Source: Geitlerinema sp. BBD 1991-9 (GTDB lineage: Bacteria > Cyanobacteriota > Cyanobacteriia > Cyanobacteriales > Geitlerinemataceae). Taken from it: a DNA stretch of 64,000 nt. This document shows, one piece after another, positions 1 to 64,000 of the stretch. The notes below the pieces were generated by a model that was not told the origin of the DNA, did not search any database, and worked only from the letters and a program-made list of their open reading frames with translations. The stretch lies in the NCBI GenBank assembly GCA_001657325.1, contig LWRO01000001.1:124001-188000 (forward strand), given 5' to 3'. The position numbers and the translations under genes are program-made. Within the stretch, counting starts at the first letter, position 1. Every line of letters starts with the position of its first letter.

Positions 1-482
1 TCTATTTAGATAAAATATACAGTTCTAGATGCTGAAAAACTGTGTCGATCGAGTCTTGAGAGAGATATTGTAGGATCGATTGAAATACTCTAGATACTGA
101 CGCCGATCGATTTGAAGGCTTGAAATATAATTAAATTTTACGAAGAATCTTCAACGTCACGAACAACAGATTGAGTAATAGAGAAGCTTTAAAAACGTGT
201 AAATAGTATGAATCGATCGATCGAAAGAAACTCGAGGAGACCGATCGAGCTATATCATCCCATCAGACGCCTGAACTGTGAAATACGAACGAAGAAGTTT
301 GATTCACATCCTCCTACAAAATTCTTAAAATATTTTCAATGGGAACTGTATATCGGCTCTTCTGAGAAAGATGATTTTTAGGCGATAATATAGAGTCGTT
401 AGTATAGACTTTCAAGCCAGGGGGTCCGTGCGAAACCTCGATCGGCCGCGATCCTGCTCTGCGTCTTGGTATACGAGCCACA
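1..482. other. Intergenic stretch before the histidine kinase gene
   Basis: I see no convincing gene here; open frames are short and run antisense into the kinase gene. The stretch is AT-rich at the left and contains several CGATCGA/TCGATCGA words, a pattern seen throughout the window. It presumably holds the promoter of the kinase gene at 483, but I cannot point to a clear -35/-10 pair. Confidence 0.5.
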
Positions 483-3400
483 ATGTTCGATTTCCGTCGT
501 TTAGAAACTAAATTTACAGCCCTACTGCTTCTCGTCTTTTGTGGCGGAATTCTATTAAGCGGGATCGTACTGTCGTCAGCCATGCAACATCAGACTGAAG
601 AGATCGCGATCGATCGCGCTCAGATGCTGGTGACGAGCATTAATGCCATTCGCAAGTACATGACTGACGAACTCGCTCCCCAACTGGCTCAACCGGAGAC
701 GCCCCAGGAAAAGTTCCCGCTCGAAGTCTTTCCCGGCCATGCCGTTCAACGTGTTTTCGAGAACTTTCGCCGACAGGAAGCCTATCGCAACTACATCTAC
801 AAAAACGCAGCATCCAATCCCACCAACCCACAAAACAAAGCTGACGCATTCGAGAGCCAATTGCTCGATCGATTCCGAGACAACCCCGCATTAGACCGCT
901 TATCCGGCTATCGAAATCTCAACGGCGAGCACCTATTTTACCTGTCTTATCCTCTCAAACTGAGCGATCCGAACTGCTTACAGTGTCATTCAACCCCCGA
1001 ACGAGCGCCGAGAGAACTCCTCGCCACCTACGGCACCGAAGGGGGATTTGGTTGGAAACTCAACGAGATCGTCGCCGCAGAAACCGTTTACATTCCAGCA
1101 GACGCTCTCATCACTCGCCAGAATCGCTTGCTGTCGAGCGTCCTGACGATCTTCATCGGAACCTTTGCCCTTGCGATTTTGGTCATCAAACGCCTGTTGC
1201 ACAAGGGCGTTATTCAACCGATCTCGATCCTCACGCAGTGGACGAGACGATTGCACGATCGCAACTGGAACACGAACGATGCAGTCGATCGACTGGTCGA
1301 TCGTGGCGACGAAACCGGTCATCTCGCGCGAGCCTTCCAACATCTCCTCTGCGAAGTGCGAGAACGAGAGCAACAACTACAAAACAACGCAACAACCATC
1401 CGCCACTTATACGAAACGACCACCTGTTCGGATATCGACTTTGAAGAGCGTATCGCTCGGATTCTAGATCTCGGATGTCAACATTTTGACTTACCCCTCG
1501 GTATCGTTGCTCGCATTCAGGATAGCGACTGTTACGTTGTGGCCGTCCGCTCTACCCATAACGTTGCCCTTCCCATTAAAAAAGGACGGCGAATTCCACT
1601 CCAAGAAAGCTATGGCTTAGAAACCCTTAAAGCAGGAAAACCGCTCGGCATTCACAACATTCGAGCTTCAGAAGAACGATCGCAACACTGGGCCGATCGA
1701 GGTTTGTTCCTGGAAGCTTATCTCGGAACGCCCATAACGGCAACCGGAAAAATCTATGGCATTTTAGCGTTTGTCAGTCCGTTGCCTCACGCCCCGTTTA
1801 CCGAACCTCAAAAAGACTTGCTGCAGCTCATGGCGCAATGGATGGGAGGCGAACTCGAACGCCAGGATGCCAAACGAGAATTAGAGCAAGCTCGAGATCG
1901 CGCCCTCGCCGCGACGCAAGCCAAGAGCGATTTTCTGGCCGTGATGAGTCACGAAATCCGAACGCCGATGAATGCCGTCATCGGAATGACGAGCTTATTG
2001 CTCGATACCGAGCTTGATTCCCAACAACGAGATTTCGTCGAAACTATTCGAGGCAGTGGAGACGCGCTGTTGGTTTTGATTAACGATATTCTCGACTTTT
2101 CCAAAATCGAAGCGGGGTGCATGGAACTCGAACACCAACCCTTTGTCATTGCATCCTGTATTGAAGAGGCGCTGTCCCTTTTTGCCGCTAAGGCAGCAGA
2201 CAAACAATTAGAGTTAGCGTCGTTTATGGCTGCCAAGGTTCCTTATGCCGTCGTGGGTGACGTTTCCCGCGTGCGGCAAATTCTCGTCAACGCGATCGGC
2301 AACGCCATTAAATTTACAGAAACTGGCGAAGTGGTCGTTTCTGTTGAAGCCGAATCGATCTCGACCATCGACAAGCCTGAAACGCCCTCGCGCCATCGCC
2401 TACAATTTGCGGTGCGCGATACCGGAATTGGTATTCCCAAAGATCGCCGAGATCGATTGTTTCAATCCTTCTCTCAAGTCGATTCCTCGACAACAAGACG
2501 TTATGGCGGAACGGGATTGGGACTGGCTATCAGCAAGCGCCTGGCCGAAATGATGGGCGGCACGATGTGGGTTGAAAGCGTAGAAGGCCAAGGTTCCACG
2601 TTCTTCTTTACGGTCGTTGTCGAGGCGACCCCAGACACCTACCGAGTAGACCCCTCGAGCATCGGTCAATACTTAACGGGTAAACGAGTGGCGATCGTCG
2701 ACGATAACGCCACCAATCGCCGCATTTTAGCGCTCCAGGCTCGATCGTGGCACGCCGTTCCTGAAGCCTTTGAGTCGGGAATTCAAGCGCTAGCAGCATT
2801 CGCTCGCTCGGCCCCGTTCGATTTAGCCATTATCGATTTACAAATGCCGGCTCTCGACGGCATCGCTCTGTCCCGCAAAATTCGCCAACATCCTCACGGA
2901 AAAACGCTTCCGTTGGTATTGTTAAGCTCGTGGGGAGATGCGGCCTCGGTGCGACAAGAAGCAAAGGATGTTAATTTTGCGGCAATTCTAACGAAGCCGA
3001 TCGGCACCGAACAACTCCATCGCGTTTTGCTCGAGCTGTTCGGCAAACATCCCGTGCGTCTATCACCTGAGCCTGAGACAGGAGCGTCTGTGAGAAAATC
3101 CAAACCCGAACGTGTTTCGTCTTTGCGAATTTTGCTGGCGGAGGACAACGCCACCAACCAAAAAGTTGCCCTACGAATTCTCGAGCGCAAAGGCTATCGT
3201 GCGGATGTGGCAGCAAACGGACTCGAAGCGATCGAAGCAGTGCGCCGTCAAACTTACGATGTCATCTTGATGGACGTTCAAATGCCTGAAATGGACGGTC
3301 TCGATGCAGCTCGCCAAATCTGTAGAGAGTTTCCCCCCACCGAACGTCCGTACATTATTGCGATGACAGCTAACGCAACGGCAGAAGATCGACAACGGTG

Positions 3401-3539
3401 TCTCGATGCCGGAATGGACGACTACTTGACGAAGCCTATTCGCATTCCGGCGTTGGTTCAGGCGCTGGAAAACTGTGCGTCCCGTTTGGGGCAATCGCCT
3501 GAGGAGCGATCGTCCAACGGAACGCAAAAAACGGGATAA
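483..3539 (+). CDS. Hybrid sensor histidine kinase with periplasmic c-heme (DUF3365/Tll0287-like) domain
   Basis: A 1018-residue membrane kinase. Seen in order: a first transmembrane segment (about residues 12-33), a periplasmic region ending in CLQCH at 165-169, a second transmembrane segment (about 216-238), HAMP (about 240-295), GAF (about 315-460), HisKA with SHEIRTP and His490, HATPase, then two receiver domains with the motifs IIDLQMP and LMDVQMP. The CxxCH motif is the covalent heme c signature of DUF3365 (Tll0287-like) domains, so the sensor probably reads redox state or a small gas. The GAF domain may sense a second signal. It is followed 63 bases downstream by murD but need not be functionally linked to it. 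No cognate response regulator is adjacent; the two receivers suggest phosphorelay output. The ATG at 483 gives a proper membrane-anchored N-terminus. Confidence 0.88.
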
Positions 3540-3602
3540 GATGATGAGAAATCGCGTTAAAGATTCGATCGAGTAGGTGCGACGCTTGCTCTCAAACAGG
3601 AT

Positions 3603-4952
3603 ATGTCAAAGGCTCACGTCATTGGGTTAGGAAAGTCAGGGTTTGCCGCAGCTCAGTTATTGAAATATAAAGGTTGGACGGTTACGGTGAGCGATTGCGG
3701 CCAGAACGAGGCGCTCCGACAACAACAGCAACAACTGGACGAACGCGACATCCCCGTGCGTCTCGGCGAAGCCTTCGATCCCGAGACCGTGAAATCTTTG
3801 GATTTGCTCGTGGTCAGTCCTGGCGTACCCTGGGATCTCCCCAACCTCCAGCGGGCGCGAGAATTGGGCATCGAGACGATCGGGGAAATGGAGTTGGCCT
3901 GGCGACACCTCCAACATGCTCCCTGGCTTGGCATTACGGGAACGAACGGGAAAACCACGACGACAGCTCTAACAGAAGCGATTTTTAAAGCGGCTGGATG
4001 TCACGCTCCAGCTTGTGGGAATATTGGCAATGCGGCGTGCGAGTTGGCGTTGGCCCAGGCGCAGGAGAACACACCTCTCAATTGGGTTATTGCTGAGGTG
4101 AGTAGTTATCAAATCGAGTCGTCAAAGACGCTTTCCCCCCGCATCGGTATTTGGACGACGTTCACCCCCGATCACCTGAGTCGCCACAAGACGATCGAGA
4201 ATTATTACGACATTAAAGCTAAACTCCTAGCTGCCTCGGAATTTCAAGTGTTCAACGGTGACGATCCTTACTTGCGGAATACAGCCACCCAGTGGCCGAA
4301 CGCCTATTGGACGAGTACGACGAACGATGCGGCGTTGAAACCGTTTGCCTACATTGAGGGGGATTCGGTGGTGGTAGATGGCGAGCCGGTCGTAGCGGTA
4401 TCAGCGTTGCAAATGCCCGGATCGCATAACCGTCAAAATTTGTTGATGTCAGTTGCGGCGGCGCGTTTAGCAGGACTCGATGCGGACGCGATCGCTGAGG
4501 CCATTGCTAAATTTCCGGGTGTTCCCCACCGCTTGGAGGTGTTGGGCTGTTGGAACGGCGTGCAATTTATTAACGATAGTAAGGCGACGAACTACGATGC
4601 GGCTGAGGTGGGTTTGGCTTCGGTTGCGACACCGGTAATTCTCATTGCTGGAGGCGAGCCGAAAGCTGGAGAGGCGAGGGCGTGGCTGAAAACGATTCGA
4701 GAAAAGGCGGCGTTCGTCTTGTTGATCGGGGAGGCGGCTTCGCTGTTTGCGGAAAAATTGGAGCAGGTCGGATACTCAAATTACGAAATTGCGGAAACGA
4801 TGGAACGGGCGGTGGTTCGATCGAGGGAAATGGCCCCCAAATACAACACAAAGACGGTGTTATTATCTCCGGCTTGTGCGAGTTTCGACCAGTACCCAAA
4901 TTTTGAAGCGCGTGGCGATCGCTTTCGCCAATTGTGTCGGGAATTTTTGTGA
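3603..4952 (+). CDS. murD: UDP-N-acetylmuramoyl-L-alanine:D-glutamate ligase MurD
   Basis: A cytoplasmic peptidoglycan precursor ligase that adds D-glutamate to UDP-MurNAc-L-alanine using ATP. At 449 residues it has the normal MurD length. The N-terminal Rossmann domain begins with GLGKSGFAAAQ, the central ATP loop is GITGTNGKTTTT (about residue 112), and conserved blocks NDSKATN and LSPACASFDQ lie in the C-terminal domain, as in the family. The ATG at 3603 gives an N-terminus that aligns with other MurD proteins. The next gene starts about 26 bases downstream and could be co-transcribed. Confidence 0.95.
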   Translation: MSKAHVIGLGKSGFAAAQLLKYKGWTVTVSDCGQNEALRQQQQQLDERDIPVRLGEAFDPETVKSLDLLVVSPGVPWDLPNLQRARELGIETIGEMELAWRHLQHAPWLGITGTNGKTTTTALTEAIFKAAGCHAPACGNIGNAACELALAQAQENTPLNWVIAEVSSYQIESSKTLSPRIGIWTTFTPDHLSRHKTIENYYDIKAKLLAASEFQVFNGDDPYLRNTATQWPNAYWTSTTNDAALKPFAYIEGDSVVVDGEPVVAVSALQMPGSHNRQNLLMSVAAARLAGLDADAIAEAIAKFPGVPHRLEVLGCWNGVQFINDSKATNYDAAEVGLASVATPVILIAGGEPKAGEARAWLKTIREKAAFVLLIGEAASLFAEKLEQVGYSNYEIAETMERAVVRSREMAPKYNTKTVLLSPACASFDQYPNFEARGDRFRQLCREFL

Positions 4953-4978
4953 TTTAGCGTTAGTGATGAGTTGAAACG

Positions 4979-6103
4979 GTGTCGAAATTTGCTTTGAATG
5001 CTAGTGGCTACCATTACGCTAAATTCGATGGTTTAAATCGCTATACTGGAGAATTATTAAAAACTTTTTTAAAATCGGGAATTCGAGATTTCAAGATTTA
5101 TACATCTGACAGCTTTTTATTTGAGAATTACATTCAAAACATCTCAAAAATTCCTTTTAAAAATATCGATCGAAACGATTTTAAAAATAATTTGCTTCGA
5201 TTGATTTGGCATCAAACACTTTTGCCCATTTCTCTCAAAAAGCGCAGCATCTCACTATTTTATTCGCCAGTTCCCGAAGGAATGCTGTTTCCTGTCTGTC
5301 CTCAGATTATCACTGTTCATGATATTTTACCCGTTTTGTTTCCCGAAACCTATCCGAGAATTAAATATTACTTTCAGTATATTTTGCCGCAACTTTTAAA
5401 AGTTTCTCAGGCAATTATAACGACTTCTGAAAATACCAAAAAAGATATAGATTCGCGATTTAAATTAAAAAACAAACCGATTTATGTCGTTTATCAAGGA
5501 TATCGAAAAGAAATCTTCAATATCAAAAAACCGGCCGATCGAGCCTCAATTTTACAACACTACAACCTACAAAACTTTATTCTTTGCGTTGGCGAAACCC
5601 GTCCTTACAAAAACATCCGCCGTCTCATCGAAGCCTTTGCTCGTGCGAACGTTCCCGACCTCGACTTAGCGATTGTCGGAAAACTGAACAAACTCGATCG
5701 ATCGATCGTCGATTATCCCAAAGCATTCGGAATTGTCGATCGAGTTAAATTTCTCGGTTTCGTTCCCGACAACGCCCTCGCCGATTTATACCGAACCGCA
5801 ATCGCATTTGTCTTCCCCTCCCTCTACGAAGGATTTGGGATTCCCCCTCTCGAAGCGATGGCTTGCGGATGTCCCGTCGTCGTTTCCCACGCCGCCTCAA
5901 TTCCCGAAGTGTGCAACAATGCAGCGGAGTATGTCGATCCGCTAAACGTCGACAGTATTGCAGCAGGAATTTACCGAGTTGCAACAGATGCAAACGCACG
6001 ATCGACCTTGCGACAGCGGGGACTCGATCGCGTCAAAGCATTTAGCTATCGTCAGATGTTTGCCGAAATTCTGGAAATTTTGAGGGAGTACGAACCCAAC
6101 TAA
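4979..6103 (+). CDS. Family 1/4 glycosyltransferase (GT-B fold)
   Basis: A 374-residue retaining GT4-type glycosyltransferase, probably acting on a cell-surface polysaccharide. The C-terminal nucleotide-sugar domain has FCVGETRPYKN-like sequence (about residues 200-215), the EGFGIPPLEAMACGCPVV block (about 285-300) and the ASIPEVC motif, all typical of GT4 enzymes. The gene opens with GTG at 4979, shortly after murD. Base use changes inside the gene: roughly the first 580 bases (acceptor-binding half) are clearly AT-rich, with runs of A and T, while the rest matches the neighbours. This may reflect recombination. The acceptor and sugar cannot be told from sequence. Confidence 0.85.
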   Translation: MSKFALNASGYHYAKFDGLNRYTGELLKTFLKSGIRDFKIYTSDSFLFENYIQNISKIPFKNIDRNDFKNNLLRLIWHQTLLPISLKKRSISLFYSPVPEGMLFPVCPQIITVHDILPVLFPETYPRIKYYFQYILPQLLKVSQAIITTSENTKKDIDSRFKLKNKPIYVVYQGYRKEIFNIKKPADRASILQHYNLQNFILCVGETRPYKNIRRLIEAFARANVPDLDLAIVGKLNKLDRSIVDYPKAFGIVDRVKFLGFVPDNALADLYRTAIAFVFPSLYEGFGIPPLEAMACGCPVVVSHAASIPEVCNNAAEYVDPLNVDSIAAGIYRVATDANARSTLRQRGLDRVKAFSYRQMFAEILEILREYEPN

Positions 6104-6140
6104 CCCCCCCACCCCCAAACCGGCTTCCTGTCAGGCTATC

Positions 6141-6160
6141 CTTCTCGAGTTCTCGAGAAG
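6141..6160. terminator. Inverted repeat between convergent genes
   Basis: Nine-base arms CTTCTCGAG and CTCGAGAAG separated by TT form a near-perfect palindrome between the glycosyltransferase and the convergent PRC-barrel gene. There is no clear T tract, so a terminator role is only a guess from position. Confidence 0.35.
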
Positions 6161-6226
6161 ACCGTCTTCGACACCGAACGTCCAACAGCGAATTGCGAAC
6201 AGTCAAGACGGCTCGCCGCTGCTTTT

Positions 6227-7237
6227 CTAATAACCCGCTTCTTCCTCGTATTCCGGCTGTTTGGCTTTCTGAGGGATGTTGACCTTCGGCGGATTGTAAG
6301 ACCTGCGATCCTCATCGTCCGCCCAAGCATCGGCTTCTACATCCTCATATTCTGTAGGTGCAGCGTACTCGGGGTATTCCGCTTCCTCGTAAATGGGTTC
6401 GTCCCGATAAGGTTCTTCAGGATACGACGTTTCGTAAGTACTGCGGGAGGCTTCGCTCCAATTCGTTTCTTCTGCTTCCTCGTATTCCACGTAAACGGGT
6501 TCCGGTTCCTCACGATAGATCGGTTCGGGTTCCGGTTGTGTCCATTCATCCTCATCCCATTGGGATTCCACAGGAGGCTGTACCGCAGGACGGCGGCGTT
6601 CGGGAGGTGAAACGGGAATGCCGCTTCCCAATTGATTTTCCGGGCGAGCGGTGGGCGTGTAGAATTCCTCTTCTTCTTCCCGCTCCCACGGTGCGGTTCC
6701 CAATCCCAAACGCTCCATCACACCGACGGAAAGCTGAGTCAGTCGTTCTTCTGCCCCTTCAAAGACGATCAGTCGGTTCGGACCGCTACTGACAATTTCT
6801 TCAATGGGTAACTCGTAGGTACTCAGGAGTTGTTCGGGAATCTGTGGCAGTCCGAGGGAGGCGATAATAATCGAAGCGACCTGTCCGTCGCGGGTGTCGA
6901 ATTTGAACCCGCGAACTCGACCGAGTGGTTCTCCCGTTTCCGTAATAACTTCGCTGTTGATGAGGTTGCTGTAGGGTTCGACATCGAGGTCGTCTTCAAT
7001 AACCTCTTGGTTATCGACGAGAATCACGTCTCCGATTTGTCGAATTCGATCGAGCTGCATGTAGCGAGGCAGTCCGGCGACCGCGAGAATATTTTCCCGC
7101 ATTCCCAAAGCGACGACTTGTCGTCGATCGATATCAACCCACAGTTGACTCACGACCCCTAACCGTTTCCCGGAGTCGCGCGTAATTACTTGAGTTCCTA
7201 GCAGATCGGAGCGTTGGCGGATATGTTCGGATGTCAT
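6227..7237 (-). CDS. PRC-barrel domain protein with acidic, low-complexity C-terminus
   Basis: 336 residues. Two PRC-barrel units are visible, about residues 8-85 (starting RSDLLGTQVIT) and 92-170 (starting NSEVITETGEPLG). The rest, about 190-336, is disordered and rich in Glu, Pro and Tyr. PRC-barrels bind protein or RNA partners in ribosome maturation and photosynthetic complex assembly; the partner here is unknown. The gene follows smc by 48 bases on the same strand, so the two are probably co-transcribed. A chromosome-related role would be inferred only from that neighbourhood. Confidence 0.8.
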   Translation of the reverse strand: MTSEHIRQRSDLLGTQVITRDSGKRLGVVSQLWVDIDRRQVVALGMRENILAVAGLPRYMQLDRIRQIGDVILVDNQEVIEDDLDVEPYSNLINSEVITETGEPLGRVRGFKFDTRDGQVASIIIASLGLPQIPEQLLSTYELPIEEIVSSGPNRLIVFEGAEERLTQLSVGVMERLGLGTAPWEREEEEEFYTPTARPENQLGSGIPVSPPERRRPAVQPPVESQWDEDEWTQPEPEPIYREEPEPVYVEYEEAEETNWSEASRSTYETSYPEEPYRDEPIYEEAEYPEYAAPTEYEDVEADAWADDEDRRSYNPPKVNIPQKAKQPEYEEEAGY

Positions 7238-7285
7238 TCTAGGTGGAATCCTACGAGTCGAATCCTGACTTAATATACTGTAATA

Positions 7286-10200
7286 TCACACAGACGCACT
7301 TTCATGTTGTAAGGTCAAACCCAAAACCTGCGTGTACGCCCCTCGAGCTTGGGTCACACCGATCGTGCGTTGGGACGATGCAATCATGGGACGACGCAAA
7401 CTGACCACTATAAATTGTGCGTGTCGTGCTTGCTTCTCGATCATTTTAGCTAATCGTTCCACATTTGCCCCGTCGAGAAACATATCGACTTCGTCAAAAG
7501 CGTAAAACGGCGACGGACGATAGCGCTGCAACGCGAAAATAAAACTCAGAGCCGTCAGAGATTTTTCACCCCCTGACATGGAAGCCAACCGTTGAACGGG
7601 CTTTCCTTTGGGGTGAGCGACGAGGTTTAAACCACTGCTAAACGGATCGTCAGGATCGCTCAGTTGTAAGTAACCGTCCCCTTGAGACAGTTCGGCGAAA
7701 ATGGTGGCAAAGTTTTCGTTGACAGCATCGAAGGCTTCTCGAAACGCTCGAAAACGCAACGTCGTAAAGTTTTCAATCCGCAACATCAATTCCGTGCGTT
7801 CGCCTTCGAGAATTGCCAGTTTTTCCGATAGATCGGCGAGGCGAGCTTGGGTTCGATCGAATTCTTCTAACGCCAACATATTGACGGGTTCCATGGCTTC
7901 GATGCGTTTGGCGATCGATCTCAATTCTTTTTGCAGGACGTCCAACTTCACGTTGGGTGGAACTTCAGGCATCGGTTCGGGCAATTCCTGCTGTTGTTCC
8001 CGTAATTGTTCGCGAACTTGCTGTAACTGTTCGTGTCGCCCGTCTTGGGTTTCTTGGAGTTTTTGAATTCGCCAATCGAGTTGTTGCTGCGTCACTCGCC
8101 ACTCGCGCAAGGCGGTTTCAGTACGATCGCGAACTTGTTTTTCTTCCCCCAACTTCACCTCGATTTCAGCAATCGCCGCCCGCGTTTGTTCGAGTTGTCG
8201 ATCGATTCCCACTTCTCGATCGCGTAACGCCGCCGCTTGAATTTGCTGCTGTTCTTGCTGTTGCTGTAAGGTTTCTCGCTGGTGTTGGCTGTCGTGGATT
8301 TTTTCCGTCAGTCGATCGATTCGATCGACCAAGTCTCGCACCTGTTCTTCCGCTTGTCGCACGTCACGAGATCGATCGGCTAAAACCGCCTCCCGTTCTT
8401 GAATTTGCGCCTGCAACTGTTGCCATTCACTATGAGTTTGAGATTTCTCGAGTTCCGCCAGTTGCGCCCGAAGTTGCTGGAGTTCGCTTTCTAACAGGGG
8501 AAGTTCTCCCTCCAACTGTTGCAATCGCGCTCCGGCGGTGTCGAGTTCCTGGCGAAAGTTGTCGAGTTGCGATCGACCTCGATCGAGTTGCGCGTGCAAT
8601 CCCTGGATTTCGTCTCGAACCCGTTCGGCTTTAAGCTGCACTTCCCGATAGTGTTGCTTCGCGTCCGCTAAAGCTTTCGACGCTAACTTCACTTCTCCCG
8701 CCCACCGCGTGATTTCAGCATCGCAGCGCTCTAGAATTTCGGCAATTTTCGCCAGTCGATCGCGCAATTCCCGCACTTCCGCCGACTCTTCCGTCTCCAC
8801 CGAACCGAAGTGCAAGTGCGAAGAATTCCCGCGATTGGCTCCCCCCGTCATCGCCCCGCTGGTTTCGAGAAGTTCGCCGTCGAGGGTGACGATACGGGTT
8901 TTTCCCAAAACCGTTCGTGCGTTGTCGAGTCGATCGAACACGACAGTATTTCCGAATACGTAAGCAAACACCTCGTCATAGCGCTCGTCACACTCGAGGA
9001 GGTTGACGGCGTAATCGAGAAATCCCGCCGTCCGCTCGACTTCGCGATGGGGGGAAAAGCGAGGGGCGCGAATTTTATTGAGGGGTAAAAACGTAGCACG
9101 TCCGGCGCGTTTTTCCTTCAGCAGTTGAATCGCTGCTGAAGCCACCAAGTCGTCTTCCACCACGAGAAAGCCCAATCGCCCGCCAGCAGCCGTTTCCAAG
9201 GCTAACTGATAGCCGGGTTCGACACGCCCCAACTGCGCCACTAAACCGCAAATACCACTCAGTCCAGATTGCATCACCAGTTGCGTGGCGTAGCTTCCCG
9301 AGGCTTCTCGCATGGCGTGGGTTTGCGCTTCTAATTTATCGAGCCGCCGTTGTTTCTCCCGCTGTTCTCGGTGTAAGCGGTTTTGGGTTTCTTGCTGGAT
9401 TTGTAATTCTTCTTCGGCGGCTTTGGCTTGTCGATCGAGGGTTCCGAGTCGTTCTCGCGCCTCGGCTTCCTGTTGACTGAGAGTTTCCGCCTGTTGTTGT
9501 TTTTCCGTCAAATCTCGATCGAGATCGGAAATCGACTGTTCCCGTTCTCGAATTTGTTCGGTTAAGTGCGTCACCCGTTCCGAAAGTTGCACTCGTTCCG
9601 ATCTCAGCGGTTCGAGCGTCTGGAGGAGGGTTTCCGTTTTTCGCCGCAGTTGCGTCTGTTCTTGCACCCAAGCTTGGGCGCTGGCGGCGAGGGCGTTGGC
9701 GGCCTCTCGGGTTCGATCGAGATCCCCCCGCGCTTCATCTCGCGCCGCTTTCAATCTCGCTAGGGTTTCCGTTTCGAGGATCTGCTGTTGTTGCTGAAAT
9801 TCAGTAATATTTTGTTGCCAGAACTTGATATTTCCTTCGATTTGTGATACAGAAGCTTGCGTCTGCTCCCGTTGCTGTTGCAGTTCTGCCTGTCGTTCTT
9901 GAAGTTGCCGTTTTTCCGCCTGTTGTTGCGCGAGGGTAGCTTGTTGAGCGATCAGTTCGTCTTCCCCCAAGGCGCGAACTTTCGCGTTGAGGGTTTCGAG
10001 TTCTTCGTGGGTGGTGTGAATTCGTGCAGTGAGTTGCGACAGTTCTTCCGTCAGTTGCGCTCGCGTTCGATCGCCGGCTTCGATTTGTTCGCGAATTTTC
10101 CCCTCTCGATCGCGCAATTGCTGCCAGTTGAGGACGATTTCCCACTGTTGTTTTTGATGGAGTTCGGCTCTGAGTTGTTGGTATTTTTCCGCTTTGACGC

Positions 10201-10939
10201 GATCTTCGGCGAGTCGATCGCGTTGAGCAATCAATTCCCGTTCCACAATGCGACTGCGATCTTCGCGTTCTTCAACTTCCGCGAGTTTCTGTTTCGCCCG
10301 TTCGATTTTTCGATCGAATGCCGCCACCCCCGCCAGTTCGTCTACAATTTCCCGGCGTTCCCGAGCGTTCATCGAAATAATGCTCGTCACGTCCCCCTGT
10401 AACACCACGTTGTAGCCTTCCGGGTAAATTCGCAGGTCGTTGAGCTTATCGTGAAGTTCGCCCAGGGTAGACGCTTCGCCGTTAATATAATAGGTCGAGG
10501 TGTAGCTCCCCGATGGGGTCACACGCAATCGCCGCGTGACGCTCCAATCTCCATCGACCCATTTCGGCGGATCGGGATCGATATCTGTGGGTACGTCACC
10601 GTTTTCCGAATTGCCATTTCCCAAATTGCCATTTCCCGAATTGCCGTTTTCCGAATCGACTTGAGGAAATTCGCCGTCGAGATCGAAGGTGACCGTGACG
10701 CTGGCTTCAACGGTGGATTTGCGAGAACTTTGCTGTTGGTTGACGAGATCGGGCAATCGATCGGCACGCATTCCCTTAGACGAAGCGATCCCCAAACAAA
10801 ACAGCAGCGCGTCGAGAATGTTTGACTTGCCCGAACCGTTGGGCCCAGAAACCACTGTAAACACCGGTTCAAACGGAATCCGCGTGGTTCCGCCAAAGGA
10901 TTTGAAATTAACGAGTTCGATTTGTTTGATGTGAACCAT
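7286..10939 (-). CDS. smc: Chromosome segregation ATPase SMC
   Basis: The large coiled-coil ATPase that organises and helps segregate the chromosome with ScpA/ScpB. The N-terminal head has Walker A GPNGSGKSNILDALLF. Two long Gln/Glu-rich coiled coils flank a hinge near the middle (GICGLVAQLGRVEPGYQ region). The C-terminal head carries the signature SMSGGEKSLTALS and Walker B FYAFDEVDMFLD. Length is about 1217 residues, normal for bacterial SMC. I place the start at the ATG ending at 10939 (MVHIKQIELVNFKSFGG), the conserved SMC N-terminus; an in-frame ATG nine codons upstream also exists. A Asn/Gly-rich insert in the head is encoded by a short tandem repeat. Confidence 0.95.
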   Translation of the reverse strand: MVHIKQIELVNFKSFGGTTRIPFEPVFTVVSGPNGSGKSNILDALLFCLGIASSKGMRADRLPDLVNQQQSSRKSTVEASVTVTFDLDGEFPQVDSENGNSGNGNLGNGNSENGDVPTDIDPDPPKWVDGDWSVTRRLRVTPSGSYTSTYYINGEASTLGELHDKLNDLRIYPEGYNVVLQGDVTSIISMNARERREIVDELAGVAAFDRKIERAKQKLAEVEEREDRSRIVERELIAQRDRLAEDRVKAEKYQQLRAELHQKQQWEIVLNWQQLRDREGKIREQIEAGDRTRAQLTEELSQLTARIHTTHEELETLNAKVRALGEDELIAQQATLAQQQAEKRQLQERQAELQQQREQTQASVSQIEGNIKFWQQNITEFQQQQQILETETLARLKAARDEARGDLDRTREAANALAASAQAWVQEQTQLRRKTETLLQTLEPLRSERVQLSERVTHLTEQIREREQSISDLDRDLTEKQQQAETLSQQEAEARERLGTLDRQAKAAEEELQIQQETQNRLHREQREKQRRLDKLEAQTHAMREASGSYATQLVMQSGLSGICGLVAQLGRVEPGYQLALETAAGGRLGFLVVEDDLVASAAIQLLKEKRAGRATFLPLNKIRAPRFSPHREVERTAGFLDYAVNLLECDERYDEVFAYVFGNTVVFDRLDNARTVLGKTRIVTLDGELLETSGAMTGGANRGNSSHLHFGSVETEESAEVRELRDRLAKIAEILERCDAEITRWAGEVKLASKALADAKQHYREVQLKAERVRDEIQGLHAQLDRGRSQLDNFRQELDTAGARLQQLEGELPLLESELQQLRAQLAELEKSQTHSEWQQLQAQIQEREAVLADRSRDVRQAEEQVRDLVDRIDRLTEKIHDSQHQRETLQQQQEQQQIQAAALRDREVGIDRQLEQTRAAIAEIEVKLGEEKQVRDRTETALREWRVTQQQLDWRIQKLQETQDGRHEQLQQVREQLREQQQELPEPMPEVPPNVKLDVLQKELRSIAKRIEAMEPVNMLALEEFDRTQARLADLSEKLAILEGERTELMLRIENFTTLRFRAFREAFDAVNENFATIFAELSQGDGYLQLSDPDDPFSSGLNLVAHPKGKPVQRLASMSGGEKSLTALSFIFALQRYRPSPFYAFDEVDMFLDGANVERLAKMIEKQARHAQFIVVSLRRPMIASSQRTIGVTQARGAYTQVLGLTLQHESASV
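10599..10658. repeat. Four 15-base tandem repeats inside smc
   Basis: Four imperfect units (pattern CCRTTTTCCRAATTG on the plus strand) encode an Asn-Gly-Asn type low-complexity linker in the SMC N-terminal head, after the EFPQVDSENG segment. The unit is a multiple of three, so gain or loss keeps the reading frame. Confidence 0.85.
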
Positions 10940-11130
10940 GCAGACTGTTTCGATCGAAAAAGACAAGCCGCCAACGAAAAACTGGCGAACGATCGATCCG
11001 ATTTCTAACGATGCAAAGGGATTTTATCCCAAGCTTCTCCGATTCAAACTAGAGTAACATTTACATTTGAAGCGTAGGGGTGGGGTCTTCCCGACCGTAC
11101 CGTTTGTTTTTTCCGCCACCTCAGTCACTC

Positions 11131-13488
11131 TCAGAATGACGATGGCGAGCAGCTTTCAGGTTGCCATCGAGAAGGATGCGGATTTCTCCCGCCCCGACTG
11201 GCCGTCAAAACGACTTGACCCTCAGCGTTGACGTACCAATCTCGCGCTTCGACCAGTGGAGTGGTTTCCGGCCGATCGATGATACTACGCACCGCTGACG
11301 CGAACGAAGTTCGATCGTCTGACGTTTCTTCTTCGTCCACTTCTGCTACATCTTGCAAATCGACCCACGTTGCCGTCGTTGGAAAGACAGCATCGGGTAT
11401 CTGAGGCAAACCACCGCGTCCCGTGATGTAAAACGCGCTGTTTCGTCCGGTCGCGCAAGGGTCGGTGCTGAGGACGGAAGCTGCATCTACAGGATTGGCG
11501 GACAAACTGACCAGTCCCGCTGCCGTATCGATGTCTGGGGTGTTGAGTTCGACCGTTCCACCAAACGACGATCCGAGGGCAGAAGTGGCAGTGATATCGC
11601 TTTCGGGGGTTAATCTGTTGCGGAATTGGGTTCCGAAAATACCTTGAGTGTTGATGGTGACTTGTCCTCCGGCTGCGTCGCGGGCGTTAGCGGTAATGTC
11701 GCTGTTTTCGAGGGCGGTTAGGGTATCGGTATCGATCGTGATATTTCCCGCAGGGAAGGGGCCTTCGGCATTCGTTTGAATACGACTGCCGTGCCGTAGG
11801 ATGGTCGTACCTGCATCGATTTGAACGTTCCCCCCTCGGCCCTGGGTATCTGCAGATATCTCTGCATCATCGCTCAGTTGAACGAATTCAGCTCGTACAA
11901 TTACATCACCTGCTGTAGAGTCAGGATTGGCTGGATTTTTGTGGTTTGAGAACAATTGCGCGCTATCGCGTACTTCTACTCTGTTTGCCGTAATGATGAC
12001 GCTGCCCGCATTCCCTCTTCCCGCCACATTCCGACGTTCGCTATATGCCACACTGGTGAACGCACCGCTCCCAAATTGATTGTCGGGCGTAGAACCCGAA
12101 AATAGGACGGTATCAGTTGCGTCCACCTCGATCGTTCCACCATCGCCTTCACCCCAAATTGTTGCCGTTAGCTGAGCGCCATCGCGTATTTCTACCCTGT
12201 TGGCCGTAATGCTGACATCACCAGCATTCCCGATTCCTGAATCCTCTACGTTCGCGAAGATCGCGCTACTTGCCCCCTCTGGAGAATTACTCGCGAAGAC
12301 CAGCGTATCGGTCACATCCAATCTGACGGCTCCACCATCGCCTTCACCCCAAGTACTCGAACTCAAAGTCGACCCATCTCGCACGTCCAATGTATTGGCA
12401 ACGACGCTCACGTCACCCGCGCTGCCACCACTTGGACTCCAGGTTTCTGCGTATGCAAATGAGCCTTCACGTAAATTCAGTCGATCGGCATAAATGTTAA
12501 TGCCAGAACCATCCTCACTGCCCAGGGTATCAGCCAAAACACTTGACTCGCCTGCAATATCGATCTCCGAGCCCCAAATCTGAATTTCCCCCCCACCTTC
12601 ACCACTTGCAAACAAGGCACTTTGTCCAGCAATCCTAATATTGCCGAACTGTTCGACCGTGTCGTAGCCCAGTATCCACCCCAAGTCTGTTGGGGTCAGC
12701 GCAACCGTTTCCCCTGCCGCTACACTACCCAATTCAATCCGCCCTGCTGATGCCTCGAACAGCCCACCGTTCACGTCCAAGTCGCCGCCCACCAAACCCA
12801 AGGTTCGACCCTCCATGACCTGCAATCCGTTTGAATTGCTGACAAACGCCTGCTGATTTTCAGGAGATGTATCGGGAAATCCAGACTCAGAAATAAATCC
12901 AAATCCAGAACCACTGACCGAAATTGCCCCAGGATTCCCACCAAACTGCAAACCCAGTGGAACGTTCACCGTCAACAACGGTGGTGTATCGGGGTTAGTC
13001 GCACTGAATTCATACCCGTTGGGAAAACTGAAACGGTCGGCGGTAGTAGCAACAAACGAGCCGTTGAGGTTTAATCTGGCGTTGGGCCCAAACACGATAC
13101 CGTTGGGGTTGAGCAAAAATAGGTTGGCATCTCCGAGTACGCCCAAAGTACCCAAAATTTCAGAGACATTACCTCCCGTCACCCGCGTCAGGATATTGTC
13201 CACTGCTGCCGGATGGCTGAAATTAACGGTGCGTCCGTCTCCGATATTGAAGTCCTGAAAACTGTGAAATAGGTTGTCACCGCGCACGGCTCCCCCGTCG
13301 ACTCGATCGGTGAAGGGATCGACTGTTGTCACCACAGACGCTTCGGAGCCTAACGTATCATCGGGGACAATCTGCCCGTGCGTCGGGCAGTTGAAAGCTC
13401 CTAACCCAAGGCCAATGCTGCCAGCAAGCCAAATTAAGTTAGATCTGAGTTTTTTCAATTGCCTTTCCAGACTACAATCAACGACCAC
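11131..13488 (-). CDS. Filamentous haemagglutinin N-terminal (TPS) domain exoprotein
   Basis: A secreted 785-residue protein. A hydrophobic signal (about residues 15-38) is followed by the two-partner secretion domain with its landmarks: NLFHSFQDFNI, the NPNGIVFGPNA block and repeated G-x-I/V beta-helix strands. The passenger repeats SITANRVEIRDGAQL-like units, consistent with a right-handed beta-helix. Exoproteins of this class leave the cell through a TpsB outer-membrane pore; no TpsB gene is in the window, so the partner must be elsewhere. It could act in adhesion or surface interactions. The start is uncertain: GTG at 13488, or TTG at 13458 just after an AAAGG-like ribosome site. The C-terminus ends in a Trp/Ser-rich tail common in cyanobacterial members. 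Confidence 0.87.
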   Translation of the reverse strand: MVVDCSLERQLKKLRSNLIWLAGSIGLGLGAFNCPTHGQIVPDDTLGSEASVVTTVDPFTDRVDGGAVRGDNLFHSFQDFNIGDGRTVNFSHPAAVDNILTRVTGGNVSEILGTLGVLGDANLFLLNPNGIVFGPNARLNLNGSFVATTADRFSFPNGYEFSATNPDTPPLLTVNVPLGLQFGGNPGAISVSGSGFGFISESGFPDTSPENQQAFVSNSNGLQVMEGRTLGLVGGDLDVNGGLFEASAGRIELGSVAAGETVALTPTDLGWILGYDTVEQFGNIRIAGQSALFASGEGGGEIQIWGSEIDIAGESSVLADTLGSEDGSGINIYADRLNLREGSFAYAETWSPSGGSAGDVSVVANTLDVRDGSTLSSSTWGEGDGGAVRLDVTDTLVFASNSPEGASSAIFANVEDSGIGNAGDVSITANRVEIRDGAQLTATIWGEGDGGTIEVDATDTVLFSGSTPDNQFGSGAFTSVAYSERRNVAGRGNAGSVIITANRVEVRDSAQLFSNHKNPANPDSTAGDVIVRAEFVQLSDDAEISADTQGRGGNVQIDAGTTILRHGSRIQTNAEGPFPAGNITIDTDTLTALENSDITANARDAAGGQVTINTQGIFGTQFRNRLTPESDITATSALGSSFGGTVELNTPDIDTAAGLVSLSANPVDAASVLSTDPCATGRNSAFYITGRGGLPQIPDAVFPTTATWVDLQDVAEVDEEETSDDRTSFASAVRSIIDRPETTPLVEARDWYVNAEGQVVLTASRGGRNPHPSRWQPESCSPSSF

Positions 13489-14101
13489 TTTAACCTATGC
13501 CAGTAACATTTTCTACAGGGAAACTATGCCTCAAAAAGCGATCGATTTTTATATGAATTGTTCTCTAAAAAAGGCATAAATACCTGAGATACTGCCATTT
13601 TATACAGGCAATCGCGCCCGAGCCTCGCTACACTCTCTCAGCGTGCTTGCCGAACCAGCATAAACAATTCATGCAGCATATGTTTCCCAAAATGGGTGAA
13701 TTCTCTCCAAGCTTGAAGATCGATAAGCCTCGTCCAGTCTGTGTTATGGCTCTCTTCCCATCTCCACGGGCAATGTTATGACAACGATCTGAGGTGAACC
13801 CCATCGGAAGTCATGTGGCTTGCGCGTAACGTTGATTGCTCGCTTACTCGATTCCAAACGGGTATACATGACTCGATCGACGAACAGGTCAATTCTTCGA
13901 CTGGGTTCCCTCTTCCCGGCTACGGTGTTACGCCTGACTCGATGGCGGTTCCGAACTTTTGTGACCGAAATCACAGAGATTGACAATTTGGCTCATGATT
14001 TTTTTCAAAAAAGCGCACTGAAAGTTTGGACTCAACTCACTTCCCAACGCCAGAAGATCGGGCATGATTAAAAATATACAAGTCGAGTGGACGTTAAGTT
14101 G
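13489..14101. other. Intergenic stretch, no supported gene
   Basis: A 613-base stretch between the exoprotein and a small peptide gene. Open frames at 13744-13986 (minus) and 13820-14071 (plus) overlap each other, have basic atypical compositions and show no recognisable family, so I do not call them. Nothing else stands out. Confidence 0.4.
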
Positions 14102-14254
14102 ATGCTGAATAAAACCCTTGTGATTTCTGCCTCTGCTCTGTTCGTCGCTTTTGGTGTAATCGTAGCCTCTGCTGAAGCCAGATATTGTGGTAGAGGCGAA
14201 TGCTTACCGATCGATGGTGAGTCTTTGGTTGTGGAGTACCAAGCGGACAGATAA
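14102..14254 (+). CDS. Small secreted peptide, 50 residues, two cysteines
   Basis: ATG to TAA encodes 50 residues. The first 26 or so form a textbook signal peptide: basic N-terminus MLNK, a hydrophobic core, and ASAEA as a likely signal peptidase I site. The mature part is about 24 residues and carries the CGRGEC cysteine pair, then an acidic tail. I do not recognise a family. It stands alone, between an exoprotein and a CHAT-like gene. The signal peptide makes chance coding less likely, but no ribosome site is obvious upstream. Confidence 0.45.
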   Translation: MLNKTLVISASALFVAFGVIVASAEARYCGRGECLPIDGESLVVEYQADR

Positions 14255-14593
14255 TTTTGAAGCCTCTCTGAGGTCTGAGGAATCTGAATCTCGATATCCT
14301 CGCTGAAGAATCTTCACGAGAAAGGCTGTTTCAATACTCCCCCCAGTACGCCAGAACAGGGGGGAAATTGTCCTAATGCTCGATACGGAGTACTCTTCAC
14401 GATACTAGACCAGCCATTTTCAGATCCCTCTCTGAAAAATCCGTTCCATCCTTAAACGCCATCCGATCGATCGAGTCGAATTTCTGCGTTGGCTATAAGC
14501 CTTCAACGAAAAGACGATCGCGACCGCGTAAAAGCTTCACGGCTTCTCCGCACCTCTGATAAAATGCGATCGAGCGGTACGGGGTGAAACGTG
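14255..14593. other. Intergenic stretch with C6/G6 inverted repeat
   Basis: No gene is supported. Arms of six C (around 14337-14343) and six G (around 14359-14364) can pair around a loop of about 15 bases and may end the small peptide transcript, although no T run follows. GGGGTGA at 14581-14587 is a good ribosome site for the next gene. Confidence 0.4.
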
Positions 14594-15178
14594 ATGAAAG
14601 TTGCGATTTTTGAAGTTTGCCGCAATCCAGAGATCGAAAAACAAACCGAAACGCTGATGCTGTCGGAGTTTTTCAAGCGTAGCGGAATTCCGTGTAACGT
14701 TTACAGTAACGATGGCATTTGGACGCAACGAACATTTCTCAATCGATCGCTACTTCAGAAATGCTTGACTGAAGCGGGTCTTTCCGTGGTTCACCTCGCC
14801 CTACACGGAGATCGAAACGGACTGGTGATTCGCTGGTCGAACGCCGAGAAAATCCGAGATCGACGGCCGCAAGACTTACTTTCACCCAGCGATATCGAAA
14901 TGTCCGGCGAGTGGCGAGATAAACTGGTGGTCAGTGGAGCTTACAGTGCCGCACAACTGGCAGATTCGTTTCTCAAAGCCGGGGTAACGGCAGCAGTATT
15001 TCCCGAACACCCCATTTCATATCAGCATCTCGTTCCTTTTTTGGAAGTATTCTATGGAAAACTGGCAGCGGGACAGTCCGTTCGGGTTGCGATGAATGCT
15101 GGAGTGGAAAAGTTTCCCGATCTCAAGAGCTTTAAAATTTTCTCCCGTCGCAGTGCCGATACGTTAGTGTTCGGCTAA
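14594..15178 (+). CDS. Stand-alone CHAT-like (caspase-fold) protein with the catalytic Cys missing
   Basis: A 194-residue protein resembling the CHAT peptidase domain without partner domains. The histidine motif VVHLALHGD (about residues 65-73) matches the CHAT block around the catalytic His. After a strand, where active CHAT proteins have a SAC-type motif with the nucleophile, this one reads VVSGAYSAAQLADSF, with no Cys. The following AGVTAAVFPEHPIS and FLEVFYGKLAAGQSVRVAM match the end of the CHAT fold (FY..L..G.S...A). I infer an inactive pseudoprotease or nucleotide/partner-sensing relative. The start is ATG 14594, seven bases after GGGGTGA; a GTG immediately before it is also possible. 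No TPR, WD40 or gasdermin gene is adjacent. Confidence 0.62.
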   Translation: MKVAIFEVCRNPEIEKQTETLMLSEFFKRSGIPCNVYSNDGIWTQRTFLNRSLLQKCLTEAGLSVVHLALHGDRNGLVIRWSNAEKIRDRRPQDLLSPSDIEMSGEWRDKLVVSGAYSAAQLADSFLKAGVTAAVFPEHPISYQHLVPFLEVFYGKLAAGQSVRVAMNAGVEKFPDLKSFKIFSRRSADTLVFG

Positions 15179-15263
15179 AAGATTGCGAGGTGCGAAACCG
15201 GATAGCCCGCTTGGGGCCGTCCGGTTCGAGCGAATCGGACTTGGGCTTTCACCAAGCACGGGT

Positions 15264-15545
15264 TTATGCGCTAGGGGCGACTTTTTCTTTGAACAGCTTT
15301 CCTGCGGAAAACGCCGGAACTTTTGTTGCCGGGATGATCATTTTGTCCCCCGTTTTCGGGTTGCGGCCTTCCCGTGCTTTGCGCTCTCTGGCTTCAAAAG
15401 AGCCAAATCCGACCAGTGTAACTTTATCGTCGCTCGAAACAGCTTCTACGATCGCTTCGAGGGCTGCTGTTATGACAGCGTCGGCTTCCTTTTTCGTCAC
15501 GCCCGCTTTTGATGCGACACGATCGACGAGTTCTCCTTTGTTCAT
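15264..15545 (-). CDS. hup: DNA-binding protein HU
   Basis: A 93-residue nucleoid protein that bends DNA as a dimer. It begins MNKGELVDRVA, has the GFGSFEAR core and the RNPKTG beta-arm tip that intercalates in the minor groove. Length and motifs are standard for cyanobacterial HU. It is divergent from the RND pump gene, with about 400 bases between them. Confidence 0.95.
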   Translation of the reverse strand: MNKGELVDRVASKAGVTKKEADAVITAALEAIVEAVSSDDKVTLVGFGSFEARERKAREGRNPKTGDKMIIPATKVPAFSAGKLFKEKVAPSA

Positions 15546-15797
15546 ATATTGATGCTCCTTAGCGTTCGGACTATCGGTGTGTGACAGTGCCTTTCAGTTT
15601 ACTCTCGTCACTTTAGGCAGGAAACATCGCTAGAGATTTCGGCTGAAAACACCTGAAACTCCCGTGTTTCCGATATTTCACTGATTTATTCTAAGGGGTG
15701 TTCGCCCGATCTGGATCGAGGAAAGGATTAATTTATCTTGATTTCAGGATTTTTTTCGATTCTCTACTTTCAATCGTCCCAAATTTTAGCAAAAAGC

Positions 15798-15826
15798 TTG
15801 ACAATTCATGAAAGATTGAGTAATAA
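15798..15826 (+). promoter_or_regulatory. Possible sigma-70 promoter upstream of the RND pump
   Basis: TTGACA, a 17-base spacer, then TAATAA. The -35 is a full consensus match and the -10 matches at four of six positions. It reads toward the pump gene 120 bases downstream and would pass through the palindromic operator. Confidence 0.45.
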
Positions 15827-15859
15827 ACTGACTCGAATTTCTCACCTCGATCGATTGTA

Positions 15860-15888
15860 TTGACTGTATAACTACGTAGTTATACAAT
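15860..15888 (+). promoter_or_regulatory. RND pump promoter with a perfect 22-base palindromic operator
   Basis: TTGACT and TACAAT are spaced by 17 bases and form a good sigma-70 promoter. A perfect palindrome, 15865-15886 (TGTATAACTA/TAGTTATACA halves), occupies the spacer and part of both boxes, where a bound dimer would block RNA polymerase. The core is ATAAC-N6-GTTAT. Similar sites lie in the rhodanese-SQR promoter and upstream of D1'. A TetR- or ArsR-type repressor is likely; its identity is not shown by the sequence. Confidence 0.75.
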
Positions 15889-15944
15889 GGGGTCAGAGTC
15901 ATGCCCATCCGACACACTCGATCGCCTGTTTACCGGAAACCACC

Positions 15945-18900
15945 ATGTCTGAGATACCCGACGCTGCCCCAAAACGAAATATCGTGGGGCAAATTACCGC
16001 TTACTTTATCAACTCCCAGGTAACGCTGCTCGTGATTGCGGCGCTGATCGTCTTTGGGTTGGCTGCTGCCTTCTTTACCCCCAAAGAAGAAAACCCGCAG
16101 ATCGTCGTACCGGGAGCCGACGTTTTTCTCCAATATCCCGGTGCCCCAGCAGAAGTAGTCGAACAAACGGTCACGCTGCCCATCGAAACCAAAATCCGAG
16201 AGTTGACGGGGGTAGAGTACGTCTATTCCACGTCGCAAAACTCTCAGGCGAAAGTGACGGTGCAGTTCTTCGTGGGGCAAGACTGGGAAGACTCACTATT
16301 CAAACTGCAAAACCATCTTTATAACTGGCAGGACGTTCTCCCAACCGGCGTAACGTATCTCGTCAAACCGTTGATTATCGACGACGTGCCGATCGTAACG
16401 CTAACGGTCACGGGGGCAGACTACGACGACAACCAGCTTCGGCGAGTCGGAGAACGGCTCCTCGAAGACCTTCGATCGATCCCAAATACCGGGAACCTCA
16501 CGATTAGCGGGGGACAGCCTCGGGCGATTCGCATCGATCTCGATCCCAACAAACTCGCCAGTTACAGACTCTCACCCGCCTCGATCGCGCAACGCTTGCA
16601 GGGTGAAAACGTCCAACTGCCCGCAGGGGACGTATCGGTTGGGGCCGATCGATTGTTTATCGAAGGGGGAAGTCTGTTCCAATCCGTCGAAGACATTCAA
16701 AACGTCATCGTCGGCTATACCGGAACAGAAGAAGGTACGCCGATTTACCTACGCGATGTCGCCACCGTTCGCGACGATTACGACGAACGAGTGACCTTCT
16801 CGCGCATTCAATACCGAGAAGACTGGGATATTCGCGATCCCTATCCCAATACGAAAGCGCATCCCGAGCGAGATTTTGTCAACCAACACGCCATCACCAT
16901 CGGTATCGCCAAGAAAGAAGGGACCAACGCCGTCACGGTGGCGAAACAAATTTTCAAACGAGTAGACGAACTGCGCGCGGACTTACCCCCCGGGGTGGAA
17001 ATCGCCGTCAGTCGTAACGACGGACGGACTGCGGCGCGAGCGGTTGGCGATTTGTACACCAGCCTGTTTCAAGCCATTGGGGTTGTGGTGCTGCTGCTGG
17101 TGATCTTCCTGGGATGGCGCGAAGCTTCGATCGTTGCCTTCGTCATTCCGTTGACTCTCGGCGGTACCCTACTCGTCGGCTGGATTGCCGGTCAGACGAT
17201 TAACCGAATTACCCTATTCGCGTTGATTCTAGCTTTGGGGACGCTAGTAGATGACGCCATTGCTGCCACAGAAAACATTCACCGACGCTTGGAAATGCGT
17301 CCGGGGATGAACTTCCAAGAAAAAACCGAAGAGGCCATCGCAGCACTCAACGAACTCGGTGCGCCGATTATCCTCTCGACGATCACCGTGATTCTGGCAT
17401 TTATTCCCATGCGCTTCGTGACGGGGATGATGGGGCCGTACATGGGACCGATGCCGTTTAACCTTCCCGTGGCGATGGCGATCAGTACGACGCTCGCCAT
17501 GACCGTTACGCCCTATCTGGGATTGCGTCTGATTAAAATCAAACCGCACAAACCCGGCGACTCGCGCAATGTGACCGATACCAAAATTTATAAATGGTAT
17601 CGGAGTGTCATGGAACCGCTACTCGACTCAGCCACACGGCGACGCTTCGTTATTTTCGTCATCATCGGGATGTTGCTGGCAACGTTCGTGTTGCCGTTAA
17701 CCCAAGCGGTGAAGTTCCGAATGCTGCCGAAGGCGGATAAAGATCGCTTCTTAATTCAGTTGGATATGCCACTCGGAACGGAGTTGGTGGAAACCGATCG
17801 AGTGGCTCGGGAAATGGAAGCCGTACTGACGCAAGATCCCGAGGTCGTTCAGTTCGAGACGTATAGCGGTATCGGGGCCCCCGTGGACTTTAACGGCTTG
17901 TTGCGCGGGAACACCGATCGTGCGGGAGAACACTTCGCCGATATCCGAGTTCACCTGACGAACAAAGACGCTCGCAAGATCGACTCAGAAGGCATCGTAT
18001 TCCGACTGCGGCCGCTCTTAGCCGAGATCGCCGGCCAAAACAACGCGGTGGTGAAACTGGTCGAGGATCCCCCAGGGCCTCCGGTTCGATCGACCATGCT
18101 CGCAGAAATCTACGGCCCGGACTACGACAAATTGCGGAATCTGGCCAAGGAAGTCCGTCAGGTGTTCGCCGAAACGAAAGAAGTCGTCGATATCGACGAC
18201 TCCGCCAAAAACCCCATTCCCCAAATGAGGTTGATCGTCGATCGAGCGAAGGTGAACCAAGCGGGGTTGACGACCCAGGAAATCGCGCAAACGTTGAATA
18301 TGGCAATTGCGGGGGCCAACGTTTCGACGCTGCAAGTTCCCGGCGAACTCAACCCCGTAGCCATCGAAGTCCGTTTCGCCTACTCCGATCGCCAGAGTGT
18401 AGACGACTTGAACCGGATTCAGATTCCCACGTCCAACGGGAATTTAGTTCCGCTGACGGAGTTAGTCTCGTTTGAACCCTCGATCGTCGATCTGCCGATC
18501 TTCCATAAAGATCAAAAACAAGTGACTTACGTGATGGGGGAAATGGGCGATCGATCGTCCGTTTACGCCGTCATCGACCAGTTGATTTACTTCCTGCGTC
18601 ACCCGTTACCCAAGGGGTATTACATCAAATGGGACGGTGAATGGAAACTCACCCTGGACGTGTTCCGCGATCTCGGCTTGGCGATGCTCGTGGCCGTGAT
18701 GCTGATTTACTTGATTTTGGTGGGTCAGTTCAGCAGTTTCAAAATTCCCTTAATCATGCTGGGAAGTATTCCCCTGGCGTTGATCGGGATTCTCATCGGC
18801 TTCTCCCTCAACGGCGTTTACTTTAGTGCAACGGCAATGATCGGGGTGATCGCGCTGGCGGGGATCGTGGTTCGCAACGCTATCGTTTTGCTAGAGTTCG

Positions 18901-19199
18901 TTGGTGAGAAACTCAAAGAGGGGTCGATCCTCAAAGATGCAATCATCGAAGCGGGAGCCGTGCGTTTCCGTCCGATTCTCCTCACCAGCGTAACGACCAT
19001 GCTCGGGACGCTGTCGATTCTCAGCGATCCGGTGTGGTCGGGGTTAGCCTGGACGCTCTTGTGCGGGATGTTGACTTCTTCGGCGTTGACGCTGTTCGTG
19101 ATTCCGCTGTTGTATTACGGCGACCAATCGAGAAGTCTTCCGAAAGAGATGGTGGTCGCGACGGATGTTGCCATGACCGAGGAATCGTCGATGGTGTAA
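15945..19199 (+). CDS. RND-family efflux transporter permease
   Basis: A 1084-residue inner-membrane proton-driven exporter of the AcrB/HAE superfamily. TM1 lies near residues 25-48, a large periplasmic porter domain follows, then TM2-6 with the proton-relay pattern LVDDAIAATENIHRR in TM4. A second porter domain and TM7-12 follow, ending LFVIPLLYYG. The duplicated layout and length are normal for RND pumps. The usual membrane-fusion partner and outer-membrane channel genes are not adjacent, so the complex must be completed from elsewhere. The substrate is unknown. The promoter carries a perfect palindrome, so expression is probably de-repressed by a ligand or stress. Transcription ends at a strong terminator at 19245. 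Confidence 0.9.
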   Translation: MSEIPDAAPKRNIVGQITAYFINSQVTLLVIAALIVFGLAAAFFTPKEENPQIVVPGADVFLQYPGAPAEVVEQTVTLPIETKIRELTGVEYVYSTSQNSQAKVTVQFFVGQDWEDSLFKLQNHLYNWQDVLPTGVTYLVKPLIIDDVPIVTLTVTGADYDDNQLRRVGERLLEDLRSIPNTGNLTISGGQPRAIRIDLDPNKLASYRLSPASIAQRLQGENVQLPAGDVSVGADRLFIEGGSLFQSVEDIQNVIVGYTGTEEGTPIYLRDVATVRDDYDERVTFSRIQYREDWDIRDPYPNTKAHPERDFVNQHAITIGIAKKEGTNAVTVAKQIFKRVDELRADLPPGVEIAVSRNDGRTAARAVGDLYTSLFQAIGVVVLLLVIFLGWREASIVAFVIPLTLGGTLLVGWIAGQTINRITLFALILALGTLVDDAIAATENIHRRLEMRPGMNFQEKTEEAIAALNELGAPIILSTITVILAFIPMRFVTGMMGPYMGPMPFNLPVAMAISTTLAMTVTPYLGLRLIKIKPHKPGDSRNVTDTKIYKWYRSVMEPLLDSATRRRFVIFVIIGMLLATFVLPLTQAVKFRMLPKADKDRFLIQLDMPLGTELVETDRVAREMEAVLTQDPEVVQFETYSGIGAPVDFNGLLRGNTDRAGEHFADIRVHLTNKDARKIDSEGIVFRLRPLLAEIAGQNNAVVKLVEDPPGPPVRSTMLAEIYGPDYDKLRNLAKEVRQVFAETKEVVDIDDSAKNPIPQMRLIVDRAKVNQAGLTTQEIAQTLNMAIAGANVSTLQVPGELNPVAIEVRFAYSDRQSVDDLNRIQIPTSNGNLVPLTELVSFEPSIVDLPIFHKDQKQVTYVMGEMGDRSSVYAVIDQLIYFLRHPLPKGYYIKWDGEWKLTLDVFRDLGLAMLVAVMLIYLILVGQFSSFKIPLIMLGSIPLALIGILIGFSLNGVYFSATAMIGVIALAGIVVRNAIVLLEFVGEKLKEGSILKDAIIEAGAVRFRPILLTSVTTMLGTLSILSDPVWSGLAWTLLCGMLTSSALTLFVIPLLYYGDQSRSLPKEMVVATDVAMTEESSMV

Positions 19200-19244
19200 C
19201 GTCTCGATCGTTTCAGAATCGTTTCAAGCAATTTGAAAAATCGG

Positions 19245-19283
19245 AGAGTGTAGAGTGGCCGCCGTTCGCTCTACACTCTTTTT
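19245..19283 (+). terminator. Rho-independent terminator of the RND pump
   Basis: Perfect 11-base arms AGAGTGTAGAG and CTCTACACTCT, 13-base loop, followed directly by TTTT. Good intrinsic terminator 45 bases after the pump stop codon. Confidence 0.85.
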
Positions 19284-19339
19284 GATGGTTGGGCGATCGT
19301 ACTTACGAAAGACCAGTCAACAGCGCGATGCCTAAATGG

Positions 19340-19383
19340 TTCCCAAGAATTGGGCAGCCAATTCCCAAGAATTGGGCAGCCAA
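19340..19383. repeat. Two perfect 22-base tandem repeats with an internal hairpin
   Basis: TTCCCAAGAATTGGGCAGCCAA occurs twice back to back, and a third partial copy starts directly after. Each unit contains CCCAA-GAA-TTGGG, so it can form a short hairpin. It lies in the 380-base gap between the RND pump and the cytochrome gene, where I see no protein-coding gene. Confidence 0.8.
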
Positions 19384-19582
19384 TTCCCACTAAAATTCCA
19401 CAGCTGATAATTTCGATTTTACTGTGGAACCACAAGTTTGAAGAACATAAGATACGTCAACGAACCGATAGGGGAGCTGGTCGAAAATGTCGATCGCGAG
19501 AGGGAGTGGCGATCTCCAAAACCCGGTATTTTAAAAACGGGAGATTGCTTTCCCATTCAGTCATCCACCTCCCTCAACAACG

Positions 19583-20176
19583 ATGTCTCCTCCCCGTCTC
19601 TATCAGCCTTCCCTGTTGCGCTTCCTCCATGGTGTTAACGCCCTCGTCGTCGTTCTCGCCCTGGTCAGTTCCTTTTGGGTCTATAACCTTTACGACGGGC
19701 GCTTAATTCAACTGCCCCTCCCCCAAACTCCCGATATTATCGGCATTCACGGTACCTTCGGCGTTGGCTTGTTAGTGGTGTTTCCCCTGTTTGCCCTATA
19801 CAGCTTCCATCTCGGGCAAAACCGTTTGATTGGGGCGAATACCCTCCACCAACTCCAACAGATCGATCGCCCTTCGGGACGATACGCCTTCCTCCGTCTC
19901 GTCAATACCATCATGCTTTTAGCAGCTACTTTCGCCCTCGCCACCGGGCGCATGATGAAAGAAGAATGGCTACCAGCGGGAAATTTAAACGAAATTTGGT
20001 ACGGGCTGCATCTGTGGGCGTGGGTGGTGATGGCGATCGCGTTAGGCCTTCACCTCTTTGCCGTGTGGCGGGCTGGTGGCACGGTACTACTGAGATCGAT
20101 CCTCTCCTGGCAAACTCGCAAAAACGACACCCCTCGCCAATGGTGGCAACAGGTTCAATCGATTTGGAAACCTTGA
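19583..20176 (+). CDS. Cytochrome b-like integral membrane protein
   Basis: A 197-residue protein with about four to five hydrophobic helices. Histidines sit in helix contexts that suggest b-heme ligation: RFLHGVNAL, IIGIHGTFG, WYGLHLWAW and LGLHLFAVW. This resembles the cytochrome b561/Ni-Fe hydrogenase b-subunit superfamily. It would move electrons across or within the membrane; donor and acceptor are unknown. It is followed four bases later by a 49-residue single-helix protein, so the two form a transcription unit. Confidence 0.75.
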   Translation: MSPPRLYQPSLLRFLHGVNALVVVLALVSSFWVYNLYDGRLIQLPLPQTPDIIGIHGTFGVGLLVVFPLFALYSFHLGQNRLIGANTLHQLQQIDRPSGRYAFLRLVNTIMLLAATFALATGRMMKEEWLPAGNLNEIWYGLHLWAWVVMAIALGLHLFAVWRAGGTVLLRSILSWQTRKNDTPRQWWQQVQSIWKP

Positions 20177-20180
20177 ATTC

Positions 20181-20330
20181 ATGAAAAACCGTCATTCTCG
20201 CCTGCTGGCGATCGTTGAAATTTTCGTGTTGGGCGGCATTCTCTTCGCTGCGATCGCGCCGTTGTTTTCAATGGAAGAAGGAGAACACCATCCAAGTCAA
20301 ACCGTCTCGATCGATAAAGCCTCAACTTAA
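20181..20330 (+). CDS. Small single-helix membrane protein next to cytochrome b-like gene
   Basis: Encodes 49 residues: a basic start (MKNRHSR), one hydrophobic helix of about 20 residues, then a short acidic/His tail (MEEGEHH). It begins four bases after the cytochrome stop codon, in the same direction, which suggests a small partner subunit. No family is recognised. Confidence 0.5.
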   Translation: MKNRHSRLLAIVEIFVLGGILFAAIAPLFSMEEGEHHPSQTVSIDKAST

Positions 20331-20365
20331 ATTTCAGAGGTAGAAGTATTCAAACCACTGGGGTC

Positions 20366-21613
20366 TCATCCGTCGCTCACGTCGGTCACCCGCCAACTCA
20401 GTTTTAAATTCACCCAGAAATTCCAAAATGTAACCAAGGCAATTGCGATTAATTTTGCCACATACTCGTTCGCCCCTAGCAGGTTAAATAGTAGGTTGAC
20501 GATCGAGACATTCAGCACCAACCCAGCCAGACAGACGAAATTGAATTTCAAAAAACGCTTGAACCACTTACGCCATCCCCGCTGGCGGCGGGATAAATCG
20601 GCAAACGTCCATCGATCGTTCCACAAAAAATTATTGAAAATCGCCACCTCCGCCGATAGTATGGCAGCGCGCGTCAGTCCCCATCCCAAGCCGTCTCGTA
20701 ACAGGTAAAACACCGCCATATCGACGAAAACGCCGCTCAATCCCACCATTCCGAAGCGCAGAAAGCGGGCGAGGGGAAACAGCGTGACGCGCAATCTCAG
20801 GAGGTGGTGCAAGTATTCGAGATACTGCTTCCAGGTCACTTTACTTTCCCCTTCGTTGCGCTCTTGGAACACGTAACCGACTTCGCCAATCCAACGAATA
20901 TCGCCGCGTCCGAGAACTTCAATGAGAATTTTGTAACCAACTGGATCGAGCGCTTTTCCAGCGATCGCTTCCCGTCGCACCATAAAAAATCCACTCATGG
21001 GATCGGAAACGCGCCCCACAACACCGGGAAGAATGGCTAAACCGAGGAGTTGCGCCCCCCGCGAGAGAAACCGTCGCGCCAAACTCCAATCGCTGACGCC
21101 ACCCCCCTCAACGTGGCGACTGGCGACGGCGAGATCGGCGCCGCGATCGATCTCCAACCAAAGACTCGTCACAACTTCGGGAGGGTGTTGTAAGTCTGCA
21201 TCGATAACGCCCAAAATTTCCCCTCGCGACGCTTGCCATCCCCGAATAACAGCTGTTGAGAGTCCCCGTTCGTCGCAACGGCGGATCGATCGAAGTTGAG
21301 GATAGGTTTCGGCGAGGATGTCTGCCAATTCCCAGGTGCGATCGGGGCTATCGTCATCGACGACGATTAACTCGTAATCGTTGGGAACGACTCGATCGAG
21401 AAGTTGCATCAGTCGATCGACCAGTTGATGAAGGTTGCGGCGTTCGTTGTACGTCGGCACGATCAACGAGAGCTTCAGGGGGCGATCGGAGGCTGTACCT
21501 TCATGGGGGTAAATCCGCAAACCTCGATTGAGAATGGCGGGAAGAGTCTCGATCGGCGCAATCTTGGGTTGAGACATTCGGGTGCGAGTTTGGGAAAGCA
21601 CGGATACAACCAT
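20366..21613 (-). CDS. GT2 dolichyl-phosphate-mannose synthase-like glycosyltransferase fused to GtrA
   Basis: A 415-residue protein in two parts. Residues about 47-280 form a family 2 glycosyltransferase with SLIVPTYNERRNL, the DDDSPD nucleotide-binding motif and IDADLQHPP metal motif. Residues about 290-405 form a GtrA-like domain with four hydrophobic helices (RFGMVGLSGVFVDM, NFLWNDRWTF). DPM1-GtrA fusions move a sugar onto a polyprenyl phosphate and may flip it, feeding cell-wall or exopolysaccharide glycosylation. The start is not certain; a second Met lies at codon 13. It is divergent from the exopolysaccharide cluster, which it may serve. Confidence 0.85.
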   Translation of the reverse strand: MVVSVLSQTRTRMSQPKIAPIETLPAILNRGLRIYPHEGTASDRPLKLSLIVPTYNERRNLHQLVDRLMQLLDRVVPNDYELIVVDDDSPDRTWELADILAETYPQLRSIRRCDERGLSTAVIRGWQASRGEILGVIDADLQHPPEVVTSLWLEIDRGADLAVASRHVEGGGVSDWSLARRFLSRGAQLLGLAILPGVVGRVSDPMSGFFMVRREAIAGKALDPVGYKILIEVLGRGDIRWIGEVGYVFQERNEGESKVTWKQYLEYLHHLLRLRVTLFPLARFLRFGMVGLSGVFVDMAVFYLLRDGLGWGLTRAAILSAEVAIFNNFLWNDRWTFADLSRRQRGWRKWFKRFLKFNFVCLAGLVLNVSIVNLLFNLLGANEYVAKLIAIALVTFWNFWVNLKLSWRVTDVSDG

Positions 21614-21997
21614 ACCAAACCCAGCTCTTTATCGAACCGGAGAATGCTTGAATCTGGCAGTTGATTCAGAAGGCGAGCTATATTGGAGGCGATTCATGCG
21701 GGTCGGTCTGAGTACGCTGGAACCTCGATCGTTGGATGTCTTCTCAGTTCGATCGAAGAGGGCGTTTTAGTCGAGCCATACTTCAAACGTCCGACCGCCA
21801 GTTGCTTGCACTCAGAACAATATCGAGAAACCTCTCGATCGTGAAAAGCGCGAGTGAGAGTGAGTAACTGAACGTGATGAAATCGCGTCGTCGCTGAAGA
21901 CGCTCTAGGAATGGTGTCGAGATCGGGGTGTCCTTCCATCCCCTAGAGGAAGGGATGAGGAGGTCTTGAAGAACGAGTACAATTTTCAATTCGGACC
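21614..21997. other. Divergent intergenic region before the polysaccharide cluster
   Basis: No gene is supported. CCTTCC (21932-21937) and GGAAGG (21948-21953) can form a short stem before the hpsL-like gene. A GAGGAGG-like sequence at about 21957-21963 is too far from the ATG at 21998 to be its ribosome site. Confidence 0.4.
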
Positions 21998-23677
21998 ATG
22001 CCGAGAAAGAAAGCCAAGAAAAAGCCCAAGAAAAAAGATCGCTCTCAACCCAAACCTAACGAACCCGTTCTCAGCAAAAAAGAACTCGCCCAAAAAAAAC
22101 GTCAATCAGCCAAGCAACGAAAAGAATTCACACAAACTCTCGTCAGTGCTGGCAGTGTTGGGTTAATTATCGGTATTGCACTATTCTTCGCGAAGGACGA
22201 AAAACTCGCCCTAGCTGGTGGTGGTGGAATATTTGTAATGACCCTGTCTTATAAATATCCGATTCTTGCTCTGTGGCTTTTTATCATGTATATGCCCTTT
22301 GCCGGAACCGTGACCTATTGGATTGCTGGAGGAAATGCTATCTTTCAACTTGCAAAAGATGGATTTGCTTTTCCTGCCATGATAGCAATTTGGCAACAAC
22401 TCAAAAAGAAAAGAAAACCATTTATTGTTCCCAAAAGCCTAAAAATTCCGTTGAGTATCTTATTGGGATTGTTGCTAGTCACACTACTCGCCGTAAACGC
22501 CGACCTTCAATTTTCAGGAGAAGTTGAAGGGCAGCCAATTGCAATGGGCTTACTCGGGTTGAAAGTCTTTATTGGCTATCTTCCTCTCATCACCTGCACG
22601 TATTACTTAATCAAAGGTAAGCGTGAATTTCTTTGGTTCACACGGCTACACGTTATCTTGGCGATTATTTGCTGTTTTCTCGGGTTCGTACAATATTTCA
22701 TGCTATCCAGTGGCATCTGTGAGGGAACCGATCACCTCATCGGAGATGACTTGTTTAAAGCGACACTCGATGCGAAATGCTTGGTGGGAGGCTCCTTGGT
22801 ATTTAGCCCCTCTCAGAATATGATTCGTCTGCCCGGAACGTTTGTTGCGCCTTGGCAGTGGGCATGGTTTCTCATTGGAAACTCGTTTTTTACCTTTGCT
22901 TCTGCATTTAGCGACCCTTCTCTAATCTGGCAGCTTATTAGTTTTCTAGGAATGGCATTAGTTTTTGTAAATTCCGTGATTTCGGGTCAGCGAATTGCGC
23001 TTTTTTTGGTTCCCGTCATTACAATTTTACTGTTGATTCTCACGGGTCAACTTTCTAAGCCACAGCGATTTATTCCAATTGTCGGTGGGATTGGCTTTCT
23101 GATTTTAATGAGCTTTATTTTGTTTCCTGATGTCGTTCAAGAACGTATCGATAGTGCGATCGATCGATGGAATGCTTCACCTCCAACTGAATTTATTGCA
23201 GAGCAAGCTGAATTTACCTCAAAAGGACAAGAGGGATTTTTAGGAAACGGACTCGGGCGTGCGACAAACTCCGCTCGTATGTTTGGTAAAACAAAATTGA
23301 TCGAAACGTACTACCCGAAACTTTTATATGAAATTGGCCCCCTTGGAGTCTTCGGCTTCTTGGGAGTGGTGACGACGCTAACTGTGACGACGTTTAAAAT
23401 TTGGCGTTCTTTAAAAGAAAAACATTTGCGAAGTTACGCCGCTTGTTTTTGGGTTTTTATCTTTTTTATCAGCTATCAAACCTACTACTATCCGCTCGAT
23501 GTCGATCCCGTTGCAGTATATTACTGGATGGTTGTAGGCGTCACCTTGAGGCTTCCCGACATCGAAAAACAGGAATTCGAGCGACTGGCGGCATTAGGGG
23601 AAGATCTGGAGGACGATCCGAAAAAGAAAAAGAAACAGCAACAGAAAACATCTCGAAAATCAACGGCTACAATCTGA
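21998..23677 (+). CDS. hpsL: HpsL-like hormogonium polysaccharide polymerase/export membrane protein
   Basis: A 559-residue polytopic membrane protein. A strongly basic Lys-rich N-terminus (about 1-45) precedes about ten or more hydrophobic helices; the segment YMPFAGTVTYWIAGGNA (about residues 92-108) is the part I recognise from the cyanobacterial HpsL group. A GNGLGRATN loop and following helices recall O-antigen ligase/polymerase (Wzy-like) proteins. The C-terminus is Lys-rich and cytoplasmic. Two glycosyltransferases follow closely, supporting a role in making an exported polysaccharide needed for gliding. The gene is more AT-rich than its neighbours. The HpsL assignment is from memory of family sequence, not a search. 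Confidence 0.7.
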   Translation: MPRKKAKKKPKKKDRSQPKPNEPVLSKKELAQKKRQSAKQRKEFTQTLVSAGSVGLIIGIALFFAKDEKLALAGGGGIFVMTLSYKYPILALWLFIMYMPFAGTVTYWIAGGNAIFQLAKDGFAFPAMIAIWQQLKKKRKPFIVPKSLKIPLSILLGLLLVTLLAVNADLQFSGEVEGQPIAMGLLGLKVFIGYLPLITCTYYLIKGKREFLWFTRLHVILAIICCFLGFVQYFMLSSGICEGTDHLIGDDLFKATLDAKCLVGGSLVFSPSQNMIRLPGTFVAPWQWAWFLIGNSFFTFASAFSDPSLIWQLISFLGMALVFVNSVISGQRIALFLVPVITILLLILTGQLSKPQRFIPIVGGIGFLILMSFILFPDVVQERIDSAIDRWNASPPTEFIAEQAEFTSKGQEGFLGNGLGRATNSARMFGKTKLIETYYPKLLYEIGPLGVFGFLGVVTTLTVTTFKIWRSLKEKHLRSYAACFWVFIFFISYQTYYYPLDVDPVAVYYWMVVGVTLRLPDIEKQEFERLAALGEDLEDDPKKKKKQQQKTSRKSTATI

Positions 23678-23717
23678 TGTGTGCTGGTCATTCTCAATGA
23701 ATTAGGAGCGGTTAACT

Positions 23718-24731
23718 GTGAGCCTGCCTTCGATTTCCGTTGTCATTCCCACCTATCGCCGCGAAGTTGCACTGCGGGACACGATCGCGGACGTTCTCAA
23801 ACAGGACTATCCCGATTTTGAGACGATTGTGGTCGATCAAACTCAAGATCACGAACCGGAAACTGAAACGTACTTGAAAGAACTCGCAGATGCTGGAAAA
23901 ATTCAGTGGTATCGCGTGGATTGGGCGAGTCTTCCAGGGGCGCGGAACTATGCGGTTCGGCGTTCGTCAGGCAACGTTATCGTGTTTATTGACGACGACG
24001 TTCAACTCGAACCGACTTATTTACAAACTCACGCCAGAAATTACATCGATCGACCTGAAATTGGTGCGGTTGCCGGACGAGTGTTCGATCGAATGAAACT
24101 CGCGGATTCTGGAGGCGCACTCAAAATCGAACAGTTACCCCCAGAAGCGATGGATCCTGGTATTGCTTGGTACTACATCGATCTCGTTCACACCGTCAAA
24201 CCGCAACAAGTTCTCTCGGCGCGGGGTTGTAATATGTCCTATCGTCGTGAGGTTTTTGAAAAGTTTGGTTTGCAATTTGACGAACGATATCGAGGAAGTG
24301 CAGTTCGGGAAGAATCCGATTTCTGTTTGCGCTTTCGGAAAACCGGCTATCAAATTTGGTACGATCCCCAAGCTTCGTTAATTCACTTAGGGGAAGAAAC
24401 GGGTGGCTGTCACGATATCAGTACGAAATCAGTTCAGTATCAAGTCACCTTTTATCACAATCACTTTTTTATGGGGTTGCACAATCTGACGTTCGGCCAG
24501 TGCGTGCGATTTTTTGCGAAACTCTTCGACTGTCACGTTTTGGGTCATCCACCTTGTAATAAAAGTGGTTCGCCGATCAAAGTGGTCGTGCGGTTTGGTT
24601 TTTATTCAATGGGGTTTCTAAAAGCCTTCAAAACATGGATTCAATCCCTTTGGGACGACGGACAAGTTTACAGCCGAAAAGACGAGTTGTCTCGAACTTT
24701 CACAAACGTCTCCCATCAGCCTCAATCGTAA
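23718..24731 (+). CDS. Family 2 glycosyltransferase of the hps-like cluster
   Basis: 337 residues, inverting GT-A fold. Motifs: SVVIPTYRREVALRD at the start, VIVFIDDDVQLEP with the metal-binding DDD (about residues 92-97), GCNMSYRREVFEKFG and the acidic EESDFCLRF. GTG at 23718 is the start, eight bases after a TAGGAG ribosome site. It lies 40 bases after the HpsL-like gene and 26 bases before the next transferase, as expected for an operon. In position and type it is likely the hpsN equivalent. Confidence 0.85.
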   Translation: MSLPSISVVIPTYRREVALRDTIADVLKQDYPDFETIVVDQTQDHEPETETYLKELADAGKIQWYRVDWASLPGARNYAVRRSSGNVIVFIDDDVQLEPTYLQTHARNYIDRPEIGAVAGRVFDRMKLADSGGALKIEQLPPEAMDPGIAWYYIDLVHTVKPQQVLSARGCNMSYRREVFEKFGLQFDERYRGSAVREESDFCLRFRKTGYQIWYDPQASLIHLGEETGGCHDISTKSVQYQVTFYHNHFFMGLHNLTFGQCVRFFAKLFDCHVLGHPPCNKSGSPIKVVVRFGFYSMGFLKAFKTWIQSLWDDGQVYSRKDELSRTFTNVSHQPQS

Positions 24732-24757
24732 ATCGTAGATCGTAAACGGCCAATCCC

Positions 24758-25927
24758 ATGAGAATTGTTGTTGCCAGTCATACCTATATTGTCGATCTCA
24801 ATCGGGAAAAACTTCGGGAACTTGCCAAACTCGAACCTGACATTGAAGTGACTGTGGTGGTTCCCAAACGTTGGAAACCGGGAGGCGTACAAAATCGCGT
24901 TGTGGAAAGTCAAGCGGTGAATGAAGGATCGTTTCGTGTGGTTCCCGTATCAAATTTCAGCCAAAACCAGCAAGGATTGTTGACGTTTGGTTGGGATTTA
25001 GTGGGATTGCTGCGAAAGTTTCGCCCTCACGTGATTCAAGTAGAACAAGGTGCGAAAGGCTTAGCTTACGCACAAACCATTACACTCAATAAGCTGTTGG
25101 GATTGAAGGCGAAAAACGTCTTTTTCACGTGGTGGAACATTCCCTACACGCTGAAATTTCCCGTATCGCTATTAGAAGCGTACAACCTCAGTCATACAGA
25201 CGGTATTATTGCGGGAAATCAAGATGGTGCAGACATTTTGCGCGATCGAGGATACAAAGGCCCGATGACCGTGCTTCCTCAATTGGGTGTAGACGAAGCG
25301 TTATTTCGCCCGCAAGACGTGTCAGATTTACGTCAGAAACTCGGCATCGAACCGACTGATTTCGTCGTGGGATTTGTCGGGCGATTTGTCGAAGAAAAAG
25401 GATTGATGACATTATGTCGGGCGTTGGAGGGGTTGCCCGATCGATCTTGGAAATGGCTGCTTCTCGGACGGGGGCCGCTGAAAGAATCGATCGAATCCTG
25501 GGTGAAAAGCAATGGATTTGAGGATCGAGTGATTTTTGTTGAAAGCGTACCGCACGACGAAGTCTATCGCTATATCAATCTTCTCAGCACCTTGGTTTTA
25601 CCCTCGGAAACCACTTACAAATTCAAAACACTTTCATCGGTCGGTTGGAAGGAACAGTTCGGACACGTTCTCATCGAAGCGATGGCGTGTCGCGTTCCCC
25701 TCATCGGTTCTAACTCTGGCGAGATTCCTTACGTGATTGACGAGGCAGGCTTGGTATTTCCTGAAGGAAACGTAGAGAAGTTACAAGAGTGCTTACTGGC
25801 GTTGATGGACGATCTCGAGTTGGCGAAAGACAAAGCACAACAGGGGTTCGATCGAGCCATGAAACGCTATACCAATCGTGCCATCGCTCGACAACAATTA
25901 GACTTTTTCAAACAAATTATCGGCTGA
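24758..25927 (+). CDS. Family 4 glycosyltransferase of the hps-like cluster
   Basis: 389 residues, GT-B fold. The C-terminal half contains VGFVGRFVEEKG (about residue 205), LLGRGPL, the HVLIEAMACRVPLIGS donor-site block with the EX7E motif, and SGEIPYVI. It probably adds a sugar during assembly of the exopolysaccharide made with the two preceding genes, and is likely the hpsO equivalent. The ATG at 24758 follows the previous gene by 26 bases. Confidence 0.85.
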   Translation: MRIVVASHTYIVDLNREKLRELAKLEPDIEVTVVVPKRWKPGGVQNRVVESQAVNEGSFRVVPVSNFSQNQQGLLTFGWDLVGLLRKFRPHVIQVEQGAKGLAYAQTITLNKLLGLKAKNVFFTWWNIPYTLKFPVSLLEAYNLSHTDGIIAGNQDGADILRDRGYKGPMTVLPQLGVDEALFRPQDVSDLRQKLGIEPTDFVVGFVGRFVEEKGLMTLCRALEGLPDRSWKWLLLGRGPLKESIESWVKSNGFEDRVIFVESVPHDEVYRYINLLSTLVLPSETTYKFKTLSSVGWKEQFGHVLIEAMACRVPLIGSNSGEIPYVIDEAGLVFPEGNVEKLQECLLALMDDLELAKDKAQQGFDRAMKRYTNRAIARQQLDFFKQIIG

Positions 25928-25981
25928 ACAGATCGGCTCAAACCTCGTACAATCGTTAATCGTAACGCTGCGAAGGTTTTC

Positions 25982-26695
25982 ATGACTGAGATTCGATCGG
26001 GCGACGCATCGCTTGCGCAAACGAACGTGCTGTTTATTGCGGGAACGGATACGGATGCAGGAAAAACGGTGTTGACCGCTGCTCTCATCGCCTATTGGCA
26101 AAAATATCATCACGATCGACGATTGGGTTTGATGAAACCCTTGCAATCGGGAACGGGCGATCGAGAATTTTATACGGAACTGTTCGACCTCGACCAAACC
26201 CCGGAATCCATCACGCCGCAATATTTCCAAGCCCCCCTCGCCCCACCCCTCGCGGCGGAAAAAGAGGGACGATCGATCGATCTCGGACTCGTTTGGCGCG
26301 AATTTACGCAACTCAAACAACAGCGAGATTTCCTGTTCGTGGAATCCCTCGGCGGCTTGGGTTCCCCCGTCACCCGAGAACTAACTGTCGCAGATTTAGC
26401 CAGAGATTGGCAGTTACCGACAGTTTTAGTGGTTCCGGTAAAGTTGGGGGCGATTTCTCACACTGTGGCGAACGTGGCTTTGGCACGTCAAATGAAGGTG
26501 AATTTAGTCGGAATTGTTCTGAATTGCATCCAACCGCGAACGGATGAGGACATTGCAAATTGGACACCAGCGGATTTGATAGAATCGCTCACTCAGGTTT
26601 CCGTTCTGGGCTGCCTTCCCTATTTAGAGAATCTCAAAGATACAGAAAAACTGGCAGCGATCGCCGCCAGCTTGGATTTAGAGCAGTTGTTTTGA
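25982..26695 (+). CDS. bioD: Dethiobiotin synthetase BioD
   Basis: An ATP-dependent carboxylase that closes the ureido ring of dethiobiotin from 7,8-diaminopelargonate, the penultimate step of biotin synthesis. At 237 residues it has normal length. The P-loop is FIAGTDTDAGKTVLTAAL (about residues 17-34), followed by MKPLQSG, and VVPVKLGAISHT is in the MinD/BioD-type nucleotide-binding core. No other bio gene is adjacent. It starts at ATG 25982, 54 bases after the glycosyltransferase. Confidence 0.92.
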   Translation: MTEIRSGDASLAQTNVLFIAGTDTDAGKTVLTAALIAYWQKYHHDRRLGLMKPLQSGTGDREFYTELFDLDQTPESITPQYFQAPLAPPLAAEKEGRSIDLGLVWREFTQLKQQRDFLFVESLGGLGSPVTRELTVADLARDWQLPTVLVVPVKLGAISHTVANVALARQMKVNLVGIVLNCIQPRTDEDIANWTPADLIESLTQVSVLGCLPYLENLKDTEKLAAIAASLDLEQLF

Positions 26696-26778
26696 GATAA
26701 CGAAACGATCGGGTGCATGGGATGAGGACGATCGAAAACCAAGACGTCACCCCATCACCTCACCTCCCGATCGCCTCA

Positions 26779-28884
26779 TCACTTCACCGCCAACCGACTC
26801 GTCAGTCGTTCGAGTTGTTTCGCCAACAGACTTAGGAACAAACCGACATCGGTTACAACCCCCGTCGATTCAACCGAGCCTCGATCGCTGAGTTTCGTCA
26901 CCACCGCCGGATTGATATCGACGCACACCATCTTCACGCCGGATGGTGTCATGTTACCCACACCGATCGAATGCAACATCGTCGAAAGCATCAAAATCAT
27001 ATCCGTGCCTTCGAGGAGGTGAGCGTATTGGGCTTGGGCTTTAATCAAGTCCATTTCCGTATCTGGCAGCGGCCCGTCGTCGCGAATGGAACCGGCTAAA
27101 GCAAACGGCACGTTATGTTTCACGCACTCGTACATCACGCCATGGGTGATGATGCCCTCTTCCACCGCATTGGCAATGCTACCGTGACGGCGAATCGTGT
27201 TGATGACGTTAAGGTGGTGACGGTGTCCGCCGCGAACCGCAACGCCGCGCTTCATATCGACTCCGAGAGACGTTCCCAACATCGACTGTTCGATATCGTG
27301 AACGGCGATGGCGTTTCCACCGAGTAAACCCTGCACGTAGCCTTCGCGAACGAGCCAAGACAGGTGCTCTGCGCCTCCGGTGTGGATGACGACGGGTCCA
27401 GCGGTGACGACGACTTTACCGCCTCGATCGCGGATTTGCCGAAGTTCCCACGCCACTTGTTCGACAACTAACTCGACGCGGCGTTCGCTGGAAACTCCCG
27501 CAGACATGAAGCTGAATTCTTGAGAACCCCGCTGTTCGCGCGATTCCACTTTGCGGACGGTACGAATTCCCGACACGCCAACCACGACTTTTTCACCCAC
27601 TTCGAGATCCCGCAGGATCTTGCACTGGGCGACGAGGCCGTTTTCGGTTTCGCGAAGGGCGATCGCGCCGTCCATCCGCTGTTTCGTGACGCGAATCCAC
27701 TGTCCTTTAACGCGAACTTCTGTGGGATAGATGGTAGAAACGTAGAAGTCATCCGGTGCAACGCCAGCCTGAACGACGGGTTCGAGTTGCGCGTCGCATT
27801 CGTCTTCCGGAAGGGAAACAGCGCCGAGATCGATGAGTTGGGCGACAATTTCCTCCATGACAGCGTGGGAAGGTGCAGAAACATGAATCTCTGCGGAGGA
27901 GGTACTTTGACGCTGTTCGCCGAGATTGAAGTCGCGAACTTGGAAACTTCCACCCCCTTCAACGATTAAATCGAGGGCGCGGTTGATAATTCCTGCATCG
28001 AGAAGATGACCTTGGATGGTAATCGTTTTCGAGACGATCGAAGCGACGGCGCGAACGTCACAGGCGATCGGTTCGGTGGTTCGCAGCGTCAGACATTTGG
28101 CTGCACCGCCGGCTTTGAGAAATTCGGTCAGCGGTGTTTCGATAACGGTAAATCCTACTTTCGCCAGCTTCGCTTTCAAGTCGTCGCTGGCTTTGTTCAT
28201 CACGACAACGCTCTCGACGTTGACGGCGTTACACGCGAAGTTCACCGCGTCGGGTTCGTCGATGGCGATACGTTTTTCGGGGGGAACCCGCATTTCGATA
28301 ATGCGGTTGGAGTAGAAATCGAAGGCGGGGGGATAGTAGAGGAGATAGCCGTTGGTAAGGGGACAGAAGCAGGTATCGAGGTGGTAGAAGCGATCGTCTA
28401 CCAGTTGCAGCGAGAGAACCTCGATGTCCAGCCACTTGGCGAGATAGGGGTGGGAGTCGAGTTCGGAACGGAAACCGTAACCCGCCCACAGCCAGCGTCC
28501 TTCTCGATCGAGTAAGGCATCGCCCGCCCCTTCAAAGGGCAAGTCTTTGGGGAGTTCGCGAACGGTAAAGCCATTATCTTCAAACCATTGTTTAAAGTGG
28601 GGTTCTTCTCCTTGGCGTTCGGGGTGGTAGAAACGACTGAGAACGACGTTGGTTCCGAGAACGAGTCCGGCGTTGGCGGTAAACACCATGTCGGGCCAGC
28701 CTTGTTGGGGTTCGACGAGATCGACGGTGGCGTGGTCTTTGAGGATTTTGTAGAGGCCTTCCCATTGGGTTTCGGCGCGATCTCGGGAAGAACGGTGGAT
28801 GTTGCCCTCCATCCACGGATTGATGACGTAGTCTACATCGTAATGATGGGGCGCACACATGAGGATGCGAATGGAGTCGGTCAT
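26779..28884 (-). CDS. agrE: Bifunctional arginine dihydrolase/ornithine cyclodeaminase (AgrE)
   Basis: A 701-residue cytoplasmic enzyme of arginine and cyanophycin nitrogen use. The N-terminal half (to about 285) is a guanidine-modifying domain that hydrolyses arginine to ornithine and ammonia. The conserved sites are present: FTANAGLVL, His168 in YHLDTCF and Cys264 in AAKCLTLR. The C-terminal half is the ornithine cyclodeaminase-type LOR/SDH-like domain, which makes proline from ornithine. Both are family knowledge for cyanobacterial AgrE/ArgZ; the residues are seen. It stands alone on the minus strand. Confidence 0.92.
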   Translation of the reverse strand: MTDSIRILMCAPHHYDVDYVINPWMEGNIHRSSRDRAETQWEGLYKILKDHATVDLVEPQQGWPDMVFTANAGLVLGTNVVLSRFYHPERQGEEPHFKQWFEDNGFTVRELPKDLPFEGAGDALLDREGRWLWAGYGFRSELDSHPYLAKWLDIEVLSLQLVDDRFYHLDTCFCPLTNGYLLYYPPAFDFYSNRIIEMRVPPEKRIAIDEPDAVNFACNAVNVESVVVMNKASDDLKAKLAKVGFTVIETPLTEFLKAGGAAKCLTLRTTEPIACDVRAVASIVSKTITIQGHLLDAGIINRALDLIVEGGGSFQVRDFNLGEQRQSTSSAEIHVSAPSHAVMEEIVAQLIDLGAVSLPEDECDAQLEPVVQAGVAPDDFYVSTIYPTEVRVKGQWIRVTKQRMDGAIALRETENGLVAQCKILRDLEVGEKVVVGVSGIRTVRKVESREQRGSQEFSFMSAGVSSERRVELVVEQVAWELRQIRDRGGKVVVTAGPVVIHTGGAEHLSWLVREGYVQGLLGGNAIAVHDIEQSMLGTSLGVDMKRGVAVRGGHRHHLNVINTIRRHGSIANAVEEGIITHGVMYECVKHNVPFALAGSIRDDGPLPDTEMDLIKAQAQYAHLLEGTDMILMLSTMLHSIGVGNMTPSGVKMVCVDINPAVVTKLSDRGSVESTGVVTDVGLFLSLLAKQLERLTSRLAVK

Positions 28885-29339
28885 AACGGGATTTACACCT
28901 TGAAAAAGCTTCGATCGAGTGGAATTTGCTTCGACTCTAAACGTTCACTCCTTTACGTTTAGAAATCGGGAGTATTAGGGACTAGGATAGATCGATCGGG
29001 GACATCAGAAACTTGCCAACTTTTGATTCTATGATGTCGTCGCGTTTTAAAACTGTCTGTTACGAACATAAATGGTTCGATCGAACGTCGGTAATTCCCC
29101 TGTGATGCCTGGATTTGAGAGATTTTTCTCGATAACGGGTTTTCATCTCGATTGTTAAGATGTGTTAATATTTTTGAACTCGAACAACTGTCCGTGATGG
29201 TATTTTTTCGGTGTACCAGTTCTCAATTTTGTAAATCCAAGTCGTAAAAACGGACTGTTGCTGTTATTAAAGCCACGGATTAACCGGTAATAATTTTAAT
29301 ATAATAAAATCGTAAAAGTCTATTTCTAAATTGAGTTTA
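28885..29339. other. Intergenic region before a small membrane protein gene
   Basis: 455 bases without a supported gene. The left part must carry the agrE promoter. A TATAAT at 29300-29305 lies 35 bases before the next start codon and is a good -10; no matching -35 was seen. Confidence 0.45.
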
Positions 29340-29570
29340 ATGACACCGATAACTGACGATGAACTCAACGTCCAGCAGCAATTAAAGCAAGTTCTGATTG
29401 AAATTCGATCGCTCAAGGAAGAAGTTGAAGTATTTAATCAAAAGGTCGAGGGATTCAATCAAAAATTCGATAGCCACCAAAAAGCAACTCAATGGGTTGT
29501 GCAACTGGCATTCAGCCTGATTGCAGCAGCAACCGTCACGGTCATTGTATCGACGGTTTTGGGCAAGTAG
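29340..29570 (+). CDS. Small coiled-coil protein with a C-terminal membrane anchor
   Basis: Encodes 76 residues from ATG 29340. Residues about 8-48 are predicted by eye as a heptad-rich coiled coil (LKEEVEVFNQKVEGFNQKF), and residues about 52-74 are a hydrophobic helix ending STVLGK. It would be tail-anchored, with the coiled coil in the cytoplasm. Similar small proteins are common in cyanobacteria but have no known function. The coding pattern, clear -10 and good start support a real gene. Confidence 0.6.
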   Translation: MTPITDDELNVQQQLKQVLIEIRSLKEEVEVFNQKVEGFNQKFDSHQKATQWVVQLAFSLIAAATVTVIVSTVLGK

Positions 29571-29721
29571 TTGGCTCGATTGGGCTACATTGGGATGTTT
29601 GACGATCGAGGAGATCTCGCGACAGTCACTCGACTCGATCGATTTGACTCGACTGTGATGTCGATCGAATGGAGCATTTTCGATCGATAGACGTGTAGGA
29701 GATGTTGCCGGAGATGAAGTT

Positions 29722-30804
29722 GTGAAAATTGCTATTTTAGGCTGTGGTGTCGTGGGTGCGTCGATCGCTTACGAACTCAGCCGAATTCCCGAATTCGATA
29801 TTACGGTCTTCGATCGAGATACACCGGCTTCGGGATCGACCGGTGCGGCATTGGGCGTGTTGATGGGAGCGATAAGCCAGAAAAAACTGAAAAGTCGAGC
29901 TTGGAAACTTCGAGAAGCCAGTTTGCAACGCTACAAAACGTTAATTCCCGAGTTGGAGGCGCAAATCGATCGATCGATTCCTCGCAACGATAACGGCATC
30001 TTAAAACTTTGCGCTCCAGATGAGAACATCGCCAAGTGGGAAACGTTAATTGCTCAACGTCGAGACCAGGGGTTTCCACTCGAACGCCTCTCGCCCAATG
30101 AGGTTCGAACTCGCTATCCTCTGGTCAGCACCGATGAGATCGTCGCAGCGGTCTATTCTCCGCTCGATCGACAAATTCAACCGATTCCCCTCACTGAAGC
30201 ACTCGTTGAAGCAGCTCGGCAAAACGGCGTACAGTTTGAATTCAACACTCTGATTACCGATGCCGAGATCGAGGATCTCGAAACGCGAGTGTGTCGATCG
30301 CTTATATATAAGGAGAATCGATCGATATCGATCGATTGGGTCGTCGTCGCCGCTGGATTGGGTTCGACCCCGTTCACCGAGGTGTTGCGAGAGCCGGTTG
30401 TAATACAACCTGTATTAGGTCAGGCCCTAGAATTCTCGATCGATCTCCCCGCTTCAATGCCCACTGTTACCGGAAATGACGTTCACCTCGTTCCCCACAA
30501 CGGCAGGGGTTGGGTGGGTGCAACAGTCGAGTTTCCGGACGATCGAGGAAAAATTAACGCCGCTTCTCATTTATTAGAAATCTTAAAACAGCAAGCAATC
30601 TCGTTTTGCCCGACGCTCGCCAAAGCCCCCATTTTGCGCCAGTGGCAAGGCTTGCGACCGCGTCCGGTCAATCGAAGCGCTCCAATTATCGAAATGTTGC
30701 CCGGTTACGCTAACGTCGTGCTGGCTTCGGGTCACTATCGTAATGGCGTGTTACTCGCCCCTGCAACGGCTGATGCGGTTCGCTCAATTGTAAATCGCTA
30801 TTAA
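29722..30804 (+). CDS. FAD-dependent oxidoreductase, DAO/glycine-oxidase-like
   Basis: 360 residues. The N-terminal FAD dinucleotide fold is ILGCGVVGASIAYEL with Glu/Asp at the strand end (VFDRDTP), and GSTGAALGVLMG follows. The C-terminal part has GRGWVGATVEF and LASGHYRNGVLLAPATA, the closing FAD-binding block of the DAO family. Candidates are glycine or other amino acid oxidases (ThiO-like), but the exact substrate is not shown. GTG at 29722 is the start. Confidence 0.82.
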   Translation: MKIAILGCGVVGASIAYELSRIPEFDITVFDRDTPASGSTGAALGVLMGAISQKKLKSRAWKLREASLQRYKTLIPELEAQIDRSIPRNDNGILKLCAPDENIAKWETLIAQRRDQGFPLERLSPNEVRTRYPLVSTDEIVAAVYSPLDRQIQPIPLTEALVEAARQNGVQFEFNTLITDAEIEDLETRVCRSLIYKENRSISIDWVVVAAGLGSTPFTEVLREPVVIQPVLGQALEFSIDLPASMPTVTGNDVHLVPHNGRGWVGATVEFPDDRGKINAASHLLEILKQQAISFCPTLAKAPILRQWQGLRPRPVNRSAPIIEMLPGYANVVLASGHYRNGVLLAPATADAVRSIVNRY

Positions 30805-30892
30805 GTTATTTAATTTTATTTTGTTTAAGCAATGTAAAGATTGTTAAGAAAATAGACTTGAGGGGTTTCGCTCGATCGAGGGTTCCGTATGA

Positions 30893-31282
<390 letters not shown>

Positions 31283-31333
31283 TTCTTAAAATTTTTCGCC
31301 AAAACTCTTTACAACCCGAAACAATTGCGTTAA

Positions 31334-31339
31334 TATAAT
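31334..31339 (+). promoter_or_regulatory. -10 element of the psbA promoter
   Basis: A perfect TATAAT lies 68 bases before the psbA start codon, implying a leader of about 60 bases. TTTACA at 31308-31313 could be a -35 but the 20-base spacing is long, so the -35 assignment is weak. Confidence 0.55.
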
Positions 31340-31407
31340 TTACAGCGAGATTCATTTATTCATTTTTCTCGCGAACTGAACCTCAGACAACGCAATAATA
31401 CATACCT

Positions 31408-32469
31408 ATGACGACCACCTTACAGCAACGCGAAACCGCGTCTCTGTGGGAACGGTTCTGCGAGTGGGTAACGAGCATCAACAACCGCCTTTACATCGGC
31501 TGGTTCGGTGTTCTCATGATCCCCACCCTGCTGACCGCAACCACCTGCTACATCATCGCTTTCATCGCTGCTCCTCCCGTGGACATCGATGGTATCCGCG
31601 AACCCGTAGCTGGCTCTCTGCTCTACGGCAACAACATCATCTCGGGTGCTGTTGTTCCGTCTTCCAACGCAATCGGACTTCACTTCTATCCCATCTGGGA
31701 AGCTGCCAGCTTGGATGAGTGGCTGTACAACGGCGGCCCTTACCAGCTCGTCATTTTCCACTTCCTCATCGGCATCTTGGCCTACATGGGTCGTGAGTGG
31801 GAACTGTCCTTCCGTTTGGGAATGCGTCCTTGGATCTGCGTTGCTTACAGCGCTCCGGTGGCTGCTGCGACCGCAGTTTTCATGATCTACCCCATCGGTC
31901 AAGGTTCTTTCTCCGATGGTATGCCTCTGGGCATCAGCGGAACCTTCAACTTCATGTTGGTGTTCCAAGCTGAGCACAACATCCTCATGCACCCCTTCCA
32001 TATGCTGGGTGTTGCGGGTGTGTTCGGTGGATCTCTCTTCTCCGCTATGCACGGTTCTCTCGTTACCAGCTCTCTGGTGCGTGAAACCACCGAAAGCGAG
32101 TCTCAAAACTACGGCTACAAATTCGGTCAAGAAGAAGAAACCTATAACATCGTGGCAGCTCACGGCTACTTCGGTCGCCTGATCTTCCAATACGCTTCTT
32201 TCAACAACAGCCGTTCTCTGCACTTCTTCCTGGGCGCTTGGCCCGTGGTCGGCATTTGGTTCACGGCTCTGGGCGTTAGCACCATGGCGTTCAACCTCAA
32301 CGGCTTCAACTTCAACCAGTCCGTTATCGACAGTCAAGGTCGTGTCATCAACACCTGGGCTGACGTGATCAACCGCGCCAACTTGGGTATGGAAGTTATG
32401 CACGAGCGCAACGCTCACAACTTCCCCCTCGACTTGGCTGCGACGGAAGCTCCTTCCATCAACGGCTAG
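31408..32469 (+). CDS. psbA: Photosystem II D1 protein, standard Glu130 (high-light type) form
   Basis: 353 residues, the PSII reaction-centre subunit that binds P680, pheophytin, the QB plastoquinone and most of the Mn4CaO5 cluster. All functional residues are seen at canonical positions: Tyr161 (YZ), Asp170, Glu189, His190, His198, His215, Ser264, His272, His332, Glu333, His337, Asp342 and the processing site after Ala344. Position 130 is Glu, as in high-light forms; Gly80, Cys144, Phe158 and Thr286 are the standard residues, unlike D1'. The short C-terminal extension is removed by Ctp protease. It is the only one of the three D1 genes on the plus strand and ends at a strong terminator. Confidence 0.97.
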
Positions 32470-32508
32470 GTAAAGTTTTAGAAGCAAGCGTTTGTCTCGC
32501 TTCATAAA

Positions 32509-32542
32509 GCAATAAAAAGCACTCTCCTCCGGGAGGGTGCTT
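32509..32542 (+). terminator. Rho-independent terminator of psbA
   Basis: GCACTCTCC and GGAGGGTGC pair around TCCG, flanked by A-run and T-run (TTTTTT), extended by AGCAAT/ATTGCT arms. It lies 40 bases after the psbA stop. Confidence 0.9.
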
Positions 32543-32633
32543 TTTTATTGCTTAACTTTTCGGAAACCCTCGATTCCAGTGACTTAGAATAAACTAGCTC
32601 GACCTGACGTAAAATCCTAGTTTTAACCCTGCT

Positions 32634-33085
32634 GTGAGTAACCCAGATGCACTCCGTGCAACTAATTTACGAGAGGCTTACCGCCTGTGCGACGTTCAGC
32701 CCCTATCGGGAGAGAATCTCAAACGCTACTACGTCGATCTTGCAGAGGTTCGGAATATCGAGAGCGTCGATCGAGTGGTTCTCGAACTCGATTTGAAAGA
32801 ACCCGGTGAGTTTGGGGCGGTTTTGTTTACGGGACACCGGGGTTGTGGGAAAAGTACCGAACTCAAGCGAATTCAAGGCCAGCTCGAACATCAATATCAT
32901 ACGATTTACATCGAAGCTGACGAAGAAATCGATCTGAACGATGCGAATTATACAGATATTTATCTCGTCATTCTTCACCAACTCGAACGAGAGTTACGTC
33001 GCCTGGGGATGCACTTTGACACCAAACTGTTGCACAGTTTCGAGCAGTGGTTTAAAGAAATCACGGCAGAATCGGAAGCAACTCG
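32634..33085 (+). pseudogene. Truncated P-loop ATPase remnant
   Basis: A GTG-started frame encodes the N-terminal part of a cyanobacterial AAA/STAND-type ATPase family: about residues 1-150 with Walker A GHRGCGKSTELKRI and IEADEEIDLND. Intact members I recall are several hundred residues long and continue with the rest of the ATPase. Here the sequence changes character after KEITAESEATRQ and the frame ends at 33179. In another frame a XisI-like C-terminal fragment begins at the same point, suggesting a deletion joined two genes. The ATPase part is therefore broken; the whole open frame runs 32634-33181. Confidence 0.6.
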
Positions 33086-33223
33086 CCAATTCACGTCGAA
33101 TGGAACGGAACCGAAGACCTCATCGAAGACCTCATCGATTTGGGAATTCCCGAATCGGAATTTGTCCCTGCTTGGGTGAATCGCGACGAATACCAAGCCG
33201 TTCAAACTCAATCAAAACTTTGA
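33083..33223 (+). pseudogene. XisI-like C-terminal fragment fused to the ATPase remnant
   Basis: In a frame different from the ATPase remnant, 46 codons before TGA read IHVEWNGTED, LIDLGIPESEF and VPAWVNRDE. This resembles the C-terminal end of the XisI/FdxN-element excision controlling family (pattern I-x3-WNGTE-x9-G-I/V-P). No start or N-terminal part remains. It overlaps the stop of the convergent RTX gene by 16 bases. The family call is from pattern only. Confidence 0.4.
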
Positions 33224-35007
33224 GCGTTTAACTGACTCGCCTCAATCCCCAGCAACTGCACCAAAGGCGTTCCGTTAACCGACAAAATCGCCCCACCCGG
33301 ATCGTCCGAAAACTGCAATCGATCGAACGTCAAACCCGCTTCCAACAGCAATCGATCGATCCCCAATTCAAAATCAAAAACCCGATCGAATCCCCCAGTC
33401 AAACTCACCACAAATCCATCACCACCGACACCGCCCCACATTAAATCGTCCCCGAGATCCCCTTGCAATCGATCGATCCCCTCGCCACCGATTAACGTAT
33501 CCGCATCCCGTCCCCCAAACAGGGAATCGTTACCGGAACCGCCATCGAGTACGTCCAAGCGACTCCCGCCGTACAACCAATCGTTTCCCTCGTCCCCCGA
33601 CAGTCGATCGCTGAGATCGCCCCCCGAAAGAACGTCGTTATCTCGTCCCCCAAACAGCGAATCGTTACCGTCTTCTCCGTATAACTCATCGGTTCCGCCG
33701 TTCCCGAAAACCGCATCGTTACTCGCCCCTGCCAACACGCGATCGATCCCGTCCAATCCCGCGATCGCCTCCGCCTCCGCTGTTCCCGTCAGGGTTTCGT
33801 CCGCCTCACTTCCCCAAATCGGCGATCGATCTTCCGGTCGATCGTACCCAACCCGGTAAATGCGGCCGTTGGATTCCTCCGTAAACAGCAAACTCCCATC
33901 CCCATTTACGAGCAATCCCGTCGGTCGTCCCCAGGTGGTTTCCGCTCCCACATCCAAAAATCCCGTCACGAAATCCCGGTAACTGCCCTGGGCGTTTCCC
34001 GCTTCGTCGAACGGCACGAAAACCACTTTATACCCTGTGGGAACGCTGCGGTTCCAACTGCCGCGAAACGCCACAAACGCCCCGTTTTGATAGTCTTCGG
34101 GGAAGCGGTCGCCGTCGTAAAACTGCAATCCCAAAGGTGCAGAGTGCGCCTGAAACAATACGTCCGGCGTTTGGGTTTGCGCCACGAGATCGGCGGGAAC
34201 GTCACCGATACGAGGATCGGTTCGATCGGGTGTAAAGTACGCATAGGGCCACCCGTAAAACTCCCCCGCAGACAAACCCGTGAAAAAATCCGGTACGAGA
34301 TCGTCGCCGAATCCGTCCCGTTCGTTCACCGTGGTATAGAGTTGTCCGGTGACGGGGTGAAAGTCCAACCCGACGGGATTGCGAAGTCCCGACGCGAAGG
34401 TTTGCATCGAACCGCCGTTAACGTCCATGACTTGCACGGACGCGCGAGGTTCAGCTTCCGGCGTGACGTTTGATGCAGAACCCACGGAAACGTACAGTTG
34501 CGTTCCATCGGGAGACAAGGCAACGTTGCGCGTCCAATGTCCCCCCGTGGGAAGCGTGGCGAGAACTTGTCCCGTTCCCGACAGTTGTGCGTCACCGGAT
34601 TGGTAGGCATAGCGGCGCACGTCTCCCTCGTTCCCCAGGAAAAAAGCATCCTCGGAAAACGCCATACCAAAGGGTCGATCGAGTCCGTTATCCGCGTTGG
34701 CGAAAATCGATCGATCGTCCGCCGTTCCGTCGCCGTTAGTATCTCGCAACAACCGAATTTGGCTATCCGGCGTTTCCGTCACGAGAACGTCCCCCGTCGG
34801 TGTTAGCGCCAACCATCGCGGACGATTGAGATTCTCGGCGAACACGTTGATACTGAACCCGTCGGGAACCTGCAAAACTGACGTATCGGGAACCGGAACC
34901 ACCTGTGCGGGGTTCGCAGTACTCGGCGTTTCAAAGGGTTCGGGCAGATCGTCAGGAACGATCTGAAACGTCACCGAATCGAGAGAACTCGTCGCGAGCG
35001 AACTCAT
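33208..35007 (-). CDS. Secreted PQQ-type sorbosone dehydrogenase-like protein with RTX repeats
   Basis: About 599 residues. Residues about 35-400 form a six-bladed beta-propeller of the glucose/sorbosone dehydrogenase family (RPRWLALTPTGDVLVTETPD, GLRNPVGLDFHP, HSAPLGLQFYDGD). Residues about 415-540 carry glycine-rich calcium-binding RTX nonapeptides (GNGGTDELYGEDGNDSLFGG), which usually mark type I secretion without an N-terminal signal. It would act outside the cell on sugars or aldehydes, but the substrate is unknown. I choose the ATG ending at 35007, preceded by AGAGGGGG, over an ATG nine codons upstream. No ABC exporter genes are adjacent. Confidence 0.85.
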   Translation of the reverse strand: MSSLATSSLDSVTFQIVPDDLPEPFETPSTANPAQVVPVPDTSVLQVPDGFSINVFAENLNRPRWLALTPTGDVLVTETPDSQIRLLRDTNGDGTADDRSIFANADNGLDRPFGMAFSEDAFFLGNEGDVRRYAYQSGDAQLSGTGQVLATLPTGGHWTRNVALSPDGTQLYVSVGSASNVTPEAEPRASVQVMDVNGGSMQTFASGLRNPVGLDFHPVTGQLYTTVNERDGFGDDLVPDFFTGLSAGEFYGWPYAYFTPDRTDPRIGDVPADLVAQTQTPDVLFQAHSAPLGLQFYDGDRFPEDYQNGAFVAFRGSWNRSVPTGYKVVFVPFDEAGNAQGSYRDFVTGFLDVGAETTWGRPTGLLVNGDGSLLFTEESNGRIYRVGYDRPEDRSPIWGSEADETLTGTAEAEAIAGLDGIDRVLAGASNDAVFGNGGTDELYGEDGNDSLFGGRDNDVLSGGDLSDRLSGDEGNDWLYGGSRLDVLDGGSGNDSLFGGRDADTLIGGEGIDRLQGDLGDDLMWGGVGGDGFVVSLTGGFDRVFDFELGIDRLLLEAGLTFDRLQFSDDPGGAILSVNGTPLVQLLGIEASQLNAQSFD

Positions 35008-35037
35008 CTTATCCCCCTCTTGCCTACTCTCCAAGAT

Positions 35038-35102
35038 GGTGCGTTACGCGGAAACAACATTGAGCCGACTTTACCCCTGTATCTCAAGCCGCGTAACGCA
35101 CC
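35038..35102. repeat. 14-base inverted repeat, interspersed cyanobacterial GCGTTACGC type
   Basis: Arms GGTGCGTTACGCGG (35038-35051) and CCGCGTAACGCACC (35089-35102) are perfect complements around a 37-base loop. I recognise the GGTGCGTTACGC/GCGTAACGCACCCTA sequence as a frequent interspersed palindrome in cyanobacterial genomes, probably the relic of a mobile repeat. It lies between the VWA and RTX genes. Confidence 0.65.
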
Positions 35103-35147
35103 CTACCGTTCTTTTACTTCTTGCCGTTTGCCTTTCTTACCTTTTGC

Positions 35148-35780
35148 CTAATCCACGATCGCTGACAGCAACACCTCAGAAAGCACCGCTCGATCGATCT
35201 GCTCGAACGTCACCGTATCGCAGATATCGAACTTCGCACCCATTTTTTGTAAATCGTCATCGAGGCCGAGGAGGATCGATCGTAGCGCCAAATCGCCGCC
35301 AACTTGCACGATCGAAATGGCCAGTTCCTCATCTCGATCGATCCGTTTCGAGGCCTCGATAATAACGCCTTTCACCTCCGCGATATCCTCGGGAACGCTC
35401 CCCGTCAACACGAAGATCGTTTCGCCATTGGGCTTCACAAACCCCAACCGACGGCGGTTGAAATATCGATCGATCGCATCTTGTAACGGACGCGCGAGAT
35501 ACGACGTACCGAGGGGTGGATAGTTGCGAAATAACTTCGCCACTTCCGTGGACGTGATGCCCTCAAACTGCTGAAACGTACTGCCGTAAAAATACAGCGA
35601 GATGCCGTCGAAATCAAAGCGCTCGCATTGCGTTACCACTGCTAACGTCGCATCTTGCAACATCGCTTGCAACGTCAAACCGCTGGCTGAATCGAGTTCT
35701 GCCATTTTCTCACTTCGATCGAGCAACAGCGTATAGTCGCGCTTTTGAATCAGTTCGCCGCCATCCGTCAAGATGTCCAT
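35148..35780 (-). CDS. VWA-domain protein with a degenerate metal site
   Basis: 210 residues. The fold follows a von Willebrand A domain: the first strand YTLLLDRSEKMAEL, the second with TSYLARPLQDAIDRY and the third ETIFVLTGSVPED. The first metal (MIDAS) motif, normally DxSxS, reads DRSEK, so it is degenerate. It starts 3 bases after the M16 peptidase stop, on the same strand, so it is very likely in that operon. Function is unknown; VWA proteins in bacteria usually serve protein assembly or signalling. Confidence 0.7.
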   Translation of the reverse strand: MDILTDGGELIQKRDYTLLLDRSEKMAELDSASGLTLQAMLQDATLAVVTQCERFDFDGISLYFYGSTFQQFEGITSTEVAKLFRNYPPLGTSYLARPLQDAIDRYFNRRRLGFVKPNGETIFVLTGSVPEDIAEVKGVIIEASKRIDRDEELAISIVQVGGDLALRSILLGLDDDLQKMGAKFDICDTVTFEQIDRAVLSEVLLSAIVD

Positions 35781-35783
35781 CTT

Positions 35784-37364
35784 TTACTCCTCAAGCGGTA
35801 GCAATTTTCCGATCGTGCGGTTTTCGGGAACGAAGGTCGATCGAGCCACGCGCAAAATGTCGTCCGCCGTCACCGCGTCGATTTGCTCGATCTGGCCGAA
35901 CAGATTGCGCCAATCTCCCATTTTTACCTCGTACTCTACCAACAAACTCGCCATTCCCGAATTCGAGTCTAGCGATCGAAGCAAACTGGCTTTCGCTTGC
36001 GTTTTCACCCGTTCGAGTTCCTCCGCCGTCACAGGTTCGCGCTTCAGTCGATCGATCTCTTCCTGTAAAGCTGCTTGCACTTCATCGATCGTGTGACCCG
36101 GAGCCGTCAGTCCGTACAGCAAGATCAAATTGGGATATTTATCGCCAGGAAACCCGTTAAACCCTTGGGCAGCCAGCGCAACCTGCTTTTCTTCCACCAG
36201 CGATCGATACAGTCGCGAAGTCCGTCCGTTACTGAGAATCGCGCTTATCATCTCATAAGTGGCGTTGTCGGGATGGTCGATGCCGGGACGGTGATAGCCT
36301 TCGAGATACCACGGTTCGCTTTGAAAGCGGACTTCCACCTCGCGGGGTGTCGTTTGCTGCGGTTCGACGGCGGTGACTTGCGGCGGTGCGGGTTTGGGTT
36401 CGTACCGTCCGAAGTAAACCTGCGCCAACTCTTTCACGCGATCGGGTTTGACATCTCCCACAATGGCAACGGTGAGGTTGTTGGGAACGTAGTAGGTTTG
36501 GAAAAATTCTTGTACGTCGCGGCGCGTCAATCCCGCAATATCTTCAGCCGTTCCGATGACGGGTTGCTGGTACGGATGCACCTGAAATGCTGTAGAGAGA
36601 AATTCTTCAAGCAGTTTTCCGATGGGAGAGTTATCCGTTCGCAAGCGACGCTCTTCGAGGATGACTTGTTGTTCTTTGTAGAACTCCCGAAAAACGGGTT
36701 CGAGGAAGCGTTCGGATTCGATCGACATCCACAGTTCCAACTTGTTTGACGGGAAACTGTAAAAATATCGCGTCGCGTCGGCGGAGGTTGTCGCATTGAG
36801 TCCAACGCCTCCCGAGCGTTCGACAATTTGTCCGAATTCGTTTTGAACGGCGAATTGTGCGGCTTCTTCTTGAACGCGATCGAATTCCGCCTGAAGCTCT
36901 TCAACTTTCGTGTCGTTTCCGCTTGCTTTTTCCGCTTCAATTTGACGGTGGAGATTGTCGAGTCGATCGAGTAAAGGCTGTTCGGCGGTGTAATTTGTCG
37001 TCCCGATGCGCGTCGTTCCCTTAAAGGCCAAATGTTCTAAAAAATGTGCGACACCGGTTTTTCCAGGGACTTCGTTCGCACCTCCCACGTCCGCGTAGGT
37101 AATAAACGACACGATCGGGGCTTCGTGGCGCTCGAGAACGATAAATTCCATTCCGTTGTCGAGGGTGAATTCTGTGACGCGCTCGATGGCTCGATCGAGA
37201 TACGGACGAATCGTCGCCGCCGATGCGATCGATTGTCCCCCTGCAACGAACAGGACAATTAGGCAAAGTAGCACGATTGCCAAGCGAAAAAAACGCATCG
37301 AACGGTTGAGAGCGCCTCGCACGATCGCGAACGAGTTTTGAAGATAGGATGGTATTAAAGGCAT
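35784..37364 (-). CDS. M16-family zinc metallopeptidase, exported
   Basis: About 526 residues. It starts with a basic segment and hydrophobic signal/anchor (FRLAIVLLCLIVLFVAGG, about residues 24-41), then the M16 domain with the zinc motif HFLEH (HxxEH) and the following long helical region; a second inactive half follows (PGIDHPDNATYEMISAIL). I chose the ATG ending at 37364; the frame is open upstream but that part lies under the TetR gene on the other strand and reads as random sequence. It likely cleaves peptides in the periplasm. It shares an operon with the VWA protein. Confidence 0.85.
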   Translation of the reverse strand: MPLIPSYLQNSFAIVRGALNRSMRFFRLAIVLLCLIVLFVAGGQSIASAATIRPYLDRAIERVTEFTLDNGMEFIVLERHEAPIVSFITYADVGGANEVPGKTGVAHFLEHLAFKGTTRIGTTNYTAEQPLLDRLDNLHRQIEAEKASGNDTKVEELQAEFDRVQEEAAQFAVQNEFGQIVERSGGVGLNATTSADATRYFYSFPSNKLELWMSIESERFLEPVFREFYKEQQVILEERRLRTDNSPIGKLLEEFLSTAFQVHPYQQPVIGTAEDIAGLTRRDVQEFFQTYYVPNNLTVAIVGDVKPDRVKELAQVYFGRYEPKPAPPQVTAVEPQQTTPREVEVRFQSEPWYLEGYHRPGIDHPDNATYEMISAILSNGRTSRLYRSLVEEKQVALAAQGFNGFPGDKYPNLILLYGLTAPGHTIDEVQAALQEEIDRLKREPVTAEELERVKTQAKASLLRSLDSNSGMASLLVEYEVKMGDWRNLFGQIEQIDAVTADDILRVARSTFVPENRTIGKLLPLEE

Positions 37365-37520
37365 AACATGACGATCCCGAACGAAACAAAAAAACGATTC
37401 CCAAGCTTTAAGATATATAACTTCCTTTGACAATCTGTGAATCTTTTTTGGATTACCTGACTCCATACTCCACAATAATTCTACAAAGCGCACCGGAAAT
37501 CGCATACTTTGGTGAAGCCC

Positions 37521-38150
37521 ATGAAGACCACACACGCTCCGCGAATGCCTGAAACCGAAACTCGAACTCGAATTCTCAAGTCTGCCCGTCGGTTGTTTGC
37601 CCGTCAAGGATTTGAAGGCACGACCACTCGCGCTCTCGCTCGCGATGCCGGTGTTGCGGAAGGAACGCTCTTTAGACATTTTGACAATAAAAAAGCGATT
37701 TTGGTGGAAGTAGCGACCCAGGGCTGGATCGAAATCCTGACGGACTTACTGACGGAATTGAGTGAAATGGGGAGTTACAAAGCTGTCTCTCAGGTCATTC
37801 AACGTCGGTTGCTCCACCTGCGGGACAACGCCGATCTCATGCGCGTTTGTTTTCTTGAGGCTCAGTTTCACCCAGAACTGCGAGAACGCATTCAAAAGGA
37901 AGCGATCGAGAAAATGACGGATGTTGCGGAAGCCTTCGTGCAAACGGCGATCGATCGTGGGATCTATCGTCCCATGAATCCGAGATTAGTCGCCAAGGTT
38001 TTCCTCGGAATGTTTGCAATATCTGGCTTTAGCTACGAAACGCTAATGGATCGAAATCCTTCACCTCAAGCGATGAAGGAAATGGCGGAAGGGTTAGCTG
38101 ACATTTTCCTCAACGGCGTTCTCGCCAATGGGAACAGCAGTAGCGCTTAG
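37521..38150 (+). CDS. TetR/AcrR-family transcriptional regulator
   Basis: About 209 residues. The N-terminal HTH (about residues 12-58) reads RILKSARRLFARQGF and GVAEGTLFRHFDNKKAIL, typical of TetR repressors; the C-terminal ligand domain is divergent. It is convergent with the SQR-like gene and shares the terminator between them. It is a candidate for the repressor that binds the palindromic sites in this window, but no direct link can be shown. ATG 37521 is chosen; GTG/TTG codons a few bases upstream are alternatives. Confidence 0.9.
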   Translation: MKTTHAPRMPETETRTRILKSARRLFARQGFEGTTTRALARDAGVAEGTLFRHFDNKKAILVEVATQGWIEILTDLLTELSEMGSYKAVSQVIQRRLLHLRDNADLMRVCFLEAQFHPELRERIQKEAIEKMTDVAEAFVQTAIDRGIYRPMNPRLVAKVFLGMFAISGFSYETLMDRNPSPQAMKEMAEGLADIFLNGVLANGNSSSA

Positions 38151-38455
38151 ATCTGCAAGATTTGAATCGATCGATCGTTTTTTAAATGTTAATTTCAAAA
38201 TGAATTGAAGCAAGATAAAACATCTAAATGCTTGGATTTCAAGGTTCAAATTTTAAGGCTTAAAAACCGAGTTTTTCTCAACTCGATTTAGCGAATGAAT
38301 ATTTGGCGGGCTTTCACCTTAAAACATCATTCGCTCTTCAATCTGAAATCGACATCAAAACGATAAAAAAAAGCCGCCTATCAGACGGCTTTAACATCTC
38401 CTGAAAACTTTCACTTGGGTTATCGAATCGATCGAACCATGCCCGTTCGCAACAT
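38151..38455. other. Convergent gap between TetR and SQR-like genes
   Basis: 305 bases with no supported gene. AT-rich, with a hairpin terminator at 38365-38392 that can stop the leftward SQR transcript. Confidence 0.6.
38365..38392 (-). terminator. Terminator for the rhodanese-SQR unit
   Basis: Read on the minus strand, GCCGTCTGATAGGCGGC forms a stem (AAAGCCG/CGGCTTT arms) followed by an eight-base T run. It lies about 70 bases after the SQR-like stop codon and may also act on the TetR transcript from the other side. Confidence 0.85.
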
Positions 38456-39625
38456 CTACATCAAGCGTGGGACTTTTTTGTGTTTGTTGAGTTTGTAGTA
38501 CTTCTCCCAAGCCAGCTTCGCCCATCGCGCCCAAGCTCCCTGTGGAGCCATCGCTTTCTCCTCATCGCGATACACGAATACAGCTTCGTCCCCTAAATCC
38601 ATCACGCACAAAATGTGCATATCTTCAGCAAAGGACGCTCTCGGAAACTGTCCGGCAATTTGCAAAGCGATGTTCTCAGCCGCTGTTCGAGCCATCAGTT
38701 CAGCCAAGTGTCCTTGACGCGCGCGCCAAGCCGGGCCGTTAAAAAAGGAGCTGTCGCCGATGGCATAGCAGTTATCTAAACCTTGTACTTGCGCCGTATC
38801 GCTAACCGGAACGAATCCCGCTTCGGTGAGCGGCAAATCTGAGTTTTTCAACACCGGATTTCCCGTCATACCTGGAGTAAAAACGATGAGATCGGCTTGA
38901 ATTTCGTCGTCATCTTCAAAAATAATGCTTGAAGACTTGAATTGCTTGATTTTTCGGCCGGTAAAAGTTTTGATGTTGCGCTCTTGGAACAGTTTCGCCA
39001 GTTGCGCTAAGCCCTTTTCGCCCAAACGTTTTCCTGGCTTTGGAGAAGGTGTGAAAAAGAGAAGGTCGAATCGATCGCGCAGCCCTTTCTGACGTAGGTA
39101 GGTGTCGAAGTTGAAGGTCACTTCAAACATCGGACCTCCACGCACCGCCGTCGCATCGAGGGGATTACCGCTAAAGCCACAAGCAATCGTACCGTGTCTC
39201 TGCTCGACCAGTTTGAGGAACGTCTCTTGAATGTCGATGCCATCTTGAGGAGAACGGCAAACGGTGCGAGTATGCTCGATCCCTTTCGGTTTGAGTTTCG
39301 AGCCGCCTAACGCAACAATGAGGTAATCGTAATCGCGTTCTCCTCGATCGGTAATAACTTTTTGTTGCGCGGTATTGACTTCTTGGATTTCTTCGTGGAG
39401 AAAATTAAAGCCGTGGATCTCGGACAGTTGAGGAATGGGTAAACTGAGGTCTTCCACGGTTCGATGACCGACAGTCAGCCAAATCGAAGCTGGGTAGAGA
39501 TAGAGAAAATCCCGGTTAGAAATGAGATCGACTTGGGCTTTTCCTTTCAAGCGGTTTTGAAGTTCGATGGCGGCTTCAACGCCTCCCATACCACCACCGA
39601 TAACGAGGACTTTTGGCATTTTCAT
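38456..39625 (-). CDS. Sulfide:quinone oxidoreductase-like flavoprotein
   Basis: 389 residues. The FAD dinucleotide fold is VLVIGGGMGGVEAAIEL (residues 6-22). Cysteines 123 (TVCRSP), 149 (TIACGF) and 339 (HILCVMD) are spaced like the redox-active cysteines of SQR enzymes. Other SQR/FCSD features are the YAIGDSS FAD block and a C-terminal half-amphipathic WARWAKLAWEKYYKL segment that would dip into the membrane. It would oxidise sulfide and feed electrons to the plastoquinone pool. It follows the rhodanese by 59 bases. A type II NADH dehydrogenase-like or other flavoprotein role cannot be ruled out. Confidence 0.72.
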   Translation of the reverse strand: MKMPKVLVIGGGMGGVEAAIELQNRLKGKAQVDLISNRDFLYLYPASIWLTVGHRTVEDLSLPIPQLSEIHGFNFLHEEIQEVNTAQQKVITDRGERDYDYLIVALGGSKLKPKGIEHTRTVCRSPQDGIDIQETFLKLVEQRHGTIACGFSGNPLDATAVRGGPMFEVTFNFDTYLRQKGLRDRFDLLFFTPSPKPGKRLGEKGLAQLAKLFQERNIKTFTGRKIKQFKSSSIIFEDDDEIQADLIVFTPGMTGNPVLKNSDLPLTEAGFVPVSDTAQVQGLDNCYAIGDSSFFNGPAWRARQGHLAELMARTAAENIALQIAGQFPRASFAEDMHILCVMDLGDEAVFVYRDEEKAMAPQGAWARWAKLAWEKYYKLNKHKKVPRLM

Positions 39626-39684
39626 CGTCTTTAGTTGAAAATTTACGTCAAGAAAAAATCAAAAAATATAACGAGGTCTTGGTA

Positions 39685-40041
39685 CTACTTTACGGTTTTC
39701 CACCAGGCCACCATGCCCCCCGAGATGTCGTACACGTCCGTAAAGCCCATTTTGACGAGCTGCCGAGCTGCAATGGGACTGCGATGGGCTGTCAAGCACA
39801 CGACAGCGATCGATTCGTCTTTGGATAAATTGCGAAACCACTCGGGCAAGACCCATCGCCGTAATACGGGAATTGAACCCAAGAGCATTCTCGGTAAACT
39901 TAAGTTCGCGGCATTTGGTGCGTGTCCGGCTGCGTATTCCAACTGACTGCGAACGTCGATGAGTTTGGGCGGGGTTTGGAGGCTGACAAACTGCTGCGGC
40001 GCGATATTCTTAACCGTTTCGAGTTGAGAAGCGGTTGTCAT
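39685..40041 (-). CDS. Single-domain rhodanese (sulfurtransferase)
   Basis: 118 residues. KLIDVRSQLEYAAGHAPNAANL and the active-site loop CLTAHR (nucleophilic Cys then five residues to Arg) define a single rhodanese domain; WWKTVK closes it. Such proteins move sulfane sulfur, and next to an SQR they usually accept the persulfide product. ATG at 40041 is chosen; the frame is open to 40197 with non-conserved sequence. A promoter-operator lies at 40206-40234, leaving a leader of about 158 bases. Confidence 0.85.
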   Translation of the reverse strand: MTTASQLETVKNIAPQQFVSLQTPPKLIDVRSQLEYAAGHAPNAANLSLPRMLLGSIPVLRRWVLPEWFRNLSKDESIAVVCLTAHRSPIAARQLVKMGFTDVYDISGGMVAWWKTVK

Positions 40042-40205
40042 CGTCGAACATCCTGAATATTGAAGTATTTGGCAAAACGGGAAAAAGTCGGGGCGGACGA
40101 ACTGGGTTGGAAACACGCGATCGTTTGAGAGCGCCCGCGCCGACAAACTGTACGGGTAGTAACGCTTTGCGAGTGATAGGCACGATAGTCCCCTCACTGC
40201 AATTC

Positions 40206-40234
40206 ATTATATAACTTTTTAGTTGAATATACAA
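40206..40234 (-). promoter_or_regulatory. Promoter of rhodanese-SQR with overlapping operator-like repeat
   Basis: On the minus strand, TTGTAT, a 17-base spacer, then TATAAT. The spacer contains AACTA-N3-AGTTA, matching the RND-pump promoter, whose spacer contains the same words at the same distance from its -10. On the plus strand the core reads ATAAC-N6-GTTGA, an imperfect version of ATAAC-N6-GTTAT. A shared repressor is inferred. Confidence 0.65.
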
Positions 40235-40261
40235 GTAGTTTTTTCAGCCGTTTCTCTCCGA

Positions 40262-40885
40262 TTAATCGTCTTCCAATCCCATCTGTCCGAGAAATCCCGT
40301 GATAATGCGAGTTCCATCTTTGAGGACGTGGATTTCGATTCGATCGCTGGCCCAGTCGATGCGATTTTCAAATTCGGGATTCAAGACCCGAACGCGCTGG
40401 TTGCGTGAGGAAACGGGAGAATTGGGATCGTGAATCGCCTGAGATTCAACGTAGGGGCCGTCTACTAAGATATCGAGTTGCGCCAATAAATCGATCGCGC
40501 CCGGTGGTGCGGATGGCGCACGCAACTCGTCGAGGGTAAACCCACTAAAGGACATGACGTTCAAGCCTTTGGCTTTTAGAGTTTTCGCTAACTCTGCCAA
40601 GGCGGGGGCTTGCCAAAACGGTTCGCCACCAGAAAACGTCACGCCCTCGTTGTTGGAATTGCTGGCGATTTTTTCCGCAAGTTCCTCGATCGAAATTAAC
40701 TGGTTGGTTTCAAAAGACCAAGAACTCGGATTGAAGCAACCGGGACATTCCCGTTGACACCCCTGCACCCACACGACGGCCCGACGGCCCGGGCCGTTCG
40801 CCTCGGATTCGTCGACATAGCCCATGATGTTGAGATAGCCAGGAGGAACGTTGAGGGTTGGGGGTTCAGTCACTCGATCGACCAT
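40262..40885 (-). CDS. NrdG-like radical SAM/4Fe-4S activating protein
   Basis: 207 residues. The cluster motif is CQRECPGC (CxxxCxxC), followed by FNPSSW and TFSGGEPF, which match radical SAM activases such as NrdG. NrdG itself activates anaerobic ribonucleotide reductase (NrdD) or similar glycyl-radical enzymes; no glycyl-radical partner is in the window. Oxygen-sensitive chemistry fits a low-oxygen cluster. It follows the rogue D1 gene and precedes rhodanese and SQR on the same strand. Confidence 0.8.
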   Translation of the reverse strand: MVDRVTEPPTLNVPPGYLNIMGYVDESEANGPGRRAVVWVQGCQRECPGCFNPSSWSFETNQLISIEELAEKIASNSNNEGVTFSGGEPFWQAPALAELAKTLKAKGLNVMSFSGFTLDELRAPSAPPGAIDLLAQLDILVDGPYVESQAIHDPNSPVSSRNQRVRVLNPEFENRIDWASDRIEIHVLKDGTRIITGFLGQMGLEDD

Positions 40886-40928
40886 AATTCACCAATGGTT
40901 GCAGGATGCGATTTGCCGTCTACGACTC

Positions 40929-40968
40929 GCCATTTAAATGGCAAAATAGGGGGCGAGATTGCCCCCTA
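40929..40968. repeat. Palindrome and hairpin between rogue D1 and the NrdG-like gene
   Basis: GCCATTTAAATGGC (40929-40942) is a perfect 14-base palindrome. TAGGGGGC (40947-40954) and GCCCCCTA (40961-40968) form an 8-base stem with a 6-base loop. Around them the words gcgatttgcc..ctacgact and gcgagattgcc..ctacgact form a rough direct repeat. There is no T run, so it could be an mRNA hairpin or an interspersed repeat rather than a terminator. Confidence 0.6.
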
Positions 40969-40995
40969 CGACTAGATTGCAGCCGAGATTAACAA

Positions 40996-42093
40996 CTAAC
41001 TGTTAATATCCGGTGCGCTCAGCAGCGAAATGGGTTGTGCGTCACCTGATGCCAACGTCCAGGGGAAGTGATGAGCGTTAGGAGCGTGCATCACTTGAAT
41101 ACCTAGATTCGCGCGATTGATGATGTCAGCATTGGTGCGAATCACGCGGCCTTGTGCGTCTAACACGGATTGGTTGAAGTTGAACCCGTTGAGGTTAAAG
41201 GCCATCGTGCCAACGGCGAGGGCTGCACACCAGATGCCGATAACAGGAAACGCGCCGAGCAGGAAATGCAGCGATCGACTGTTGCGAATCGCCAAACTCG
41301 GCACCGTCAAGCGTCCCCAGAATCCGGCGTGTCCAGCGACGAGGTTGTAAGTGGCTTCCTGTTGACCGAATTTATAACCTAAGTTCGCCGATTCGAGTTC
41401 GGAGGTTTCCCGTACCAGCGAAGAGGTCACGAGGGAGCCGTGAACGGCACTCAGTAGCGCACCACCAAATACACCGGCAACACCGAGCATATGCAGCGGG
41501 TGCATCATGATATTGTGTTCGGCTTGGAAGGTAAACATAAAGTGGAACGTACCCGCAATCCCGAGGGGCAATCCTTCAGAGAAACTGCCTTGACCGATGG
41601 GATAAACCAGTAAAACGGCTGTTGCAGCAGCAGCGGGAGCGGAGAACGCCACGGCAATCCAAGGCCGCATACCGAGACGGTAGCTCAGTTCCCACAGCCG
41701 TCCTAGATACGCCCAGATTGCAACGACGGCATGAATGACGATGAGCTGGTACGCACCGCCGTTGTAGAGCCATTCTTCAATGGAACTTGCTTCCCAAATG
41801 GGGTAGAAGTGCAAGCCGATCGCAGCAGAAGTTGGCACCACAGCAGCAGAAATCATGTTGTTGCCGCCCAGCAACGAACCGACCACGGGTTCGCGAATAC
41901 CGTCCATGTCCACAGGCGGTGCGGCGATGAAGGCCATCAGGAAGACAATTGCCGCTGTGAGGGCTGTTGGGACGAGTAATACGCCAAACCAGCCGATATA
42001 AAGGCGGTTGTCGGTGCTAGTAATCCAGTTACAAAAACGATCCCACAGTTCCCAAGGATTGGAATACTGACGTTTGCGAATGGTAGTAGCCAT
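40996..42093 (-). CDS. psbA: Rogue (sentinel-type) D1 protein lacking several Mn-cluster ligands
   Basis: 365 residues from ATG at 42093 (the frame is open 19 codons upstream). The D1 fold and Tyr161, Glu189, His190, His198, His215, His272, His332 and His337 are kept (canonical numbering). Changed Mn-cluster residues are Asp170 to Glu, Glu333 to Ala and Asp342 to Thr. Also Glu/Gln130 is Leu, Cys144 is Ala, Gly80 is Ala, Phe158 is Leu and Thr286 is Ala. In the QB region, one residue is inserted and Ser264/Phe265 become Ala/Ile. This pattern fits rogue/sentinel D1, which makes PSII that does not evolve oxygen. It lacks the residue pattern I associate with chlorophyll f synthase. It lies between D1' and the NrdG-like gene on the same strand. 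Confidence 0.85.
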
Positions 42094-42368
42094 AATGCTC
42101 AATAGCAGTAAAGGTTTGTGGGGAGTCGTATCTAATTTCGATCGAAACAACGAGGGAATGCTTACAGCTCAATAAAAATTGCTTTCGATCGAACGTTGAG
42201 CCTCAACGTTCCTAGCTCTGTGTTTAGAGCAAGCTCAGACAAGCGACGCTCGAAAAATAGCGAATATATAATTAAAATGGCGGATTTGACCCCAAAACGC
42301 CGCTTGCTACGATCTCAATTAGATATGACCGAATCTTCGCATTCTTGCCCGCTTCAAAAGGGAATTTC

Positions 42369-42386
42369 TTGAGTTTTTAAACTCAA
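42369..42386. promoter_or_regulatory. Candidate operator upstream of rogue D1
   Basis: TTGAGTTT and AAACTCAA are perfect complementary 8-base arms with a 2-base spacer. Position upstream of rogue D1 suggests a regulator site; the motif differs from the ATAAC-N6-GTTAT sites. Confidence 0.4.
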
Positions 42387-42559
42387 ACGAGGCAAGAAAA
42401 ATAAGGGAGCAATGAATCAATGCGATACTGCATTTCAATGCTATTCAATTTTTTCTCAAAAGTCAAATCGTTTTACCTTGTTTTTGCGTCAAAAACAATA
42501 GATTTTTGTTAATTCTTTTTAAGAAATAATTACGAATTTTACAGTCAGTAAAACCTAAG

Positions 42560-42594
42560 AAAACACCACCTCAATCGAGTTGAGATGGTGTTTT
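42560..42594 (-). terminator. Terminator of the D1' gene
   Basis: AAAACACCA-C-CTCAA pairs with TTGAG-A-TGGTGTTTT around TCGAG, with one mismatch. On the minus strand it is followed by T-rich sequence. It lies 45 bases past the D1' stop codon, so D1' and rogue D1 are probably separate transcripts. Confidence 0.8.
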
Positions 42595-42638
42595 TGAACC
42601 GATTTCAGACCGATCTTGGGAACTTAGAAAATTCAGGC

Positions 42639-43718
42639 TTAGCCGCGAACAGACGGAGCAGTTAAAGCAACCGGCTGGGCTTCATCCGAAGCCAGGTCTA
42701 AGGGGAACTGGTGAGCGTTACGTTCGTGCATCACCTCGATCCCTAGGTTCGCGCGGTTGATCACGTCAGCCCAAGTATTGATGACGCGACCTTGGCTGTC
42801 GAGAACAGACTGGTTGAAGTTGAAGCCGTTCAAGTTGAACGCCATCGTACTCAGACCTAAAGAGGTAAACCAGATGCCGACGACCGGCCAAGCAGCTAGG
42901 AAGAAGTGCAGCGAACGGCTGTTGTCAAACGAAGCGTATTGGAAGACCAAACGACCGAAGTAACCGTGAGCGGCAACTAGGTTGTAAGTCTCTTCTTCCT
43001 GACCGAATTTGTAACCTTGGTTTTGAGATTCGTATTCGGTGGTTTCACGTACCAAAGAGCTGGTGACGAGAGAACCGTGCATGGCAGAGAACAATGCACC
43101 GCCGAATACCCCAGCAACGCCCAACATATGGAAGGGGTGCATCAGGATATTGTGTTCGGCTTGGAACACGATCATAAAGTTGAAGGTTCCCGAAATACCC
43201 AGCATCAGACCGTCAGAGAAACTGCCTTGTCCGATGGGATAAATCAACAGCACAGCCGTTGCAGCAGCAACAGGTGCCGAGAAAGCGACGGGAATCCAAG
43301 GACGCATACCCAGACGATAGGACAGTTCCCACTCACGACCCATATAGGTGTAGATCGCGATGAGGAAGTGTAGGACGATCAGCTGGTAAGGGCCGCCGTT
43401 GTAAAGCCATTCTTCAAGACTGGCAGCGTCCCATAAGGGGTATAAGTGCAAGCCAACCGCAGCCGATGTCGGAATAACGGTGGCTGAAATGATATTGTTG
43501 CCGTACAGAAGCGAACCCGAAATCGGCTCGCGAATCCCGTCGAGATCGACCGGGGGGGCGGCAATAAAGGCCAAGATAAAAACAATTGTGGCTGTGAGCG
43601 CCGTAGGGATCAAAAGCACACCAAACCAACCCACATACAGGCGGTTTTCGGTACTCGTTACCCAGTTACAAAAGCGCTCCCACAGGTTGTATTGGTGTTG
43701 CGTTGTTGTAGCAGTCAT
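42639..43718 (-). CDS. psbA: D1' protein, low-oxygen-induced D1 form
   Basis: 359 residues. All Mn-cluster and cofactor residues are intact (Asp170, Glu189, His190, His332, Glu333, His337, Asp342, Ala344, Tyr161, Ser264, canonical numbering). It differs from the standard D1 gene in this window by marks I associate with D1' (microaerobic forms such as PsbA2 of Thermosynechococcus): Gly80 to Ala, Phe158 to Leu and Cys144 to Pro. Thr286 is kept. D1' genes are induced at low oxygen in several cyanobacteria. It lies upstream of the rogue D1 gene in the same direction, and an ATAAC-N6-GTTAT site sits upstream. Confidence 0.88.
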
Positions 43719-43811
43719 AAAACAACCTTATTAGGGTTCTGACAAGAAACTCACGATGGAGGTTTCTATAAACTCGAGGAACATCTTCATTGAAACGTAT
43801 TCCTATATGAA

Positions 43812-43838
43812 TGTCAACTCAATAACTATAAGGTTATT
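43812..43838 (-). promoter_or_regulatory. ATAAC-N6-GTTAT inverted repeat upstream of D1'
   Basis: AATAAC (43821-43826) and GTTATT (43833-43838) are perfect 6-base arms with 6 bases between, the same core spacing as the RND-pump palindrome. On the minus strand a TTGACA (43812-43817) follows it and could be the -35, with TTCAAT 17 bases further as a weak -10. The arms lie just upstream of the -35, which would suit an activator or a repressor. Confidence 0.5.
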
Positions 43839-44015
43839 AAATAAGACGAGATGTCCGACTTTGTCGGAAGCGATAGTTCGAGATCCTACAAAACGGCAAG
43901 AGATCGATGAAATCCTGACGAAATCGGGATTTGGCAACCGAGAATAGTAAAATTCCAGCAGACAGGGTGCTGATTCTATACGATGTCGGCGTTCGAGCGT
44001 CTTCAGGGTGCTCGA

Positions 44016-44061
44016 GCGGGCGAACGAGGCCACGGCGGTACGTATTGGCTCGTTCGCCCGC
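44016..44061. repeat. Perfect 13-base inverted repeat with 20-base loop
   Basis: GCGGGCGAACGAG (44016-44028) and CTCGTTCGCCCGC (44049-44061) are perfect complements, a strong GC-rich stem 40 bases before the FecR-like start. It has no T run. It may be a leader hairpin or an interspersed repeat. Confidence 0.7.
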
Positions 44062-44098
44062 ATCGTGTAGACCGCGACAACGAGCCAATAGCAAGTCA

Positions 44099-44800
44099 AT
44101 GTTTACCGTGAACGCAACAATTCAACGCTTAATTCGCCTCGCCCCGCTCAGTTTGGGATGCTCGATCGCCTTGACCTTACTTCAATTCCCCGGACTCGCT
44201 CAGATTACACGAGCGACGATCGCCGACATCGTGGGAGGAGATCGGGTTTATATCGAGCAGACTCAGGCATATATCCGAGACCTTGCCGAATTTGGAGAAG
44301 AGGTCTCGACAGAAGACACTCGCGCTCAGCTCGATTTCGATAACGGAGCCGCCGGTCGCTTGCAGCGCTTTTCTAACGTACAAATCGGTCAGTGTGTAGA
44401 GGTGCAGGATGGAACCTTAGTTGCCAGCGGGCCAATCGATGGATGTGTCTCCGGATTCCTCGTGCGGGTCGAGGGAACGATTTTTACGATCGATCGGGCG
44501 ACGAACACCGCAACATCCGATATTAAGACACTCGAAGGTCAAGTCGAACTCGTCACCCAAAACAATCCCAACCCCTCAAACCCCGTCTTAATCCCTGCTG
44601 GTCAAAAAGTCAGCGTCCGTCCGGGGCAACCCCTATCTTCGATCGTGCCGCAGCCGATGACGAAAGGCGAATACTGCAGCATTATTCGTGGTGATTTGTT
44701 CCAGGGCTTCCGGAATCCCCTGCCCAACGAAGATCGACTCGAGGAAGTCGTCGTTCGACTTTACGGGTCGCCCTGCGATACCTTTCCGGTAATTTGGTAG
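44099..44800 (+). CDS. Secreted FecR-like domain protein
   Basis: 233 residues from ATG at 44099. A hydrophobic signal (about residues 13-33) is followed by a beta-rich domain: TIADIVGGDRVYIEQTQ, AQLDFDNGAAGRLQRFSNVQIG and SGFLVRVEGTIFTID. This matches the FecR/LysM-like sheet found in many secreted cyanobacterial proteins. Cys pairs near 98, 115, 198 and 229 could form disulfides. Function unknown; no sigma factor or FecI is adjacent, so iron signalling is not supported. Confidence 0.6.
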   Translation: MFTVNATIQRLIRLAPLSLGCSIALTLLQFPGLAQITRATIADIVGGDRVYIEQTQAYIRDLAEFGEEVSTEDTRAQLDFDNGAAGRLQRFSNVQIGQCVEVQDGTLVASGPIDGCVSGFLVRVEGTIFTIDRATNTATSDIKTLEGQVELVTQNNPNPSNPVLIPAGQKVSVRPGQPLSSIVPQPMTKGEYCSIIRGDLFQGFRNPLPNEDRLEEVVVRLYGSPCDTFPVIW

Positions 44801-44845
44801 CTAATTGGGTAGCGTAACCCCGTTCGATCGAGCGTGAGTCCGAAC

Positions 44846-45586
44846 TTATGCTCGATCGTTCCCAGCATACTCCCAGACCTCCCAGACGATCTCGCGCGAT
44901 CGAATTTCTCGCCCGATTTCACCCGCCACCTGAGAAAACGCCTGCATTGCCTCATCCTCAGCACGAGTCGGTTGCTGTGGCGTGACCGGTTGGAGAACAT
45001 CGCTTAACCTCAGTAACGCCTTTCCCATCGTTTGGTCGGGTTCCGGTTCCACCAGGAGGCGTTCCCCGTAACCTCGCAACCAGTTCGTCCACTGTTCGAT
45101 CGAGACCCGTGGAGACAAGTCTGATAGAAATGCCGAAACCGCTGAGGTTCCCTGAGTCGTTTTTTGCAATAACTGAGCGAAGAGCGGCTCGTACTCCGCT
45201 TCAAATAGAGGCGGAAACTCCCGTTCTAACAACTGTCGTCCGTACTGACCCGCAATTTCACCAATCTCGCCACATCCCACTTCCGACAATTGCAACATCC
45301 GCTTCCCCAGCTCCCGATTGGGGACGGGAGATTTCAGCAACCGCTTGCCAAATCGATGCAACCAAGATTGAAAAAATCGATCGTCGCGGCGATCTCCGAT
45401 TTCTTCTAAAACTCGATCTTGCGTCCATCCCGCCGCCACTTTGTCGAGAAGCCGGCTCAACAGGCGCTCGTAAGCAGCATCACTCAGCGGCGTGACCTCG
45501 GGTTCGGGAGAGGGAGATTCAGACCGAGCCGTTCCGAACAGACGTTGCCAGAAACGTTCGATCCACTGCCACAATTTTTTGAACAC
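44846..45586 (-). CDS. Unknown protein with two tandem internal repeats
   Basis: 246 residues. A short amphipathic N-terminal helix (about 1-17) is followed by two copies of a helical unit of about 65 residues: YERLLSRLLDKVAAGW...LSEV and YEPLFAQLLQKTTQGT...LSDV. Each unit ends in a segment W-L-x-G/R-F/Y-G-x-R-L-L. The duplication is clear by eye. I do not recognise a family with known function; similar cyanobacterial hypothetical proteins exist. It stands 35 bases upstream of the UPF0104-type gene's stop, on the same strand. Confidence 0.6.
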   Translation of the reverse strand: MFKKLWQWIERFWQRLFGTARSESPSPEPEVTPLSDAAYERLLSRLLDKVAAGWTQDRVLEEIGDRRDDRFFQSWLHRFGKRLLKSPVPNRELGKRMLQLSEVGCGEIGEIAGQYGRQLLEREFPPLFEAEYEPLFAQLLQKTTQGTSAVSAFLSDLSPRVSIEQWTNWLRGYGERLLVEPEPDQTMGKALLRLSDVLQPVTPQQPTRAEDEAMQAFSQVAGEIGREIRSREIVWEVWEYAGNDRA

Positions 45587-45621
45587 GGCATTTGATATGT
45601 ATGACGTTCTACAGGTTCAGA

Positions 45622-46566
45622 TTACTGTTTGACGCTCTGCACGTTCGAGAGATACTGACCGAAAAACGGTAGTCCACCCACCGCAGGGAGGAAGTAGCGC
45701 GACGTACACAGCAAACCTAACGCTGCCCCCGTCTGAGCGTCAAAAAAGGGCTGATAGAACAAAATCAATGCCGCATCTCGCGTTCCCACTCCGGCAAAAG
45801 TCAGCGGTAACAATCCAGCAAGAATAGCGAGGGGGGAAAGTGCGAGGTTGGCCACAAATGGAACGTTGGCGTTTAAGGCAAAGATAAAAAACCAGATTTG
45901 AAGTAGGTGTAGAAACCAAATAAAAATGGACGTCAGCGCGATCTTGGTGAGTTGTTTTTTGTCTCGCCAAAAGTAATCGTGCATTTCTCCCCAAGAAATA
46001 TGTAATTTCTCGAGCTTTTTCTTGACTTTTTTAGGTGCGACTTTCTTCCCGGACTTAAAGAAGAAATCGGCAAATTGCTTCGATCCAAGTAAGAGCAATC
46101 CAAAAACCAAACCCAAGAACACCCCTGCTCCCATCACCCAAAACAAGATCTCTTGCTTCGAGTAAATTGCCAAACCAAATACGCACCAAAGCAAAAGTGA
46201 AAGCATATCGCAGGACTTCTCGAATACAACCAGCGACAGGGAGAGCGAACCGCTTAAGTAGCCGCGATCGCGGATAAAATATGCCTTGGCAATATCGCCC
46301 ATTTTTGAAGGCAGTACCATATTTAAAACACTGGCAGCTAGGGTAAGCTTATTCGCTTCCCAAAATCCCAATAAACCAGGTCTCGGCATCAGTTGCTGAA
46401 GTCGCCAGCTCGTGATCGCGGTCAGCGGAACGACCATGCCCAAACTAATCACCATCCAAACTCGATCGCAGTTTCTAAAAACATCGATCAATCCTTCAAA
46501 ATCGATCTTTGAATAAATAATCGCCAGAATTGCTAAACTGACAACGATTGAAATCAGCCGCTTCAT
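45622..46566 (-). CDS. UPF0104/LPG-synthase-transmembrane-type integral membrane protein
   Basis: About 315 residues, start at ATG 46566. Six or more hydrophobic helices are seen: about residues 4-21, 36-55, 110-135, 145-165, and several after. Motifs include WRLQQLMPRPG, NMVLPSKMGDIAKAY and FLPLTFAGVGTRDAALILF near the end, typical of lysylphosphatidylglycerol synthase TM-like flippase/glycosyltransferase helper proteins. It may move lipid-linked sugars or lipids. No catalytic LPG domain is present. Confidence 0.8.
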   Translation of the reverse strand: MKRLISIVVSLAILAIIYSKIDFEGLIDVFRNCDRVWMVISLGMVVPLTAITSWRLQQLMPRPGLLGFWEANKLTLAASVLNMVLPSKMGDIAKAYFIRDRGYLSGSLSLSLVVFEKSCDMLSLLLWCVFGLAIYSKQEILFWVMGAGVFLGLVFGLLLLGSKQFADFFFKSGKKVAPKKVKKKLEKLHISWGEMHDYFWRDKKQLTKIALTSIFIWFLHLLQIWFFIFALNANVPFVANLALSPLAILAGLLPLTFAGVGTRDAALILFYQPFFDAQTGAALGLLCTSRYFLPAVGGLPFFGQYLSNVQSVKQ

Positions 46567-46673
46567 GGATTTTGACCTCAAAAAACAGAGCCGATCGGAA
46601 ACAAGGAAACGGACAACAGACAGGCAACAGACTAGAGAAATAAAAAACCTGCGATCGAAATCGATCGAGACAG

Positions 46674-47168
46674 CTAAGAATCGCTGCGAACGAGTGTTAA
46701 CATCCCCCCGCCCTCATCGATGCGGACGATCGATAACTCCGTCTCCGACACGGTAAATTCAAACGCCGTAATATTTCCCGATTCCGGGTTCGTGGCATAG
46801 ATTGTATTGCCCTCAACCTGGAAAGTCCCTTCGAGATCGCCGATGCGGATTCGTCCGTCTTCCGTCAACTCCCAAGCTAAATCTGCCCGTTGTCGCGCGG
46901 GAAGTTCCGTCAAATCGACCTGTTCTCCTTCCGGTGTCACGAAGGTGAGAACTTCCCAGCGGCCGTAAAGCAGGTTTTGGGAAGCGTTATCGGTCGCTTG
47001 CGATCGAGCTGTAGCCGTGTCCTCTAACGCAGAAGTTTTCTCAGCTGAGAGCGACGATTCCGATGTGGACGAAGACGGCTTCTGGGTATCGGACATTGAA
47101 GAGCGACATCCCACCAAAGCGATCGAGCCGACGATCGCGAGGGCACTCAAACGAAAACTCAACCTCAT
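46674..47168 (-). CDS. Lipoprotein of unknown function
   Basis: 164 residues. The N-terminus MRLSFRLSALAIVGSIALVGC is a lipoprotein signal with the lipobox LVGC. A Ser/Thr-rich linker precedes a beta-rich domain with GRWEVLTF, DGRIRIGDLEGTFQVEGNTIYATN. This looks like a lipocalin-like or META-type fold, but the assignment is not certain. It is anchored in the membrane facing the periplasm. Confidence 0.75.
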   Translation of the reverse strand: MRLSFRLSALAIVGSIALVGCRSSMSDTQKPSSSTSESSLSAEKTSALEDTATARSQATDNASQNLLYGRWEVLTFVTPEGEQVDLTELPARQRADLAWELTEDGRIRIGDLEGTFQVEGNTIYATNPESGNITAFEFTVSETELSIVRIDEGGGMLTLVRSDS

Positions 47169-47214
47169 GCTCGGGGATTAGGAGTAAAAAACTAGGTGCT
47201 ATCCTAACACTCGC

Positions 47215-47916
47215 TCACAAGTAGCCGTGTTCGGCTAAAAACGCTGGCGTTACAGACTCCCCAGGAAAACCATCGCTGCCAGCACCCGTTTGACCGTAAC
47301 GCAAAAAACGCTCGACATATTTTCCGAGGATATCGCCTTCTAGATTGACCCAGCTTCCCGGTTGCAACTCGTGTAGGTTCGTTTCGGCATAAGTGTGGGG
47401 AATGACAGCCACTTTAAACCAACGTCCTGCCTCGTCGCAGGCTGCCACCGTCAAACTAATTCCGTTAACCGCGATACTCCCTTTAGCAACGAGATAGCGA
47501 GCGATTCGATCGAACCATTGCTGTTCGAGAGACGGCGGTGCGGTAAACGTCATTTCCCAAGAATTGTCCGTTAGCACCGATTCCTGCAAACAGCCAATTC
47601 CGTCGACGTGTCCCGTCACAAAGTGTCCGCCGAGCTTACTTCCCACCCGCAGCGAACCTTCGAGGTTCACCGAGCGCGCTGTGGGACGCAAGCGATCGAG
47701 CGTACTTCGAGCGAGCGTTTCCGGCGAAACGTCAGCGACGAATCCCCGAGCTAAGATCGTAGCAACAGTTAAGCACACCCCATCGACAGCGATGCTGTCA
47801 CCAACGGCCAAATCTCGCGAAATCGCCTCAGAATCACCTGAAAGATAGCGAATTCGCACTTGACCGTCCGATAGGGATTCGATCGAACCAATAGCTTGAA
47901 CGAGTCCGGTAAACAC
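47215..47916 (-). CDS. ribE: Riboflavin synthase alpha chain
   Basis: The enzyme joins two lumazine molecules into riboflavin. Two tandem lumazine-binding domains are seen: first FTGLVQAIGSIESL with GDSIAVDGVCLTV, second KLGGHFVTGHVDGIG and GSIAVNGISLTV. About 233 residues. The start is GTG at 47916, preceded by AAAGGA and giving the conserved V-F-T-G-L-V start; an upstream ATG would add a non-conserved tail. No other rib gene adjoins. Confidence 0.93.
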   Translation of the reverse strand: MFTGLVQAIGSIESLSDGQVRIRYLSGDSEAISRDLAVGDSIAVDGVCLTVATILARGFVADVSPETLARSTLDRLRPTARSVNLEGSLRVGSKLGGHFVTGHVDGIGCLQESVLTDNSWEMTFTAPPSLEQQWFDRIARYLVAKGSIAVNGISLTVAACDEAGRWFKVAVIPHTYAETNLHELQPGSWVNLEGDILGKYVERFLRYGQTGAGSDGFPGESVTPAFLAEHGYL

Positions 47917-48111
47917 GATAACGTCCTTTCGCCAACACCCCAAACTGGCGTTATTGTAGCGTTAGGAGCCGGAAAGAGATCGTCAACTTTCTTAACTAAA
48001 GGAAGAACTCGATCGAGGTCAATCCGATCGAAGATCGAGGCATACTAATCTTCAGAAGTCGGTTTGCGCCGACTGCCGACATCCCACCGTATCGAACGAG
48101 AGGCTGAGTCG

Positions 48112-48621
48112 ATGATTGAGATGAAAATCGCTGGAATCGCCTTGGACGCAGCAACACGAAGCCCCATCGTCTTGCTCCGAGATGCCGACGAGCGTCGCGC
48201 CCTCCCGATCTATATTTCCCAAGATCAGGCGAGGTCAATTATCAGTGCCATGGAAAACCATACCCCACCTCGACCGATGACGCACGATCTCATGGTTAAC
48301 ATTTTAGAGGAATGGAACTTAACCCTCGATCGTGTTATCGTTCATGCCTTAGAAGACAACACCTTCTATGCCGTCTTGAAAATGTCGCAGGGACAGACGA
48401 AAAAAGAAATCGATGCCCGTCCCAGCGATGCCATCGCATTAGCCTTGCGAACGGGAGCGTCAATTTGGGTCATGGAAGAAGTTGTGGCTGATGCGTCTAT
48501 TCCCGTCGATCGAGAAGCTGACGAAGCCGAACGTCAAGCGTTTCGCGATTTCTTAAACAATCTCAGCCCTCAAGAACTGATCGAACGCTCCGGTAAAGGT
48601 GGAGAAGCCCAGTACGACTGA
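48112..48621 (+). CDS. Bifunctional nuclease-type protein (DUF151)
   Basis: 169 residues. It begins MIEMKIAGIALDAATRSPIVLLRD and has LPIYISQDQARSI, RPMTHDLM and SDAIALALRTG, matching the BFN/DUF151 family, which has been linked to nuclease activity or regulation. The start is ATG 48112; an upstream ATG at 48064 gives a non-conserved extension. No clear partner is adjacent. Confidence 0.85.
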   Translation: MIEMKIAGIALDAATRSPIVLLRDADERRALPIYISQDQARSIISAMENHTPPRPMTHDLMVNILEEWNLTLDRVIVHALEDNTFYAVLKMSQGQTKKEIDARPSDAIALALRTGASIWVMEEVVADASIPVDREADEAERQAFRDFLNNLSPQELIERSGKGGEAQYD

Positions 48622-48685
48622 TCTCGATTGGCGTTCTAAACTTTAGAGGTTTCACACCAGTGGCTCGAGGCCTATTCGAGAATCT

Positions 48686-49816
48686 ATGCAATATCGTCGA
48701 TTCGGTCGCACGAACTTGAATCTTTCAGTGTTTTCCTTGGGGACGATGCGCTACTTAGCCTCTGAGGAAAACGCGATTCAAACAGTCCGCGAGGCAGTTG
48801 GCCGAGGAATCAACCACATTGAAACAGCTCGGGGTTATGGCAACAGCGAGCTGTTTCTCGGTGCTGCGTTACGGGCCGGCCTTGGGATCTCACGAGATCG
48901 ACTCTACCTCACCACGAAAATTCCCCCCACCCCCGACGCTGCATCTATGACCCAGTCGATCGACGAGTCGCTCGAGCGACTGGGAACTGAGTATCTCGAC
49001 CACTTAGCCCTGCACGGACTCAACACGCCACAACATCTCGAATGGGTCAAAGCCTCTAACGGTTGTATGGCAGCTGTTCGCCGCGCCATTGAAGCCGGCA
49101 AAGTACGCCACGTTGGATTTTCCACCCACGGCACCCTCGAATTAATCCGAGCGGCGATCGAAACTGGATTCTTCGACTTCGTCAACCTACACTACTATCT
49201 ATTGTTCCAACGCCACGCTCCCGCCGTCGAACTCGCCCACCAGAGAGACCTAGGCGTGTTTATCATCTCCCCAGCCGACAAAGGCGGACAGCTTTACACG
49301 CCCCCCGAAGCGCTACGTCGACTCTGCCATCCGTTCTCACCTCTCGAGTTAAACTACCGATTTTTACTGAGCGACCCTCGCATCACAACCCTCAGTTTCG
49401 GACCAGCCAATCCCGAAGAACTCAACGATTCCCTACAAGCGGGCGATCGAACTCATCCCCTCACAGAGGAAGAGCGAGCAATCTTGCATCGACTCGACAC
49501 TTGCCAAAATGACGTGTTGGGAGTCGATCGATGTCACCAGTGTTACCAATGCCTGCCCTGTCCAGAAGACATTCACATTCCTGAAGTCTTGCGCCTGCGA
49601 AACCTTACGGTCGCTTACAACATGACCACATTCGGCAAATACCGCTATCGGATGTTTGAGAACGCCGGACACTGGTTTCCAGGGAAAAAAGCCCACCGTT
49701 GCACGGACTGCGGCGACTGCCTTCCCCGCTGCCCCGAAAACCTCGAAATTCCAAAACTCCTTCGAGACACCCACGAGCGACTCTACGTCGGAGAAGGAAG
49801 GCGTTTGTGGGGTTGA
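48686..49816 (+). CDS. Aldo/keto reductase with C-terminal 2x4Fe-4S ferredoxin domain
   Basis: 376 residues. The N-terminal TIM barrel (about 1-275) has SVFSLGTMRY, RGYGNSE with the catalytic Tyr, TTKIPP with the Lys and LALHGLN with the His. The usual catalytic Asp (in IDTA) is Glu in IETA. The C-terminal part has CHQCYQCLPC and CTDCGDCLPRCPEN, 4Fe-4S cluster motifs. This fused type is common in bacteria and probably uses ferredoxin electrons; the substrate is unknown. Confidence 0.88.
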   Translation: MQYRRFGRTNLNLSVFSLGTMRYLASEENAIQTVREAVGRGINHIETARGYGNSELFLGAALRAGLGISRDRLYLTTKIPPTPDAASMTQSIDESLERLGTEYLDHLALHGLNTPQHLEWVKASNGCMAAVRRAIEAGKVRHVGFSTHGTLELIRAAIETGFFDFVNLHYYLLFQRHAPAVELAHQRDLGVFIISPADKGGQLYTPPEALRRLCHPFSPLELNYRFLLSDPRITTLSFGPANPEELNDSLQAGDRTHPLTEEERAILHRLDTCQNDVLGVDRCHQCYQCLPCPEDIHIPEVLRLRNLTVAYNMTTFGKYRYRMFENAGHWFPGKKAHRCTDCGDCLPRCPENLEIPKLLRDTHERLYVGEGRRLWG

Positions 49817-49848
49817 CTTAGTGAAGACAACCCGGTGACGAGACACTC

Positions 49849-49907
49849 ATGCGAATGCTGTGGAAGTCGTCGTGTTATGTCGTCATGCCCTTCGATGTCA
49901 TTCGCAT
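49849..49907. repeat. Nine-base inverted repeat downstream of the aldo/keto reductase
   Basis: ATGCGAATG (49849-49857) and CATTCGCAT (49899-49907) are perfect complements around a 41-base loop. The 250-base gap to yjbQ has no supported gene; an open frame at 49860-50183 overlaps yjbQ and I do not call it. Confidence 0.4.
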
Positions 49908-50067
49908 CAGATCGAGGAGACAGAAGACAAACATAACGATTTTATCGATCTCGAAGGTGAATGGCGAGCCGAACTTATTTTGACTGTTGAGCTTCAGCGT
50001 TGTCCCCCAATCCATCCCGACTGCTCGCTCTGTGAGGATAAAGACGGTTACTTGAGGACTGCTTCAG

Positions 50068-50508
50068 TTAAAGCTCGCCTGTTACCTGAACTGAAACCGC
50101 CCGACGACGCGGCCCGTCAAGCTCGAAGAAGAGTATTGACTGCCAAGTGCCGAGGGCGAGTTGGCCGTCGACGACGGGAATGACTTCGCTCGTACTCAAG
50201 GTCATCGCCATAAGATGAGAATGGGCGTTTTCCGGTTCGTCGGGTGGAACGTCTCGCAAGTGAAGATCGTTATGGCGGTATTTGGCATCGGGAGGTGCAA
50301 GTTGTTTCAGATACACCTCGAGATCGTCGAGGAGGCGTTTTTCATATTCATTGATAGCCAGAGCGGTTGTGGTATGTCTTGAAAAAACGAGAACCTGACC
50401 GTTGCGAACGCCAGTTTTCTCCAAAACCTCGGTAATTCGCGGTGTGAGGTTGTAAATGCGGATGGGAGCGTCAGTTTCGAGGTGGAGAATTTCGTGGTGA
50501 ATCGGCAT
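50068..50508 (-). CDS. yjbQ: YjbQ/UPF0047 secondary thiamine-phosphate synthase-type enzyme
   Basis: About 146 residues. Motifs include HHEILHLET, SRHTTTALAINEYE (metal-binding His), YRHNDLH and NAHSHLMAMTL, followed by LALGTWQSILFFELDGPRRR. This family shows low thiamine-phosphate synthase activity; the physiological role is uncertain. The ATG at 50508 is chosen over a TTG three codons upstream. Confidence 0.92.
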   Translation of the reverse strand: MPIHHEILHLETDAPIRIYNLTPRITEVLEKTGVRNGQVLVFSRHTTTALAINEYEKRLLDDLEVYLKQLAPPDAKYRHNDLHLRDVPPDEPENAHSHLMAMTLSTSEVIPVVDGQLALGTWQSILFFELDGPRRRAVSVQVTGEL

Positions 50509-50567
50509 TGCAGGCAAAAACTCGAGCTTCGCTTGTTTATCATCCCATCAACTTTGCCTTCGATCGA

Positions 50568-50959
50568 AGGGTATGGGTGAGGCCGTTTGCTGTGTTAATG
50601 CGATCTTTATGTCGTTTACGGTGGGGTTATGGTTCATATCGAGTTTGCTAGAGGTGTCAAGGAAAACGTCATCCCTGACGTGCAATTGACGAGATCGAAA
50701 GATGAATCGAACGGTCGTGCGTTTTTCTACTTCCAAAATCCCCACGCCCTGGAAGAGGGTTTTAGGGTATGGATGAGGCCGTTTGCTGTGTTAACGTGAT
50801 CTTTATGTCGTTTACGGTGGGGTTATGGCTCATATCGAGTTTGCCAGAGGTGTCAAGGAAAACGTCATCCCTGACGTGCGCTTGACGAGATCGAAAGATG
50901 GATCGAACGGTCGTGCGTTTTTCTACTTCCAAAATCCCAACGCCCTGGAAGAGGGTTTT
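50568..50959. repeat. 196-base tandem duplication covering the psb28 5' end
   Basis: Two direct copies, 50568-50763 and 50764-50959, with about nine single-base differences. Each copy holds upstream sequence (AGGGTATGGRTGAGGCCG...) and the first part of psb28. The first copy creates a truncated psb28 and the second belongs to the intact gene. Confidence 0.92.
50629..50799 (+). pseudogene. Truncated psb28 copy (5' duplicate)
   Basis: The ATG at 50629 opens a frame matching Psb28 for 44 codons ([18 protein letters not shown]...ALEEGF) with a few changes (for example VQLTRSKDES and NPHAL), then runs out of the repeat into [12 protein letters not shown] and stops at 50799. It lacks the rest of Psb28 and is either a pseudogene or a 56-residue leader peptide. 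Confidence 0.85.
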
Positions 50960-51160
50960 ACGGAAGAGATCACGGGAATGTACTTGATCGATGAAGAAGG
51001 TGAGTTAGTAACCCGCGAAGTGAAAGGAAAGTTCGTCAACGGCAAACCGGAGGCGTTGGAAGCCATTTACGCCATTAAGTCTGTTGGAGATTGGGATCGC
51101 TTCATGCGCTTTATGGAACGCTATGCCAATGAAAATGGGTTGGGCTTTAGTAAGGCTTAA
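50825..51160 (+). CDS. psb28: Photosystem II assembly factor Psb28
   Basis: 111 residues, normal length. [26 protein letters not shown]-like [11 protein letters not shown] and [14 protein letters not shown] are Psb28 hallmarks. Psb28 binds the PSII assembly intermediate lacking the Mn cluster at the CP47/D1-D2 side. It is the intact copy after a 196-base tandem duplication. It is convergent with the Ctp-type protease. Confidence 0.95.
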
Positions 51161-51310
51161 CGACAAGGCTTGACGGTATCGCCTCGGTTCGGGGCGGTCT
51201 CGAACCGCCTCTCCGATTCCCATCTTTAGAGTGAGATGGGTAAATGGGGGATAAACAGTTGGCTGAAACGGTCTTCCTGGGTGGCGCGTAATTGCACTCG
51301 GCTTTGAGAG

Positions 51311-51360
51311 AAGAGAAAAGCCCCCGCTCAATACAACGCAACACCTGTGATAGCGGGGGC
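51311..51360 (-). terminator. Hairpin terminator of the Ctp-type protease
   Basis: GCCCCCGCT (51320-51328) and AGCGGGGGC (51352-51360) pair around a 23-base loop. On the minus strand the stem is followed by TTTTCTCTTC. It lies about 60 bases past the protease stop and may also affect the convergent psb28 transcript. Confidence 0.7.
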
Positions 51361-51421
51361 AAAGCCAAAAATTGTCAGGCCAAAAGTTTTAAGGCCAAAA
51401 ATTTCAAGGGTTTAGAAGGGT

Positions 51422-52702
51422 TTAATTCGATGCGATCGAACTTTCCGTTTGCAGTAGGTCGATCGCACGAGCGTAAAACGGATCGGAAGGCGTGCCGAGT
51501 AACGCCGGTTCGACGCTGAGCTGAAGCTCTTCTTCCCCAGTTAGCTCGACGCGGATATCCGGAGAAATGCCGCGATGACTGATATCCGTGCCGTTGGGCG
51601 TGTAGTAGTGGGCAACGGTGACGGCGAGTCCCGAACCATCAGCGAGAGAGTTGACGGATTGAACCAGGGCTTTGCCGAACGTTTGACTGCCGATAATGGT
51701 TGCCCGTTCGTGGTCTTGCAGCGCCCCAGCCAGAATTTCACTGGCGCTAGCAGAGTTTCCATCGACGAGTACGGCAAGCGGTCGATCGGTTAAGGCTGTG
51801 CGCGTTGCTTCGATGTTTTCTCGATTACCGTATCGATCGACCGTCTGCACGATCGAACCGCGATCGATCCACATCCGAGCGATCTGCACGCTCACGTCGA
51901 GGAGTCCGCCGGGGTTGCCCCGTAAGTCGAGGACGAAGGCCTCAACGTCTTGTTGCTTGAGTTCCTCGATCGCCCGATACATTTGTTCGTGGGCGTGGGA
52001 ACTGAACTCCGTCAGGCGCATATAGCCAACGCGAGTGCTCCCTTCAAGCTTGAGTTGGTAGGTAACAGCAGGAAGTTCGATACGACTGCGGACGAGGGCA
52101 ATATCGAACTGACGATCTTGACGGGAGATCGTTAGCGTCACGGGGGTTCCAATAGCACCGCGAATCAGGCTCGCCGCTCGATCGACGGTCATGTCACGAG
52201 TGCTTTCGCCGTCGATGGCCAGGACGAGATCTCCAGTTCGGATTCCTTCGCGACTCGCGGGCGAGTTCGGGAGGGGTTCGATGACCGACAGGCTGTTCGT
52301 GCGTGTATCCCGTTCGAGTCGTAATCCCACACCCGACAGCTCGCCAGAGGTTTGATGGTTGAGGGCTTCAAATTCCTCGGGATCGAGAAATCGCGTGTAA
52401 GGATCGTTGAGTCGGACGAGGGCGCGACGCAAAGCCGCATAAGCTTGTTCGCGAGAGGTGTAATCTCTCGCGAGCAATTCTTCGCGCACTTGCAACCAAT
52501 TAACTTGATTGAACTGACCGTCTACATAATCGCGGTTAACGATCTGCCAAGCTTCATCGAGAACGGCTTTTGGACTTGTTTCGAGGGCGGCGTAACTCGT
52601 GCGACTCCAGGTTGGACTTAAGAGGGATACAGTTGCGGTAACGATCGCGCCACCGACGACGGCGGCTTGATTCCAAGCCAGTGAATTGAATGGGCGGTTC
52701 AT
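51422..52702 (-). CDS. S41 C-terminal processing peptidase (CtpA/CtpB type)
   Basis: 426 residues, exported (hydrophobic segment about residues 13-32). A PDZ domain (about 115-200: GELSGVGLRLERD, GDLVLAIDGES) precedes the S41 core, with the catalytic Ser in NSASASEILAGAL and the Lys in TFGKALVQS. CtpA of this family removes the D1 C-terminal extension, which lets the Mn cluster assemble. The PDZ sequence looks closer to CtpB-type proteins to me, so D1 processing is plausible but not shown. Neighbour psb28 adds a photosystem II flavour. Confidence 0.85.
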   Translation of the reverse strand: MNRPFNSLAWNQAAVVGGAIVTATVSLLSPTWSRTSYAALETSPKAVLDEAWQIVNRDYVDGQFNQVNWLQVREELLARDYTSREQAYAALRRALVRLNDPYTRFLDPEEFEALNHQTSGELSGVGLRLERDTRTNSLSVIEPLPNSPASREGIRTGDLVLAIDGESTRDMTVDRAASLIRGAIGTPVTLTISRQDRQFDIALVRSRIELPAVTYQLKLEGSTRVGYMRLTEFSSHAHEQMYRAIEELKQQDVEAFVLDLRGNPGGLLDVSVQIARMWIDRGSIVQTVDRYGNRENIEATRTALTDRPLAVLVDGNSASASEILAGALQDHERATIIGSQTFGKALVQSVNSLADGSGLAVTVAHYYTPNGTDISHRGISPDIRVELTGEEELQLSVEPALLGTPSDPFYARAIDLLQTESSIASN

Positions 52703-53153
52703 GCAGGATCGCGGGAAGTAACGGGGTCTACAAAATCGGTCGAATTTCGGAAGCGAGAGAACGAGTCGGGTGCGTGACCGTATCGAGCTTCATCAGGCGG
52801 TTTGAACTTATGACGGGGTCACGCACTACCATACAAACCCGATGACACGAATTCCTGAAAGGAAGTTCGACAAAACAGGCGAGCCTAAAGCGATACCGAC
52901 CTCGAACGCAACCGTGGCGGGACGCAAAAACTCGACCGATGATGTCGGCACAGAGCTCGCTTAAATGGCGCTTCTCGATCGAGCGCCGAGCGAGAACGCG
53001 AAATTGAAAATGCAGGCGATAGAACGTGTGATTTTTGTAAAGGATTGCCAATCTATTGTCTAATGTATCAATTCAATGGCAGTTCGCCCAGTGTTCTGAA
53101 TCACAATCTGCCGATCTATTCTAGTAGATGCAACGTGAGGTTAAAACGATTGT
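52703..53153. other. Intergenic stretch, no supported gene
   Basis: 450 bases between divergent genes (protease leftward, TPR-like protein rightward). Open frames on the minus strand are basic and non-conserved. It must contain two promoters; none is distinct enough to list. Confidence 0.4.
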
Positions 53154-53936
53154 ATGACAGAGCGGCGAAGGCGCAGAAAAAAAACGTTCGGCCTCGAATT
53201 TGTTGTGGCAGGAGTGGCTGCAGCTGGAGCGATCGCGATGCAGTGGAGTCGCCTCGATCGAGTAACACGTTACACGCTCGATCCAGCCGTAGCTGAAGAA
53301 CGGTCGGCGATTCAATTAGAACTCCTCGATCGATTGCCGACATTGGGTTTTGACAACGCCATCGCCGATTGGGTCTTTCTACAATACTTGCAGTATTTTG
53401 GCGACGAAGCCGCTCGTATCCAAACTGGATGCAATCTGAGCGAGCAGTATTTCGACCTCGTGACTCGTCGCGATCCCCGCTTTTTAATTCCCTACATTTT
53501 TGTTCCTTCGAGCGTTGCCTATTGTCAGGGTAAGCCCGAACGTTCCGTCGAACTCCTCGATCGAGGGATTGCAGCCATCTCCCCACAAATTCACGAAAAC
53601 GCTTTTATCCTGCCATTACTGCAGGGACTCGACCAATTTCTGCTGTTAAACGATATCGACGGCGCGATCGAATCCTACGAACTCGCCGCGGTTTGGGTTG
53701 AAGAAACTCGCTTCGCGGTTTATGCCAACAGCCTCCGAGATATCGCTCGATATCTCCGCGAAGATCCCGATAGCATACAAGCTCGTTTTTTCGGTTGGAG
53801 TGAGGTCTATCGCAACGCTGTTGACGATCGGGTGCGTGCGCGTGCCATAACAGAATTGGAAAAATTAGGGGCGCGTCTCGAACAGCAACCCAACGGAGAA
53901 TTTCGTTTCGTGCTGCCTGAATCCCCCACAAACTGA
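53154..53936 (+). CDS. Membrane-anchored TPR-like protein of unknown function
   Basis: 260 residues. A basic N-terminus (MTERRRRRKK) and a hydrophobic segment (about 12-30) anchor it. The rest is helical and TPR-like: SEQYFDLVTRRDPRFLIPYIF, RSVELLDRGIAAISPQIHEN, DIDGAIESYELAAVW. It ends near FRFVLPESP. It overlaps no other gene and the DUF218 gene starts 14 bases after it, so the two are likely an operon. Function unknown. Confidence 0.7.
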   Translation: MTERRRRRKKTFGLEFVVAGVAAAGAIAMQWSRLDRVTRYTLDPAVAEERSAIQLELLDRLPTLGFDNAIADWVFLQYLQYFGDEAARIQTGCNLSEQYFDLVTRRDPRFLIPYIFVPSSVAYCQGKPERSVELLDRGIAAISPQIHENAFILPLLQGLDQFLLLNDIDGAIESYELAAVWVEETRFAVYANSLRDIARYLREDPDSIQARFFGWSEVYRNAVDDRVRARAITELEKLGARLEQQPNGEFRFVLPESPTN

Positions 53937-53949
53937 ACGGACGTTCGCC

Positions 53950-54633
53950 ATGTTTTGTCCCCAACCTCAGCGAAAACGCCGATGGTGGTTAAGTTGGTTG
54001 AGATCGATCGCCGTTGGTTTCGCTCTGGCTTTCCTGCTCGCAAGCCTGTGGCGGTTTCTCCAAGCCTATCAGTATGCTAACGACCCAATTGATGCCGTTT
54101 TGGTTCTCGGCGGGAGTATTAAACGGGAACTCTATATCTCGCAATACGCTCGATCGAATCCCGACATCCCCATTCTCATCTCTTCCGGGTCGAAGCCACC
54201 CTGCATTTATCTAATTTTTCAGCGAGACAACGCCCCAATGGAGAACATTTGGCTGGAAAACTGCGCTCGATCGACCTTCGAGAATTTCTACTACAGCTTA
54301 CCCGTGTTAGAGCGATGGGGTGTTCGGAAAGTATTACTGGTGACGTCTTTAAGCCATCTTCCTCGATCGATGTGGCTGGCACAAATCGTTCTCGGATCTC
54401 ACGGTCTTTGGGTCGAACCGAACATCGTTCCCGAAATCGGCGTTCCAGGGAATCGCGAATTTCCCCTCAAAACGATCTTGGACGTGGCGCGAAGTTTATT
54501 TTGGGCTTTTGTTAGCCAGGTTTATAGCCCTTCGTGCGATCGAGAGGTTCGGTTAGACACCGTCAATCTCGAAACTTGGCAAGCACGGGGGTTTCAATGC
54601 GAACATCAAGCCCAAATTGAGAGCGACAATTAG
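53950..54633 (+). CDS. YdcF-like DUF218 protein
   Basis: 227 residues. The N-terminal membrane helix (about 17-37) precedes a Rossmann-like DUF218 domain: DAVLVLGGSIKRELY, ISSGSKPPC and NCARSTFENFYYS, VLLVTSLSHLPRSMWLA. DUF218/YdcF proteins bind S-adenosylmethionine or nucleotides and are linked to envelope polysaccharide. A paralogue lies at 56920, beyond gltA. The C-terminal tail is longer here. Confidence 0.85.
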   Translation: MFCPQPQRKRRWWLSWLRSIAVGFALAFLLASLWRFLQAYQYANDPIDAVLVLGGSIKRELYISQYARSNPDIPILISSGSKPPCIYLIFQRDNAPMENIWLENCARSTFENFYYSLPVLERWGVRKVLLVTSLSHLPRSMWLAQIVLGSHGLWVEPNIVPEIGVPGNREFPLKTILDVARSLFWAFVSQVYSPSCDREVRLDTVNLETWQARGFQCEHQAQIESDN

Positions 54634-55666
54634 GCAACCGTTAGGAGATCTGTAACGACTCCCCCATTTATCGGTTTATCTACTGCCTTGACCTCCAATT
54701 CGATGGGCAAGAATCAGAAACAATCAAGCAATCTTCCGTTACATCAACCGATAGTCAAAATCGCGAAGACCTGTTGTTTTGATTGTTATACGCCGACTCA
54801 AAAATCTCAAAAAAATTTCTGTCCGACAATAGAGAGTATCTATAAAAGCAAAATTTAAGGGGATGCCTGCGAAGTCTCAAAGCTCAAGATAAACGCCTCA
54901 GATGAATATGAATTGAGGCGGTGTAAATCCGAGCCTCAGTACTTGCGAAAAAATATTCATCACGTCAGTTCGGTTTAAGTGCGGCTTTTGCCTTCCAACT
55001 CGCTGAAACAATGCAATCTCGTTGCACGGCGAGCTAATCGAGTAACAGCAGGATGAGGATTTCAGCTTATCCCGAACTCAGGTTTCATCGTCTCGATTCA
55101 AACGCCGATAAGTCGGTGGTCGGAATTAAGCATGAAATAAAAAACACTGCGAGTTCCGATCTGCAATAGACTCAGATTTTCGGATGTAACGTTTATTTAT
55201 TCACACCTACTTACCAGGTCAACCGGACAAAGTTGCACTCGACCACCCAGCAGATCTATGCTACCCAGGTCTCGAACTTGGAGGGCGTTGTGTTGGGACA
55301 ACTGCAATTCAGCGATCTCCAAACAGCGATCTCCAAACAATTTGTATCCCGACCCAAACCATTCGTAAGTGGTCATCTCGAACCCATAGCGCGAGATCCT
55401 CCCTAAGTTTCCCAAAGCGCCGCTTCTTCCTTCGCGATCGTCGTCTGAGTTGTATCTTAGAGCTGACGTGTAACGCAGATTCGACTTGCCGATCGACCTC
55501 GAATGCGTTTCACACGCCTCAACGCCGCTGGAACGATTGCTCTTCTGATGAGATCGCCGAGCGATTTAGCTCGGTGCAATCCAAAAAATTTTGGTAAAAC
55601 GACATACATTGCGCGAGTTTCTGGTAAGTTAGCCTGAAGAGCGTTTCTCATCGTTGGAAATCAGTC
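54634..55666. other. 1-kb intergenic region with hairpin and tandem repeat
   Basis: No confident gene. Seen: a hairpin CGCCTCA (54894-54900)/TGAGGCG (54914-54920) with a TATAAA about 50 bases upstream, which could mark a small RNA; a short frame 54703-54858 of 51 residues with four Cys, not recognised; two 14-base tandem repeats AGCGATCTCCAAAC at 55311-55338; and a minus-strand frame 55197-55415 of 72 residues that includes them. None is supported well enough to call. Confidence 0.45.
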
Positions 55667-56806
55667 ATGTCGGTTGACGAGCTGTACAGACCCGGTTTAG
55701 AGGGGATTCCCGCTGCCAAGTCAAGCATCAGTTTTATTGACGGCAAACAAGGAATCCTCGAGTATCGGGGTATTCGCATCGAGGAGCTTGCCGAGAAAAG
55801 CAGTTTTTTAGAAACGGCTTATCTTCTCATTTGGGGTGAGCTGCCGAGTAACCAAGAATTAAAAGACTTCGAACACGATATCCGCTATCACCGACGGATT
55901 AAATACCGCATTCGGGACATGATGAAATGCTTTCCCGAAAGCGGTCATCCTATGGATTCCCTCCAAGCCTCAGCTGCAGCACTCGGTCTGTTTTACTCCA
56001 AACGTGCCCTCGACGACCCGATCTACATTCGCAATGCGGTCGTCCGTCTGCTGGCCAAAATCCCCACCATGGTCGCTGCGTTCCAGTTGATGCGGAAAGG
56101 GAACGATCCAGTACAGCCCTGTGACGATCTCGACTACGCCGCAAACTTCCTGTATATGCTCAGCGAACGGGAACCCGACGAACTGGCTGCGCGCGTATTC
56201 GATGTTTGTTTGACGCTGCACGCCGAACATTCGATGAACGCCTCGACGTTCTCCGCCATGGTGACAGCCTCAACGCTGACTGACCCCTACGCCGTCATTG
56301 CTTCGGCGGTAGGAACTCTCGGTGGCCCGCTCCATGGGGGTGCGAACGAAGAAGTAATCGAGATGCTCGAAACAATCGGTTCTCCGGAAAACGCTGCAGC
56401 CTATGTCGATGATTGTGTAGTGAAGAAGAAAAAAATCATGGGGTTCGGACATCGGGTCTATAAGGTGAAAGATCCCCGTGCGACGATTTTGCAAGAGTTG
56501 GCCGAACAGTTATTCGATAAGTTCGGTGGCGATCGATACTACGATATCGCCGTCGAGTTAGAACGGCACGTCGAAAACCGTCTCGGCGGGAAAGGGATCT
56601 ACGCCAACGTCGATTTTTACTCTGGCTTGGTGTATCGGAAACTGGGAATTCCCACCGACTTGTTCACGCCGCTGTTTGCGATCGCGCGGGTAGCCGGTTG
56701 GCTGGCACACTGGAAAGAACAACTGGAAGAAAACCGCATCTTCCGCCCGACCCAAATTTATGTGGGCGAACGAGAGCGTGTTTACACCCATCTGTTTGAA
56801 CGTTAA
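55667..56806 (+). CDS. gltA: Citrate synthase
   Basis: 379 residues, forms citrate from acetyl-CoA and oxaloacetate, the entry to the TCA cycle. Motifs are standard: GLEGIPAAKSSISFID start, the active-site LGGPLHGGANEEV and the second GFGHRVYKVKDPRA, and the C-terminal VDFYSGLVYRKLGIP with the catalytic Asp. In cyanobacteria it feeds 2-oxoglutarate for nitrogen assimilation. ATG 55667 gives the family N-terminus. Confidence 0.95.
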   Translation: MSVDELYRPGLEGIPAAKSSISFIDGKQGILEYRGIRIEELAEKSSFLETAYLLIWGELPSNQELKDFEHDIRYHRRIKYRIRDMMKCFPESGHPMDSLQASAAALGLFYSKRALDDPIYIRNAVVRLLAKIPTMVAAFQLMRKGNDPVQPCDDLDYAANFLYMLSEREPDELAARVFDVCLTLHAEHSMNASTFSAMVTASTLTDPYAVIASAVGTLGGPLHGGANEEVIEMLETIGSPENAAAYVDDCVVKKKKIMGFGHRVYKVKDPRATILQELAEQLFDKFGGDRYYDIAVELERHVENRLGGKGIYANVDFYSGLVYRKLGIPTDLFTPLFAIARVAGWLAHWKEQLEENRIFRPTQIYVGERERVYTHLFER

Positions 56807-56833
56807 AAAACCCACAAAACTTTGGAGATCGCT

Positions 56834-56883
56834 ATCGATCGGTCGCGTATGCTAGAGAATAGAAGGGAACGCGACCGATCGAT
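56834..56883. terminator. 15-base inverted repeat after gltA
   Basis: ATCGATCGGTCGCGT (56834-56848) and ACGCGACCGATCGAT (56869-56883) are perfect complements around a 20-base loop, 28 bases after the gltA stop. No T run follows; it may stop or stabilise the gltA transcript. Confidence 0.55.
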
Positions 56884-56919
56884 CCTTGAGATCGATGTGG
56901 AGTACAGGCAAGTCGATCG

Positions 56920-57513
56920 ATGTGGGTAGACTGTGACAGTCAGTGGCAACGACGCTCCCGTAAGCATTGGCGGATAGGTGCTTTACTGGGTTCGATCGCT
57001 TCGATTTCGATCGCGAGCGTTGGTTGGGTCGGTCTGCGAACTTATCAGCGTTTCGTACGTCTTCCACAAGCTGTTCTCGTTCTCGGTGGCTCTCCCGAAC
57101 GCGAAGTCTTTGCCGCAGAATTCGCGAGTACCCATCCCAACCTACAGGTTTGGGTATCCGGTGGCAGCAATCCCGAGTATGCTGAATGGGTGTTTGCTGA
57201 AGCTGGCATTGAGGGCGATCGACTGCACCTCGACTACCAAGCCGTCGATACGGTGACGAACTTCACGACCTTAGTCGACGAACTGAAAGCCCGAAAAATT
57301 AATTGTGTTTACCTCATCACCTCGGACTATCATATGCGTCGCGCCTTCACGATCGGCGAAATTGTCCTCGGTAGCCGAGGTATTAGCTTTCGTCCGATTT
57401 CCATTCCTTCTAACACCCAGCCCGAACCGATTGAAAAATCTCTGCGCGACGGGGCAAGAGCTTTATTTTGGCTGGTGACGGGGTACACGGGAGCAACACT
57501 TCGGCATTGGTAA
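56920..57513 (+). CDS. YdcF-like DUF218 protein, second copy
   Basis: 197 residues. An N-terminal hydrophobic helix (about 20-42) is followed by the DUF218 core: QAVLVLGGSPEREVF, VSGGSNPEY, DTVTNFTTLVDEL and YLITSDYHMRRAFTIGEIV. It is a paralogue of the gene at 53950, with similar arrangement but without its C-terminal tail. The ATG at 56920 is the start. Confidence 0.87.
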   Translation: MWVDCDSQWQRRSRKHWRIGALLGSIASISIASVGWVGLRTYQRFVRLPQAVLVLGGSPEREVFAAEFASTHPNLQVWVSGGSNPEYAEWVFAEAGIEGDRLHLDYQAVDTVTNFTTLVDELKARKINCVYLITSDYHMRRAFTIGEIVLGSRGISFRPISIPSNTQPEPIEKSLRDGARALFWLVTGYTGATLRHW

Positions 57514-57561
57514 ACGATGGGAGAGGAACGTTCAAAGACGACTGACGGGAACGATCGACTC

Positions 57562-58293
57562 TCAAGTTTCCAAAATGCCTAAAATTCGGGTGAAATCGTC
57601 AATTTCACCGACAATACGTCGCACGGGGCCTGGCCAAGCGCGAATGAGCGTCGGCGTAGCTGAAACGCGATCGGCTTCCGCTTGCTGGGGATGTTTCAAC
57701 ACGTCGATCACTTTCAGGGTGTAAGGATGTCCCAAGGCAAGTTCGAGGGTTTGGTGAAGTCGTAGTAGCGTCTCCTCCGTCGTCGAACTATCTCCCCGGA
57801 TAAACAGGCGAAACACGTAGCCCTCCGTTTTCGCATCCTCGTCCTCCATCGGCCAAGTTCCAGAAACGCCGACTTCGCCCACGCGGACGAGTGCGTCGTG
57901 CCCCGTCCACAATTGTGGAAACCGCTCCCGGTACGGAGCTACAGCTAACGGATTGCACAATTCGATCGAAATCGGTTTCACGCGCCAAGTAATTCCCTCT
58001 AGCCCGAATACAGCGTTGAGAACCGCCCGATAACGCCAAACGGCTGGAGCCGTTTCGGCTACCGTAACAACCGTTTGCGTGTTGGCGTCGAGATATCGAT
58101 CGATCGTGGCACTATAACAGGGAATTAAAAAATGGGGAGGTTCCGGAAGTCCCAAAAGTTCCTGAACTGCCAGGCAAAGCTGCAAGTGCCATCGAGCGCG
58201 TTTTTGCAAGTCGATGGCGTACACGCAATCGCCGCCCGGGGTGAACAACGCCAACCCTTTAAACGCTTGAGGAAGCGATCCCTCCTGTATCAC
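57562..58293 (-). CDS. KaiB-like domain protein of the pilT operon
   Basis: 243 residues. The first 150 or so residues form a cyanobacterial domain I do not recognise further (GLALFTPGGDCVYAID, LGLPEPPHFLIPCYS). The last 80 match the KaiB thioredoxin-like fold: YVFRLFIRGDSS, the hallmark LKVIDVLKHPQQAEADR, SATPTLIRAWPGPVRRIVG. It follows pilT by 5 bases, so both are in one operon. A link between clock-type signalling and pilus retraction is an inference. Confidence 0.8.
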   Translation of the reverse strand: MIQEGSLPQAFKGLALFTPGGDCVYAIDLQKRARWHLQLCLAVQELLGLPEPPHFLIPCYSATIDRYLDANTQTVVTVAETAPAVWRYRAVLNAVFGLEGITWRVKPISIELCNPLAVAPYRERFPQLWTGHDALVRVGEVGVSGTWPMEDEDAKTEGYVFRLFIRGDSSTTEETLLRLHQTLELALGHPYTLKVIDVLKHPQQAEADRVSATPTLIRAWPGPVRRIVGEIDDFTRILGILET

Positions 58294-58298
58294 GAAAC

Positions 58299-59600
58299 CT
58301 AAACGCGACCGCGTAAGAACTGAGCCATTTCGTTCGGCGTGGGAGACTTATCGAGCGCAATCTCTTCTGTAATCCGCCCCTCCTGATACAACTGGAACAG
58401 GGCTTTGTTCATCGTTGTCATCCCATCGAATTCCGAACGTAGCATCACCTGAGTGATATCTTCCATTTTTTCTTGGATAATATATTCTTTAATCGCATCG
58501 GTTGCAATTAAGATATCGTGGAACGCGGCTCGTTTTCCGTCGGTGGTTTTACACAACCCTTGAGCGATAATTGCAATGAGAGATTCAGAAAGTGCGACCC
58601 GAAACGCAGGCTGTTCTGCGGGTGGAAACATCCCCATTACCCGTTCGATGGTTTTCACCGCACTGTTGGTGTGCAACGTTCCCATGACCAAGTGACCGGT
58701 AGACGCGGCTTTCAAAGCGATATTCATGGTTTCCTTGTCCCGAATTTCCCCAACGAGGATCAAATCGGGATCTTCCCGCAATGCCGCTTTGAGTGCGTTA
58801 AAAAATTTCAAGGTGTGACGGCCGACTTCCCGGTGTTTGATGAGCGACTTCTGGCTTTTGTGAACGAATTCTACCGGGTCTTCAATTGTGATGATGTGAT
58901 AGGCTTTATTGCGATTGATATAGTCGATCATCGCCGCCATCGTCGTGGATTTTCCGGAACCCGTCGGTCCCGTTACTAAGACCAGTCCCTTGTGATAATC
59001 CAGGCTGATGCTTTTGAAAACTTCGGGCAGGCGCAACTGTTCCATCGTGAGAATGGTCGCCCCGATCAGACGCAAGACCATTGCCGGACCAGCTAGGGAG
59101 TCGAACACGTTAATCCGTACCCGCACGAATCCCAAATCTGCCGCACCGTCGAAGTCGAGGTTTTCTTGGAACTGACGGATATCGTCGTCGCTCATCAGTT
59201 CCCGCAACCAACTCATGAACGTATCGAGGTCAGTTTCCGGCCATTCTGTTGGCATGATGTCGCCTCGAGCGCGGTAACGGGGGATTTCCCCAACACCAAC
59301 GTGAACGTCAGAGTGGCCTTCATCGTCCGCCCGCTTGATAATTTCGCGCATCGTCGGATGACCGGGACTCGGACCGGGGCCGCGTCGGGGCGTTGCCGCT
59401 TGGGCGGGAGGCGGCGGAGCCGCTGGAGTGCGAGACGCCGGTGGTGGGGGCGGAGCCACCGGAGTGCGAGATGTCGGTGGGGGCGGCGGTGCGGCCGGTG
59501 GGCGTTGGGCGCTCGTCGGGGGCGCAGGAGGACGTGGAGGAGGTGTGCGACGACCGCCAGGAGGTGGCGGGGGAACGGGAGGGCGCTTAGACTCTGTCAT
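58299..59600 (-). CDS. pilT: Type IV pilus retraction ATPase PilT
   Basis: 433 residues. The hexameric ATPase depolymerises pilin for twitching/gliding. Walker A GPTGSGKSTTMAAM, Asp box TIEDPVEFVH, Walker B DLILVGEIRDKETM and His box LVMGTLHTNSA are present, with C-terminal SLIAIIAQGL. A proline-rich repeat of about 75 residues at the N-terminus (PPPPP/APPPP units) is unusual compared with classical PilT and may bind partners. A KaiB-like gene follows in the operon. Confidence 0.93.
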   Translation of the reverse strand: MTESKRPPVPPPPPGGRRTPPPRPPAPPTSAQRPPAAPPPPPTSRTPVAPPPPPASRTPAAPPPPAQAATPRRGPGPSPGHPTMREIIKRADDEGHSDVHVGVGEIPRYRARGDIMPTEWPETDLDTFMSWLRELMSDDDIRQFQENLDFDGAADLGFVRVRINVFDSLAGPAMVLRLIGATILTMEQLRLPEVFKSISLDYHKGLVLVTGPTGSGKSTTMAAMIDYINRNKAYHIITIEDPVEFVHKSQKSLIKHREVGRHTLKFFNALKAALREDPDLILVGEIRDKETMNIALKAASTGHLVMGTLHTNSAVKTIERVMGMFPPAEQPAFRVALSESLIAIIAQGLCKTTDGKRAAFHDILIATDAIKEYIIQEKMEDITQVMLRSEFDGMTTMNKALFQLYQEGRITEEIALDKSPTPNEMAQFLRGRV

Positions 59601-59820
59601 AGATGCGGCTATCGTATCAGAACACGATCGAAACGCTTTGTCTTATTCCCATCTTATGCCGCAATTTGGGAAAATCAGCGACGGTGGGAATCGGGTTTCG
59701 ATCGAATTGAGTTTGCGGTTATGTTCTGTTCTATTTTCCTTAAAATATAAGGCAGCTCGTAACCGTAAATTCCCGTAAAATTTGCCCGTCTCGCCTCGAT
59801 CTTTTCTCTGAACGTTTTTT

Positions 59821-60936
59821 ATGCTGTCATCGCCCATTCGCGTTTGCATTATCTTGGGAACCCGACCGGAAGCGATTAAACTCGCCCCAGTCATCCGTCA
59901 TTTCCAAGAGGCTTCTGAATTCAAAACGCAAGTCGTACTGACGGGACAACATCGAGAAATGGTACAGCAGGTCATGGACTTGTTCGACCTGCGTGCCGAT
60001 CGAGACCTCGATATCATGAAACCTCAACAGACGTTAACGGAAATCACCTGTCGGAGTTTACAGGGATTAGAAGCGGTCTTTCGGGAGCTTTTGCCTCAAT
60101 TAGCCATCGTGCAAGGGGATACGACAACGGCATTTGCCGCCACCCTCGCGGCGTTCTACCAGCAAATTCCCGTCGGTCACGTGGAGGCGGGTTTGCGAAC
60201 CGATCGACTGTACGATCCCTATCCTGAAGAGGCGAACCGACGGCTGATTTCTCAACTGACACAACTGCATTTCGCTCCTACGACGCGGGCGGTGGCCAAC
60301 CTACACAAATCGGGAGTTGTTGGAGACGTTCACCACACGGGGAATACTGTGATCGATGCGTTGCTTTCGGTGGCACGACAGACCCCCCGCTGCGACGTAC
60401 CGGGACTCGACTGGACGAAATATCGCGTGTTGCTGGCGACGGTTCACCGTCGAGAGAATTGGGGAGAACGACTCGACTCGATCGCGAGGGGCTTTTTAAA
60501 AATTCTCGATGCGGTTCCCGATACGGCTTTGTTATTGCCCCTACACCGTAACCCTACAGTACGGGAACCGTTACAGGCACTTCTAGGAAACCACGATCGA
60601 ATTTTTCTCACCGAACCCCTCGATTACACGGCTTTAGTGGGGGCGATCGCTCGCTGTACTCTCTTACTCACCGATTCGGGTGGCTTGCAAGAAGAAGCGC
60701 CCGCGTTGGGAAAACCCGTTTTAGTCTTACGAGAGACAACCGAACGCCCGGAAGCCGTCGAAGCGGGAACGGCGAAACTGGTCGGAACCCAGATCGATCG
60801 AATCTTAACGGAAGCGAAAACCTTACTCAACGACGCAAGCGCTTACCGGCAAATGGCTACAGCGACCAATCCCTTCGGCGACGGCCGTGCGTCGGAGCGA
60901 ATTGTCAAAATCGTTGCAGATTACTTTCAACAATAG
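59821..60936 (+). CDS. wecB: UDP-N-acetylglucosamine 2-epimerase (non-hydrolysing)
   Basis: 371 residues. It interconverts UDP-GlcNAc and UDP-ManNAc for surface polysaccharide. It starts CIILGTRPEAIKLAPVI, has TGQHREMV, HVEAGLRTD, VHRRENWG and the UDP site LTDSGGLQEEAPALGKPVLVLRETTERPEA. It is divergent from pilT and 41 bases before the potassium channel. Confidence 0.95.
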   Translation: MLSSPIRVCIILGTRPEAIKLAPVIRHFQEASEFKTQVVLTGQHREMVQQVMDLFDLRADRDLDIMKPQQTLTEITCRSLQGLEAVFRELLPQLAIVQGDTTTAFAATLAAFYQQIPVGHVEAGLRTDRLYDPYPEEANRRLISQLTQLHFAPTTRAVANLHKSGVVGDVHHTGNTVIDALLSVARQTPRCDVPGLDWTKYRVLLATVHRRENWGERLDSIARGFLKILDAVPDTALLLPLHRNPTVREPLQALLGNHDRIFLTEPLDYTALVGAIARCTLLLTDSGGLQEEAPALGKPVLVLRETTERPEAVEAGTAKLVGTQIDRILTEAKTLLNDASAYRQMATATNPFGDGRASERIVKIVADYFQQ

Positions 60937-60977
60937 GGAAGATTGTAAACGAAACGTTCTCGTTCCCGATTCCCACC

Positions 60978-62033
60978 ATGCACGAGTCCTTTCGGCGCAT
61001 TCTCGCGGGTGCGATTTTCTTTCTGCTGACGATTTCCGTCGCAATTTTCGGCTACGTGATGTTTGGATGGAAATTCATCGATGCCGCTTACATGGCGGTC
61101 ATCACCATCTTCGGCGTGGGATACGGAGAGGTTCAACCCCTCGAATCGCCCACTGAGAAACTGTTTACCATCGGCGTAATCGTAGCGGGAACGTCGTCCG
61201 CCGTCTACATCGTAGGAGGGTTCGTACAGATGATTACAGAAGGAGAGATCGAGCGGGCGTTTGAAGCGCGGCGTAAAACCCGAGGCATCGAAAATTTGGA
61301 GCATCACGCCATTATCTGTGGCTTCGGGCGCATGGGAGAAATTATGGCGCACAAGCTGTACGAAGCTCGCAAACCGTTTGTCATCGTCGATAGCGACGTC
61401 GATCGAACAGCTGTGGCCGAATCGTCGGGATATTTGGTTCGCTTGGGCAATGCGGCAGACGAAGATGTTTTACAATCCGTGCGGATCGATCGTGCGAAAT
61501 TCCTCGCTACTGTCTTGCCAGATGATGCCCTCAACGTCTTTATCACCCTGACAGCCCGGGAACTCAATCCCAACCTTACGATTATCGCGCGAGGAGAGTT
61601 GCCCTCAACGGCCAATAAATTGCGCCTTGCTGGAGCCGATCGCGTCGTACTCCCCGCAGAAATCGGTGCGTTGCAAATGAGCAATTACATCACGCACCCA
61701 ACCGCCTTCGAGTTTTTGCAACAGGAAGAGGGACGCAACACCCTTAACGAAATGCTCTTGCAAATTAACTTGCAGTTGAGCGAGTTGGAGATCGGCAAAG
61801 AGTCTATATTGCGCGGTCGTACCATTGGCGAATTGGAAGTGCGAGGCAAAGGGGTCTTCTTAGTGGTGGCGTTGCGTCGTTCCAACGGCGATATTCTCAC
61901 TCATCCCCCACAAGCGGAAATGTTAGATGTCGGGGATACTGTGATGGTGATGGGTCATGCCGGCGACATTCCCAAGTTCGCACGCCGCCACGAGATCGGA
62001 CACGAACTGCGCTATCGGGGAACGAAGCTTTAG
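60978..62033 (+). CDS. Potassium channel with RCK/TrkA domains
   Basis: 351 residues. Two membrane helices (about 8-28 and 62-82) flank a pore with filter TIFGVGYGEV, a TVGYG-type K+ selectivity sequence. An N-domain RCK (about 110-230) has the nucleotide fold IICGFGRMGEIMA and IVDSDVDR; a TrkA-C domain follows (about 255-340). It senses ligand and gates potassium flow. ATG 60978 follows wecB by 41 bases. Confidence 0.93.
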   Translation: MHESFRRILAGAIFFLLTISVAIFGYVMFGWKFIDAAYMAVITIFGVGYGEVQPLESPTEKLFTIGVIVAGTSSAVYIVGGFVQMITEGEIERAFEARRKTRGIENLEHHAIICGFGRMGEIMAHKLYEARKPFVIVDSDVDRTAVAESSGYLVRLGNAADEDVLQSVRIDRAKFLATVLPDDALNVFITLTARELNPNLTIIARGELPSTANKLRLAGADRVVLPAEIGALQMSNYITHPTAFEFLQQEEGRNTLNEMLLQINLQLSELEIGKESILRGRTIGELEVRGKGVFLVVALRRSNGDILTHPPQAEMLDVGDTVMVMGHAGDIPKFARRHEIGHELRYRGTKL

Positions 62034-62122
62034 AACTTGTTGGAAGAGAATACCTTCTCGGGGTGGCGATATCCGATCGATCTGAAGCTTTGGGAACTTC
62101 AAACGATCGACTGGCCTCAAAT

Positions 62123-62170
62123 AACAATGCCGATCGACTGGACTCAAAGAGACCCTCGATCGGCATTGTT
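62123..62170. terminator. 15-base stem between potassium channel and gap2
   Basis: AACAATGCCGATCGA and TCGATCGGCATTGTT are perfect complements with an 18-base loop, between the two convergent genes, flanked by AT-rich sequence (ATAACAAT; ATTGTTTC). A bidirectional terminator is plausible. Confidence 0.65.
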
Positions 62171-62188
62171 TCAACCCGTAAAACTAGC

Positions 62189-63205
62189 TTAAGCGGCCCA
62201 TTTTTCAGCAACGAGTTCGGCTAAATCCACCACGCGCTGGCTGTAGCCCCATTCGTTATCGTACCAAGCCACGACTTTCACCAAGTCGCCATCTAGCACC
62301 AACGTCAGGCTGGAATCGACGATGGACGATTCGTCGGTTCCGCGATAGTCCGTCGATACGAGGGGTTCGTCGCTGTAGCCGAGAATTCCCTTAAGAGAAC
62401 CGTTCGCCGATTCGTGTAAGACTTCGTTCACTTGTTCGGTGAAGGTTTTCTTTTCGATCTGAGCGACAAAGTCCACCACCGACACGTTCGGCGTGGGAAC
62501 GCGCATGGCAATACCGTTGAGTTTGCCCTTCATCTCGGGAATCACCAGTGCCACGGCTTTTGCAGCGCCCGTGGAGGTGGGAACGATGTTCATCGCAGCA
62601 GCACGAGCGCGGCGAACGTCGCGGTGACTGGCATCGAGCAACCGTTGGTCGCCCGTGTAGCTGTGCGTTGTGGTCATCGTCCCTTTGATGATGCCGAAGT
62701 TCTCGTGCAGCACTTTCACCACCGGTGCGAGGCAGTTGGTCGTACAGCTGGCGTTACTGACAACGTTATAATCTTCGTGTTTGTATTCTTGGTGGTTGAC
62801 ACCCATCACGAAAGTGCCAATATTGCCGCCTTTACCAGGTGCCGTAATCAAAACTTTTGTCGCGCCCGCTTCCAGATGTTTCGACGCACCTTCTTCTGTT
62901 ACGAACACCCCGGTCGATTCAATCACTAAATCGACTCCCCATTCCTTCCAGGGCAAGTTCAAAGGGTTGCGATCGCTGACGCACTTGATCGTTTTGCCGT
63001 TGACGGTAATGGAGTTACTATCGGCACTGATGTCCGCATCCAGCTTACCCAGCATCGTATCGTACTTGAGTAAGTGGGCGTTCGTTTTTGGGTCGGAAGT
63101 ATCGTTAACGCCGACCAATTCTAACTGACTGTTTTCTCTGGTTAACCAACAACGCAGAAAGTTGCGTCCGATGCGTCCAAAACCGTTAATTGCGACTCTA
63201 ATCAC
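62189..63205 (-). CDS. gap2: Glyceraldehyde-3-phosphate dehydrogenase, photosynthetic Gap2 type
   Basis: 338 residues. Motifs: [29 protein letters not shown] (catalytic Cys), and ending [17 protein letters not shown]. It works in the Calvin cycle. The start is GTG at 63205 just after an AGGAGG ribosome site; the open frame runs seven codons upstream. Cyanobacterial Gap2 enzymes use NADPH or NADH. It stands alone and transcribes leftward. Confidence 0.94.
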
Positions 63206-63907
63206 CTTTTTTCCTCCTAACAGCAATCGCCCGTAACCGTGACGGGCACAGCCCTTGACTAAATTCGTTTGATTTGGGTTTTTCGACTCACTTTGCCGGT
63301 TGGCGGTTGCGGCCGTTGGCGTCGTTCCGAATCGATGTTCGTCCCGAGCGGCGTCGCGATCGAGTCGCCAGTCTAGCGCGTTCGCGTCGCCGCTCGCGAT
63401 GACGGTTCGGAACCCGGTTTGGCATACCTTGCCCTGGGTATGGATACTGAACCGAGCGTTTCAACTCGAGGTTGACAAGCAGCTCGGACTGCCTTCGAGA
63501 GTGCTGTTTCGAGACACACGCCGCTCGCGATAGCCGAATTCGGTCTCGCACTGCCGATGTGCATCTCACAACCCACGCTCGATGTGGTTGGCAAGCAGTT
63601 CGGAATTCTAGGTAAGTAGTTCGGGAAATCCGACCTACTTTGACCTCGACGACACCGCTTCGAGCGGTGTTCTCCCAATCCTACCAAAGCTTGTGCAAGC
63701 CATTGACCGATCGCTCGACCGAAAGCTTGTGGTTGTAGCACCAGGCGCGGTTTCAGGTAACGCCTCTCATCATATCGCAAAGACTATCCATTTCTCGATC
63801 GCCGCTTCGAGAATTGAGGGAAAAACGCAGCCAGAAAACATCGAGACCGAGTGCGTTTTTCGTGAATCTAGCAGCATTCGGCATTGTTGCAGCGAGAAGC
63901 CGTTCTG
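63206..63907. other. Intergenic region before a gene cut by the window end
   Basis: About 700 bases, no supported gene. Two small hairpins are seen: 63614-63641, AAGTAG/CTACTT with an inner TCGG/CCGA, and 63652-63670, ACACCGCT/AGCGGTGT with a 3-base loop. GC-rich, with open frames that look random. Confidence 0.45.
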
Positions 63908-64000
63908 ATGTCGATCTCGATCGAAACGGTGTGGGATCGCCTCGATTTCCAACCCGAGAAAGGTGTGGGTAAATATCATCCATGGGTGGTTTGGCGCAAT
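63908..64000 (+). CDS. Start of a gene running off the window (partial, unrecognised)
   Basis: ATG at 63908 opens 31 codons to the last base with no stop. It reads MSISIETVWDRLDFQPEKGV and continues into HPWVVW. I cannot name it; the sequence is protein-like and open, but short. Confidence 0.35.
   Translation, partial: MSISIETVWDRLDFQPEKGVGKYHPWVVWRN

Follow-up and report, generated by a model that had tools for sequence, protein, structure and literature searches.

Two adjacent genes on the minus strand make up the locus in the window, a 64,000-nucleotide stretch of the Geitlerinema sp. BBD 1991-9 genome. The first, pilT2 (58299..59600), encodes a PilT-type retraction ATPase of 433 amino acids. 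The second, kaiB-4 (57562..58293), has a GTG start and encodes an elongated KaiB of 243 amino acids; the gap between the stop of pilT2 and the start of kaiB-4 is 5 bases (58294..58298). A first-pass annotation had described the two genes and their 5-base spacing correctly. Its label "pilT operon" was misplaced, since the pair is distinct from the pilBTC locus: on contig C90, this genome has a pilB with another PilT behind it. The pair forms a free-standing two-gene unit. Upstream, an epimerase gene (59821-60936, plus strand) is divergent from the pair, and downstream, a DUF218 gene (56920-57513, plus strand) converges on kaiB-4. This gene and a second DUF218 gene on the same strand (53950-54633, plus) flank a citrate-synthase-like open reading frame (55667-56806). 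A scan of the pair for promoters and terminators gave three weak matches resembling promoters and a single one resembling a terminator; the ends of the two genes coincide with none of them.

Domain structure of PilT2 and KaiB-4

The PilT protein matches the profile TIGR01420 with 445 bits, above the curated cut-off of 319. In a tree of 40 PilT rows, it groups with the other PilTs linked to KaiB-4, which form one clade (support 96/98) apart from the clade of pilB-linked PilT1; a few PilTs unlinked to KaiB-4 also belong to the linked clade. The proline-rich N-terminal extension (59361..59600, minus strand; approximately 80 residues, 45% proline) had been considered unusual, but most members of the linked clade carry one (in two rows it is short or none is readable), and it is normal for this paralogue, because a 2025 review gives exactly this feature as the hallmark of PilT2 (PMC12288463). 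The published cyanobacterial PilT2, a second PilT beside the pilB-linked PilT1 with a proline-rich N-terminus, is matched by the window protein, which by its sequence is of the PilT2 type. The same review regards the function of PilT2 as unsettled. A third PilT of the genome (L211, G000:C106) has a short proline-rich N-terminus and falls in a separate clade.

KaiB-4 comprises a cyanobacterial N-terminal domain (approximately residues 11-137; 57883..58263, minus strand), supported by a 71-row alignment and the AF2 model, a linker that is variable in the alignment and of low pLDDT (approximately residues 138-158; 57820..57882, minus strand), and the KaiB domain (approximately residues 159-242; 57568..57819, minus strand), for which a fold-switched thioredoxin-like shape is predicted. 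The KaiB-type C-terminal domain noted in the first-pass annotation is borne out by PF07689 (80.9 bits, cut-off 27); the match is confined to residues 162-237, and residues 1-157 have no Pfam match. Against the circ_KaiB equivalog, the protein scores 64.2 bits, far under the cut-off of 145.3. An N-terminal extension of approximately 150 residues, restricted to cyanobacteria and joined to a KaiB domain, is the architecture of the "elongated KaiB" family, in which the function of the extension is unassigned (Schmelling 2017, PMC5520375) and the KaiB domain has been renamed KaiB-4 (PMC10808063). On this sequence evidence, the window protein is a member of that known family. Of the 80 best-matching homologous loci, 79 come from cyanobacterial records and one from a record labelled Gracilibacteria (L084); the latter carries a cyanobacterial pilT-kaiB-4 pair and is probably a mis-binned contig.

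The N-terminal domain is modelled well by AF2 (pLDDT 85, pTM 0.80). Foldseek found no fold match in the PDB (best E 0.05), the best match of the domain profile to PDB sequences was amphiphysin (E 0.021), and no Pfam family matched better than E 0.04. All Foldseek, PDB-profile and Pfam matches were treated as chance, and assignment to a longin/roadblock or other known fold was rejected. In one genome (G197, locus L182), a KaiB-4 that lacks most of this domain is still located behind pilT2.

The full-length AF2 model of KaiB-4 has a mean pLDDT of 65.6, with values of about 60-75 in the KaiB domain. The predicted order of secondary structure elements in this domain, β-α-β-α-β-β-α, is the fold-switched topology. 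Its best Foldseek matches are KaiB bound to KaiC-CI (5jwr, 5jwo) and 8UBH (TM 0.86 on target), the NMR structure of the KaiB-TV4 domain from T. elongatus vestitus in the fold-switched state (PMC10808063); 8UBH is also the best PDB match to KaiB-4 of the window. The mutations G89A and D91R have been reported to lock KaiB in the fold-switched shape (PMC6378743). Numbered against the KaiB of the same genome, glycine is found at position 89 in 0/33 KaiB-4 sequences and aspartate at position 91 likewise in 0/33; both are residues that favour the ground state of KaiB. The LKVID motif of the strand that docks KaiA and CikA is invariant in all 33, and the C-terminal tail is shortened compared to the genome's own KaiB. 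The KaiB domain of KaiB-4 is thus predicted, on the basis of models and alignment, to adopt the fold-switched, KaiC-binding shape. 8UBH is 100% identical to the C-terminal domain of KaiB-4 from one genome of our sample (G089) over the 82 residues compared, and in that genome kaiB-4 starts 4 bases past the stop of pilT2. The only KaiB-4 domain shown by experiment to be fold-switched thus belongs to a pilus-motor locus.

Conservation and natural loss of the gene pair

A phylum-wide draw of 386 genomes gave 99 kaiB-4 loci from other genomes in addition to that of the window; obvious KaiB-4 pseudogenes were left out, and the truncated G197 locus was counted among the 99. In 90 of the 99, the gene immediately upstream and in the same orientation is an intact pilT2; with the window's own genome included the count is 91/100, and these loci span many families. 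Conservation of the pair across cyanobacteria, which the first-pass annotation had proposed as a check, is thus far above chance. The distance between the two genes ranges from an overlap to several hundred bases; it exceeds 150 bases in many strains, and co-transcription may thus not apply throughout. An intervening rpoZ, suggested by the rpoZ-sll1532 operon of Synechocystis (PMC3985657), was rejected, as no rpoZ-like reading frame was seen by eye in the gaps of the best 80 loci. PilT2 appears likely to occur also without KaiB-4, since many genomes lacking KaiB-4 carry two PilTs. The protein family is already known, and we found no paper that reports its pairing with pilT2; text searches of PMC5520375, PMC10808063 and the other literature searched gave no mention of the linkage.

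Three genomes of one genus (G183, G268 and G147 of g32; 2.8-3.1 Mb) contain neither PilT nor PilB, and keep KaiA and KaiC. From their genome size and a relative of 4.8 Mb (PMC11131595), they are probably diatom spheroid-body endosymbionts. In each, a pilT2 pseudogene is located upstream of kaiB-4 (L136 in G183, L145 in G268, L183 in G147). An in-frame TAA is common to the pseudogenes of G183 and G268, and pilT2 was thus probably dead before the two split. Across the divergence of these two genomes, KaiB-4 shows a dN/dS of 0.14 (dS 0.20), and the KaiB domain alone 0.07; judged from these ratios, KaiB-4 is intact and under purifying selection after the loss of pilT2. In G147, kaiB-4 itself has decayed; as KaiC is kept there, the clock does not need KaiB-4. 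Two further genomes (G051 and G233) have PilT1 and no PilT2, and their KaiB-4 shows a dN/dS of 0.14. All four genomes found with KaiB-4 and without PilT2 keep KaiC, and KaiA was found in each.

The converse loss is seen in G326, the sole genome without a full KaiC in a genus sample of six. Its kaiABC site (L240, G326:C106) is reduced to fragments of kaiA and kaiC, canonical kaiB is absent and SasA is frame-broken. KaiB-4 is retained intact beside PilT2 and, by three-point comparison, its branch shows no excess length over those of sister genomes when set against PilT2. In a second genome (G039), no KaiC exceeds the cut-off, but the assembly may have a gap where kaiABC lies, and we do not count it as evidence. 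No KaiB-4 genome was found that lacks both PilT2 and KaiC; this carries little weight, because each loss is rare and the absence is expected by chance.

As KaiB-4 outlives PilT2 in four genomes and kaiC in one, it would be neither a pure PilT2 accessory nor a pure KaiC ligand. The role of strict PilT2 accessory is rejected by G183, G268, G051 and G233, and that of strict KaiC ligand is weakened by G326. KaiB-4 seems to have some role without PilT2 and, less surely, some role without KaiC.

A possible adaptor between clock and pilus

The first-pass annotation had proposed that the protein ties pilus retraction to the clock. We consider such a tie plausible: the conservation of the pair across the phylum and the predicted KaiC-binding shape of the KaiB domain speak for it, and what falls away is an exclusive tie, to pilus retraction because of the four PilT2-less genomes and to KaiC because of G326. 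The reading that fits best, and which we prefer only tentatively, is that KaiB-4 is an adaptor with two partners, which connects the clock to the pilus through putative binding to both KaiC and PilT2. kaiB-4 would be co-transcribed with the gene of the second pilus motor. Its KaiB domain would be permanently fold-switched, the shape that in the clock binds the CI ring of KaiC, and may bind KaiC in the same way, and the N-terminal domain found only in cyanobacteria would contact some other partner. PilT2 would be one target, and KaiB-4 would have at least one other use for which PilT2 is not required. The most likely job of such a protein would be to pass the state of the clock (KaiC) to the activity of surface pili. 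A two-partner adaptor accounts for all the gene-loss cases, as the four PilT2-less genomes keep KaiC and the KaiC-less genome keeps PilT2. Against it stands that neither partner is obligatory: KaiB-4 occurs without any pilus motor in G183 and G268, and without kaiC in G326. In Cyanothece 51142, kaiB3 (cce_0435) is listed in a figure legend as oscillating in constant light (PMC4431719). The published cce_0435 primers fit kaiB-4 of related strains, each primer with 2-4 mismatches, and this primer match identifies the gene as a KaiB-4 homologue.

Survival of KaiB-4 after the loss of either partner, together with a conserved N-terminal domain unique to the family and without known relative, would also be expected if the protein serves a third partner. 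The KaiB domain would then be no more than a thioredoxin-like module for binding, which may also hold for the non-circadian KaiB of Legionella, and pilT2 and the clock would be incidental. We think this rather unlikely, as it leaves the conservation of the pilT2 neighbourhood over deep divergence unexplained. KaiB-4 could instead be purely a clock component, a ligand of KaiC-CI competing with KaiB, SasA and CikA, to which pilT2 is merely a co-expressed neighbour. The predicted fold-switched domain and the retention of KaiC, with KaiA, in all four PilT2-less genomes agree with this, but G326, with remnants of kaiA and kaiC, no canonical kaiB and a broken SasA, maintains an intact KaiB-4 that has not changed faster in relation to PilT2, and G147 dispensed with KaiB-4 while keeping KaiA and KaiC; such a role is a less probable one still. 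Least probable is a regulator dedicated to the second motor and acting only on PilT2, for which the KaiB domain would have been co-opted to bind ring ATPases: despite the 91/100 linkage and the retention of both proteins in the kaiC-less G326, it is refuted as the sole function by the conserved KaiB-4 of G183 and G268 (beside a pilT2 pseudogene) and of G051 and G233, unless the genes in those genomes are silent.

For the two-partner adaptor, a stronger form can be considered, in which a KaiB locked in the fold that binds KaiC forms a physical bridge between the hexameric ring of KaiC and hexameric PilT2, with the clock acting by protein contact and not only by gene expression. We regard this coupling as unlikely on present evidence. 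In Synechococcus elongatus, the circadian clock controls both competence and the biogenesis of pili (PMC7125226), and a direct protein link, if true, would thus add a new type of output to the clock. Both PilT2 and KaiB-4 occur widely among cyanobacteria, and the function of neither is settled; through their conserved pairing, each gains a partner that can be put to the test. The gene-loss cases show which of the simple models fall short of a full account.

Compared to the canonical clock KaiB, the domain is homologous, and KaiB-4 keeps the invariant Y-x-LKVID and PTL motifs and a nearly invariant RR; it differs in the added N-terminal domain, the shortened C-terminal tail and the absence of G89 and D91. 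The N-terminal domain of SasA, which binds KaiC-CI (6x61), is likewise a fold-switched KaiB-like domain fused to another domain. Unlike SasA, which is the weaker sequence match, KaiB-4 has no kinase, and its extra domain is N-terminal and without known relative.
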